This document shows positions 1-37,002 of a stretch of 37,002 nt of DNA, piece after piece; position 1 is the stretch's first letter; each line of letters begins with the position of its first letter. The notes beneath the pieces were generated by a model, which saw nothing but the letters and a program-made list of their open reading frames with translations, was not told where the DNA came from and did no database searches. Source of the DNA: a virus. Both the position numbers and the translations under genes were made by a program. Location: positions 1 to 37,002 of IMG/VR virus record IMGVR_UViG_3300009159_006001; one strand, 5' to 3'.

Positions 1-2
1 AT

Positions 3-884
3 CAGGCGTGTCGCCGGTTGCTGCACAAGGGTCTTTGGGCGGGAGCGTACGGTCGGTTCACGATAAACACCGTTGGTGGGTGTATTACTTGGCCTAGACA
101 GATTGAGACGATTGAAGCGGTGGCAGATTGCTGCGGCGTCGGTACTGTTCGCAACCAATGGTTCGAGTTCCAAGAGAGCGGATATGGATTGCTCGGAGAA
201 AACTCGGCGTGCGCCGGCAAACAGCTTGTCGATCGAGGAACGGTTGTTTCTTACCGAGACATGTCCGGTGGATTGAACAGCTATCTTCGCGTATATCCAG
301 GCGATGCGTCAGATGTCGGAAAGACAATCACGCTTCAGGGGGTGGACCAGAATGGTCAGTGGATCAGGACGTTATCTGGAAGCGTTTGGATTGATGGCGA
401 AAAGCTGACCTTGGCTCTTCCGTACGTTCAATCTACCAAGAAGTTCACCAGCCTTACCGGGGTCATCCGCGAGGCGACCAACACGGCGAGCCGATTGTAC
501 GAGTACAATGCTACAACTCTTTTGGAGCTTGATGTAGCTGTGTACGACCCCGATGAGACGCTTCCTCAGTATCGTCGCAGCTATCTCGCGGACCGGTGCA
601 GCAGCGACGACAGCAAGCCGGTGACGGTCATGGCGAAGATGCGTCACGTCAATGCTACCGGAGTGAACGACTATCTGATTCCTCCTTCTCCTGACGCCAT
701 CAAGTTGATGGTGATGGCTATCCGAAAAGAGGAGAACGACTTGATACAGGAAGCAGTGGCCTACGAAGCGAAAGCGGTACAGGCTGTACAGGAACAGACG
801 ATGCAATATCTTGGCGACGCAGTACACACCATCAGGATGGTCGGGGTCGGCTTGAACGGTGGAGGTTTTTCCCAATGGTTCTGA
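3..884 (+). CDS. Virion structural protein, 5' end cut by window
   Basis: The reading frame is open from the first bases, so the true start lies to the left; the first possible in-window start is a weak TTG at 18. About 290 residues are visible. The protein is rich in beta-prone segments, with a GAYGRF...GGCITWPRQIETIEAVA region near the visible N-terminus and a helical C-terminal part. I have the impression of a conserved podophage head-tail or tail structural protein, but cannot name a family with certainty. It ends 10 bases inside the next gene (ATG at 875), so the two are probably co-translated. It opens a plus-strand virion operon running to 7621. The structural role rests on context and general resemblance. 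Confidence 0.55.
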   Translation, partial: QACRRLLHKGLWAGAYGRFTINTVGGCITWPRQIETIEAVADCCGVGTVRNQWFEFQESGYGLLGENSACAGKQLVDRGTVVSYRDMSGGLNSYLRVYPGDASDVGKTITLQGVDQNGQWIRTLSGSVWIDGEKLTLALPYVQSTKKFTSLTGVIREATNTASRLYEYNATTLLELDVAVYDPDETLPQYRRSYLADRCSSDDSKPVTVMAKMRHVNATGVNDYLIPPSPDAIKLMVMAIRKEENDLIQEAVAYEAKAVQAVQEQTMQYLGDAVHTIRMVGVGLNGGGFSQWF

Positions 885-1441
885 ACCTGAACATCGATTT
901 CGCTCTTGCTGAAGTCACTCCAAAGAAACTGGAGCTTCTTCAGGCTGTCTTCGATGCACACGATACGGCGGCAAGGAACAACCAGAACTCAAGCTCTGGA
1001 GCCGCCGTCAACTCGTTCTTTGGAAGCGGAAATCTGACGAACGGAATCGCTTCTGCAATCCTGACTCTTGGTGATGCACATGGACCAATCGGCCCTGCTC
1101 GATTCGTTTACGAGCGATTCGACGAGCGAGCGTTGAAGTCGGCCATCGAGTCCGGTATGAAGATCCCTGGGTTTGGAAACTCGTTCTTCAAAGACAAAAT
1201 TGATCCCGCATGGAGCAATGTGTCTGGACTTATCGAATCTGATTTTCCTCATGCAAATGACAGGATTATCCAGCTTCATGGTTGGATGAAAGAGGTTGGA
1301 AAAGATGTCCATCCAAACGCTGCTCTCTATTCTGCCGTTGTTTGCAACGAGCTTGGGGTGATTGTTGGCGCTGAGTCGGCCATCTTCATCTTGGCAAGGA
1401 CTGCCGCTTGGACATCTTTGTGCGTTAAAAATGAAAGGTAA
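875..1441 (+). CDS. Citrate-synthase-fold protein, short and probably non-catalytic
   Basis: The 188-residue protein resembles the C-terminal half of citrate synthase. Visible blocks are GDAHGPIGPAR (residues 66-76; compare the GPLHGGAN block of citrate synthases), IPGFGNSFFKDKIDPAW (97-113; compare GFGHRVYK..DPR), HPNAALYSAVVCNELGV (146-162; compare PNVDFYSG..L..LG) and ESAIFILARTAAW near the end (compare IFALARTVGW). Citrate synthases usually have about 370-430 residues, so this is roughly half length. The first catalytic His (H69) is kept. The second His is Asn (N102) and the catalytic Asp is Ala (A150), so normal citrate synthesis is unlikely. It overlaps its neighbours on both sides inside a virion operon. 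The family call comes from motifs read by eye; function is unknown. Confidence 0.6.
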   Translation: MVLNLNIDFALAEVTPKKLELLQAVFDAHDTAARNNQNSSSGAAVNSFFGSGNLTNGIASAILTLGDAHGPIGPARFVYERFDERALKSAIESGMKIPGFGNSFFKDKIDPAWSNVSGLIESDFPHANDRIIQLHGWMKEVGKDVHPNAALYSAVVCNELGVIVGAESAIFILARTAAWTSLCVKNER

Positions 1442-1976
1442 ACTTTTCCAGATCTGCGGACTTCCAAGGTTTGGATCGGCATTCATGTCGGTCCTTTTCT
1501 CGTTGGAGAACGATTGTCTTGGAATCCATGAGCAGGGAGCTACCGATCCTAACTGGAAACAGTCAATCGAGGATTATCGGCTCATCCACAAGTACGTGGC
1601 CGACTGTTCTACCTATGGATATCTGCCCAAAGCCGTGGTTAATGATTCAATCAAGGTGTATGTAAAAAAAGACGCCGAATCTTCATCCAAAGAATGCAGC
1701 GAAAGATTTGGTTATGAGGTTCATCTTCAGTCATTTGAGTCTATCAGGGAGTATGCAGATCAGTGGGCATGCTCCAATGATGTCATGGTGATTGAAGAGG
1801 GTGAACTTTTTAAGTTGGATACTTTGCGTCGGATATGGGTTCATTGCTTCAAGGACGAGCGACCGTTTCCAGAAGAAAAGGCAACTCGATTGTTAACTAT
1901 GAATATCCAGCGCCACGAACCTGAAAAAGTGTTCTCAGTAGAGAACGGCAATCGTTTTGTGAAGGAGGTATTTTAA
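1431..1976 (+). CDS. Sulfotransferase-like P-loop protein
   Basis: I place the start at ATG 1431, because it gives an 11-base overlap with the previous gene and puts a conserved-looking block at the N-terminus; a longer frame reaches upstream to 1362. The 181-residue protein begins with a predicted beta strand followed by GLPRFGSAFMSVLFS (residues 10-24). This resembles the 5'-phosphosulfate-binding loop of PAPS-dependent sulfotransferases (PRSGT/S type). The rest alternates helices and strands and has no signal peptide. Family members transfer sulfate from PAPS to a hydroxyl or amine; here a role on a glycan or tail protein would be guesswork. It could also be another P-loop kinase-like protein. 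An AAGGAGG stands at its end, about 11 bases before the next gene. Confidence 0.45.
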   Translation: MKGKLFQICGLPRFGSAFMSVLFSLENDCLGIHEQGATDPNWKQSIEDYRLIHKYVADCSTYGYLPKAVVNDSIKVYVKKDAESSSKECSERFGYEVHLQSFESIREYADQWACSNDVMVIEEGELFKLDTLRRIWVHCFKDERPFPEEKATRLLTMNIQRHEPEKVFSVENGNRFVKEVF

Positions 1977-1979
1977 CTT

Positions 1980-2786
1980 ATGGGACTCCTAGGAGCAGCG
2001 GCAATCGTTGGTGGATCCAGCCTTATTGGTGGACTCTTGAGCAAAGGGAGCAAGCCAAATGTTCCAGAATTTAAGCCAATCAATTTTGCCGCCGAGCAGA
2101 AAGATGCTATCAAGCAAAACCTTGGCTCATTGTCTTCTGCGTCAGAACTTGCAAGAAAGACAACGACTGCTGACCAGAGCGTTCTTGAGGAACAGCTTCG
2201 GCGGGCCATCCCTGGTTACGACCAGTTGATTGCACAGGCAGGATCAAACATAGGAGCGTCTTTGCGAGGCGAAATCTCGCCGGAAATATCTTCACAGGTT
2301 CAACGGTCAACCGCTGGGCGAGCTTTGTCGGGTGGTTTTGGTGGTGCGAGTGGGATGGGCCGATCGTTGACTGCTCGCGACCTTGGATTGACAGGCATGC
2401 AGATCCAGAACCAAGGATTGCAGCAGGCCCAGAGCTTTATCCAGCAGCAGCGTGCGTATGGAATGGTCCAGCCGTTCTCGACCAGCAGCATGTTCATCAC
2501 GCCGGCACAGCGCGTCGGTGTGATGCAGCAACAGCAACAGGCTCAGTATGGTCGAGATTTGCAAGCTGCACAGGTAGCTGCGATGCCTGATCCAACGATG
2601 TCTGCATTTGGAAGTGCTATTTCAAGTGCTGGTGGTTTTTATGGTGGCGCGATGATGCAGCAGTCTTTGGGTGGAGGAAGACAATCTGCTCCGTACAACT
2701 ACGGGAATGTTGACAATATGATGAACGGCCCATCTCAGAATCTATACAGTCAGCCGTCTGGTTCCTCTGGTTATGGGAATTATTGA
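1980..2786 (+). CDS. Putative internal virion (ejection) protein, gp14-like
   Basis: The 268-residue protein starts with a glycine-rich hydrophobic stretch (residues 2-22, several G/A small-residue repeats) that could insert in a membrane. A helical middle and a Gln-rich segment (QNQGLQQAQSFIQQQ, later QQQQQAQYGRD) follow, and the tail is low-complexity Gly/Ser/Tyr/Asn-rich. This layout, and its place ahead of two larger helical proteins, fits the first of three DNA-ejection proteins in T7-type podophages (gp14-gp15-gp16 order). No sequence signature proves this. The ribosome site AAGGAGG sits about 11 bases before the ATG, a longer gap than usual. Confidence 0.45.
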   Translation: MGLLGAAAIVGGSSLIGGLLSKGSKPNVPEFKPINFAAEQKDAIKQNLGSLSSASELARKTTTADQSVLEEQLRRAIPGYDQLIAQAGSNIGASLRGEISPEISSQVQRSTAGRALSGGFGGASGMGRSLTARDLGLTGMQIQNQGLQQAQSFIQQQRAYGMVQPFSTSSMFITPAQRVGVMQQQQQAQYGRDLQAAQVAAMPDPTMSAFGSAISSAGGFYGGAMMQQSLGGGRQSAPYNYGNVDNMMNGPSQNLYSQPSGSSGYGNY

Positions 2787-2808
2787 TACAAATACTAATT
2801 GAATTCTT

Positions 2809-4131
2809 ATGGCCGACAATACTCTTGAAGCATTTCAGCTTGGCGCATCGTTGTACGACCGCGCGCAGACACAGAAGCGGATGATGGATCAGCTTCAGTT
2901 GCAGACTGCTCAACAGGTTATGCAGCAGAGGAGTGCTGACCTTCAGAACAAGATTCAGCAGAATGCTCTTGGAGAGGCAATGAAAGAGCAAGAAGCTCAA
3001 GTTAATGAGTTTGATCTTTATCAGAAGTTTAATAATGATTATTCAACCTTCTTAAATAGCGGAGAGGTTGGAGCAGCATTGCCTGTTGTTCCTAGATTTA
3101 AGTCCAAGACTTTCAATCAAGAAGCAAACAAAGCAATGAGCGGACTGGAACAGTATTCCAGACGCGCTGAACTTATAAAACAGCAGTCAAAACTTGCTGC
3201 TTTTAGAGATAAACGTGAAACAGAACGATATGCCGATGCTCGTGAATTCAACGCTTTGACACGTACCCCTGAAGGGGAATACATCATTGATGATGAGTTG
3301 ATTGAAAGGAAGCGTCTTGAGAGAGAACAGCTTTTAAGAGCATCTAAGATTTCATCGGTAGCTGGCCTTGGAAGCGAAGAAGCTATTAAGGCACTTGGAT
3401 TGACTCCTGAAGTTGAGCTTCAAGCAATTCAGGCAATGAATGCCAAAAAAGCATCCAAGTCGCCAATGACTGCTGCTCTTTTTGATTGGCAAAACGCTCC
3501 AAGCGACCAAAAAGACGCCAAGTTTCAAGTTCTCAAATCCGTTGCTACAAAGAACGGTCAGGACATCATTGTTGGTACTTCTGGTGAATTTGAGTTCAAG
3601 AAAGCTCTTCCTCAAGCGGTTCAAACTCAAATTTTTAATGGAATCAAGTCGGCTAATACAGCGATTGGTCTTATAGATAAAATTACAGATTCCGACATTG
3701 ATGCAGCTTTCAGCACAATGGGAGCAGCTAGATCTGTTGTTCAAAAAATTCCTCTTCTTTCTAAAACTGGTGCAGGGCTAAGTCCGCAACAAATCCGCAT
3801 AAGTCAGCAACTCGGATCTTTGACTCCGCTAGTTTCTCGCGGTCTTCTTTCTGAACAGGGAAGATTAACTGACGCAGACGCGCGCAGGGCTGAAGAACTC
3901 ATAAAGACAAGCTATGTAACCTCTAGTCCGGATCAAGTTAAACAAAGTCTTCGTGAGTTAAAGGGTTTGTTCCAAAACGCAAAAGATAGAATGAAATCTC
4001 CATTGGGAATGATTGGAGAAATGAATGTCCAGGACACTAATCCAGGCGTCGCTACCCCCGCCACTCCATCGGTGGGCCAGCCTGCTGGTGGTGGTGCTAA
4101 AGTTGGTCGGTTTGACGTTAAAGTTCGATAA
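2809..4131 (+). CDS. Putative internal virion protein, helical
   Basis: This 440-residue protein is almost entirely helical and rich in Gln, Lys, Glu and Ala. The first 60 residues (QLQLQTAQQVMQQRS and similar) look like coiled coil; the last 40 residues are Pro/Gly-rich and flexible. It has no enzyme motif, signal peptide or membrane segment. It lies between a membrane-prone protein and a very large Ala-rich protein, the position of gp15 in T7-type ejection sets. No Shine-Dalgarno is evident; the leader is AT-rich (aattgaattctt). The role is inferred from order, size and composition. Confidence 0.45.
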   Translation: MADNTLEAFQLGASLYDRAQTQKRMMDQLQLQTAQQVMQQRSADLQNKIQQNALGEAMKEQEAQVNEFDLYQKFNNDYSTFLNSGEVGAALPVVPRFKSKTFNQEANKAMSGLEQYSRRAELIKQQSKLAAFRDKRETERYADAREFNALTRTPEGEYIIDDELIERKRLEREQLLRASKISSVAGLGSEEAIKALGLTPEVELQAIQAMNAKKASKSPMTAALFDWQNAPSDQKDAKFQVLKSVATKNGQDIIVGTSGEFEFKKALPQAVQTQIFNGIKSANTAIGLIDKITDSDIDAAFSTMGAARSVVQKIPLLSKTGAGLSPQQIRISQQLGSLTPLVSRGLLSEQGRLTDADARRAEELIKTSYVTSSPDQVKQSLRELKGLFQNAKDRMKSPLGMIGEMNVQDTNPGVATPATPSVGQPAGGGAKVGRFDVKVR

Positions 4132-4136
4132 TTATT

Positions 4137-7010
4137 ATGCCTACCTACAGCGTAACTGATCCGTCATCTGGAAAAACAATTGATATGACCGGAGATAGCC
4201 CTCCGACGGAGCAGGAACTTGAGGAGGTTTTTAAGAGCATTACTCAACAATCGCCTTCATCCACTCCTGTCGCTGACCCAGGCTCTGCTGAACAATTGCA
4301 GAGTGCGGTGAATCAGTCGGCCAGTGTTGGCGAGATGCGCCGGCGCGAAGGAGAAGGAAAGATTTCTTACCAGCGTCAAACCGGTTCAATTTCAGCTCCT
4401 CCCGGAACAACCGCAGAAGATGTTCGAGATACAACACTGTTTCCTAACTACGGAGACGCAGCTAAAGCTCTTGGAAAAATTGCTTCGTTAGGTGCAGGAG
4501 TTGCAGCACCAGAGCTTCTTCCAGCTGAACTTGCTCTAACCGCTTTGGCTGGAAAGACTGTTCCAAAAATACTAGCTACCGCTGCAAGAGGAAGCGTTTC
4601 CGGCGCGGCGCAGCAAGCAACAGAAGAAGCATTATCAGGGTTTCAGCCTGCAAAAGAAGGCGAGCTTGGTCCTATTGGAAGAATTACTGCATCTACCGGA
4701 CTTGGAGGTTTGCTTGGTGGAACTGCATCATTGGCTGAACGATATCTTCCAACCGCATACCAGGTAGCAAAAAATGTTCTTAGCTTTAGCCCCAAAAAAG
4801 CAGCGACAACCGCGTTTCGTCCATTTGGAAATGCTTCAGTGTCACAGCTTGATGCATCGTCTGCGCGTCAAATTATTCAAGATACAACCGGAATAGAAGT
4901 TCCCGTTGGTGTTGGCGAGGCAATTGGAACCCCTCAATTGGCCAACGAAATCAAAAACATTCAGTCTGGACTGGAACTGTCTTCAGAAGCAAAAGATGCA
5001 CTTAAAAGGCAAATTGCATTTTCTGCTACTCAACTTAAAAATACAGGAGTCACTGCGGACGATCTTGCAAAGCACACCATTGCTACCCTTCGTCAGCAGA
5101 TTGGAGATTTGTCTAAGCCATCAAGAGATGCTATCGAAGCCGCTTCAAAGGAATTGCATCCAGCAATTGAATCAGCCTTCAAGCAGGTTCAAAACGATGC
5201 TCTTGCATTGGTTCCCGGAACTTCAGCAACTCCAACTAGTTTTGGTGCTAAAGTTAGATCTGAAATTCAAGGCACGTTTTCTGACTTGAAAGCAGAAGAG
5301 ACAAAGGCGTTTCAAAAGGTAACATCAAATCCAGATTATACGACAGTTGATATTCCTACTGGAAATACAAAAAAGTGGAGTGAAGACCTTGGAATACAAA
5401 CGGTTCAACAGGACATTGAAAAGCCGGAGCAATTTTCAAACATTCTTGATGCGTTTGGAAGGTTGATTCCTAAAGTTGAAACAGCATCAACCAAGGCGGT
5501 AACCCCAATGTTCCCTGTTGGAACCGGAAGGTTTAGCGGATCGATTCCAAAGTTTTCTGAAAATCAAACCCTTGAGGGAATGCGTAATTTTCGCACCCAG
5601 GTTGGTGGTTCAATCGGAAATGACACAATCTTTCCAGGGGTAAGCGACTATCAAAAGAAGCAGCTTTACAAAGCTGTATCTCAAGACATTGAAGCCGGAA
5701 TAGCTTCGCTTCCTGGAAGCACTCTGAAGACCGACCTGCAACAGGCGAATGCGTTGACCAAGCAGAAGTACGCAACATTCGATAATCCAATGATGGACAA
5801 AATCCTTCAAGATTTTGGACCTGAAGGTGGAATTGGTCCTGCGTCTCTTGCCTCAAAACTTCGCTCTGCTGATGGTCCTTCGTTCTTGGCTGAACTGAAA
5901 AAATCTGTTCCTCCTGCAAGGGCAAAAGCAATCACTGATGCCGCATCCGAATATCTGTTCAACGAGATTGGGCATGCGGCAAGAAATTCTATTTCTGGTG
6001 AAATGTCCGCCGGCCAATTGCTGAATGGAATCGACTCTCTTGCACCGGAAATCCGTGCTGAGTTTTTTCCGAATTATAACAACATCGTAGGTATTGCAAA
6101 AAAGCAAAACGCACTGTCAAAACTTGATCCTAAAAAAATCATCTCAAATCTATCTGTTGATGACCCGGCGCTTCTGTTCGATGCACTTGGAGCAAACCCA
6201 TCAAAAGATGTGACTGATAAAATTGTAGATGCTTTTGCCAAGTCTCAGAAACTTCAAAATCAATACAATGGAACTGTTATCGGAGCTTTGCAGAAAATGG
6301 ATGGAGACGGTCTTTCTGCAATCATAGAGCAGAATCCATCCACGTTCATGAGGTCGATAATGGACGGCAAAACATTCAGTCCTGCTCAGACTGAAAAGGC
6401 GATGCATATCATTGCAACAAACAATCCAAAGCTCATCAATGATTTGCAGTTTAATTTTGTCAATGACCTCCTTTCACGCTTTACCGGACAAGGTAGAATC
6501 AGCGCAAATAATCTATTGAAGGAAATACTTCCAGAATCGCCTATTGGAAAAGCTGGAAGCATGCGCGGGATTTCTGAGGCTGTGCTTGGTCCAGACAAAT
6601 TGAATACATTAGAATCAACTCTAAGAAACCTTTATGCGATTGAAAAGGCCGGTGGGGATCTCTCTCCGAATTCTCCATTGATTGACGTTGTTGCTCGCGG
6701 TGCTGGAGCCGTTGCCGGTGCTGCAACGCGCGGAATGACTGGAATCGGAACAATTGGAGCAGCAAATGAATTGGCCTCCATTGCTGGTCGAAGCCAGAAA
6801 ATCAAATACGCGATTGCTTCTTATATTCTTACAACTCCTGAACTTAGAAAACTGGCAATCACTCCAATCAATCGCATTGATCCAACAACTGCAAAAAACA
6901 TGATCAGCGGGTTTTCAAACTATATGGTTGATAGGTTTGGTCCTGATTCTCCAGAAGCGGACGAAATCTATACCATGAACATTGACGCAAATAGGAGGCC
7001 AACCAAATGA
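4137..7010 (+). CDS. Large internal virion protein
   Basis: At 957 residues this is the largest gene in the window. Residues 3-36 carry the phrase YSVTDPSSGKTIDMTGDSPPTE followed by ELEEVF, an N-terminal tag I recall from large phage virion proteins (form TDP..GKT..LTGDSPPTE.EL..IF). An Ala/Gly-rich hydrophobic zone (about residues 110-200) could cross or enter a membrane; long helices follow to the end. No lysozyme or transglycosylase Glu motif was recognised. As the largest of three consecutive virion genes it most likely corresponds to the gp16-type ejection protein. Its TGA overlaps the next ATG (ATGA at 7007). Confidence 0.5.
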   Translation: MPTYSVTDPSSGKTIDMTGDSPPTEQELEEVFKSITQQSPSSTPVADPGSAEQLQSAVNQSASVGEMRRREGEGKISYQRQTGSISAPPGTTAEDVRDTTLFPNYGDAAKALGKIASLGAGVAAPELLPAELALTALAGKTVPKILATAARGSVSGAAQQATEEALSGFQPAKEGELGPIGRITASTGLGGLLGGTASLAERYLPTAYQVAKNVLSFSPKKAATTAFRPFGNASVSQLDASSARQIIQDTTGIEVPVGVGEAIGTPQLANEIKNIQSGLELSSEAKDALKRQIAFSATQLKNTGVTADDLAKHTIATLRQQIGDLSKPSRDAIEAASKELHPAIESAFKQVQNDALALVPGTSATPTSFGAKVRSEIQGTFSDLKAEETKAFQKVTSNPDYTTVDIPTGNTKKWSEDLGIQTVQQDIEKPEQFSNILDAFGRLIPKVETASTKAVTPMFPVGTGRFSGSIPKFSENQTLEGMRNFRTQVGGSIGNDTIFPGVSDYQKKQLYKAVSQDIEAGIASLPGSTLKTDLQQANALTKQKYATFDNPMMDKILQDFGPEGGIGPASLASKLRSADGPSFLAELKKSVPPARAKAITDAASEYLFNEIGHAARNSISGEMSAGQLLNGIDSLAPEIRAEFFPNYNNIVGIAKKQNALSKLDPKKIISNLSVDDPALLFDALGANPSKDVTDKIVDAFAKSQKLQNQYNGTVIGALQKMDGDGLSAIIEQNPSTFMRSIMDGKTFSPAQTEKAMHIIATNNPKLINDLQFNFVNDLLSRFTGQGRISANNLLKEILPESPIGKAGSMRGISEAVLGPDKLNTLESTLRNLYAIEKAGGDLSPNSPLIDVVARGAGAVAGAATRGMTGIGTIGAANELASIAGRSQKIKYAIASYILTTPELRKLAITPINRIDPTTAKNMISGFSNYMVDRFGPDSPEADEIYTMNIDANRRPTK

Positions 7011-7159
7011 GCGACTTCGTTGCTGACCCGTTCGTTGCTCCGGTGCAATCGCTTGATCCTAATCGTAAGATGAAGCAGTCGCTCATTTCTCGTCGCAACA
7101 GGATGAAAAAGAAAATCTCGGTCTATTCAGACAAAGGATTTCCAAAAATCAAGCCATGA
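7007..7159 (+). CDS. Small basic protein, 50 aa
   Basis: The ATG at 7007 overlaps the stop of the large virion gene (ATGA), and its own stop at 7157-7159 overlaps the next start (ATGA at 7156). The predicted protein begins MSDFVADPFVAPVQSLDP and continues with a Lys/Arg-rich middle (SRRNRMKKK) ending GFPKIKP. The double overlap makes it very likely to be translated. No family is recognised; its charge would allow nucleic-acid or scaffold contact. Confidence 0.6.
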   Translation: MSDFVADPFVAPVQSLDPNRKMKQSLISRRNRMKKKISVYSDKGFPKIKP

Positions 7160-7422
7160 CCTCTCTCTCAAAAAAAGGTAACACCTATCAAGGAAAGAAG
7201 GTGTCGCTCAACAAACCGTTCTACACTCCTGGCGAGCGCAAGAAGAGCGCCGTGTACGTGAAGAACGACAATGGAAATGTTGTTAAGGTAAGGTTCGGTG
7301 ACCCGGATATGACCATCAAAAAGAACAATCCCGGTCGTAGAAAGAATTTCCGAGCGAGACACAACTGCGATACTGCGAATGATAAAACAACTCCTCGTCA
7401 CTGGAGTTGCAAAGCCTGGTAA
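7156..7422 (+). CDS. Conserved small basic phage protein (RFGDP...WSCKAW type)
   Basis: The 88-residue protein is strongly basic and has an ordered set of motifs: KVRFGDPDM, then NNPGRRKNFRARHNCD and finally RHWSCKAW at the C-terminus. I recall this pattern from small conserved proteins and C-terminal modules in virion regions of several unrelated phages and large DNA viruses; the function is not known to me. The two Cys (in RHNCD and WSCK), with the neighbouring His, might bind metal. It is coupled to the gene before it by ATGA and lies 4 bases before the next small gene. Confidence 0.6.
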   Translation: MTSLSKKGNTYQGKKVSLNKPFYTPGERKKSAVYVKNDNGNVVKVRFGDPDMTIKKNNPGRRKNFRARHNCDTANDKTTPRHWSCKAW

Positions 7423-7426
7423 TTTT

Positions 7427-7621
7427 ATGGATAAAATGAAACTTGGTGGTGGAGGCCGTTACGAGAAACTTATCGGCTCTCTTGAGAAGAAAGGTGTCAA
7501 AGACCCTGCTGCTCTCGCGGCATCAATCGGTCGCAAAAAACTCGGCAAGGAAAAGTTCCAATCGCTTGCCGCTAAAGGTCGCCGACGAGCGATTAGAGAA
7601 AAGAAGTCTAGCTACGCTTAA
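7427..7621 (+). CDS. Small basic phage protein, 64 aa
   Basis: I chose the ATG at 7427 rather than the upstream frame opening because it follows the previous stop by four bases and leaves a compact domain. The sequence reads MDKMKLGGGGRYEKL, then KGVKDPAALAASIGRKK and KFQSLAAKGRRR, a very basic helical unit. This KGV.dP.ALAA.IGRKK.G pattern is familiar from tiny phage proteins beside structural genes; function unknown. Its stop (7619-7621) lies inside the tail end of the convergent methyltransferase gene, so the plus and minus operons meet tail to tail with no hairpin terminator visible between them. Confidence 0.6.
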   Translation: MDKMKLGGGGRYEKLIGSLEKKGVKDPAALAASIGRKKLGKEKFQSLAAKGRRRAIREKKSSYA

Positions 7622-8381
7622 GTTGTGACAGGACGTATTCCGTAGAGCACGCCATTTTCTTCGACGAGTTCCCACCCGTCATCCTCGGCATTGCTTGGCC
7701 CTGGACATTCGCAATCGGCGTAGTGTTGCTGGCAGACCACGCAAAAAGGTTCTCCGCAATCGGGGCATGGTTTGCAGTCGGAGGCGAAGACAATACGAAC
7801 TCGCTCCACTGATTGGCCATCGCGTCCGCTATCCCCTGATACGTGGCCGACCGGAGTTTCCATCTGTCTTTTGATGGACCAAGTTTGTTTTGCCCGTTTG
7901 GTGTTTGGTTTTCCCATCTCCCGCTTGCTGGTTTTTGCAGCACGTTTGTCGGAACTAGTAACGGTAGATTTTTGATCCATAAGCAAGTTGTCTTGGATTC
8001 AGGGTGTCCGAACTGCCACGGATGTATGATCTGGTCAGGTTTGCGGATTCGTGTTGAGATTGCTCCGACAGGGTTTTCGATTGCGATGTGTTTGCAGTCA
8101 GCACCAAGAAGGTATCGCACAAAGTCCAATGCGTCTTCAGTCAGCTTCGGGTCGCGCAGACCTCTGGTGGTCCAGTGCATCCCCGATGAACACAGATAGG
8201 TGCATGGCGGGAACGCGATAATGATGTCCCACGGTTGCGCCATCAGTTCTCGAACGTCACCCTGATGATGTTCTCCAGGCACGTCAGTTGGAAGGAGGTC
8301 GCAGGACATCGCATACCAGCCAAGTTTTCGGAAGGCATCACGAACCGTTCCGCTATATTCACATGCGACCAGGACACGCAT
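7608..8381 (-). CDS. DNA cytosine-5 methyltransferase, phage type
   Basis: The start is ATG 8381, giving MRVLVACEYSGTVRDAF, the SAM-binding motif I of a phage C5-MTase family; the frame runs upstream but lacks family character there. FPPCTY holds the catalytic Pro-Cys (Cys60), and IENPVG (101-106) is the ENV-type motif. Conserved-looking sequence ends with RSATYQGIADAMANQW at about residue 205. After that this frame continues for about 50 residues with no family character, while the -1 frame encodes a Cys-rich module; see the entry at 7618-7809. The ATG lies two bases past the primase-helicase stop at 8383, so it ends the same operon. It may methylate phage DNA against host restriction. Confidence 0.75.
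   Translation of the reverse strand: MRVLVACEYSGTVRDAFRKLGWYAMSCDLLPTDVPGEHHQGDVRELMAQPWDIIIAFPPCTYLCSSGMHWTTRGLRDPKLTEDALDFVRYLLGADCKHIAIENPVGAISTRIRKPDQIIHPWQFGHPESKTTCLWIKNLPLLVPTNVLQKPASGRWENQTPNGQNKLGPSKDRWKLRSATYQGIADAMANQWSEFVLSSPPTANHAPIAENLFAWSASNTTPIANVQGQAMPRMTGGNSSKKMACSTEYVLSQLKRS
7618..7809 (-). CDS. Cys-rich zinc-ribbon segment in -1 frame of the methyltransferase
   Basis: This frame overlaps the 3' end of the methyltransferase gene and is open from 7986 to a TAA at 7618. From about 7809 (a GTG) it encodes SDCKPCPDCGEPFCVVC, then HYADCECPGP and ENGVLYGIRP. Eight Cys in CxxC-like spacing look like a zinc ribbon, and I recall a comparable Cys-rich tail (DC.CPGP ... NGVLYxRP) at the end of related phage MTases. 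The real protein may therefore need a -1 shift near the W of ANQW, or the gene may carry a natural or assembly frameshift. A separate GTG-started 63-residue protein is another option. No clear slippery heptamer was seen at the junction. Confidence 0.5.
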   Translation of the reverse strand: MERVRIVFASDCKPCPDCGEPFCVVCQQHYADCECPGPSNAEDDGWELVEENGVLYGIRPVTT

Positions 8382-8382
8382 A

Positions 8383-10203
8383 TTAGTATTTATTGAACTT
8401 TCCTTTCCAAGGTTTCTTGCCAGCAGCTTTATCCACCTTGAAGACCTCGGGTGGAGCGTAGTCCCAGGACACGGTTCCAACTCCTCGCTGGATGATGATC
8501 GATCCGCACTTGTTCCCTTCTTTGTCCTTCATCCCGGATCGCTCAGACCTCTTCGCCATCCCAAGAACAAATCGCCGAGGATGATTGAACCCGATCTCTT
8601 TCATCACGATGACCTCTCTCGCCCAGTTGGTCAGGTCGGATGAACCAAAGCCAGAGTAGGCCATGTCTGCCACGCTCTCGGGTTTCTCGTCCTTGCCCTT
8701 TGGCTTGGGGAAGTGATGCACCAGGACGATGATGACTCCAGTCTCGATCATGATCGGCTGAAGCAGATGGCGGGTGAAGTTCGCGCATACCTCGATGTCC
8801 GCAGGATTCCCGCCTATGTACGACAACAACGGATCGACGTACACGATGTCCACCTTGGTCTTCCTGATCATCCTACGGAGCATTGTGGCGAAGTCTGCGC
8901 CGGTACGTACCGTCTCGCGAAAGAACAGCATGTCGGCGCTCTTCAATCCATCGACCCAGTTCTGGGTACCAAACACAGACTGAGCCGCTCCCTTGAGGCT
9001 GTCATGCTGGTCCGCGATGTCGTTCTCAGCCTGCACGAATGCGACCTTCAACCGCCGCACAGGTTGCACGCCGAACCAATCCGAACCAATGGCCCACTTC
9101 AGTCCTTGGTAGAACACCATCGAGCTTTTGCCGCAACCGCTCTGTCCGACGAACAGGAGCGATGAACCACGCCTAAGCCATCGATCTCCTATGAGATTGT
9201 CAGGGTCGTTCTCCGGGTCGTAATCGAGGATGCTCTGAAGCGTGAACTCCTGGGGCATGTCCTGAGACTCCAGATAGTCGGTGAACGCTTCCCAAGTGAT
9301 CGACCCGACATTGATGGCCAGCAACTTCTGCTCCTTGCCATCACGCATCGCGCCGGCAAGACGAGAGAACCGACTCGCGTTCTTGTTCTTTGGGTCGATA
9401 CCAATGGCTTCGAGGTGTCGATAAACGATGTCTCTGCGCTCTGTCCATTCCGCTTTGTCCGCTGCATCGACCCTGACCCATCCATGCAGGCTCTTGCCGC
9501 CTGAATCAATGACCACGGACATCGGCAACTTGGATTCACTGAGGACGGTCCATTGTTCGTCCTTGGACTTCTCGTCCATCTCAACGAGGACATGGCGATA
9601 CGCTGAGACGCCAGAATCGGATCCGCTCTCGTCGCTGCACGGATTGACCCGGACATAGGAGCCACGGCTCTCTTGGCTCGTCCACATCGAGCTGATGGGA
9701 TCCGTGAAGTGCTTGGATATCCAGTTGTCGCGGGTCAGGAACGTACCCTTCGACCCCGGCCTTCCGTTGCCAGCCTCGTCGCAGATGATGTCGTTGCAGA
9801 TGCAGACCACTTCATCCGGTTCAAAGCACGCCTTGAGGAAGTCAGCGATGGAGAATCGCGTTGCAGGAACCGGAACCGGCTGGGTCGGCTTCTTGACGAT
9901 GAACTTGCCGGTGGTCGATACAGGCGTGCCGCTCTGCGCGGACAAGAGCCATCCTCTCGGCTTATCGTGTGCCACCTTCGACGCTTCGACCAGCTTGTGG
10001 GCCAGTTCGTGCGGTTTCCACGGTGGCACGCATTTCGAGTTGTACTCGTTGAACAACGCTTCCGCGTCTCCATGCGATAGCTCAAAGCCATGCACCAGCG
10101 ATGTGGCGACGGCGAAGGTCGCTCCATGACCGTTCTGCCCGGTGACGGCTCCAGGGGTGTTCCTCAACCACGCTCTCGCGCGGTCCACATTTGATTGATT
10201 CAT
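8383..10203 (-). CDS. Primase-helicase (AEP-like primase fused to RepA-type ATPase)
   Basis: Start ATG 10203 overlaps the previous stop (ATGA) and gives 606 residues. N-terminal residues 5-75 (RARAWLRNTPGAVTGQNGHG ...) look like the helical domain of phage primases. Residues 205-285 hold VLVEMD, then VVIDSGGKSLHGWVRV and a NASRFSRLAGA block, the pattern of archaeo-eukaryotic-type primases. From about 340 a RecA-fold ATPase follows, with Walker A GQSGCGKSS (353-361), Walker B DIVYVDPLL (452-460) and VIIVLVHHFPK. The protein would unwind the phage fork and prime it. A DnaG-like zinc/TOPRIM primase is not present in the window. It lies between small unknown genes and the C5-MTase in the early operon. 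Confidence 0.75.
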   Translation of the reverse strand: MNQSNVDRARAWLRNTPGAVTGQNGHGATFAVATSLVHGFELSHGDAEALFNEYNSKCVPPWKPHELAHKLVEASKVAHDKPRGWLLSAQSGTPVSTTGKFIVKKPTQPVPVPATRFSIADFLKACFEPDEVVCICNDIICDEAGNGRPGSKGTFLTRDNWISKHFTDPISSMWTSQESRGSYVRVNPCSDESGSDSGVSAYRHVLVEMDEKSKDEQWTVLSESKLPMSVVIDSGGKSLHGWVRVDAADKAEWTERRDIVYRHLEAIGIDPKNKNASRFSRLAGAMRDGKEQKLLAINVGSITWEAFTDYLESQDMPQEFTLQSILDYDPENDPDNLIGDRWLRRGSSLLFVGQSGCGKSSMVFYQGLKWAIGSDWFGVQPVRRLKVAFVQAENDIADQHDSLKGAAQSVFGTQNWVDGLKSADMLFFRETVRTGADFATMLRRMIRKTKVDIVYVDPLLSYIGGNPADIEVCANFTRHLLQPIMIETGVIIVLVHHFPKPKGKDEKPESVADMAYSGFGSSDLTNWAREVIVMKEIGFNHPRRFVLGMAKRSERSGMKDKEGNKCGSIIIQRGVGTVSWDYAPPEVFKVDKAAGKKPWKGKFNKY

Positions 10204-10424
10204 TCGATTCCAAGTTGTTTGCGCGCTAGTTCTCCGCTTTTGCCAAGATCGGTCTTGGCTATCTCTCGAAGAACAGAATTTGATTTCTCCAGCTTTCCGA
10301 AAAGGAGGGCAAGCTCTTTGGGTGTCATCAGGTACTTGCTCCAATGATGTATGCGTATGGAGCGCGTCTGAAACTTCGCAAAGAGCTTGCTCTGTGCATC
10401 TATGTATAGATCAGGGTGTCGCAT
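10200..10424 (-). CDS. Small unknown protein, 74 aa
   Basis: The frame starts at ATG 10424, overlapping the upstream gene by 14 bases, and its TGA overlaps the primase-helicase ATG. The C-terminal half (TPKELALLFGKLEKSN ... ELARKQLGIE) is helical and charged. An internal ATG at 10328 would give a shorter 42-residue product with just this helical part, so the start is uncertain. No family recognised. Its position suggests translation coupled to the primase-helicase. Confidence 0.5.
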   Translation of the reverse strand: MRHPDLYIDAQSKLFAKFQTRSIRIHHWSKYLMTPKELALLFGKLEKSNSVLREIAKTDLGKSGELARKQLGIE

Positions 10425-10602
10425 CTATCGGCACGAACCTTGATTTGAACCTGGCTCTAGTGGTGACGTGTATCTTTCGTTTTCCATCTTGGATATAAGC
10501 CACGCCGGGCCACTTCGTCTCACCTATCAGTATCTCAACATCATCTGATATGAGTTCAACTTCTACTGCGCTGTTTGCTAGGTTCCTGAATTTCATCGTC
10601 AT
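10411..10602 (-). CDS. Small unknown protein, about 63 aa
   Basis: I favour the start at 10602 (MTMKFRNLANSAVEVEL), which lies within the end of the upstream gene; an in-frame ATG at 10638 is also possible. The protein is beta-rich with alternating hydrophobic residues (VEILIGETKWPGVAYI, KIHVTTRARF), suggesting a small beta-barrel. No known family. It overlaps both neighbours, as is usual in this operon. Confidence 0.5.
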   Translation of the reverse strand: MTMKFRNLANSAVEVELISDDVEILIGETKWPGVAYIQDGKRKIHVTTRARFKSRFVPIDATP

Positions 10603-10747
10603 CGAGATGGGAAATCGCGTCCGTAGAACAGGGGCCATCAGCGTCTTGCTTTGGCTTCGGCCTGCTCATCCAGCCGCGAATGATCGCATAGTCGATAAGT
10701 TTGGGTGCATCTTTCAAGAACTGTCGATGGGAGATATCGTTTTTCAT
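10556..10747 (-). CDS. Small unknown protein, 63 aa
   Basis: The frame starts MKNDISHRQFLKDAPKLIDYAIIRGW and ends in a polar Ser/Arg tail. It begins 11 bases after the RuvC-like gene and overlaps the next gene by about 47 bases. The N-terminal helices resemble nothing I can name. It is kept as a gene because of operon position and spacing. Confidence 0.45.
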   Translation of the reverse strand: MKNDISHRQFLKDAPKLIDYAIIRGWMSRPKPKQDADGPCSTDAISHLDDDEIQEPSKQRSRS

Positions 10748-10757
10748 TTTGTTGTTT

Positions 10758-11213
10758 TTAGCGACCGCCGCCGAGGGCGTGGTGAAGGATGAGCAATGCG
10801 TCTGAGTTTTTAAGCGTCACGTCGAGATGTGGATACAGTTCTTGTGCCTTTGCGCGCAGCTTCCGCTTCCACTCTGCACTGGTCGCACACGATTTCCGTC
10901 CACCAAGACCAAGTGGATCCTGCCAGATCTTCGGCTCGACCCGGTGCAGTCCGTATCCTTGAGAGTACGCTAGTCCTTGGACGATACCGTAGTTCTCATG
11001 CAGGGTCGCCACGCTCGCAGCAGGCGTCAGCTTGCACACGAACTTTGGAACCTTCTCCACCCAGAACTGAGATTCCGCCATCTTGAACCCGATAAGGATC
11101 TGATGGATGTCGGGCAACGACTCGGGCATCGCCATCAGGATGATTCCGTCCGGGGTGTTGATGGCAAATCCGCCGCCGACACCTGGATCACACGCTACGA
11201 TTTGTTTTTTCAT
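10758..11213 (-). CDS. RuvC-like / RNase H-fold nuclease
   Basis: The 151-residue protein begins MKKQIVACDPGVGGGFAI, a first strand with catalytic-type Asp9 and the DPG turn seen in RuvC-type Holliday junction resolvases. The second acidic residue is probably E53 in WVEKVP. A third acidic position may be D138 in KNSDALLILHHAL, a helix typical of the family's C-terminus. Length is close to RuvC (about 150-175). It would cut branched DNA made during replication and recombination before packaging. It sits directly after ssb (9-base gap) in a replication/recombination set, which supports the call. Full catalytic geometry cannot be confirmed from sequence alone. Confidence 0.7.
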   Translation of the reverse strand: MKKQIVACDPGVGGGFAINTPDGIILMAMPESLPDIHQILIGFKMAESQFWVEKVPKFVCKLTPAASVATLHENYGIVQGLAYSQGYGLHRVEPKIWQDPLGLGGRKSCATSAEWKRKLRAKAQELYPHLDVTLKNSDALLILHHALGGGR

Positions 11214-11222
11214 TCGCTCCTT

Positions 11223-11579
11223 TTAGAAACACAGCACCGTGACGTTTTCCGCCGCGATGCGTACCGCACTTTTTGTATCTCCACCTTCGCTCCATTTCTC
11301 AACTTTGACCCGGCCTTTGACGCGCACCAACGCGCCGTTGCCGATATCAAGAATCTTTTCTGCGACCTGACCCCATGACGACAACTCGAACTCGTCGTAG
11401 TCTTCATGGAACCGGCCTTCGATATCAGTCCAGTGACGAGCAATCGAGATGGATCTCCTGACCATCAATGCCCCTGTCTTTGTCTCTGTCTTTCGACTGA
11501 TCGCTCGTAGCTCGCCGATCAAGTAAACCACGTTCTCGGTTGGTGTCGCGGTTGTTTCGTTCGTCGTTGATTCGCTCAT
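11223..11579 (-). CDS. ssb: Single-stranded DNA-binding protein
   Basis: The 118-residue protein fits the bacterial/phage SSB OB-fold: VVYLIGELRAISRKTETKTGA, FELSSWGQVAEKI and GALVRVKGRVKVEKW are recognisable strands in the right order. The N-terminal 15 residues are Thr/Glu-rich and disordered. The acidic DDDIPF-type C-terminal tip used by host SSB to bind partners is missing; the protein ends AENVTVLCF. It should coat single strands during phage replication and work with the RecT-like annealer. ATG 11579 overlaps the helicase TGA (ATGA). Confidence 0.8.
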   Translation of the reverse strand: MSESTTNETTATPTENVVYLIGELRAISRKTETKTGALMVRRSISIARHWTDIEGRFHEDYDEFELSSWGQVAEKILDIGNGALVRVKGRVKVEKWSEGGDTKSAVRIAAENVTVLCF

Positions 11580-12658
11580 TTTGTAATAAATATACAGCCA
11601 AGTTCACGGTAGTTCTTCATCCTCTTCTTAGCATGGAACGCTCCGATAGGATGGAACTTGTCTGAAAAGTCCACGATTGTCGCACAGTTTTTTGTTTCTG
11701 TTTTACGAAGCGCGCGGCTCGCCCGCTGGATGGTCTTCTGCGAAGATCGACCTCCGCTCACCATGATGAGCAGTTCGACGTTGGGCAGATCCAATCCTTC
11801 GTCGGCCAATGAGGTGGCGATCATGGTCCTGAGATTTCCGGCCTTGAACTCTTCCATGTACGAGCGCCTGTCTTTCTTCCCGATCTTGGAATGCACCAAG
11901 CGAGAGTTCGGTATGCTCGCCTCGTACTGCTCTCCAAGCGTGATACGCGGGATCAGGATGAGTGTCTGCATGTCCAGATGGTCCAGAGCATACTGCACCG
12001 CATACCGGTTCCTCTCCTTGTTCTGGCAGATACCGATGTCCACCAGCGATTCCCAAGCGCACATCTTCTTCAGGTCTTCATCGCTGATCCGCATGTACCT
12101 GCGGCGAGCCTGGAACAGCCGGTCGATGTTGTCGTCGATCTTGGTCTGGATGTTCAGGTCGGTGGCGTCGCTGATCTCCAGGTAGGCGTCGGCCAATGAA
12201 TCGCCGATGTCGCTTCGAGAGATCTCGTAGATTGACTCCCGGAACAACGAACGGGTGACCCTGTTCCGATCATCATCATCGCTCCAAGGGGTCGCATCGA
12301 ATCCGTATCGAAGTCCGTTGCACGACTCGATGATGCGCTTCCAACTGACCGCTGGGCTGTGTTTACATTCGTCAACGATGAGCAGGTTCTTCTTGCTGAA
12401 ATCCACCGACTCATGTGGACACCGGATATCCACAACTCCATCAGGAATCCCCGCAACGCTTAGTGATACCCGTCCCTGCTGACACGTCTCGATCGTTGGA
12501 GCGGTCCATCCAAACAGCCAATCGGGATTCAGCTTGTGGTAATGCTTGATGATTGATGCCGCTATCCAGGTCTTTCCGCTACCGGCAGGAGCTATGATCA
12601 AACCATCGGACTTGGTGGCCCACTCAACCGCTTTCTTTTGGTACTCTCTCAGATTCAT
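11576..12658 (-). CDS. Superfamily 2 DNA helicase
   Basis: Start ATG 12658 (MNLREYQKKAVEWA) gives 360 residues with the usual N-terminal Q-motif-like region. Helicase motifs are visible: I APAGSGKT (23-30), II DECKH (96-100), III region DATPW (121-125), and near the C-terminus ATSLADEGLDLP and QRASRALRKTE (motifs V and VI). The family remodels DNA duplexes using ATP; in phages such short SF2 proteins are often UvsW-like recombination or fork-restart helicases. The first bases after the upstream gene lack a Shine-Dalgarno. It is coupled to ssb by ATGA. Confidence 0.8.
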   Translation of the reverse strand: MNLREYQKKAVEWATKSDGLIIAPAGSGKTWIAASIIKHYHKLNPDWLFGWTAPTIETCQQGRVSLSVAGIPDGVVDIRCPHESVDFSKKNLLIVDECKHSPAVSWKRIIESCNGLRYGFDATPWSDDDDRNRVTRSLFRESIYEISRSDIGDSLADAYLEISDATDLNIQTKIDDNIDRLFQARRRYMRISDEDLKKMCAWESLVDIGICQNKERNRYAVQYALDHLDMQTLILIPRITLGEQYEASIPNSRLVHSKIGKKDRRSYMEEFKAGNLRTMIATSLADEGLDLPNVELLIMVSGGRSSQKTIQRASRALRKTETKNCATIVDFSDKFHPIGAFHAKKRMKNYRELGCIFITK

Positions 12659-12711
12659 AATTTTAGGAGATTGAATCCCGGTCGCCATTCGAGACGACCG
12701 GGATGTTCATG

Positions 12712-12882
12712 CTACTCGCCTGACTCGACCTTGACCTCTGGCGTCTTTCCAATCATTGCCACTCGCAATGCTTGGCTGGCAAAGAACCCGATCTTAATGC
12801 CGTTCTCGACACAATACTTTCGCATCTCTTCATGGATGGTCGCGTCGATTGTGATCACTGTGCTTTTGGTTTTTTCTTTCAT
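12712..12882 (-). CDS. Small ribbon-helix-helix-like protein, 56 aa
   Basis: The start at ATG 12882 gives MKEKTKSTVITIDATIHEEM, then KIGFFASQALRVAM, a strand followed by two helices with the spacing of ribbon-helix-helix (MetJ/Arc-type) DNA-binding proteins. The end is Glu-rich. RHH proteins act as dimers at operator repeats, so it could control the early operon. The call is from pattern only. The next gene upstream (stop 12888) ends 5 bases away. Confidence 0.5.
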   Translation of the reverse strand: MKEKTKSTVITIDATIHEEMRKYCVENGIKIGFFASQALRVAMIGKTPEVKVESGE

Positions 12883-12887
12883 GTGTA

Positions 12888-13109
12888 TTATTTCCTGCAA
12901 AGTTTCACCGCACAATTGATTGCTTCCCTGATTGCCGGCCACTCTTCCTGGTCAATCTGGATTTTTCCGTTTCCTTCGATGTGCTGTTTTACTTCAACAA
13001 ATTCACCACCCGCTTCGTCCGTGATCTCGATTTCCGTTGCAAGTTCATCGAACAGTGGTTCTTTCTCTCTTCCAACGGTCCATTTGATTGTTCGTTTGAT
13101 GTATTTCAT
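12888..13109 (-). CDS. Small acidic unknown protein, 73 aa
   Basis: The 73-residue protein has a basic start (MKYIKRTIKWTVGREKE) and an acidic beta-rich middle (TEIEITDEAGGEFVEV), ending with a Cys-containing helix (AIREAINCAVKLCRK). No family recognised. Its ATG overlaps the stop of the DUF6378-like gene (ATGA), so it is part of the same translated chain. Confidence 0.55.
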   Translation of the reverse strand: MKYIKRTIKWTVGREKEPLFDELATEIEITDEAGGEFVEVKQHIEGNGKIQIDQEEWPAIREAINCAVKLCRK

Positions 13110-13399
13110 GCTTTTGGTTTGTACTCTTGACCTGGGTTTTTTTGTGCGTGTTCCGCGAAACCTGCGTATGCCCGGAGGTCCACATAGTTATCAGGGTGGA
13201 AAACCCTGACGGACCTGTTGATTTTGAAAGCAACCATCATCAACTCGACCAGATGCGATGGCATCGGCCCTGGCAGTTTGATTCCGTAATACTGTTGGAT
13301 GAGTCCTGACCAAGCCAACCCGATGTTGGAATGGCTCAGGTGCGGTTCACCGTATATCTTGCCGCGCTCATTGATTGTGTCTGCAACGATGTCTTCCAT
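13106..13399 (-). CDS. DUF6378-like phage protein
   Basis: The 97-residue protein follows the pattern of small phage proteins annotated as DUF6378: a start with NERGKIYGEP, then NIGLAWSGLIQQYYG, a long helix LVELMMVAFKINRSVR and DNYVDLRAYAGFAEHA. Molecular function is not known. The all-helical form with conserved YG and VD..AYA resembles small MazG-like/dUTPase-related helical bundles, but no metal-binding EExxE motif is seen. It lies in the early operon next to small unknown genes. Confidence 0.65.
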   Translation of the reverse strand: MEDIVADTINERGKIYGEPHLSHSNIGLAWSGLIQQYYGIKLPGPMPSHLVELMMVAFKINRSVRVFHPDNYVDLRAYAGFAEHAQKNPGQEYKPKA

Positions 13400-13407
13400 G
13401 ATGTTGT

Positions 13408-13698
13408 TCAGTTACGGATGATCGCTCCTGTTCCACCGGGCCAGTTGATCTCGACAGCCTTCACGCCCTTGAGCTTGGCCAACTGACAAATCATATCCAA
13501 GTCGTCGCCGGCGCTAGCGATGCAACTCATCACGATGTCCTCGTCGTCGTACCCGGCCTTGATCGGGTCTGCTGTCCTGTCGCGCCATACCGTGACCGCT
13601 CGACCACCGGATAGCGGAACTCGACGCACCGATTCAACACAAGGGAACGTATGCCGGACGGTCTTGATTTTGTCAGTTGTTTTGCTGCTTTTGTTCAT
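13408..13698 (-). CDS. Unknown protein, 96 aa
   Basis: The frame begins MNKSSKTTDKIKTVRHTFPC and contains a compact alpha/beta segment with CIASAGDDLDMICQLAKLKGVKAVEINWPGG near the end. No domain is recognised. It overlaps the upstream gene by 26 bases. The composition is ordinary for the operon. Confidence 0.5.
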   Translation of the reverse strand: MNKSSKTTDKIKTVRHTFPCVESVRRVPLSGGRAVTVWRDRTADPIKAGYDDEDIVMSCIASAGDDLDMICQLAKLKGVKAVEINWPGGTGAIIRN

Positions 13699-13882
13699 AG
13701 GGAAATCCTCCCGGCGGGTTCAATTTATTGAGCGCCATTTTGATCAATCCGTTCTCAAGCAATTTGATGCGCTCGGTTGCTGCGCCCAACTCAATCTCCA
13801 TAGTTCGAGCGAATGCGGCACTGACCCACGGTCCCTCTTCGTTGGTGACAATGGCCTCATTGGTTCTAGGGGTGTGGTTCAT
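13673..13882 (-). CDS. Small coiled-coil phage protein, 69 aa
   Basis: The protein has a flexible start (MNHTPRTNEAIV), then WVSAAFARTMEIELGAATERIKLLENG, a single amphipathic helix likely to be coiled coil. Similar short WV.A..AR.mE.EL...RIK.LE proteins are common in phage early regions, with unknown function. Its ATG at 13882 overlaps the stop of the next small gene upstream (ATGA). Confidence 0.5.
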   Translation of the reverse strand: MNHTPRTNEAIVTNEEGPWVSAAFARTMEIELGAATERIKLLENGLIKMALNKLNPPGGFPYEQKQQNN

Positions 13883-14058
13883 GGATTGGATTCATTCACT
13901 TTGTACCAACGGTAGGCTTCGTCGCAATTATTAAGAAGATTGTACATATCATCCCCCGCCTTCTCCAGCCGCTTGATGTGGGCTTTCAACCTGACGTTTT
14001 CATCACGCAGTTCATCACGCTGGTCTGCTATCGTGTCAATGATGTTTGGCGTATTCAC
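13879..14058 (-). CDS. Small coiled-coil protein, 59 aa, GTG start
   Basis: A GTG at 14058 overlaps the stop of the upstream gene (GTGA), and its own TGA overlaps the ATG at 13882. The predicted protein reads VNTPNIIDTIADQRDELRD, then a charged coiled-coil helix with RLEKAGDDMYNLLNN and an AYRWYK end. The KLE.aGDdm...L phrase is shared with the neighbouring gene at 14055-14312, suggesting paralogy. Both overlaps favour translation. Confidence 0.6.
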   Translation of the reverse strand: MNTPNIIDTIADQRDELRDENVRLKAHIKRLEKAGDDMYNLLNNCDEAYRWYKVNESNP

Positions 14059-14312
14059 GGCTTGTATTCCTCAAGTTTGCCCCATGCTTTGACAGGTTTA
14101 AGTACTTGATTTTGCGGATACATCGCAGGATTGGCGGCAAAAATAGAAAGGTCGTCACCAACCCGTTCTAATTTCTCGATATAATCATTCTGCTCCTGCA
14201 ACCTATCCGCCGCCTCGGCAATCGCAGCGTTGGCCACTCCCCCCTCGCTCTGTATCCCTTCGGATATGATCCGCATCGCCTCGATCAATGTCTTGATATC
14301 AGTTCTTTTCAT
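14055..14312 (-). CDS. Small coiled-coil protein, 85 aa
   Basis: The 85-residue protein has a helical N-terminus (MKRTDIKTLIEAMRIISEG), a coiled coil with RLQEQNDYIEKLERVGDDLSIF and a Pro-containing tail. Its LE..GDDL block matches that of the next gene, so the two look like diverged copies. It overlaps the thyX 3' end by 14 bases. Function unknown. Confidence 0.55.
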   Translation of the reverse strand: MKRTDIKTLIEAMRIISEGIQSEGGVANAAIAEAADRLQEQNDYIEKLERVGDDLSIFAANPAMYPQNQVLKPVKAWGKLEEYKP

Positions 14313-14940
14313 AATTCAATGCTTCATGGATTGCTGGAAATTGAACCGCAAAGATTTCATCGCGGATAGTTTCCGCGATCAATCGATGCTCCTTCTGCGT
14401 GCCCTTCGCGCATCGCTGCTCCAGATAGTGGATCCATGAACGGACATTGCCGGTCATGTACAAGGTCGTCTGCGTGCAGAGCGGAAGGATCATGCGGGCG
14501 GTTTCCTTGGATACGCCTGCACCAATCATCCTCAGATATGTGGTTTCGCAAAAGCGAACAGTATCATCAAATGTGCATTTTATGCCCAAGTCATTTATGA
14601 CATCACCGCTACCCTGTCGATTCTTCAAGTCCTGCGTTCTAAACTCAACAGGCTCGAACTCTGTTGCGACCGCATATCTTTGGGAGAATTCTTGGAACGA
14701 AAAGCTCCTGTGCCTGAGTATCTGGGCGGATATAGCTCTGCTTGTCACGATCTCGACCGTGAAACTGGCCTGCTCAAAGACACTCCAGTGTCCGTTCTTG
14801 ATACAGTAGGCCAACAACTTCGGACTGGTCAGGGTGTTGTTCTGGTTCGATGGATTGCTGACACGCGCGCAATATGAGATAAAGTCGGATGCCGACATAT
14901 CATCGATCGGCTTTGTTATCGCCACTAGTTTTACATTCAT
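14299..14940 (-). CDS. thyX: Flavin-dependent thymidylate synthase ThyX
   Basis: The ThyX signature RHRxxSxxExSxR is present as RHRSFSFQEFSQRY (residues 76-89), with an upstream helix/strand HWSVFEQASFTVEI typical of the family. I start at ATG 14940 (MNVKLVAITKPIDD), giving 213 residues, the usual ThyX size. The enzyme makes dTMP from dUMP using methylene-tetrahydrofolate, FAD and NADPH, as a homotetramer in the cytoplasm. It would supply thymidylate for phage DNA synthesis. It follows a 53-base gap containing a weak hairpin (GAGCG...CGCTC, 14957-14979), so it may head a new translation unit. Confidence 0.93.
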   Translation of the reverse strand: MNVKLVAITKPIDDMSASDFISYCARVSNPSNQNNTLTSPKLLAYCIKNGHWSVFEQASFTVEIVTSRAISAQILRHRSFSFQEFSQRYAVATEFEPVEFRTQDLKNRQGSGDVINDLGIKCTFDDTVRFCETTYLRMIGAGVSKETARMILPLCTQTTLYMTGNVRSWIHYLEQRCAKGTQKEHRLIAETIRDEIFAVQFPAIHEALNYEKN

Positions 14941-14993
14941 AGATACAAAATTTATTGAGCGTTGCAAAAGAATGCGCTCCCCTCCTGTATCAC

Positions 14994-15422
14994 TTAGTAC
15001 GGCAAGTTGTCCTCGGCGGCGACCGGAGCGACAGCCTTCATGTTCTTTACCCGGATGATCTTCTTCTTCTCGCCGGCCTGATCAACGTACTCCTCAAAAC
15101 GAGCAACGATGATGAGCTTCAGGCCAGTCATCGCCTTGATGAACTCACCAAAACTTCCCTTCTTGCCGAGGAAATCGACCTCGGTCCCGTCAGGAACATT
15201 GTGGTTGGTCGCCGCAACCAACTGGTTCACGCGGAACCAAGTGTTCTCCTGGTTGATGAACCGGTCGCTGGTCGAGGATCCGTCGTCGGTCTTGAACGTC
15301 ACCTTGCACACTTCGCGACCCTTGTTATCAAGCGCCTCCTCCACCTTGGAGACGGTGACGACGAAATCGCCCTCGGTGTTGATGAATTGCGCGGCACCAT
15401 CCTGTCGATTGACTTTGAACAT
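14994..15422 (-). CDS. DUF669-like recombination-associated protein
   Basis: The 142-residue protein has a beta-rich core with VTVSKVEEALDNKGREVCKV, then SDRFINQENTWFRVNQLV and KLIIVARFEEYVDQAG, ending acidic (AAEDNLPY). This matches my picture of DUF669 proteins found beside RecE/RecT or ERF modules, thought to bind single-stranded DNA with an OB-like fold. Location next to a RecE-like nuclease and RecT-like annealer supports this. The acidic tail could recruit partners, in contrast to the SSB here, which lacks one. The leader (aataaataagtatt) has no Shine-Dalgarno. Confidence 0.6.
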   Translation of the reverse strand: MFKVNRQDGAAQFINTEGDFVVTVSKVEEALDNKGREVCKVTFKTDDGSSTSDRFINQENTWFRVNQLVAATNHNVPDGTEVDFLGKKGSFGEFIKAMTGLKLIIVARFEEYVDQAGEKKKIIRVKNMKAVAPVAAEDNLPY

Positions 15423-15439
15423 AATACTTATTTATTGAT

Positions 15440-16243
15440 TTAGTTTTCCGACTTGTTTAACACCCACTTTGGGCATGAAAGAGTTTGCGTAGTTGTCGGA
15501 TACGCAGGCCACTTGTCCAGTGCCTGGCATTCGTGCAACAACGTGATCGCCTTGCGCCGCATATTCTCGCCGGCCTGCAACCATTCCGAGTCGAGACGAT
15601 AGACCCCGACAGCGTATGGAGCGGTGCGCTCGACAGCGACAAAAGCGAAATGATCGGCACCGGTCATAGCCAAGTAATGCGCCGCTTGGATATGGTATCC
15701 AAAGTTCAGGACGGTACGAGTGAATGCTTCAGGTGAAGCGTCATCGGTTGTCTTGATGTCGACGACGGTATGGTCCTCCACCCACAGATCAGGACGAGCC
15801 TTGATCGCGATATCGGTATCCGCGTCCAGCCCGAACACGCTCGCCTCGATGCGATGAGGAGCTTGGTAGATGGACCAGAATGGATGACTGCGGATCGAGC
15901 GAGCAACACCCTGCACATCGCGGTTCTCCGTATTGTTGAGACAGATGCGGTCCTTGTTAGCGTCCTTCCACGCTTTGCCCTCCTTGGTGCGTCCGTCGAT
16001 ACCATCGGGGGTCACGGCCACAACATCGGTGTACAGGTCAGGCTCCAAGACAGCGGTGTGGATGGCAGTGCCAAGTTGCATCGCCTTCGACGGCTCTTGG
16101 CGCTCCTCCTGTGCGGCTCGATAATGGGCAGGCGATTTCAGCAGCTTGGCCATCATCGACTTCGATAGAGCCTGGACCGCGTGATACTTCTCTGCCGGCA
16201 TTGTTTCATTGATGATCCGACCGACGACTGTGTGATGGTTCAT
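15440..16243 (-). CDS. RecE-like PD-(D/E)XK exonuclease
   Basis: The 267-residue protein matches the nuclease domain of RecE/exonuclease VIII and phage relatives. A start with ALSKSMMAKLLKSPAHYRA is followed by MQLGTAIHTAVLEP (55-68), an RIEASVFG strand (E133), ARPDLW (149-154) and the core VVDIKTTDD (D162, K164). These give a PD-(D/E)XK site that needs Mg2+ to digest one strand of duplex ends. The product would feed single strands to the RecT-like partner, whose stop overlaps this start (ATGA at 16243). AAAGGAG stands about four bases before the ATG, one of the few clear ribosome sites in the operon. Confidence 0.8.
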   Translation of the reverse strand: MNHHTVVGRIINETMPAEKYHAVQALSKSMMAKLLKSPAHYRAAQEERQEPSKAMQLGTAIHTAVLEPDLYTDVVAVTPDGIDGRTKEGKAWKDANKDRICLNNTENRDVQGVARSIRSHPFWSIYQAPHRIEASVFGLDADTDIAIKARPDLWVEDHTVVDIKTTDDASPEAFTRTVLNFGYHIQAAHYLAMTGADHFAFVAVERTAPYAVGVYRLDSEWLQAGENMRRKAITLLHECQALDKWPAYPTTTQTLSCPKWVLNKSEN

Positions 16244-17073
16244 TGTGCTCCTTTCGATTCCGCAGAAAACGAATACGCCTTCTTGATGAATCCATCTGCG
16301 TCACAGACAATCATCGATGCAACCTTTGAAGATACGTCCCTGAAGTTCTGGCCCTCGTTGATGAGGTTCTTGTAGATCAAGAATCTGTTCGCTATTTCCG
16401 CATGTTCTTCGAGGATGATTTCCAGCTTATCGACCAGTGTGTACTGGTTGACGGTGGCGGATGGAGCGACCGGTTGAACCGTTACCGCAGGAATCGATTG
16501 TGCCGGCAATGGACTACCACTGAAGTCGGCCACCTCCTCCGGTGTGTATCGACCTTGGGTGATGCGCGGATCCAGCATACGTGTCGCTTTGCTGATGACG
16601 CGCGCACGCAGCATCTCGGCGGGGAACTTGGCCCACCCGCTACCAGGCTTTGCCGGCAACATCCCGGCGAGCTTCGCATCAGCCGCAGTGAACTCGACCC
16701 GGACCTTCTTGGTTCCTTTAGAGAGGTCGGCAATCGCTGCGGTCGCATCGAACTGAATCCAGTCGATGTCCCATCCCGCGTTCATCATCCCAGCGAGCAT
16801 TGCCTCGCTCTTCATCGTGATATTGCCGTTGATGAGGTGATTCTGCGTCTTCCAAGCCAAAGGAGTCTGCCTGTTCGCCAAGCATTCCAGAGCGAGGACA
16901 TATCCCTGTTCCGGTTTGACGCATCCGAACATTCCGCTATGGGCAATCCAATCGCCCATCGTCTTCACCGCATCGAGCGGCGAGTTAATCCTGTCGTAGA
17001 ACGTCGTCGCGTCAGATGGGCTGACCGTCAACGGTTGCTGAACTGTCACTGTGTAGTCTGGGTTTGTGCTCAT
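16240..17073 (-). CDS. RecT-like single-strand annealing protein
   Basis: The 277-residue protein has the layout of the RecT/Bet class: a helical start, GYVLALECLANRQTPL and a typical late block WAKFPAEMLRARVISKATRM, then GRYTPEEVADF. The following 40 residues are Pro/Val-rich linker and the C-terminal 70 are helical. These proteins form rings on single-stranded DNA and pair complementary strands. The RecE-like gene follows by ATGA overlap, the classic order for a two-gene recombination system. The HTH gene overlaps its start by about 60 bases. Family subtype (RecT or Bet) cannot be decided by eye. Confidence 0.7.
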   Translation of the reverse strand: MSTNPDYTVTVQQPLTVSPSDATTFYDRINSPLDAVKTMGDWIAHSGMFGCVKPEQGYVLALECLANRQTPLAWKTQNHLINGNITMKSEAMLAGMMNAGWDIDWIQFDATAAIADLSKGTKKVRVEFTAADAKLAGMLPAKPGSGWAKFPAEMLRARVISKATRMLDPRITQGRYTPEEVADFSGSPLPAQSIPAVTVQPVAPSATVNQYTLVDKLEIILEEHAEIANRFLIYKNLINEGQNFRDVSSKVASMIVCDADGFIKKAYSFSAESKGAQ

Positions 17074-17293
17074 TTTCTGTACTTTTGTTCTCTTGTTTTA
17101 CTTTTCGTGCGTATGGGTTCACCGCGCCGGTCATCAGCCTCGATTCAAGAATCGCTGCGATGTCGGAATCGGTGAACAAAATCCGTCGGCCAATCCTCCT
17201 GTGCTGGATTCCGTCATGCCGGACAATCCTGCGAAGAGTCTCAGTGCAGATGCACATCATTTTCGCTGCATCCTTGGCCGTGTAAATTTTCAT
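17012..17293 (-). CDS. Excisionase-type helix-turn-helix protein
   Basis: From ATG 17293 the protein reads MKIYTAKDAAKMMCICTETL, then RRIVRHDGIQHRRIGRRILFTDSDI, the winged helix-turn-helix of excisionase/MerR-like DNA-binding domains (YTAKEAA ... T..RW.r.G.ipf..iGr..rf...dl). The C-terminal 35 residues are polar and disordered. In-frame ATGs at 17332 and 17320 are alternatives. Such proteins act as early regulators or directionality factors; no integrase is visible here, so a regulator of the recombination genes is the simplest guess. The gene end overlaps the RecT-like start by 62 bases. Confidence 0.65.
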   Translation of the reverse strand: MKIYTAKDAAKMMCICTETLRRIVRHDGIQHRRIGRRILFTDSDIAAILESRLMTGAVNPYARKVKQENKSTENEHKPRLHSDSSATVDGQPI

Positions 17294-17408
17294 TAAAATT
17301 TGCTGCAACCGGGTGTTCATCAAGGGAAACATGCCTGACCCTGTCGGACGCTCTCCATCCGCTCTAGTCCCGATTGCTCAAACAGTGTCGCAGTTGCCGA
17401 GAATCGCG

Positions 17409-18143
17409 TCAAGCCTCTTGCCAATGTTTTTTTATCGTCTCCGCGTAGCCGTCGCCGGAATCCTCGCGCCCGTCTCCTGAATCCTCGCGCCAGACACGTT
17501 TCGGGCCTGAATCGGTGGCTTTTGGGCCTGAAGAGAACGTCTTTGGGCGGACGTATTCTGGGGCAGGAGGCTGGTTTTTCCAATCCATGCTCAACGCTTT
17601 TGCCAAACTCGCCGCCTGTTGCTCTTCACGGGTCGGCTGTTTTTGCTTTTGCTCCAATCGGTCCTGAGCCTTCTTCTCAAGGAATCCCTTTTTGCCAGGA
17701 TTGTCGCTGACGTCGGATTGGTCGGCCATCTGCTCCAGAGACTCGACACGAGCCAGCAGATGCTCACGGTTCTTCTCCAACTTCTCCACGCGGGCCAACA
17801 GCTTCTCGACGTTTGCTTCTAGCTGTCTCCTTTCCTTCGCTTCGTGGATTGATTTCCGCTCCAATGCTCGCTGGTCGTCCCTGAGCATCTGCTCGAACGC
17901 CGCCTTGTCCGCAGGTTTCCAGTCACAACCCCTCCATTGCCCGTGAACTGCGTCGAACACCAAGACGCGACTCTTGGTGTTCCGCATGGAATCGAACGCT
18001 CTGGACGCCCGCTCCAAATCGCATCCCAACTTCCCGGCGATGTGGGCCAATAGTTCCGATTCCTCCATCTCACGATGATGGCGCTTCGGATCCATCTCGC
18101 TAAACTGCGACCTCAATGTTGTCCCGTTTTCCAAGTAGCTCAT
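17409..18143 (-). CDS. Coiled-coil protein, 244 aa
   Basis: The ATG at 18143 begins MSYLENGTTLRSQFSEMDPK. A globular N-terminal part to about residue 105 (CDLERASRAFDSMRNTKSR, VFDAVHGQWRGCDW) precedes a long coiled coil with heptads such as VEKLLARVEKLEKNREHLLARV. The C-terminal 60 residues are Gln/Lys/Pro-rich and disordered, with a seven-residue repeat (REDSGDG twice) near the end. No catalytic motif. It is the first gene after a 345-base spacer with a promoter-like TTGACA. Function unknown; an oligomerising regulator or scaffold is possible. Confidence 0.6.
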   Translation of the reverse strand: MSYLENGTTLRSQFSEMDPKRHHREMEESELLAHIAGKLGCDLERASRAFDSMRNTKSRVLVFDAVHGQWRGCDWKPADKAAFEQMLRDDQRALERKSIHEAKERRQLEANVEKLLARVEKLEKNREHLLARVESLEQMADQSDVSDNPGKKGFLEKKAQDRLEQKQKQPTREEQQAASLAKALSMDWKNQPPAPEYVRPKTFSSGPKATDSGPKRVWREDSGDGREDSGDGYAETIKKHWQEA

Positions 18144-18183
18144 ATGGTTTTTGTTATCTCGAACATCCAATCACTTCCTACTT

Positions 18184-18212
18184 ACCCTAAACACCCGAAC
18201 GCTTCCTGTCAA
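18184..18212 (-). promoter_or_regulatory. Candidate sigma70-type promoter for the 244-aa gene
   Basis: Read on the minus strand there is a perfect -35 TTGACA (plus 18207-18212), a 17-base spacer and TAGGGT (18184-18189), which matches TATAAT at three of six positions. It would start RNA about 35 bases before ATG 18143. The -10 is weak, so this is only a candidate. Confidence 0.35.
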
Positions 18213-18290
18213 GTAACCAAAGCAAATAGTCCTACCTTTTACCAATCGGTTATGCATCCCCCCTTCTACTTTATTCTAAAGATAAACATT

Positions 18291-18375
18291 ACCCTCCCTC
18301 TAATGGGAGAGGGTACCAACCCCAACCGCACTACGCTTGCCGGCTTTGAGGCCGACGCTGTGCGGGGGGTTGGGG
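18291..18375. repeat. REP-like structured intergenic element
   Basis: The 345-base spacer 18144-18488 holds no convincing gene. It contains two hairpins. The first is ACCCTC...GAGGGT at 18291-18314. The larger one spans 18320-18375: CCCCAAC pairs with GTTGGGG, CGCAC with GTGCG, and an apical CGGC with GCCG, with a four-G bulge. The CCCTC..GGGAGAGGG..CCCCAACC wording resembles host-type REP repeats common in bacterial genomes. It may stop or stabilise early transcripts. Confidence 0.45.
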
Positions 18376-18488
18376 AACGGACAAGAAAGAGGATGCAACG
18401 CTCTCATGTGGATGTGTCGTAATCGCTCAGAAATGCCGTGTGGAGCGATTTGAATGCGGATTTGGTGTGTCGATAGCGGAGAGCGGGT

Positions 18489-18728
18489 TTAGAGGCTCTT
18501 GGGGGAAGGGGCTGGATGGCCAACCTCCTGGAGCTTGTCCCCGACCTCGCGCTCGATGATCAGTTCCAGAATCTGCTCACCGCTTTTCCCGACGAGAGAA
18601 CAGATATGCTTGTCCTCGTCGTAGATGCTCAACGGGGTCGCACCCTCAGACTCGTTTCCGGTGATGATCGCGTTGAACAAATCAACAATGACTTGTGCAT
18701 TTTCTTTGGATTGAATAGTTAATTTCAT
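18489..18728 (-). CDS. Small unknown protein, 79 aa
   Basis: The protein reads MKLTIQSKENAQVIVDLFNAI, then an acidic middle (YDEDKHICSLVG) and an amphipathic helix (EQILELIIEREVGDKLQEV), ending in Pro/Ser residues. It looks like a small folded alpha/beta protein of no known family. Its ATG overlaps the stop of the upstream 53-residue gene (ATGA), and it is the last gene before the structured spacer. Confidence 0.5.
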   Translation of the reverse strand: MKLTIQSKENAQVIVDLFNAIITGNESEGATPLSIYDEDKHICSLVGKSGEQILELIIEREVGDKLQEVGHPAPSPKSL

Positions 18729-18886
18729 TTTTGTTTATGGTTTATGGTTGTGGTACTTCGCCGAAAGGAAATGAGCCGCAGTTTAAGCCGTCGGTTGAAT
18801 CTGTCCGCGTAAAATCGCTGGCGGACGTCCCTCCAAAACTCGGGCCATTCGCGCCGGTCAATAATCATCAGGTAGCGAGCGTTCAT
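18725..18886 (-). CDS. Small very basic protein, 53 aa
   Basis: ATG 18886 overlaps the stop of the gene upstream and TGA 18725-18727 overlaps the ATG downstream, both as ATGA. The predicted protein starts MNARYLMIIDRREWPEFWRD and continues VRQRFYADRFNRRLKLRLISFRR with a polar tail. About a quarter of the residues are Arg or Lys, so nucleic-acid contact is plausible. No family known. The two exact overlaps are the main evidence. Confidence 0.6.
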   Translation of the reverse strand: MNARYLMIIDRREWPEFWRDVRQRFYADRFNRRLKLRLISFRRSTTTINHKQK

Positions 18887-19089
18887 TCGTCGAAAGAAAG
18901 TGTCGGTCTGTTGCGGAGATAGCTTTGGTCGTATTCAGGAGCGCGCTCTATCGAAAGGGGTGGCCAACCTTCCGAGTCCAAAACCTTCCACGCTTTGAAT
19001 TTTGCTTTTGATTCTGTCACCGCAAAAACAATGAGCTTGATCCCGTACACAGATTTGACGCGCCAGGCAATCGGCTCGGGGGTGTTCAT
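18883..19089 (-). CDS. Small unknown protein, 68 aa
   Basis: The start is ATG 19089 (MNTPEPIAWRVKSVYGIKL), which overlaps the MTase stop by ATGA. The protein has a beta-rich core (KLIVFAVTESKAKFKAWKVL) and an end rich in Pro, Tyr and Asp. No family recognised. It is flanked by coupled genes on both sides. Confidence 0.55.
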   Translation of the reverse strand: MNTPEPIAWRVKSVYGIKLIVFAVTESKAKFKAWKVLDSEGWPPLSIERAPEYDQSYLRNRPTLSFDE

Positions 19090-19730
19090 AGAGATTGTTC
19101 CATCGAGTAGATCACGTCCGCCCACAATTGCCAGGGAACGACAGCACGCTCCGCCGATCCACCTTTTCCCTGAGTCCCGGTCCTCGCTCCTCTCGGCGCT
19201 GCATCGTGATCAGGATGTCCGTTGCAACACATCGGCCTAGGAATCCATCCCGGAACATTACCCCACAGGTCCGTCGGTTTCATCGATGTATCGCCGTACC
19301 GACAATACGTGACTGTCTGCATCGGGATTCCTTGCACACAGGGTAGTTTCCGCAACACACCACGAGGGTTCTCCATGATCCAGCCACGCGGATTCATCCA
19401 CGAGATGAATCTCAAGGTCGCCACGACAAGCTCCTGGCTCAAACGAGCTTCTGTCGTTTTCGGAACATACGCCCCTTTTCCACCGGTCCAGTGATGTCCA
19501 ATCGATGCGACAGAGAACGCCTCGCACGGCGGTGACGCCCAGATGAGGTCGAAATACCCGTTGTGATACATGAACTCCGCCGGAACGAGGGCAACGGCCA
19601 ACATGTCCGCAGTCAGATTGCACCCGAACCTCGGGTCCAGATCGAGCGTGACGTACGTGTGACCACGCGCCTCGATGCGCGCCCGTCTCCGCTCTCCACC
19701 CGCGCCCGCGTACAGATCGAGTATCCTCAC
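19086..19730 (-). CDS. DNA cytosine-5 methyltransferase, second copy
   Basis: I place the start at GTG 19730: a strong GGGGAGGGAG lies four bases before it, and translation begins VRILDLYAGAGGERR, the C5-MTase motif I with no spare N-terminus. Catalytic motif IV is ASPPCEAFSVAS (Cys69) and the ENP motif is IMENPRGVL (118-126). The 214-residue length suits a minimal phage enzyme. It differs clearly from the MTase at 7608-8381, so the two probably have different targets or roles. The GTG overlaps the stop of a short zinc-ribbon gene (GTGA). The longer frame upstream runs through a repeat and is rejected. Confidence 0.8.
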   Translation of the reverse strand: MRILDLYAGAGGERRRARIEARGHTYVTLDLDPRFGCNLTADMLAVALVPAEFMYHNGYFDLIWASPPCEAFSVASIGHHWTGGKGAYVPKTTEARLSQELVVATLRFISWMNPRGWIMENPRGVLRKLPCVQGIPMQTVTYCRYGDTSMKPTDLWGNVPGWIPRPMCCNGHPDHDAAPRGARTGTQGKGGSAERAVVPWQLWADVIYSMEQSL

Positions 19731-19885
19731 AATACTCCCTCCCCATCGCACACCCGACAATATCGGCTCCCGATACCACGACACGCAGGACACGGTCGCC
19801 GATTGCATTCTCTCAAAAACATTGTTATACCAACAATGCTCAACAACCAACAGATACCAATTATAATGTATATGTATGCGCTCAT
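19727..19885 (-). CDS. Membrane-anchored double CxxCxGxG zinc-ribbon microprotein, 52 aa
   Basis: The ATG at 19885 opens MSAYIYIIIGICWLLSIVGI, a single hydrophobic segment (about residues 3-24), followed by basic residues and PCPACRGIGSRYCRVCDGEG. The two CxxCxGxG motifs (residues 32-39 and 43-50) are those of DnaJ-type zinc domains. The TGA overlaps the MTase GTG (GTGA), and the ribosome site for the MTase lies within its last codons, so the two are probably coupled. The reading is exact and clearly protein-like. What it binds is unknown; a zinc-dependent membrane adaptor is a guess. Confidence 0.65.
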   Translation of the reverse strand: MSAYIYIIIGICWLLSIVGITMFLRECNRRPCPACRGIGSRYCRVCDGEGVL

Positions 19886-19933
19886 TGTATAAATAGGCCA
19901 CCACTAACGCAGGTTGCCAAGTCTCGATTTTGT

Positions 19934-20068
19934 TTATGTCACCCTCGCCCTCGACCTCGAACACGACCACGACCACGACCCCGACCCCGCCCACGATCCC
20001 GACCCCGACCTCGACCACGTCCTCGACCACGACCACGACCATCCGGCGCGCAGCATTGTGGCGTTCAT
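19934..20068 (-). CDS. Ser/Trp/Gly repeat ORF, 44 aa (uncertain)
   Basis: ATG 20068 overlaps the stop of the gene upstream (ATGA), and TAA is at 19934. The predicted protein starts MNATMLRAGWSWSWSRTW and is almost wholly Ser alternating with Trp, Gly or Arg because it runs through a hexanucleotide repeat. The overlap argues for translation, but a DNA repeat can leave any frame open, and all minus frames are open here. One of the others gives Gly-Arg dipeptides. I rate it as possible only. Confidence 0.3.
   Translation of the reverse strand: MNATMLRAGWSWSWSRTWSRSGSGSWAGSGSWSWSCSRSRARVT
19944..20042. repeat. GGTCGN hexanucleotide repeat (minus reading)
   Basis: About 100 bases consist of degenerate six-base units; on the plus strand these read CGACCA or CGACCC with some changes. 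Unit drift and a few CGATCC variants show it is not a recent perfect expansion. It lies between the 104-residue gene and the zinc-ribbon gene. Minus-strand RNA would be very G-rich. Confidence 0.85.
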
Positions 20069-20379
20069 TTCTGTTTCATCGGAAGGTTGGAGATTTCAAC
20101 CGCATCGATAATCGATCCTCGACCGATGATGACCCGGCCGGCAGGGAACGGCTCCACCTCGCTGAACTCCGATTTTTTCAGCGCATCCGAAAAACGACCG
20201 GTATCCGCAACCCACGCCGCATCCTCAAGGACCAGTTCCATCGGCGTCACCTCCACCAGCCGGCCCGTGTCAATCATCGTCACGGTCCGGATCAGATAAT
20301 TCGCCCCGATATTCCAGGGTCTGATGCAGTCATTCTTAATAACAATGGCAGGCCCAGTCAAACTGATGTCGTTGCTCAT
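20065..20379 (-). CDS. Unknown protein, 104 aa
   Basis: The protein begins MSNDISLTGPAIVIKNDCIR and is beta-rich throughout (NYLIRTVTMIDTGRLVEVTP, GRVIIGRGSIIDAVEISN). It resembles a small beta-barrel or OB-like fold, with no known family. The ATG at 20379 overlaps a possible 27-codon ORF and its TGA overlaps the start of the repeat ORF. The leader is A/T-rich (gaacaaaaat) without a Shine-Dalgarno. Confidence 0.55.
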   Translation of the reverse strand: MSNDISLTGPAIVIKNDCIRPWNIGANYLIRTVTMIDTGRLVEVTPMELVLEDAAWVADTGRFSDALKKSEFSEVEPFPAGRVIIGRGSIIDAVEISNLPMKQK

Positions 20380-20459
20380 ATTTTTGTTCTATTATTCTTT
20401 TGTTTACTGTCACCGAAATCAAACCCCGCCCGATGGTTTTCGCCCCTCAGTTTCCACAT
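20376..20459 (-). CDS. Possible 27-aa leader ORF
   Basis: ATG 20459 to TGA 20376-20378, the stop overlapping the next ATG (ATGA). It reads MWKLRGENHRAGFDFGDSK, then a polar, Lys/Arg/Asn-rich end. The overlap fits the local style, but the ORF is very short and has no ribosome site, so it may be chance. Confidence 0.3.
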   Translation of the reverse strand: MWKLRGENHRAGFDFGDSKQKNNRTKI

Positions 20460-20479
20460 TGAGAGATACACCGGGCGGG

Positions 20480-20502
20480 AACCGGCCAACGACAGGTTGG
20501 CC
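20480..20502. repeat. Perfect 9-bp hairpin after the 98-aa gene
   Basis: CCGGCCAAC and GTTGGCCGG pair around a five-base loop, 12 bases beyond the stop at 20514 on the minus strand. There is no T-run after the stem in that direction, so it is not a standard terminator. It may protect or process the 3' end of the transcript upstream. Confidence 0.55.
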
Positions 20503-20513
20503 GGCAAAAATCA

Positions 20514-20810
20514 TCAGTGCATATCGCGCGCCAGCTCGCAATGCACAGAATATGTCGCCATCGCGCCAGCCACGTTGTCGCCGCGACGATTGCTTCCGCT
20601 GAACTCTTTGGCATAGCTACGGCTCAAACGAGCCTCGATTCCATCGCACCTCGCACACACAGGCCCGCTACTGCTAAGACGATGCGCCGGCCCAGAACAT
20701 AGGCATGCCAATTTACCGACAACGGCCAGCGCACGACGCTTCGCAACGCTCTTCGTGTATGCCGCTCGCCGGCGTTCTGGCAATGATGATGGATAGCGCA
20801 CGGCCTTCAC
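20514..20810 (-). CDS. Cys-containing basic protein, 98 aa, GTG start
   Basis: The GTG at 20810 overlaps the stop of the upstream gene (GTGA) and is preferred to the frame opening at 20843. The protein begins VKAVRYPSSLPERRRAAYT and holds ACLCSGPAHRLSSSGPVCARC, four Cys that may bind zinc. The rest is Arg-rich and ends CELARDMH. The CxC...CxxC pattern looks like a small zinc ribbon, but I recognise no family. A nucleic-acid-binding role would fit the charge. Confidence 0.55.
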   Translation of the reverse strand: MKAVRYPSSLPERRRAAYTKSVAKRRALAVVGKLACLCSGPAHRLSSSGPVCARCDGIEARLSRSYAKEFSGSNRRGDNVAGAMATYSVHCELARDMH

Positions 20811-21019
20811 AGCACCTCCTCCAGGTCCAGAGCGTCGTTGCACGCTTCCACCCGCTCAAGAGCCGCATCCTCATCCCGGAACACCAGGACGCGGTCCACC
20901 CCATACGGAGCATTATCGGTGATGGGTCGGCCGTCCACCGGATTGATGACGTGCCAGCTATTGCTGGACACTTGTTTCGCGTAATACATAAGCTTAAATC
21001 CGCTGTTTTTGTTTTTCAC
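20807..21019 (-). CDS. Small unknown protein, 70 aa
   Basis: The frame begins MKNKNSGFKLMYYAKQVSSN and contains WHVINPVDGRPITDNAPYGV, then an acidic helix. An internal ATG (MYYAKQ, eleventh codon) is a possible start. It looks like a compact alpha/beta protein. It couples to its neighbours by ATGA at 21019 and GTGA at 20810. Confidence 0.5.
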   Translation of the reverse strand: MKNKNSGFKLMYYAKQVSSNSWHVINPVDGRPITDNAPYGVDRVLVFRDEDAALERVEACNDALDLEEVL

Positions 21020-21348
21020 TCTTTGACCAGTCTCTTGATGTTGACTTTCCAGTTTTTATTACCGATAGGATCCGCAGAGCGCGGACAGTATTTGTCGGCC
21101 AAGTAGTCCAGATACGACCCAGGTTGTCCAGCTTTTATCCACCGGACACGGTTATTTTTGATGGTGTTCAGGCAGATGCGTCGAGCGTGCGCGGTATCAT
21201 GGACCTTGATCGAGAGAATTCCGTACGGAACCTTTGCGCGTGCTGACCCCTCGACCCGATAAATCGCATCCGCTATCTGCTCATCGCTCGCAGCAAACGC
21301 GGAACATGAGAAAAGGAGGAAGGTGGCCAACTTTTTGAATGAGTTCAT
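21016..21348 (-). CDS. Secreted small protein, possible peptidoglycan hydrolase
   Basis: An N-terminal signal peptide is clear: MNSFKKLATFLLFSCSAFA with a likely cut after AFA (residue 19). The mature part begins ASDEQIADAIYRVEGSARAK (E33) and continues with PYGILSIKV, RRICLNTIKNNRVRW and LDYLADKYCP...NKNWKVNIKRL. I recall secreted proteins of this ordered VEG..PYGI..C..Ti.NN..RW....YCP..NW pattern in phages and bacteria without firm function. A Glu in a helix followed by a beta turn recalls lysozyme-like enzymes, so cell-wall cleavage is a guess. It sits in the early operon, not with the lysis genes. Confidence 0.5.
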   Translation of the reverse strand: MNSFKKLATFLLFSCSAFAASDEQIADAIYRVEGSARAKVPYGILSIKVHDTAHARRICLNTIKNNRVRWIKAGQPGSYLDYLADKYCPRSADPIGNKNWKVNIKRLVKE

Positions 21349-21596
21349 TTCGAGAATTCAGGAAAGCCCAGATCATTCATCGCTCGAACCATCGCCGAAT
21401 CGAGCGCGGCATAATTGCAATACGGAAACAGAATAGACGGCCCGCCAGCAGAATAAAAAGCGTCCAAACGGACCTGCCGAGCCGACGAACCCGCGCGAGG
21501 ATTCGAGATTGTAAGCTCCAGGTATGCCTGCAATTTCGGAACAAGCGGGCGAAGCGATTCCAATATCTGACTATATTGTGATGCCGTGATTTGCAT
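21345..21596 (-). CDS. Unknown protein, 83 aa
   Basis: The protein begins MQITASQYSQILESLRPLVP and is mostly helical, with SNPRAGSSARQVRLDAFYSA in the middle. ATG 21596 is preceded by a run of CAT triplets rather than a ribosome site. Its stop overlaps the ATG of the secreted protein (ATGA). No family recognised. Confidence 0.5.
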   Translation of the reverse strand: MQITASQYSQILESLRPLVPKLQAYLELTISNPRAGSSARQVRLDAFYSAGGPSILFPYCNYAALDSAMVRAMNDLGFPEFSK

Positions 21597-21615
21597 GATG
21601 ATGATGATGATGATG
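21594..21615. repeat. GAT/ATC trinucleotide run at a start codon
   Basis: Six GAT units on the plus strand (21597-21614) adjoin the start codon of the 83-residue gene. Slippage could change the leader length, but not the coding frame. Confidence 0.8.
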
Positions 21616-21628
21616 TATCCGCAGAATG

Positions 21629-21650
21629 CGCGCCGACCGAAACCGGCGCG
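21629..21650. repeat. Perfect 7-bp GC-rich hairpin
   Basis: CGCGCCG pairs with CGGCGCG around an eight-base loop. It lies just after the stop of the gene at 21664 (minus reading), like other post-stop hairpins nearby, and has no T-run. Confidence 0.55.
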
Positions 21651-21663
21651 TGGTTCTATGGAT

Positions 21664-21921
21664 TCAAATGATCTCGTTTAGTTTTTTGCTCGGGACCGGT
21701 TTACCAGTATCGCGATAATATGCGTACGCTTTATATTTATGACCACCGCTTTGCAAGCTCCTGCCATATCCGCAAAATGACAATTTAACTTTTCTTCCGC
21801 CATGATCCGCTTCCGGGAACACATCAAAACCAAAACAATTGTTTCTGAATTGAGCATGGACATAAGTCGAACCATACTTGCGCGATTGTTTAATATATCC
21901 GATGAATTGTGATACGTTCAT
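21664..21921 (-). CDS. Unknown protein, 85 aa
   Basis: The sequence begins MNVSQFIGYIKQSRKYGSTY and is rich in Tyr, Gly, Lys and aromatic residues (FRNNCFGFDVFPEAD, SFCGYGRSLQSGG, YKAYAYYRDTG). It has no signal peptide. No family recognised. It has slightly lower GC content than its neighbours, hinting at separate origin. A hairpin follows its stop. Confidence 0.5.
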   Translation of the reverse strand: MNVSQFIGYIKQSRKYGSTYVHAQFRNNCFGFDVFPEADHGGRKVKLSFCGYGRSLQSGGHKYKAYAYYRDTGKPVPSKKLNEII

Positions 21922-21941
21922 TTTGTTGCTTGGTTAATTGT

Positions 21942-22367
21942 TTATGCCATGCACTGATTTTCAAATGCTGCGCGTCTCGTATTATCCAGGTCGTTGAGTT
22001 CGACCAGGGTTTCGATTTCGATTCGCTTCCCGATTTCTTCCATGTGCGACCAGATTCCATCAACGTCGTCGCCGACAAGATCGACCAGGGTGAAGTATTC
22101 GGGTCGGTCCGACAATGGAATCGCATCAATCACCGCCGTCCGGTACGCGCGGAATTCACGGGAAAGAGTCGCGTCTTTCGATTTGATCTTGAGCCAGTAG
22201 GATTCAGGGGTGACGCTGGCCAGAAGCACGACCCGCTTCCATCCGTCGCCACGGTCGCGGAAGATTGACCCGTCCGCGCGGAGGGAATAGGTCGCTTTGA
22301 GAAGTTCGAGCCGCTCCGTTTCGCGCGCCAAGAAACCGTTGTCCAGGGGATGTGATTTAGTAGGCAT
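21942..22367 (-). CDS. Unknown protein, 141 aa
   Basis: The protein starts MPTKSHPLDNGFLARETERL and is a mixed alpha/beta, charged soluble protein with KATYSLRADGSIFRDRGDG and a C-terminal acidic helix (HMEEIGKRIEIETLVELND). No catalytic motif stands out. It is separated from its neighbours by 18-20 bases, unlike most of the operon. Confidence 0.5.
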   Translation of the reverse strand: MPTKSHPLDNGFLARETERLELLKATYSLRADGSIFRDRGDGWKRVVLLASVTPESYWLKIKSKDATLSREFRAYRTAVIDAIPLSDRPEYFTLVDLVGDDVDGIWSHMEEIGKRIEIETLVELNDLDNTRRAAFENQCMA

Positions 22368-22385
22368 GATGTTTTTTGTTGATGT

Positions 22386-22583
22386 TTACTGCAAAAGCCT
22401 TGATTCCATTTCTGCGACGTCCGCCGAGATGCGCTCCGCAGAATATCCCCGAACGGGACGACCTGTGCGATTCGCTCGCTCCAAATCGGACCGCATCGTC
22501 GCAAGATTCTTGGCAAACTGTGCGCGGATTTGAACCTCGGTGCAGCACAGCACGCGGGCAAGGTGGGGGATGGTAGGTTTCAT
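22386..22583 (-). CDS. Small helical protein, possible DNA-binding, 65 aa
   Basis: The sequence reads MKPTIPHLARVLCCTEVQIR, then KNLATMRSDLERANRTGRP and a final helix. The first part could be a helix-turn-helix (LARVLCCTEVQIRAQF), which suggests a small regulator, but the fit is weak. It follows GNRA-hairpin copy 1 by 30-40 bases. Confidence 0.4.
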   Translation of the reverse strand: MKPTIPHLARVLCCTEVQIRAQFAKNLATMRSDLERANRTGRPVRGYSAERISADVAEMESRLLQ

Positions 22584-22623
22584 GTTTTTGATTATTGTTC
22601 TATGGTTTTGATCGGGAATGATT

Positions 22624-22686
22624 GCCCGCTAGGGTCCACCGTCACCGATGGACCCGCGCGGATGATCAAACAGCGCTGGTGATCGC
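22624..22686 (-). ncRNA. GNRA-loop hairpin element, copy 1
   Basis: On the minus strand a 9-bp stem (GGTCCATCG with CGGTGGACC) closes a GUGA loop at plus 22633-22654. It is flanked by a conserved GCGATCACCAGCGCTGTTTG (this also codes the end of the upstream gene) and by AGCGGGC. One G-U pair forms only in minus-strand RNA. Copy 2 lies at 22874-22936; see Findings. Confidence 0.6.
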
Positions 22687-22845
22687 CAGCGCCTGCGCGC
22701 ATAGCTCGGTAAAACGGGAATCCTGTTTTCTGCGATAATTCTCCTTTTCGTCTTCGGATTCAAATCCGCCGACAGGCAATGGAATTTCGAGGTCGACCTG
22801 TGCGGCTATTGCGTCGGTCTGGTCGTCGTTGTTTTTATATTTCAT
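22666..22845 (-). CDS. Small acidic protein, 59 aa, between duplicated RNA elements
   Basis: The ATG at 22845 begins MKYKNNDDQTDAIAAQVDLE; the rest is polar and helical, ending LAITSAV. Its last codons and stop lie inside a 31-bp repeat that also ends the 224-residue gene, so both proteins end AITSAV. The gene is bracketed by the two RNA elements and could be a movable or duplicated unit. Function unknown. Confidence 0.5.
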   Translation of the reverse strand: MKYKNNDDQTDAIAAQVDLEIPLPVGGFESEDEKENYRRKQDSRFTELCAQALAITSAV

Positions 22846-22873
22846 GTTGATGGTGTTTGAACCGGGCATGATC

Positions 22874-22936
22874 GCCCGCTACAGCCTACCGTTTCCGACA
22901 GGCTGGCGCGGATGATCAAACAGCGCTCGTGATCGC
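22874..22936 (-). ncRNA. GNRA-loop hairpin element, copy 2
   Basis: The second copy forms AGCCTGTCG with CGGTAGGCT around a GAAA loop (plus 22883-22904). Base changes relative to copy 1 keep the lower stem paired. The 31-bp flank (22906-22936) differs from copy 1 by one base. It follows the stop of the 224-residue gene. Confidence 0.6.
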
Positions 22937-23590
22937 TTCTACTTTCCGAGCCCCCGTTCCATGTGGCTTGAATCCGATGATGAAAGTGCGGTCACCTTTG
23001 GCGCAGAGTCTGCACGCATTGCACGAAATGCCAGCGACCCGTTGCGCCGGGCAAATCACAACTTTGTTTCCGGCCGGCGAAGTGAACCGATCCGGGCTGT
23101 TTTGCGGAACCACAGCCGCGACGGGCAGGCCGGTTTTTGCGAGCGTATCGGCATGAGAGATGGAGTTCGCCGAAAGGTTTACCACGAAACCGTCGCGATT
23201 AGCGGAACGGATCCTCCGCAAATTTGCGACGGTTGTAGGCTTATGCGTATACGTGAAACCGCGCCGGCCGGAGTTAGCTTTGGCAAGTTGCGCCAAAGCC
23301 ACACCGTCAATCGCGTCGCCATCACCGGGAAGATCACCGGCTTGGTTGTGACGCCATAGTTGGCCAGCGGCGAAGGAACGAACGACGTCAAGGAATTCGT
23401 TCCATTGCAGACCGCGAAGACCGTTGGTCACTTTGGACCAGTGAATCGCAAGCGGGCCGGATTTTGCGTAACAGCCGGACGCCTTGAACGGACAAGCGTC
23501 CGGACATGTTGCGGCGGATGAAGTAGAAACAGGGATCGGGCCTGTTTTGATGTTGGCGCTTTTAAGCGTGACGTGGGTGAGGTTTTGCAT
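22916..23590 (-). CDS. Conserved phage Cys-rich protein (DUF7227-like)
   Basis: I start at ATG 23590 (MQNLTHVTLKSANIKTGPIP), giving 224 residues. Ordered motifs are TCPDACPFKASGCYAKSGPL, LWRHNQAGDLPGDGDAID, GFTYTHKP, VNLSANSI..AD.L and VVICPAQ...CNACRLC. I recall these from a phage family annotated by a DUF number (DUF7227, from memory). The Cys clusters suggest metal or Fe-S binding, but no role is established. It is the first gene of the long minus operon, so it is probably made very early and may help take over the cell. Confidence 0.65.
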   Translation of the reverse strand: MQNLTHVTLKSANIKTGPIPVSTSSAATCPDACPFKASGCYAKSGPLAIHWSKVTNGLRGLQWNEFLDVVRSFAAGQLWRHNQAGDLPGDGDAIDGVALAQLAKANSGRRGFTYTHKPTTVANLRRIRSANRDGFVVNLSANSISHADTLAKTGLPVAAVVPQNSPDRFTSPAGNKVVICPAQRVAGISCNACRLCAKGDRTFIIGFKPHGTGARKVEAITSAV

Positions 23591-23707
23591 GACGGGACGA
23601 GAGTGGCAGGGCCGTTGACGGGATGGAAGAAAATTCTGCAAAATTCTTTTGAGAGTGGGGAAGCGTGAACCATGTCGGCGGATTCAGGGGGGCGGCACAA
23701 ATCAAAT

Positions 23708-23748
23708 CGGAAAACAAGGAATTTGTGCGGAAAAATGACGAATTTGTA
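23708..23748. repeat. Two tandem about 21-bp iteron-like repeats
   Basis: CGGAAAACAAGGAATTTGTG is followed directly by a variant beginning CGGAAAAATGACGAATTTGT. Both share GGAAAA and GAATTTGT. They lie in the divergent control region 23591-23958, where a regulator or initiator protein could bind. Confidence 0.55.
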
Positions 23749-23797
23749 GGCAAAAACGTCCGATGTCATCACCCTACCAACAAATCAAAGCCCGGAT

Positions 23798-23894
23798 TTT
23801 AACGATAACGTGGCACACAAGATGTGGGGGTGTGGTCACACGCAATTACACAATAGATGGTATAGTTTTGAAAAAAACCAATGTTTAACGATAA
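23798..23894. promoter_or_regulatory. Control region with repeated TTTAACGATAA and a GTGTGGTCACAC palindrome
   Basis: TTTAACGATAA occurs exactly twice (23798-23808, 23884-23894), and the near-perfect GTGTG-GT-CACAC sits between (23830-23841). The region separates the early minus operon from the plus operon, so operator sites are likely. No clear -35/-10 pair was found on either strand. Confidence 0.4.
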
Positions 23895-23903
23895 AGGAGC
23901 AAA

Positions 23904-23969
23904 ATGTTCAACGTGGAACAAAAGGCTGGACGGGAAAGAGGCTTTGCGCCACAAAGCGATGGTGAATAA
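23904..23969 (+). CDS. Possible 21-aa leader ORF
   Basis: ATG 23904 follows a clear AAAGGAG at ideal spacing. It reads MFNVEQKAGRERGFAPQSDG and stops at 23967-23969, overlapping the next gene's ATG at 23959. The best ribosome site of the region therefore serves this short ORF, which may couple translation of the small-terminase-like gene. Confidence 0.4.
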   Translation: MFNVEQKAGRERGFAPQSDGE

Positions 23970-24417
23970 AGAGAAATGGGAACAAGCGAAGAGCCTGTAT
24001 CTTTCCGGCATGGAATGGAAAGCTATTGCAAACGATTTGCAAGTGTCACAAGCCACACTACAAACTAAAGCTAGCAGGGAAGGGATCACGAAATTGAAGT
24101 CTCAAATGCAAATCGTTTGCAAAGAAAAGAAGATAGAATCCCTAGAAAGCCTATCCGCGCTCGTTCGTTCTAAGCTCGCCGCTGATGCTATAACTACCAT
24201 AGAACGTGTCGACACCTATGATCTCGACGGTATTAAAGACGAGTCCACCAGGGAACAAATATTAGGATCCGTAGCTAAGAGGAGCGCACTAGTGTTTGGA
24301 TGGTCAGATCAAAGCGAAGCTGCAAGTGTCTCCATTAATCTATTGGGTTCTATGCCGGACCGATTAGATAATATAACACTATCGAATAAAACAATTGAAG
24401 CGGACACAATAGAATAA
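23959..24417 (+). CDS. Terminase-small-subunit-like HTH protein
   Basis: From ATG 23959 the protein reads MVNKEKWEQAKSLYLSGMEW, then KAIANDLQVSQATLQTKASREG, a helix-turn-helix of the kind at the start of phage small terminases. A central helical region and a C-terminal SVSINLLGSMP...TIEADTIE tail fit the size (152 residues). Small terminase binds the packaging site and guides the large subunit, which lies outside the window. A longer frame starts at 23881. It could instead be a transcription regulator; its place before the capsid gene favours packaging. Confidence 0.5.
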   Translation: MVNKEKWEQAKSLYLSGMEWKAIANDLQVSQATLQTKASREGITKLKSQMQIVCKEKKIESLESLSALVRSKLAADAITTIERVDTYDLDGIKDESTREQILGSVAKRSALVFGWSDQSEAASVSINLLGSMPDRLDNITLSNKTIEADTIE

Positions 24418-24453
24418 GCATTCTTTTTATAGGGGATAGAGCGAACGGGATGG

Positions 24454-24500
24454 AACGACGACGCCCCCTTTGGGGGTGGGTGTCGTTTACAATACCCACC
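24454..24500 (+). promoter_or_regulatory. Two mutually exclusive hairpins before the nuclease-like gene
   Basis: Hairpin 1 (24454-24487) pairs AACGAC with GTCGTT and CCCCC with GGGGG around TTT. Hairpin 2 (24475-24500) pairs GGTGGGT with ACCCACC and shares bases with hairpin 1, so only one can form. This is the logic of an attenuator. Hairpin 1 has only TTTAC after it, a weak terminator tail. Confidence 0.45.
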
Positions 24501-24519
24501 TCAAAAATTTTCCACCATT

Positions 24520-25047
24520 TTGAACGCATTAAATAAAGTAAAGATTGGTCAAACTGTATCTTTAAATCTTGCAGAGCGTAAACTTGCTAATTTCTTGGCA
24601 GAGCACAGGGGTAAAAATAATCGTAATTTCAATGTTCCGAGAATGAAATTTGGAGTTGTTGACGACGCGATAATTGATTTGGAGGGGATGGCTGGAGAGA
24701 TTGCGTTTTGTAAATTGTTCAATGTGTATCCGGACATGGATATTGATTGTGCGCCTCCTCATCCGTCGCATGACTGTGTTCTGTCTGATGGTATGCGTGT
24801 CGATGTGAAGACTACAAAGCATCGGGCTGGAAAGCTGCTGGTGGATGCGCGGAGGTGCGGTAGAAAGGCTGATGGAGTGGATTTGTATGCGTTGATAGTC
24901 GGCACGTTCCCTGGTCCTTACGATTTTCGTGGGTTCATTGAAAAGCGCGATATCGTTCGTCCGGACAGGATTGGTTTATTTTACGGAAACAGCAACTATA
25001 TCGCAGAGCAGAGCGAGCTACGCGATAGCTACGCGATAGCTACATGA
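24520..25047 (+). CDS. PD-(D/E)XK nuclease-like protein, TTG start
   Basis: The only good start for this frame is TTG 24520 (MNALNKVKIGQTVSLNLAER); 175 residues. A helical start is followed by DLEGMAGEIAFCKLFNVYPD (E of GEIAF), HDCVLSDGMRVDVKTTKHRAG (a D-x-K core, VDVKTTK) and then strands KLLVDARR, LYALIVGTF. This fits a restriction-type PD-(D/E)XK nuclease fold. The target is unknown; a head- or packaging-linked endonuclease is possible given its place between the terminase-like and capsid genes. The 3' end carries a repeated GCTACGCGATA. Confidence 0.55.
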   Translation: MNALNKVKIGQTVSLNLAERKLANFLAEHRGKNNRNFNVPRMKFGVVDDAIIDLEGMAGEIAFCKLFNVYPDMDIDCAPPHPSHDCVLSDGMRVDVKTTKHRAGKLLVDARRCGRKADGVDLYALIVGTFPGPYDFRGFIEKRDIVRPDRIGLFYGNSNYIAEQSELRDSYAIAT

Positions 25048-25078
25048 TACATTCTCATTGACAAAGTAATAGGTTCCA

Positions 25079-25216
25079 ATGATTCATCCATCCATCGACC
25101 TTAATGATTGCATACGATTGGTCATCGGATGCGAATGTCTAAGCGGAAATGACAGCCCGCGTTTGGTGGTGGTGGGGAATATCTGTCCATTGGATGATGG
25201 ATGGATGGCCCACTAA
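25079..25216 (+). CDS. Possible 45-aa ORF before the capsid gene
   Basis: ATG 25079 opens MIHPSIDLNDCIRLVIGCEC and continues to a TAA at 25214. It contains three Cys and no clear family. It overlaps a 12-bp perfect inverted repeat (25085-25096 and 25196-25207), so part of the open frame may reflect structure rather than coding. It lies 31 bases before the capsid ATG. Confidence 0.3.
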   Translation: MIHPSIDLNDCIRLVIGCECLSGNDSPRLVVVGNICPLDDGWMAH

Positions 25217-25247
25217 AAAGCGGTAAACGCAGGAAACAGTTTTCATT

Positions 25248-26486
25248 ATGGCTTGTCCAAATGTGTTCAATGCCTTTGCGGTGGCTACGGAGTCGCTTGC
25301 ACAGGATGTCTATAAGCGCGCGTCGTATCGTTCGATGTGGCTCAACCTCATCGAGCGCGGCGAGTATCCGCAGGGTACTGGTTTGACCCAGACCTCGTTC
25401 ACCACGACCAGCATCGAGCCGACTGCGGCTGAGACTTGGGCGGCAATCACGCTTGCTGATGGTGCTGGTACCAATGCTTGCGATGTCACGTACAACGATG
25501 TCCCGGTCGGTTACAACGCGGTCACTTGGAGTCCTGAGCGTTTCGCTCTGAAGGGTCCGTTGCTGTGTAAGGATGACCTGACGTTTGATCATCGTGTCGA
25601 AGCGTTCTTGCGTGTGTATCTTGAGAAGCTGTCCATCCGGGCGCAGCGTTCTTGGGAGACTCGGTATCAGAATATCTTCGCGAAGTATGCCATCAAGGCG
25701 GTCGCGGATTCGAGTTTCACGCAGGTCGAGACGATTCCGTCGGGCGTGAATGAGTTCCCTTGGATCGATGGTGTTAGCGCGGGTCAGGCGTTGAACCAAT
25801 CCACGTCGGAGTTGACCCAGGAGATGCTGGATGTGGCGGCGGCGACGCTCATCCGAAATGGCGCGACGAATCCTGATAGTTCTGGGTTTATCTCGTACAG
25901 CAGCGATGGTCCTGTGTTCCCGTTGTACATCGGGTTGGAGGCGTCGCAGCGCATCGCGCAGAACAATCCTGCGTTCCGTTCCGACCTCAACATCGCGGAT
26001 ACCGGCTCTGGCGAAGGATCGACGTTGCTGAAGCGCATCGGTGCGAACCGGGTCATCAAGAACTTCCGGCATGTGCCGAATCTGTTCCCTCCCCGGTTCA
26101 GCTATGCCGGCGGCAAGTACACGCTCATCCAGCCGTTCACCAGTGCGAGCGGCACGAAGGGTACCGTGTTCAGCGTCAATCCGAGTTGGACGACTGCTTC
26201 GTACGAGGGTGCGTTCATCGTCACTCCGTACGTGTTCAAGAGTCACATCGTGCGTCCTGTGAACCGGGTTGGTGACCTGGCTTGGATGCCGACCAACTAC
26301 ATGGGCGAGTGGCAGTGGGTGACGGGTGCGTACAAGCTCAGTGTTGACTGCGCGGATCCGCTCGACAAGAAGGGCCAGCATTACGCGGAGTTCGTGCATG
26401 CTCCGGAGCCGATCTTCACGAACCAGGGCATGACGATCATCTTCCGTCGTTGCACAGGCGCGCTGACCACGATCATCTGCTCGTAA
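25248..26486 (+). CDS. Major capsid protein
   Basis: The 412-residue protein has the size and mixed alpha/beta character of an HK97-fold capsid protein. The start MACPNVFNAFAVATESLAQD looks like an N-arm helix. Later parts include ALKGPLLCKDDLTFDH, RSWETRYQNIFAKYAIKAVA (a spine-helix-like stretch) and long beta-rich segments such as FIVTPYVFKSHIVRPVNRVG. No metal or catalytic motif is present. Codon use is strongly GC-ending, unlike parts of the fibre genes downstream, as expected for a highly made protein. A perfect terminator follows it at 26511, so it may be expressed as a strong single unit. Identification is by size, context and overall look. Confidence 0.65.
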   Translation: MACPNVFNAFAVATESLAQDVYKRASYRSMWLNLIERGEYPQGTGLTQTSFTTTSIEPTAAETWAAITLADGAGTNACDVTYNDVPVGYNAVTWSPERFALKGPLLCKDDLTFDHRVEAFLRVYLEKLSIRAQRSWETRYQNIFAKYAIKAVADSSFTQVETIPSGVNEFPWIDGVSAGQALNQSTSELTQEMLDVAAATLIRNGATNPDSSGFISYSSDGPVFPLYIGLEASQRIAQNNPAFRSDLNIADTGSGEGSTLLKRIGANRVIKNFRHVPNLFPPRFSYAGGKYTLIQPFTSASGTKGTVFSVNPSWTTASYEGAFIVTPYVFKSHIVRPVNRVGDLAWMPTNYMGEWQWVTGAYKLSVDCADPLDKKGQHYAEFVHAPEPIFTNQGMTIIFRRCTGALTTIICS

Positions 26487-26510
26487 TCGGAACGGTATTG
26501 GTTGACACAG

Positions 26511-26545
26511 CCCATCATCGGCCGAAAGGCTGGTGGTGGGTTTTT
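26511..26545 (+). terminator. Rho-independent terminator after the capsid gene
   Basis: A 13-bp stem (CCCATCATCGGCC with GGCTGGTGGTGGG, some G-T pairs) closes a GAAA loop and is followed by TTTTT. It is a textbook terminator, 25 bases after the capsid stop. It would limit or modulate transcription into the genes downstream. Confidence 0.85.
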
Positions 26546-26583
26546 CGTATTGACATCATGTGGCATCAAGCAATGCTTCGTTC

Positions 26584-26865
26584 ATGGCAAATTTTATTCT
26601 TCCCAAGGGTGTTGAGGTTCCTGAAAATCTCAAAGAGGGAGAGAAATTTCAGACGATGGCGACCATCGTTTTGAAGAAGAACGGCAAGGCGATGTTGGTG
26701 GAGGTGGATGGCCAACCTCTTGCCGGTTACGAATCCAATGAGAGCGAAGCTGAAGGTGAAGGCAAGATGAAGGCGCATGGAGCGGAGGAAGGTGGTGAAG
26801 CGGCTCATGGAAAACAGGGATTCATTGCCGAGGTGATGCAGCGTGGTCGTGGTCCGATGGCCTGA
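26584..26865 (+). CDS. Small acidic protein after capsid, 93 aa
   Basis: ATG 26584 begins MANFILPKGVEVPENLKEGE, a beta-rich first half with KKNGKAMLVEVDGQPL, followed by a Glu/Gly-rich tail (ESNESEAEGEGKMKAHG) and a basic end. Head decoration or head-completion proteins are often this size and place, but no family is identified. It lies just beyond the capsid terminator, so it may depend on read-through. Confidence 0.45.
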   Translation: MANFILPKGVEVPENLKEGEKFQTMATIVLKKNGKAMLVEVDGQPLAGYESNESEAEGEGKMKAHGAEEGGEAAHGKQGFIAEVMQRGRGPMA

Positions 26866-26874
26866 TAAATCGAT

Positions 26875-27309
26875 ATGGCAAACATCACATGCGACGAGGC
26901 GGAGACGCTGATCAACGAGATGGCGGCACTTGGATGCCGTTCTCCGCGTGAGCTTGAGTTGGCCAGACTTGCTCTTGAGAATCGCATCGCTGTTTATTTG
27001 CAGGGTGGTGGCGCGACGCGAGGAGCGTTCAGGAGCGTCACCACCACGGGCACGGTGGTCAGCGGCGATTATCTGCTCATCTGCGATGCCACTGGCGGGG
27101 CTATCACGATGACGCTTCCTTCTGCTGCGCTTGTTCCGGGTCGTATCTATGCTTTCAAGCGCATCAATGCCGGCGCAAACAATGTCATTGTGGATGGATA
27201 CGGTGCTGAAACCATCGATGGCGCTCTGACCCATACGCTTACTCCGCAATGGAACGGAGCGGTGGTGATGTCGAACGGAGTCGCTTGGTTCAAGATCATC
27301 GCGAACTGA
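26875..27309 (+). CDS. Fibre-type structural protein, 144 aa
   Basis: The start MANITCDEAETLINEMAALG is a short helical module, which is repeated in the next gene. The remainder is beta-rich (TGTVVSGDYLLICDATG, TMTLPSAALVPGRIYAFKRI, then ALTHTLTPQWNGAVVMSNGV), in the style of fibre or head-spike proteins. It probably forms part of an external appendage. No Shine-Dalgarno (leader gataaatcgat). Confidence 0.5.
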   Translation: MANITCDEAETLINEMAALGCRSPRELELARLALENRIAVYLQGGGATRGAFRSVTTTGTVVSGDYLLICDATGGAITMTLPSAALVPGRIYAFKRINAGANNVIVDGYGAETIDGALTHTLTPQWNGAVVMSNGVAWFKIIAN

Positions 27310-27310
27310 T

Positions 27311-27520
27311 ATGGCTAATATCTCATGCGCGGATGCTTTGACCCTGATCAACGAGGCTTATGGAGCTTCGTGCAAGAGTCCGCGTGAAAGGATTCTGTTG
27401 GAACTTGGCCTACTTTGGGAGGCGGCGACTCTTGGTGGAACGGCTGACATCAATGCTGACAACACGGTTATCGATTCATCTTCGACAATGATCACTGCGG
27501 ACATGACGGAATTCATCTAA
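27311..27520 (+). CDS. Small fibre-associated protein, 69 aa
   Basis: The first 37 residues (MANISCADALTLINEAYGAS, CKSPRERILLELGL) match the N-terminal module of the gene before it. The remainder is Thr/Ser/Asp-rich without the beta domain. It starts one base after the previous stop. It may be a partial copy or an adaptor that shares the same binding module. Confidence 0.5.
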   Translation: MANISCADALTLINEAYGASCKSPRERILLELGLLWEAATLGGTADINADNTVIDSSSTMITADMTEFI

Positions 27521-27524
27521 TTTT

Positions 27525-28715
27525 ATGGCAAAACAGACCATCAATATCGGTGCGGCTCCGAACGACGGGACGGGTACACCGTTGCGGACGTCGTTTGATT
27601 ACACCAACCAGAACTTCACCGAGTTGTACACGGCTCTTGGAGGGGGTGTCGGTCTTCCTGGTTCCACGACGCAGGTCATCTTCAATGATGGCGGAACGAA
27701 TCTGGCTGGTGACGCTGGGTTGACGTACGACAAGACGACCGATGCGTTGACTGTTGTTGGTGCGTTGTCGGGGTCGAAGTTGACTGTCACTGGCGGAACG
27801 ATTCCAGCCAATGGCGTGTATCTGCCTGCTGCGAACACGTTGGAATTCGCCGCCAATTCGCTGGCGCAGTATCGGATTGCTCCTCTTGGCGTGTTCAGTT
27901 GGTACGACGGCGCCGGCGGCACGCGGATGACGCTCAATTCTAATGCGCTTGCTATTGGCGTTACAGGAGTGTTTGGGGCTGGAAGTTTGCAATTTCCGGC
28001 AGGAACCCAAATTGGATGTCAAAGTGACAACTTTGTTTTTGGGTCAAATTCAAAATTTGATGGTGGCTGGAAATACGTGACGGCTGGAAAAGCCGCTTTG
28101 CAATACCAAATAATTACTGGACAGCATCTTTGGTTTAACTCTGCTGTTGGAGTTGCAATTAATGATCCAATTACTTTTGTTCAAGCGATGACGCTTGCTG
28201 TTGGTGGAAACCTGCTGATTGGAACTGTCACGAACAACGCAAACGGTGGCATTCTCCAGCTTAAATCGGGCATCACGTTCCCGGCGACGCAGGTTGCTGC
28301 GACCGACGTGAACACTCTTGATGATTACGAGGAAGGTACGTTTACTCCGACCATCGTTGGCGGAACTACCGCTGGTGTTGGTACTTATGTTGTTCAAAGC
28401 GGAAACTACACAAAAGTTGGAAATCTTGTAACATTTAGGTTGTATGTTGCGACATCTGCACATACCGGGACCGGAGCGATGCTTGTCTATGGTCTTCCGT
28501 TCACATCAAACGGAACCGCAAATCAGCTTTACTCTGTTTCAATAACCAACATTGGCGGGCTTACGTTGACGGCATTGAATGTGGCTCAAGCATACATAAA
28601 CCAAGGAGTAACTTACATCAGTATTTCTCAATATGCTACTGGTGGAGGCGCTTCCTCTGCTGTCGCGATTTGCCCGGCTCCATACATTGTTGTTACTGGC
28701 TCTTACATGGTTTAA
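27525..28715 (+). CDS. Tail fibre or spike protein, 396 aa
   Basis: The protein begins with TINIGAAPNDGTGTPLRTSF, followed by DYTNQNFTELYTALGG, an N-terminal attachment-type segment common in phage fibres. The centre is low-complexity beta-rich (Gly, Thr, Asn, Val). The end contains GTFTPTIVGGTTAGVGTYVV and QSGNYTKVGNLVTFRLYV, typical of receptor-binding domains. It should bind the host surface. Base composition changes to AT-rich, A/T-ending codons from about 27950, so the distal part probably came from another phage. Confidence 0.6.
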   Translation: MAKQTINIGAAPNDGTGTPLRTSFDYTNQNFTELYTALGGGVGLPGSTTQVIFNDGGTNLAGDAGLTYDKTTDALTVVGALSGSKLTVTGGTIPANGVYLPAANTLEFAANSLAQYRIAPLGVFSWYDGAGGTRMTLNSNALAIGVTGVFGAGSLQFPAGTQIGCQSDNFVFGSNSKFDGGWKYVTAGKAALQYQIITGQHLWFNSAVGVAINDPITFVQAMTLAVGGNLLIGTVTNNANGGILQLKSGITFPATQVAATDVNTLDDYEEGTFTPTIVGGTTAGVGTYVVQSGNYTKVGNLVTFRLYVATSAHTGTGAMLVYGLPFTSNGTANQLYSVSITNIGGLTLTALNVAQAYINQGVTYISISQYATGGGASSAVAICPAPYIVVTGSYMV

Positions 28716-28721
28716 TCTTAT

Positions 28722-29099
28722 ATGACCACTACTATTTCAATCAACTGGATCATCAAACAGCTTTTGGTCAAAAAGACCGAAGCATCGTTGTCTGATGCTG
28801 TCATCACGGCGACATGGAGTTGCCGTGGGTCTGATGGGGCATTTAGTGCTGCTTTGACCGGATGCGTCTCGTTCGCTCCTCCGAGCGGCGATTTCACTCC
28901 GTACGACCAGTTGACTGAGGCTCAAGTTCTTGGTTGGTGTTGGGACAACGGTGTTGATAAGGCGTCTGTCGAGACGAGCGTGGAGAAAGAGGTTGTTGAC
29001 CAGGCCAATGCTCCGGTCGTGTCGCTTCCGCTTCCTTGGACGCCAGTTCCGGTTGTCATTGACGAGCCAATCATTTTTTCCGAAGCTCCTGTCGCATGA
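28722..29099 (+). CDS. Unknown phage protein after fibre gene, 125 aa
   Basis: The sequence begins MTTTISINWIIKQLLVKKTE and includes VITATWSCRGSDGAFSAALT, then YDQLTEAQVLGWCWDNG. The I.W.I...L......V....W....dg and YDqLTe.qVLgW pattern is known to me from phage proteins near tail or fibre genes, of unknown function. The C-terminal third is Pro/Val-rich. Its stop overlaps the next ATG. Confidence 0.5.
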   Translation: MTTTISINWIIKQLLVKKTEASLSDAVITATWSCRGSDGAFSAALTGCVSFAPPSGDFTPYDQLTEAQVLGWCWDNGVDKASVETSVEKEVVDQANAPVVSLPLPWTPVPVVIDEPIIFSEAPVA

Positions 29100-29251
29100 T
29101 CAAAATTGAACTGACGACTGAACAAGCGAACGCACTGATGCAACTCGTCGATATCGCCATCAAAGCCGGTGGTTATCAGAATGCAAAGGTCGCTGTTCCG
29201 ATTGCCGACATCATCCTTGAAGCTGCAAAGCAGCCCGAGGGAACCAACTAA
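29096..29251 (+). CDS. Small helical protein, 51 aa
   Basis: ATG 29096 overlaps the stop before it (ATGA). The protein reads MIKIELTTEQANALMQLVDI, then helical AIKAGGYQNAKVAVPIADII, ending in Glu/Pro/Asn. Similar tiny helical proteins occur widely in phages. Function unknown. Confidence 0.6.
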   Translation: MIKIELTTEQANALMQLVDIAIKAGGYQNAKVAVPIADIILEAAKQPEGTN

Positions 29252-29260
29252 AAGGCCACT

Positions 29261-29455
29261 ATGACTGGCCACCACGCTTTTGTTCGCGATATGTCGATAG
29301 GCGTTGGTGGGCCAGTTCTTGGCCTACTCGGGAACGCGATATTTTCAGAACCAAATCTAAAAGGAGCATCGCTTGCGCTTGGTGCGCTTGCCGCCCTTTT
29401 GACCTGTGTTGTAAAATCAATCGAACTGTACAGAAAAATTAAAAACGACAAATGA
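29261..29455 (+). CDS. Small membrane protein, possible holin partner, 64 aa
   Basis: The protein has one or two hydrophobic segments (GVGGPVLGLLGNAIF and ASLALGALAALLTCVV) and a basic cytoplasmic-type end (LYRKIKNDK). It overlaps the holin-like gene by 4 bases (ATGA). Such pairs are usual in lysis cassettes, so it may be a holin, antiholin or regulator. The topology is not certain. Confidence 0.5.
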   Translation: MTGHHAFVRDMSIGVGGPVLGLLGNAIFSEPNLKGASLALGALAALLTCVVKSIELYRKIKNDK

Positions 29456-29637
29456 ACGCTTATTTTGCCTCTCTACTTCGCCACGTATTGACCGCCGCCG
29501 GTGGATTCTTGATTGCCAAGGGTTTTGTTTCGTCTGGTCAGGCCGATGAACTTGTAGGTGCCGCTGTCACCGCCTCTGGTGTCGCCTGGTCCATCTATAA
29601 CAACAAGAAAAACGCTGATGCAGCAGGTCAGAAATGA
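29452..29637 (+). CDS. Holin-like protein (Pam3-gp28 type)
   Basis: The 61-residue protein reads MNAYFASLLRHVLTAAGGFL, then FVSSGQADELVGAAVTASGV and AWSIYNNKKNADAAGQK. The RHvLTaaGG...G..W.....K pattern and size match phage holins of the Pam3-gp28 type. These small membrane proteins build holes in the inner membrane at lysis time. It is coupled on both sides by ATGA overlaps. No endolysin gene is adjacent. Confidence 0.65.
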   Translation: MNAYFASLLRHVLTAAGGFLIAKGFVSSGQADELVGAAVTASGVAWSIYNNKKNADAAGQK

Positions 29638-29813
29638 GTTTTTTGGCTGACCTGATTGTAAAACTGGTCGCTTGGCTATTTTCTTTGTCAAAACAGGATG
29701 TATCTAGTGAAGACGCCAAGAAACAACCGGAGCTTAAGCGTGATCTGCTTGCTCGCATCGATGAGCATGAGCGCGGGGTGCGCGAGTCGAGTGATCTACG
29801 TCCCCCACGGTGA
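29634..29813 (+). CDS. Possible inner-membrane spanin component, 59 aa
   Basis: ATG 29634 overlaps the holin stop. The protein opens MSFLADLIVKLVAWLFSLSK, a membrane helix, followed by a charged helical region (KKQPELKRDLLARIDEHERG). The lipoprotein gene starts inside it in another frame, just as Rz1 lies within or over Rz. It is shorter than most i-spanins, so the call is from architecture. Confidence 0.5.
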   Translation: MSFLADLIVKLVAWLFSLSKQDVSSEDAKKQPELKRDLLARIDEHERGVRESSDLRPPR

Positions 29814-29940
29814 GCCTGTGCGCCTCGCTGAGAGCGTCAAAGCTAAGGTTTGGGTACTTGACGCAAGCGGCAAAACGATTCGCAGCAACAACCGCATCAT
29901 CATCAGTGAAGGATGGTATGCACTACCAAAGGATAAATGA
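29698..29940 (+). CDS. Lipoprotein, possible outer-membrane spanin component
   Basis: The N-terminus is MYLVKTPRNNRSLSVICLLA, a basic then hydrophobic signal, followed by SMSMSAGC, a lipobox-like S-A-G-C with Cys28. The mature 53 residues contain SRVIYVPHGEPVRLAESVKA, then strands ending SEGWYALPKDK. It overlaps the gene before it by 116 bases in a different frame. In two-component spanins the lipoprotein joins the inner-membrane partner to disrupt the outer membrane. The end (GEPVRL...VWVLD..G) also recalls small phage lipoproteins of unknown role. A host with an outer membrane is implied. Confidence 0.6.
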   Translation: MYLVKTPRNNRSLSVICLLASMSMSAGCASRVIYVPHGEPVRLAESVKAKVWVLDASGKTIRSNNRIIISEGWYALPKDK

Positions 29941-30107
29941 GCAATAACGCACCGTACAAAGGATCCGTTTCAGGAAGCGGACCTTACAAGCAGACAACCA
30001 CATCAGCCTCCGCAAAAACCCCAACCAAGCCAACCACTAAGCCTGTTCCGAGTGGAAGTGGGCCTTACGGAAGCGGGCCTTACGGAAGCGGTCCATACAA
30101 AAAGTAA
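29937..30107 (+). CDS. GSGPY-repeat microprotein, 56 aa
   Basis: ATG 29937 overlaps the lipoprotein stop (ATGA). The protein begins MSNNAPYKGSVSGSGPYKQT, passes through a Thr/Pro/Lys-rich centre and ends with three successive GSGPY units, the last followed by KK. It is low-complexity and likely disordered. The coupling and the preserved repeat support translation. Function unknown. Confidence 0.6.
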   Translation: MSNNAPYKGSVSGSGPYKQTTTSASAKTPTKPTTKPVPSGSGPYGSGPYGSGPYKK

Positions 30108-30123
30108 TCTATTCCAAGAAAAA

Positions 30124-30154
30124 CCCCCCGATTGTAATAAAAACAACCGGGGGG
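30124..30154. terminator. Bidirectional terminator between converging operons
   Basis: CCCCCCGATTGT pairs with ACAACCGGGGGG (one mismatch) around a 7-base loop. AAAAA lies before the stem (TTTTT on the minus strand), and TAATCGTTTT follows it. It separates the lysis operon (plus) from the scaffold gene (minus). Confidence 0.85.
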
Positions 30155-30170
30155 TAATCGTTTTAGAGTT

Positions 30171-31340
30171 TTAGCGACCAAGCGATTTCATAACGCTTGC
30201 CACAAAATCTTCGCTCTTGGAAGCATCTCCGCTGCTCGATTTGCTTGAACCCCCGGTCGCCTTGGAACTGACTCCAGGCTGACTGCCGCGATACTTAGCC
30301 AGTTCGGCTTGTAGGCGCTTGTTGACCTCCACCTGAGAATACAGCAGTTCACGGTACTTGGGAGCGGCTGCGGCCCATAGGGCGGCTTTGGCGAGGTCTT
30401 CTTCACTGTTCTCGCCGTTGAAGATCTGTCGGGCGAGATTGAGTCGGCCATTCAACTCGGTGTTCCACTCCTCATCGTTGTCGCGAGGCTCGAAGATCTC
30501 AAGAGCGCGAGCATTCTCGCTCACCTTGGTCCAGGTCTTGGTGGCCGACTCCAAAGCGGACGCGGTATTTGCATCGCTATCCTGCCTATACTTCGAGATG
30601 ACCGCATCGTAATCGGCTTTTGCCTCGGACATCTCAGCAGACTTTTCTCCGTTGATCTCGTCGTATTTGACGATCAATGCTCCGAGTTTCGCCTTCTTGG
30701 AAGGAGAAAGCCCTTCAACAATATCGTCGATCTGAGAGTTCCGATAATCATTCTCGGGAGACTTGAGCAATCCGATCAGGCGATCCCCTTCGGTTCCGAC
30801 AAGCCCCTTCAACGAATCAAAAACGCCGGTGATCTTCGACTCGTACTTCTTGACGAAATCAGGATGCCGCTCGATGTCGAGCAATCGGACACGTTCGGAA
30901 AGCGCATCACGCTCTGATTGAAGCGTCTTGAATTTGGATTCAACCTCCGTGTCGGAAACCTTTCCAGCCTTGAGGTCATCAAGCTGTTTGGATAGCTGCG
31001 CCTTCTCCTCCTTGATCTTGCGGAAAGCGTCTGCCGCTTTCGTGGACTTGATGGATTCCGGGATGTCAGAATCAATTTCGACGGCCTTCTCCTTGGGCTT
31101 GAACATCTGATCGATGTCCATCTCCGCGCGACTCAGTTTTTCCTGAGAGTTTGATTTTTTGCTATCGACGGATGGGGGTGATTGCTTTTTTGACTTGGGT
31201 TCTTCAACGACCTTAGAAGCGACGCCATCAACAACCGCGATGTCGTCAAGACCAGCAGTTTTAAATGCGTCGATGAATGAGCTTCCAAAATCAGGAGGCT
31301 GTGCAGAGTGGACAACGGGCGAGTTCAGTGGTTCTTCCAT
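30171..31340 (-). CDS. Capsid scaffolding protein
   Basis: This 389-residue acidic, Lys/Glu/Asp/Ser-rich protein is nearly all helical. Long coiled-coil segments occur (FRKIKEEKAQLSKQLDDL, SKFKTLQSERDALSERV), and the tail is Ser/Gly/Lys-rich with the final ASKSEDFVASVMKSLGR helix. That layout fits a phage scaffold, whose C-terminal helix binds the capsid protein during prohead assembly and is later removed. It is the last gene of the operon that starts at the portal. The capsid gene itself is on the opposite strand, about 3.7 kb away from the scaffold stop. No protease is seen beside it. Confidence 0.65.
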   Translation of the reverse strand: MEEPLNSPVVHSAQPPDFGSSFIDAFKTAGLDDIAVVDGVASKVVEEPKSKKQSPPSVDSKKSNSQEKLSRAEMDIDQMFKPKEKAVEIDSDIPESIKSTKAADAFRKIKEEKAQLSKQLDDLKAGKVSDTEVESKFKTLQSERDALSERVRLLDIERHPDFVKKYESKITGVFDSLKGLVGTEGDRLIGLLKSPENDYRNSQIDDIVEGLSPSKKAKLGALIVKYDEINGEKSAEMSEAKADYDAVISKYRQDSDANTASALESATKTWTKVSENARALEIFEPRDNDEEWNTELNGRLNLARQIFNGENSEEDLAKAALWAAAAPKYRELLYSQVEVNKRLQAELAKYRGSQPGVSSKATGGSSKSSSGDASKSEDFVASVMKSLGR

Positions 31341-31349
31341 AAAGTTTTG

Positions 31350-31673
31350 TTAGTTTTTATCGTCAAAGGTCGCTTCAAGTTCTTTAGTGACATCAACTAC
31401 TGACAATTTTCGCAAATTTTCAAGACAATGTGCATAACCAGCGGTGATTCCAGCAGCAAAAACAATGTCTGACTCCTTGCTACCGTGAGATGGCATTGCA
31501 ATGGGCATGGACTCTGCAACGATGCGTAGAGCCATCCTGAGCACAGGATTCCGCATGATGAGCGCGAGTTCTGCCTGTTGTCCGTTGGTTATCCAGTCCG
31601 CGATATTTACGTCAGGCAGTTCCAGCAAGTTCTTCGGGTTCTCTTTCGTTAAGCCGCGCATCCAGTTTATCAT
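31350..31673 (-). CDS. Unknown protein between island and scaffold, 107 aa
   Basis: The protein begins MINWMRGLTKENPKNLLELP and is helical, with VNIADWITNGQQAELALIMR and PVLRMALRIVAESMPIAM. It overlaps the GH130-like gene's end by 62 bases; a start at ATG 31661 is also possible. In many phages a small helical protein precedes the scaffold, but no family is recognised. Confidence 0.5.
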   Translation of the reverse strand: MINWMRGLTKENPKNLLELPDVNIADWITNGQQAELALIMRNPVLRMALRIVAESMPIAMPSHGSKESDIVFAAGITAGYAHCLENLRKLSVVDVTKELEATFDDKN

Positions 31674-32955
31674 ATTTTGTGATCGTGTTACGTTTCAGTT
31701 TGTGTCTCTGAGGAATCGGGTCGAGAACGTCATCTAGTTTGATTGGTTTCTCGGGGGTGACGGTATCTCGTTTGGGCCGGATGATCTTGGTGATCTCCAG
31801 CATGTCGGCCAGTGGTAGCTTGATGTATCCGCAGTCAACATCGTTGATTCCATACGAAACAACGAACTGATTCTTTGAACTATCGTAGAACGCGCCGCAT
31901 GGAAAGACAACCGCAGGAAGTCCAGGCCACCAATCCTGTTGATTTGTTCCGGTAAGGATCGGAAGCGTGGTCATGCGAACGATGCGGAACGGAGCTTTGG
32001 CTTCAAAAGCGTATGCACCCATGTAATACCTACGCTTCTTGTTGATCCACGGGAGCGAGCTATGGAAGAAGGTCCAGTACAGGCCGTCCGCAAGGATCGG
32101 GTTGGAGCCGCCGCGCACTTCGCCGAACTTCCAAAGAGGATTGAACTCATCGGTCGAGTATTCCGTTTCCTTCTCTAACCGCCCATTGAGGCGCACAACG
32201 ACGTGTGGATTGGCAGAATATACCATGTGTGGCGTGTTATCGTGGACGAATAAAAGCCAGTTCTTTTCGTGTCCATCGTTCACCATCGCCTGGGACAAGT
32301 TGTTTCCATATACAGTATCGAACCGGCCCACGTTCAGGAACTGTTTGTCGAGCAGGAACATCGCCTGATGCGCGTATGACTTGAGCGGAATAAATGTGGC
32401 GCAGTTTATCCCGTACTTGTCTCCAAATTTGACCACGCGAGGGTCTTCAAACTGTTCGTTTGGATGTTGAGATGTCAGTTGGATCAACGCTTTCTTGGTC
32501 GCTCGAAGGTCTTTGCTGAGTTCAAAGACAACGATGTCGTTCTTCTCGACATACGTATCCTCATCCTTCTCGCGTTTGTTGCGGCATCGACGAGCAAACA
32601 AAAGAATCTTGCCGTCCGATTCTTGAAAGATGGCAGGATTGAAGTAGTACGTTCCGACTTCCTCCGGTAGAACAATCTTGCCGACCTCCCAATCCACTTG
32701 TTCAGCCAGCTTTGGAACGTCATTTTTTGCGTAGCTCATAAGAAATTCAGCAGCAAATTTGATTTCATCATAAAGAGACAGCCAATGGTCGCGCTCTTCG
32801 CGAACCTCTGTCAGGTGCTCTTCATTTTCAACCGCTCTCAATTCAAGTGTCTTGCGTAGATCTTCAATCTCCATCAACAAGTCAGCTTGACCATCTCCAC
32901 CATTTGCAAATCGTTTTAGAGCCTTTATGGAAAGGCTTCTGATGATGTCTTTCAT
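31612..32955 (-). CDS. GH130-like beta-propeller protein with N-terminal coiled coil
   Basis: Starting at ATG 32955 the protein has 447 residues. Residues about 10-80 form a coiled-coil or linker part (LLMEIEDLRKTLELRAVENE). From 100 a five-bladed propeller is suggested: YYFNPAIFQESDGKILLFAR, the family-type EDPR at 170-173 (NEQFEDPRVVKFGDKYGINC), LLFVHDNTPHMVYS, GEVRGGSNPILADGLYWTFFH and WWPGLPAVVFPCGAF. In GH130 the EDPR Asp acts in phosphorolysis or hydrolysis of beta-mannosides. Activity here is not proven, since phosphate-binding residues could not be checked. It is last in the glycan island, 13 bases after the GT25 stop. Confidence 0.6.
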   Translation of the reverse strand: MKDIIRSLSIKALKRFANGGDGQADLLMEIEDLRKTLELRAVENEEHLTEVREERDHWLSLYDEIKFAAEFLMSYAKNDVPKLAEQVDWEVGKIVLPEEVGTYYFNPAIFQESDGKILLFARRCRNKREKDEDTYVEKNDIVVFELSKDLRATKKALIQLTSQHPNEQFEDPRVVKFGDKYGINCATFIPLKSYAHQAMFLLDKQFLNVGRFDTVYGNNLSQAMVNDGHEKNWLLFVHDNTPHMVYSANPHVVVRLNGRLEKETEYSTDEFNPLWKFGEVRGGSNPILADGLYWTFFHSSLPWINKKRRYYMGAYAFEAKAPFRIVRMTTLPILTGTNQQDWWPGLPAVVFPCGAFYDSSKNQFVVSYGINDVDCGYIKLPLADMLEITKIIRPKRDTVTPEKPIKLDDVLDPIPQRHKLKRNTITKYDKLDARLNEREPEELAGTA

Positions 32956-32968
32956 TTTAATGCTCAAA

Positions 32969-33568
32969 TCAATCTGGAATCTCTGTGTCAAACTGGTCTG
33001 CAACCCTTGGGATAATTGAATAGGAATTCAGAAGATGCCTTGATTTGAAGAAAATCAGCAAATCAATTGGCGCGGAAATTTCAACCACCGTTTCGAGCAA
33101 CGTCTTCAACGCTTTTCGTCGCACCATGTACGCATGCGTGCAGAGCGGATGGCATCGATACAAAGCATTGCCAACCTTTTCACCGACACGGCCCTGGGTG
33201 CAGCATGACCCGACAAAAATCATGTCCCAATCTTTTGGAACTTCTTCCAGAGCGAGGTTGATGGATTCTTTCCATCCATCCCGAAGCATCACGTCATCTT
33301 CAAATATAAGCCAATGATCATTCTCATCTGACAGTTCAAGCGCGCTCCACAGCATGATGTGCGACATCGTGCAGCCGATATGCTTTGGTCCGATATGTTC
33401 TGATCCGCTTGGGTCGTCACCTGTATACGGGATGGTTGCTTTAAGACCGGACTTTGCTCCGTTGAACCCATAGAAAAACTTGAACTCTTGGACACCATAT
33501 CCCTTGAGCCTTTCCGTGACGGGTCCAATCCTCTCCGACCCCCGCTGCGTTATGACAATCGGTATCAT
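32969..33568 (-). CDS. Glycosyltransferase family 25-like
   Basis: The ATG 33568 overlaps the preceding stop (ATGA) and gives 199 residues starting MIPIVITQRGSERIGPVTER, the usual strand-loop of GT25/LPS glycosyltransferases. HIGCTMSHIMLWSALELS (63-80) and DHWLIFEDDVMLRDGW (84-99, EDD 90-92) are the diagnostic blocks. The family adds sugar residues to lipopolysaccharide or proteins, usually galactose from UDP-Gal. It probably decorates host-surface or virion glycans here. The size is short for the family (about 230-260) but the catalytic half is complete. Confidence 0.75.
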   Translation of the reverse strand: MIPIVITQRGSERIGPVTERLKGYGVQEFKFFYGFNGAKSGLKATIPYTGDDPSGSEHIGPKHIGCTMSHIMLWSALELSDENDHWLIFEDDVMLRDGWKESINLALEEVPKDWDMIFVGSCCTQGRVGEKVGNALYRCHPLCTHAYMVRRKALKTLLETVVEISAPIDLLIFFKSRHLLNSYSIIPRVADQFDTEIPD

Positions 33569-34185
33569 TTCTTTGTTTTTTGATAGATTGAGAACACGCT
33601 TTCTTTCAGGTCGAACCGCTGGATCAACGTACAGTATTTCTCCGCCAACCGGATGGCGGTCTGCGTGGAATCCCAATTCACATCATCCATGATCAGATAA
33701 CCGCCGACCTTGAGCTTTGGAAGCCAGTTGACGACGTCGCTGGTGGACGGCCATTCAGCATGGTTGGCATCGATGTGGACCATATCCATATCCGGGAGCG
33801 ACCTCGAAGCATCCCAGGACGACATGCGGCAGAACTGCATCTGACGAACAACCTGAGCACGGACACAGTGGCCCACAAAAGCCTCGTAGTGGCCGTCCAG
33901 GTCTAGCTTCGACCACCATTCTTGGTTGGGATTCGTCTCATCATCGATGCAATCCTCCTTCTTCCAAGAGTCGATTGCATAAACGGTTCCGCTACCGTTT
34001 AGCTTGCAGGCATAAGCCAGAGCGAGCGTTGACTTGCCCTCGAACACACCGACCTCCGCGATATGTTGAGGCTTGTGGTCGAGAACAAGGCTTCCAATCT
34101 GGAACCCCTTTTCAGGGTCGCACCATCCACCCATCTTTGGATAATGGATTGATACAAAGTCTTTCAGCGATTCATGCGGAGTCAT
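33565..34185 (-). CDS. Class I SAM methyltransferase (Methyltransf_24-like)
   Basis: The 206-residue protein has HIAEVGVFEGKSTLALAYAC (41-60), the SAM-binding glycine-rich start of this family. It continues with GTVYAIDSWKKEDC, then a late acidic strand MDMVHIDANHAEW and GGYLIMDDVNWD. Family members methylate sugars or sugar-linked groups. The gene is overlapped by its neighbours at both ends (ATGA at 34185 and 33568), so it is translated as part of the glycan island. Substrate unknown; an O-methyl sugar cap is a reasonable guess. Confidence 0.75.
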   Translation of the reverse strand: MTPHESLKDFVSIHYPKMGGWCDPEKGFQIGSLVLDHKPQHIAEVGVFEGKSTLALAYACKLNGSGTVYAIDSWKKEDCIDDETNPNQEWWSKLDLDGHYEAFVGHCVRAQVVRQMQFCRMSSWDASRSLPDMDMVHIDANHAEWPSTSDVVNWLPKLKVGGYLIMDDVNWDSTQTAIRLAEKYCTLIQRFDLKESVFSIYQKTKK

Positions 34186-34748
34186 AATGGATAGATATAT
34201 GTTACTGATTTTCTAAACGCAGGCTCATTGAACACGCTGATCATTGTTGATCTCGGCCAACAAATAGGATCAGAGGCGATGCTCAACGGCCTATAACCAC
34301 CATCTTGGATGTCGTTTGTGTTTCCTGGATACTCGTTGATGACAAGCGCGGATTTATGCCGGGAAGAAATCGTGTCCAGAATCTTTCTGCACCTCGAAAA
34401 CTCAAGATGTTGCAACACGTCTTTGATATGGACCAAATCAAAAGATTCTCGGATGTCGCCGATGTCCCCAACGCTGATATCGGTTCCAATCGGGGCGCGA
34501 GTCTTAGCAATATCAACGGCGACTTGACTGACATCAATTCCTTTGTATCGGATACCAGACAGATCAACCATAGACATCAACTGCCAATCTCCGCATCCAA
34601 CGTCCAATATAGACTTGATTGAGTTCTCGCGGATAAACGAGTTCAGGAACTCGACGTACTTGGCTGTGTTTTGTGCATGAGATCCGGGTCCAGAGCCTCC
34701 GTTCCACTCATCGTTCTGATAGATACGGTCAAAGGTATTTTGAAGCAT
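34182..34748 (-). CDS. Class I SAM methyltransferase (Methyltransf_11/25-like)
   Basis: The 188-residue protein contains SIKSILDVGCGDWQLMSMV (43-61), the classical motif I, then YKGIDVSQVAVDIAKTRAPI and SFDLVHIKDVLQHLEF, typical of small-molecule methyltransferases. The N-terminus (FDRIYQNDEWNGGSGPGS) resembles capsule-associated methyltransferases. It follows the GT32-like gene with a 20-base overlap and its stop overlaps the next start. It likely acts on a sugar or lipid intermediate of the same pathway. Confidence 0.75.
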   Translation of the reverse strand: MLQNTFDRIYQNDEWNGGSGPGSHAQNTAKYVEFLNSFIRENSIKSILDVGCGDWQLMSMVDLSGIRYKGIDVSQVAVDIAKTRAPIGTDISVGDIGDIRESFDLVHIKDVLQHLEFSRCRKILDTISSRHKSALVINEYPGNTNDIQDGGYRPLSIASDPICWPRSTMISVFNEPAFRKSVTYIYPL

Positions 34749-35460
34749 ACTCGCAGTAAGTGTTTTCGCGTTTCAAAATCTTCTCTTCTGTCAACGAGCG
34801 CATCGTCTGGTCGTGATAGGTCCGCCACAAGTGGGCGATTGAACATCCAGAAAGAGAATGGATTCCATGCCAATACTTATTTGATTCACAGTGGATGAAC
34901 CCCAACATCTCGAAGTCAACGACCTTGGCTAGTCCGGGATTTTCTTGATGCAACTTCATCGGGTACTGGACCGAGATCTCGTTCCACCCGCTCCCGTCGA
35001 ACTCCTGCCATTTCTGGAGCCACTTCCATTGGAACCGGCTGTGCATCTTGGAGAACATGACCGCGTTGCACAGGCCGATGGTCGGGTCCGAACCGCAGAA
35101 CTCGCGACCGATGACCGTGTCGTGATCAAGCCAATCTTTTGGAAACGGAGCGACTGTGATGGTGTCGGTGTCAGTATAGACTCCGCCCATCGTGTACAGG
35201 ACGGTGTGGCGGATCAGGTCGGCTCGATGCTGATGCTTTGGGATGTTGTTGCCGTTCCACTGTATCGGGTTGTCGATCAGCATCACGCGGACCGGAACCT
35301 TGGCCTTGAGCTTTTCCCATTGTTCGCCGGTTGGTTCCTTGGGCGTCCAAAGAAAAACGCTCCAGTCCGGGTTGTTGACCCAAGCTGAAGCGATTGCAAT
35401 CCGTTCGCAGATGTGGAATCCGTCGTCGTGAAGGCCGTGTACGAAATGTATGTTTTTCAT
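34729..35460 (-). CDS. Glycosyltransferase with DXD motif (GT32-like)
   Basis: I start at ATG 35460, three bases past the portal stop at 35463; a GTG at 35466 that overlaps that stop (GTGA) is the alternative. The 243-residue protein begins MKNIHFVHGLHDDGFHICER and contains the key block HRADLIRHTVLYTMGGVYTD followed by TDT (the DTD at 97-99), the DXD sugar-binding site of GT32/Gly_transf_sug enzymes. These transfer a nucleotide-activated sugar with Mn2+. It is the first gene of the island, right after the portal. The donor and acceptor cannot be read from sequence. Confidence 0.75.
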   Translation of the reverse strand: MKNIHFVHGLHDDGFHICERIAIASAWVNNPDWSVFLWTPKEPTGEQWEKLKAKVPVRVMLIDNPIQWNGNNIPKHQHRADLIRHTVLYTMGGVYTDTDTITVAPFPKDWLDHDTVIGREFCGSDPTIGLCNAVMFSKMHSRFQWKWLQKWQEFDGSGWNEISVQYPMKLHQENPGLAKVVDFEMLGFIHCESNKYWHGIHSLSGCSIAHLWRTYHDQTMRSLTEEKILKRENTYCEYASKYL

Positions 35461-35462
35461 TA

Positions 35463-37001
35463 TCACCGCGCCAAGTCAGACTCGGCAGTTGCGTTCGCTC
35501 GCTGGATGTCCGCAGTCGTCTTCGCATTCCTGCGGGACAAATCTGCGTTCGTCTTTGCGTTCTGTCGTTGGATGTTGGCCATCGTCTCCGCATTCTGGCG
35601 AGCAATTTTTGCTTGGATATCGGCGTTCATCACAGCGGTGCGAGGGTCAGTACCCTGCTGGATGGCCTGCGCCTGCTGCATCTGCGCTTGACCCTGTTGT
35701 TGCTGCTGGAGCATCTGACCAAGCTGCTCGATTGTCTTTCCAAGCTCCTGAAGGTGCTGCGCGTATCCATCAACCTGTTGCCGGCGAGCGGGGTCAGTGG
35801 AAAGACGCTGCAAATGGTCTTGGACGTGTTGCCCGATACCCTGCATGAACAACATGATTTCCTGTGGATTGCCACCACTTTGGAGCGATGAAGCAGCTTG
35901 GTTTGCCGCAGCCATGTGCGTGTCGATGTGGATCACGTGGTCCTGCGTGTCGGTGACAATCGGCATATTGCTCTGGTGGATGGACGCATGTTCGAGAACG
36001 GCAAGAGCGGCTTGGTCCTGGATGCGCGACGATTGAATTTGAGTTGGCAGATACCTATCCACCATCTGCTGACCAACCTGCGCCGCGATGTAGTCCTTGA
36101 GCAGATTGATCTTGCCGCCTTCGGGAAGCGCACCAGAAAGACTGAGCAATGAACCAAGCAATTGCTGCTTCGCAAACTGAGAACCTTGGCCAACCGTCCG
36201 GGTAGCCTCAACGAAATCGATATCCATCATGGCTTGGACAGGAACTCCGCGCTCTTTGCATCGACGCTGGAACTCGATGGCGTCCTTATCGGACTTCGTG
36301 ATCGGGTTCAGGTTGGGATTTGAAGCGCGGTTGTATCGCTCCTCAAAGAACGAATCGAGTTGGTTGTAGTACCGGCTCAACTGGGTCTTACCAATCGCAG
36401 ACTGCTGCGACACCATCACGTTCACCTCGAACGCCGTCTTTGGGTTTCCTTGGGGCTTGGAGAGCGATTGCCTATACTGCGACAAGTTCCCTTGGAGCAC
36501 GTTCTCAAGTTCCGCATTGACCGCCATAGGCGCATCTAGGACGCCGGCGATGTTCTGCTGGATGACTTCGTAATCAGGCGGGAGAATCGCGTACGGACCC
36601 TGCTGCACCACGCTCGTCTTGCTAAGGGCGTTGGCATTGAGCGGTCGGAACAGAATCTGGGTGCGAGCGAATGCGGCATCAACCATCGCGCAACGGAGTC
36701 GGTTCTTCAACTCCATCGCCTGCAACATCTTGATTCCAAGTCCCTTGACGCCGTGATGCTCGCCGTCTCCACGGTCGTAGTACATCGGATGGATGACCTG
36801 CTCCCATCGACTGAATCGACGCAGCTTCCGGTACATGAACCCCTGGCTGTCCCGCTCATCGATGATGACGTGACTGATCTTGCCATCGAATTCTTTGTAG
36901 AAAACGTGGCACATCAACACCACCTCAGACCGCGCAGAAAACGTGATATCGTTTGAACGAAGCTGACGTTGGAAAAACTCCCAATCGTACTGCACACCAG
37001 A
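35463..37001 (-). CDS. Portal protein, 5' end cut by window
   Basis: The frame is open to the right edge, so the N-terminus is missing; about 512 residues remain. Features include WEQVIHPMYYDRGDGEHHGV, KMLQAMELKNRLRCAMVDAA, and long helices in the middle and end, in the style of podophage portals. The last 53 residues form four near-identical 11-residue helical repeats (pattern ..ADIQRQNAK), after a Gln-rich stretch (LQQQQQGQAQMQ). Such Gln-rich or repetitive C-termini occur in other portals and extend as a barrel or crown. It heads the portal-island-scaffold operon. Confidence 0.7.
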   Translation of the reverse strand, partial: SGVQYDWEFFQRQLRSNDITFSARSEVVLMCHVFYKEFDGKISHVIIDERDSQGFMYRKLRRFSRWEQVIHPMYYDRGDGEHHGVKGLGIKMLQAMELKNRLRCAMVDAAFARTQILFRPLNANALSKTSVVQQGPYAILPPDYEVIQQNIAGVLDAPMAVNAELENVLQGNLSQYRQSLSKPQGNPKTAFEVNVMVSQQSAIGKTQLSRYYNQLDSFFEERYNRASNPNLNPITKSDKDAIEFQRRCKERGVPVQAMMDIDFVEATRTVGQGSQFAKQQLLGSLLSLSGALPEGGKINLLKDYIAAQVGQQMVDRYLPTQIQSSRIQDQAALAVLEHASIHQSNMPIVTDTQDHVIHIDTHMAAANQAASSLQSGGNPQEIMLFMQGIGQHVQDHLQRLSTDPARRQQVDGYAQHLQELGKTIEQLGQMLQQQQQGQAQMQQAQAIQQGTDPRTAVMNADIQAKIARQNAETMANIQRQNAKTNADLSRRNAKTTADIQRANATAESDLAR

Positions 37002-37002
37002 G

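Follow-up and report, generated by a model that had tools for sequence, protein, structure and literature searches.

At the gene junctions of phage modules that carry small accessory genes, a family of hairpins is found whose fold is selected as RNA, whose 5' base falls on the stop codon with which the upstream gene ends and whose geometry is nearly constant across sequence-distinct classes. Two of these hairpins, el1 and el2, lie on the minus strand of the window (the whole of the 37,002-base virus record IMGVR_UViG_3300009159_006001) and are one instance of this larger feature. Coordinates of the hairpins and of the genes around them are given in Table 1.

A hairpin family anchored on stop codons

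The initial annotation of this region had described two elements 250 bases apart with common flanks, and these are present as two 82-nt copies on the minus strand with 79% identity; a search of the window with the element at the DNA level gave no copies beyond el1 and el2. Folding of the minus strand gives the GUGA and GAAA loops that had been described, with z-scores of -3.70 and -3.35 for the two copies, and none of 200 dinucleotide shuffles folds as well as either. The compensatory changes are present, as GGGTCC/GGACCC in one copy and CAGCCT/AGGCTG in the other, and the wobble pairs fit the minus strand as had been proposed, the scores of the covariance model R1 on that strand being those listed in Table 1 and the score of el1 on the plus strand being 29.4 bits. 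The stem had been put at 9 bp, but the upper helix measures 10 bp, and because a further 9 bp in two helices, with 2x2 loops separating them, underlie it, the element is a hairpin of 50 nt and 19 bp. The folded unit of el1 and el2 is TGATC-AT-CCGC-GC-[10-bp stem]-GNRA-[10-bp stem]-TA-GCGG-GC-RATCA, and its plan is an imperfectly paired 5' arm of 11 nt, a small internal loop, the 10-bp upper helix and a tetraloop. Both upstream genes do end in AITSAV and a stop codon, as had been noticed, but the stop codon itself forms the stem's 5' base and is not just part of the flank.

A pattern scan in which CCGCGC/TAGCGG and the loop-proximal letters were fixed and the upper stem was left free found 18 further distinct copies in other viral contigs, and the scanned stretches with a complementary stem group as a clear family. 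In an alignment of 20 such class A sequences (A2), 97.4% of pair cells are standard pairs, both sides have changed at 9 of 19 pairs, and the covariation is 0.401 compared to 0.154 +/- 0.017 after shuffling, with none of 500 shuffles reaching the score of A2; when the structure is slid along the alignment, the covariation is at most 0.144. On the coding strand there are 41 G-U cells versus 5 A-C cells, and one U-G pair is invariant in 20 of 20 sequences. Selection on the structure of the minus-strand RNA, which had been claimed from two copies, is thus supported by many independent copies through the covariation of A2 and the excess of G-U pairs. R1, a covariance model across relatives of the kind that had been suggested as a check, finds further copies (mostly one to five per contig, clustered within ~2 kb) and scores the coding strand far above the complement. 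Broken stems, which the initial annotation had named as evidence to the contrary, did not occur in the relatives' copies that were examined. GNRA loops are common but are not obligatory, as UUCG, pentaloops and larger loops are also seen.

In 36 of 44 distinct R1 hits, position 1 of the model is exactly where an open frame of 45 or more codons reaches its in-frame stop, and the stop covaries with its partner in the stem (TGA/TCA, TAA/TTA, TAG/CTA). Class C hairpins (TGACCYATCCT...AGGGTAGGCCA), found in at least 120 contigs, are distinct in sequence from class A and have the same geometry; their alignment (A3), gathered independently of A2, has a covariation of 0.189 compared to 0.075 +/- 0.008, matched by none of 500 shuffles. 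The stop of the longest frame is at position 0 in 49 of 139 class C sites and at -2 in 24, the latter probably being long-stem variants with the anchor unchanged, and at the remaining sites it is mostly 4-15 nt upstream. Other junctions in the same modules bear hairpins of further classes, different in sequence and alike in plan.

Among stop-anchored hairpins of less than 80% identity, 10-bp helices that start 13-14 nt from the stop rise above a smooth background. In all 39 representatives (<80% identity) that were chosen on this geometry, the stretch from the 5' arm to where the apical helix ends measures 22-25 nt; 28 of them have a GNRA loop, and a few UNCG and various other loops make up the remainder. 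The number of stop-proximal hairpins is not raised (184 of 794 versus 492 of 2,382 in shuffles), and 71 of them are at offset 0 versus a background of ~8; it is just the position and the 10-bp helix that stand out. The stop is paired (P>0.6) in 29 of 94 gaps versus 20% of shuffles, so the signal is confined to a subset; many gene junctions of these genomes are without a hairpin, and some copies (part of class C, and TTATTTC copies) sit 4-16 nt past the stop. The most stable hairpin per gene end gave no positional peak because weak base pairs lengthened the stems.

Several variants were also observed. At L013:6581, L017:2905 and L051:1808, a class A hairpin is nested inside an outer stem, CCAGGA...TCCTGG, 16 nt past a TAA stop, and the TGA of its base is now TTA. 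A 58-nt stop-anchored hairpin at L075:2566-2623 on the minus strand combines the outer arms of class A with a longer, unrelated upper stem, in a contig that is otherwise unrelated.

Table 1. Hairpins, leaders and genes of the window referred to in the text
Feature	Positions	Strand	Basis or remark
el2, class A stop-anchored hairpin, GAAA loop	22869..22918	-	Opens with the TGA stop of the DUF7227 gene; R1 71.4 bits
el1, class A stop-anchored hairpin, GUGA loop	22619..22668	-	Opens with the TGA stop of the 67-aa (or 59-aa) gene; R1 68.6 bits
Third stop-anchored hairpin, sequence class H	21614..21666	-	Opens with the TGA stop of the 85-aa gene
DUF7227 / GP88-like gene, 224 aa from ATG, ends ...EAITSAV	22916..23590	-	Pfam PF23872, E=1e-89
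Small 67-aa gene between el2 and el1, ends ...LAITSAV	22666..22869	-	Sequence
Leader after el2, without Shine-Dalgarno sequence or T-tract	22846..22868	-	Sequence and leader statistics
Leader after el1, up to ATG of 65-aa gene	22584..22618	-	Sequence and leader statistics
65-aa gene downstream of el1	22386..22583	-	L003 homologue follows a different gene
85-aa gene, its stop opens the third hairpin	21664..21921	-	Sequence
RecT-like single-strand annealing protein	16240..17073	-	phrog_561, E=4e-8; Pfam RecT below cut-off
RecE / exonuclease VIII-like nuclease, DUF3799	15440..16243	-	phrog_412, E=2.6e-77

Leaders and gene exchange at the hairpins

The leader that follows the hairpin is 28 nt long on average in 61 stop-anchored hairpin genes, has a G content of 6.2%, and contains a Shine-Dalgarno-like 4-mer in none of the 61. 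The 8 nt following the stem hold a mean of 2.0 T and a maximum of 4. Between the stop and the next ATG there is no frame preference (26, 20 and 15 of 61). The frame of the next gene extends back to the stop without interruption in just 25 units, the last sense codon reappears in the leader frame in just 13, and no frame is conserved across the element. GGT is the final sense codon in 11 of the 61 genes. In the window (21597-21613), L003, L004 and L115, CATCATCATCAT microsatellites lie immediately 5' of module-gene starts in the place of a Shine-Dalgarno sequence. The homologue in L115 of the window's 67-aa gene, which has another C-terminus and a class H hairpin, suggests that the start of the 67-aa gene is the ATG at 22845.

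The modules contain small genes in varying order, as called by a simple script that may have placed single starts wrongly. L003 and L079 share no homology as far as the base that precedes TGA, and from TGA through the hairpin and leader they are ~90% identical; past the leader, 10-nt windows lose register through an indel, and the downstream protein is nearly identical. The tail of the DUF7227 gene (AITSAV) and its hairpin precede four different next genes in the window, L003, L081 and L115, the class H hairpin of the window has a counterpart in L115 that follows a different gene, and in 57 contig pairs the nucleotide homology spans the hairpin and leader only. Genes flanking the hairpin are exchanged, with breakpoints at the unit of hairpin and leader. 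The position of these breakpoints could merely reflect selection against broken genes and not a function of the hairpin; breakpoints cluster also at stops classed as hairpin-free, which are not a clean control because some of them are hairpins that the strict filter missed.

The simplest account of the AITSAV of the 67-aa gene is that it is a scar, this gene having received a copy of the DUF7227 tail along with the hairpin; that would explain why two genes have this ending in common without its being a feature of the proteins. The RecE-like and RecT-like proteins, together with the SSB whose gene is also in the window, could act on short homology. Elsewhere on the minus strand, low-complexity GTGGTCGTGG repeats at 19900-20042 form the Val/Glu/Gly-rich N-terminus of a putative DNA methyltransferase ORF (19086-20042), and this N-terminus is probably a wrong start or a repeat tract.

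Known systems and the proposed role of the hairpin

Searches with Rfam release 15 at gathering scores gave no matches in the window and in eight related loci, and a permissive Rfam search gave chance-level scores only. No named phage matched the element at the DNA level, and R1 had no hits in 274 genomes of one bacterial class. In 294 genomes of the phylum that holds the Planctomycetota locus L201, R1 gave seven single hits of 25-31 bits, which we attribute to chance in GC-rich DNA and treat as the floor; for that reason, R1 hits of less than ~32 bits count only where they have a stop anchor. R1 also had no hits in four named phages with a DUF7227 gene, and in two of them, CRP-345 and PAK_P1, the next gene starts within 4 nt, so the element is not intrinsic to the DUF7227 gene.

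The nearest relatives in kind appear to be four. The Extended Start Associated Sequences (ESAS) of Cluster K mycobacteriophages, the function of which is unproven (PMC3203893), are likewise imperfect inverted repeats between genes, attached to different gene families and restricted to the non-structural half of the genome, with a consensus that varies (between subclusters in ESAS), but ESAS go together with a 13-bp SAS where the ribosome binds, whereas the units here have neither an SAS nor a Shine-Dalgarno sequence at that position of the next gene, are anchored on the upstream stop codon, which belongs to the stem, and have a measured covariation. The PeSLs of T4-like phages (Arbiol 2010, Comeau 2014), compared here second-hand (PMC4503421), are likewise stem-loop cassettes that lie between small genes at places of gene shuffling; the present units differ from them in that no early promoter or terminator tail is found and the structure includes the stop codon. 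The RNase III site R1.1, which lies between genes 1.0 and 1.1 in the early mRNA of T7 and has 60 nt and an asymmetric 4/5 internal loop (PMC6121014), resembles the present hairpins in its intercistronic place, its size and the presence of an internal loop, but its loop is larger and asymmetric. In the E. coli galE mRNA, an intercistronic hairpin of the polycistronic message gives a stable upstream 3' end by blocking exonuclease (PMC11925234), but this is a single short stem ~120 nt past the stop and not a repeated family. None of the four appears to have been described with a stop codon in the base of the stem or with near-fixed geometry, as far as the cited accounts go, that of PeSLs being second-hand.

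The reading that we favour, with about an even chance of being correct, is that the hairpin is an mRNA 3'-end block or insulator joined to a leader and serves also as a boundary for gene exchange through the RecE/RecT-like system. A family of cis-acting hairpins would punctuate the polycistronic mRNA of the accessory-gene module, each unit consisting of a stop codon with a ~50-nt hairpin and then an unstructured, G-poor leader (~28 nt) that leads to the next ATG without a Shine-Dalgarno sequence. The hairpin would form after translation of the upstream gene and may act as a 3'-end block or insulator for that gene; it would then restrict 3'-5' decay and run-on by ribosomes and leave the leader accessible to initiation without a Shine-Dalgarno sequence. 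Because it contains both the end of the upstream gene and the signals with which the downstream gene starts, the unit would be a ready-made in-frame joint at which recombination by single-strand annealing could swap genes undamaged. How foreign genes arrive with correct ends and expression signals is rarely visible in phage accessory regions that often swap small genes; here the joint is visible as a folded RNA that combines the upstream stop with the downstream leader and is conserved while the genes change. The unit offers a testable link between mRNA processing and gene exchange, and two covariance models are available to find such modules in uncultured phages.

It is possible, though rather doubtful, that these near-fixed, two-turn, stop-anchored hairpins are an undescribed structured RNA that is read by a dedicated phage or host protein (a nuclease or a termination or recycling factor) and so defines both the mRNA ends and the exchange joints of the accessory module. 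The main rival to the favoured role is processing of the RNase III type, in which the hairpin, about two turns long and with ~11 nt before its internal loop, would be the substrate of a double-strand-specific nuclease whose cut separates the cistrons, as at the R-sites of T7. The geometry is compatible with a T7-type signal: size, intercistronic place, an internal loop between stems of about one turn, and constant geometry with variable sequence all resemble R1.1. The internal loops here are small (2x2 or 3x2), however, and the T7 sites are not described as stop-anchored in PMC6121014, and this reading is considered unlikely; such processing could coexist with a role as an mRNA 3' end or insulator.

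The composition of the leaders, without a T-run, Shine-Dalgarno sequence or frame preference, argues against terminators, bypassing and readthrough. Transcription terminators, or PeSL-like cassettes of terminator and promoter, would account for a stable stem at the gene end and for exchange boundaries of the kind proposed for PeSLs, but they are improbable: the T-run expected directly past the stem of an intrinsic terminator is absent, a scan gives no terminator at the elements, genuine-looking T-tailed hairpins sit elsewhere in the window, and sigma-70-like promoter sites, by a consensus that may not be the host's, are no commoner than in shuffles with none at the elements. Programmed bypassing or readthrough like that of T4 gene 60, in which translation stops at the base of a tetraloop hairpin and resumes in the next gene after a gap of ~50 nt (PMC11194080, PMC3014915), is superficially close to these units, with a stop codon in a hairpin of the take-off region and a 50-nt gap, but the frame and open-frame tests given above fail for them and make it very improbable. 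A recombination site that acts as folded DNA, like the single-stranded attC hairpin that is recognised by the cassette-moving recombinase of integrons, would fit arrays of small genes in the same orientation and variable order with a structurally conserved, sequence-variable hairpin after each. Little probability is given to such a site, as the R boxes RYYYAAC / GTTRRRY are present in 0 of 39 representatives in either orientation, a scan that covered part of the window's proteins gives no tyrosine recombinase, the stem incorporates the stop codon, G-U pairing is conserved on the coding strand, and RecE/RecT-like annealing can account for the exchange.

Two further regions of the window were noted. 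Strong T-tailed hairpins at ~26487-26565 and 30108-30170 lie between convergent genes and are ordinary bidirectional terminators, unlike the stop-anchored hairpins. A Glyco_hydro_130-like protein (Pfam E=2e-9) is encoded at 31612-33003 on the minus strand, close to structural genes.
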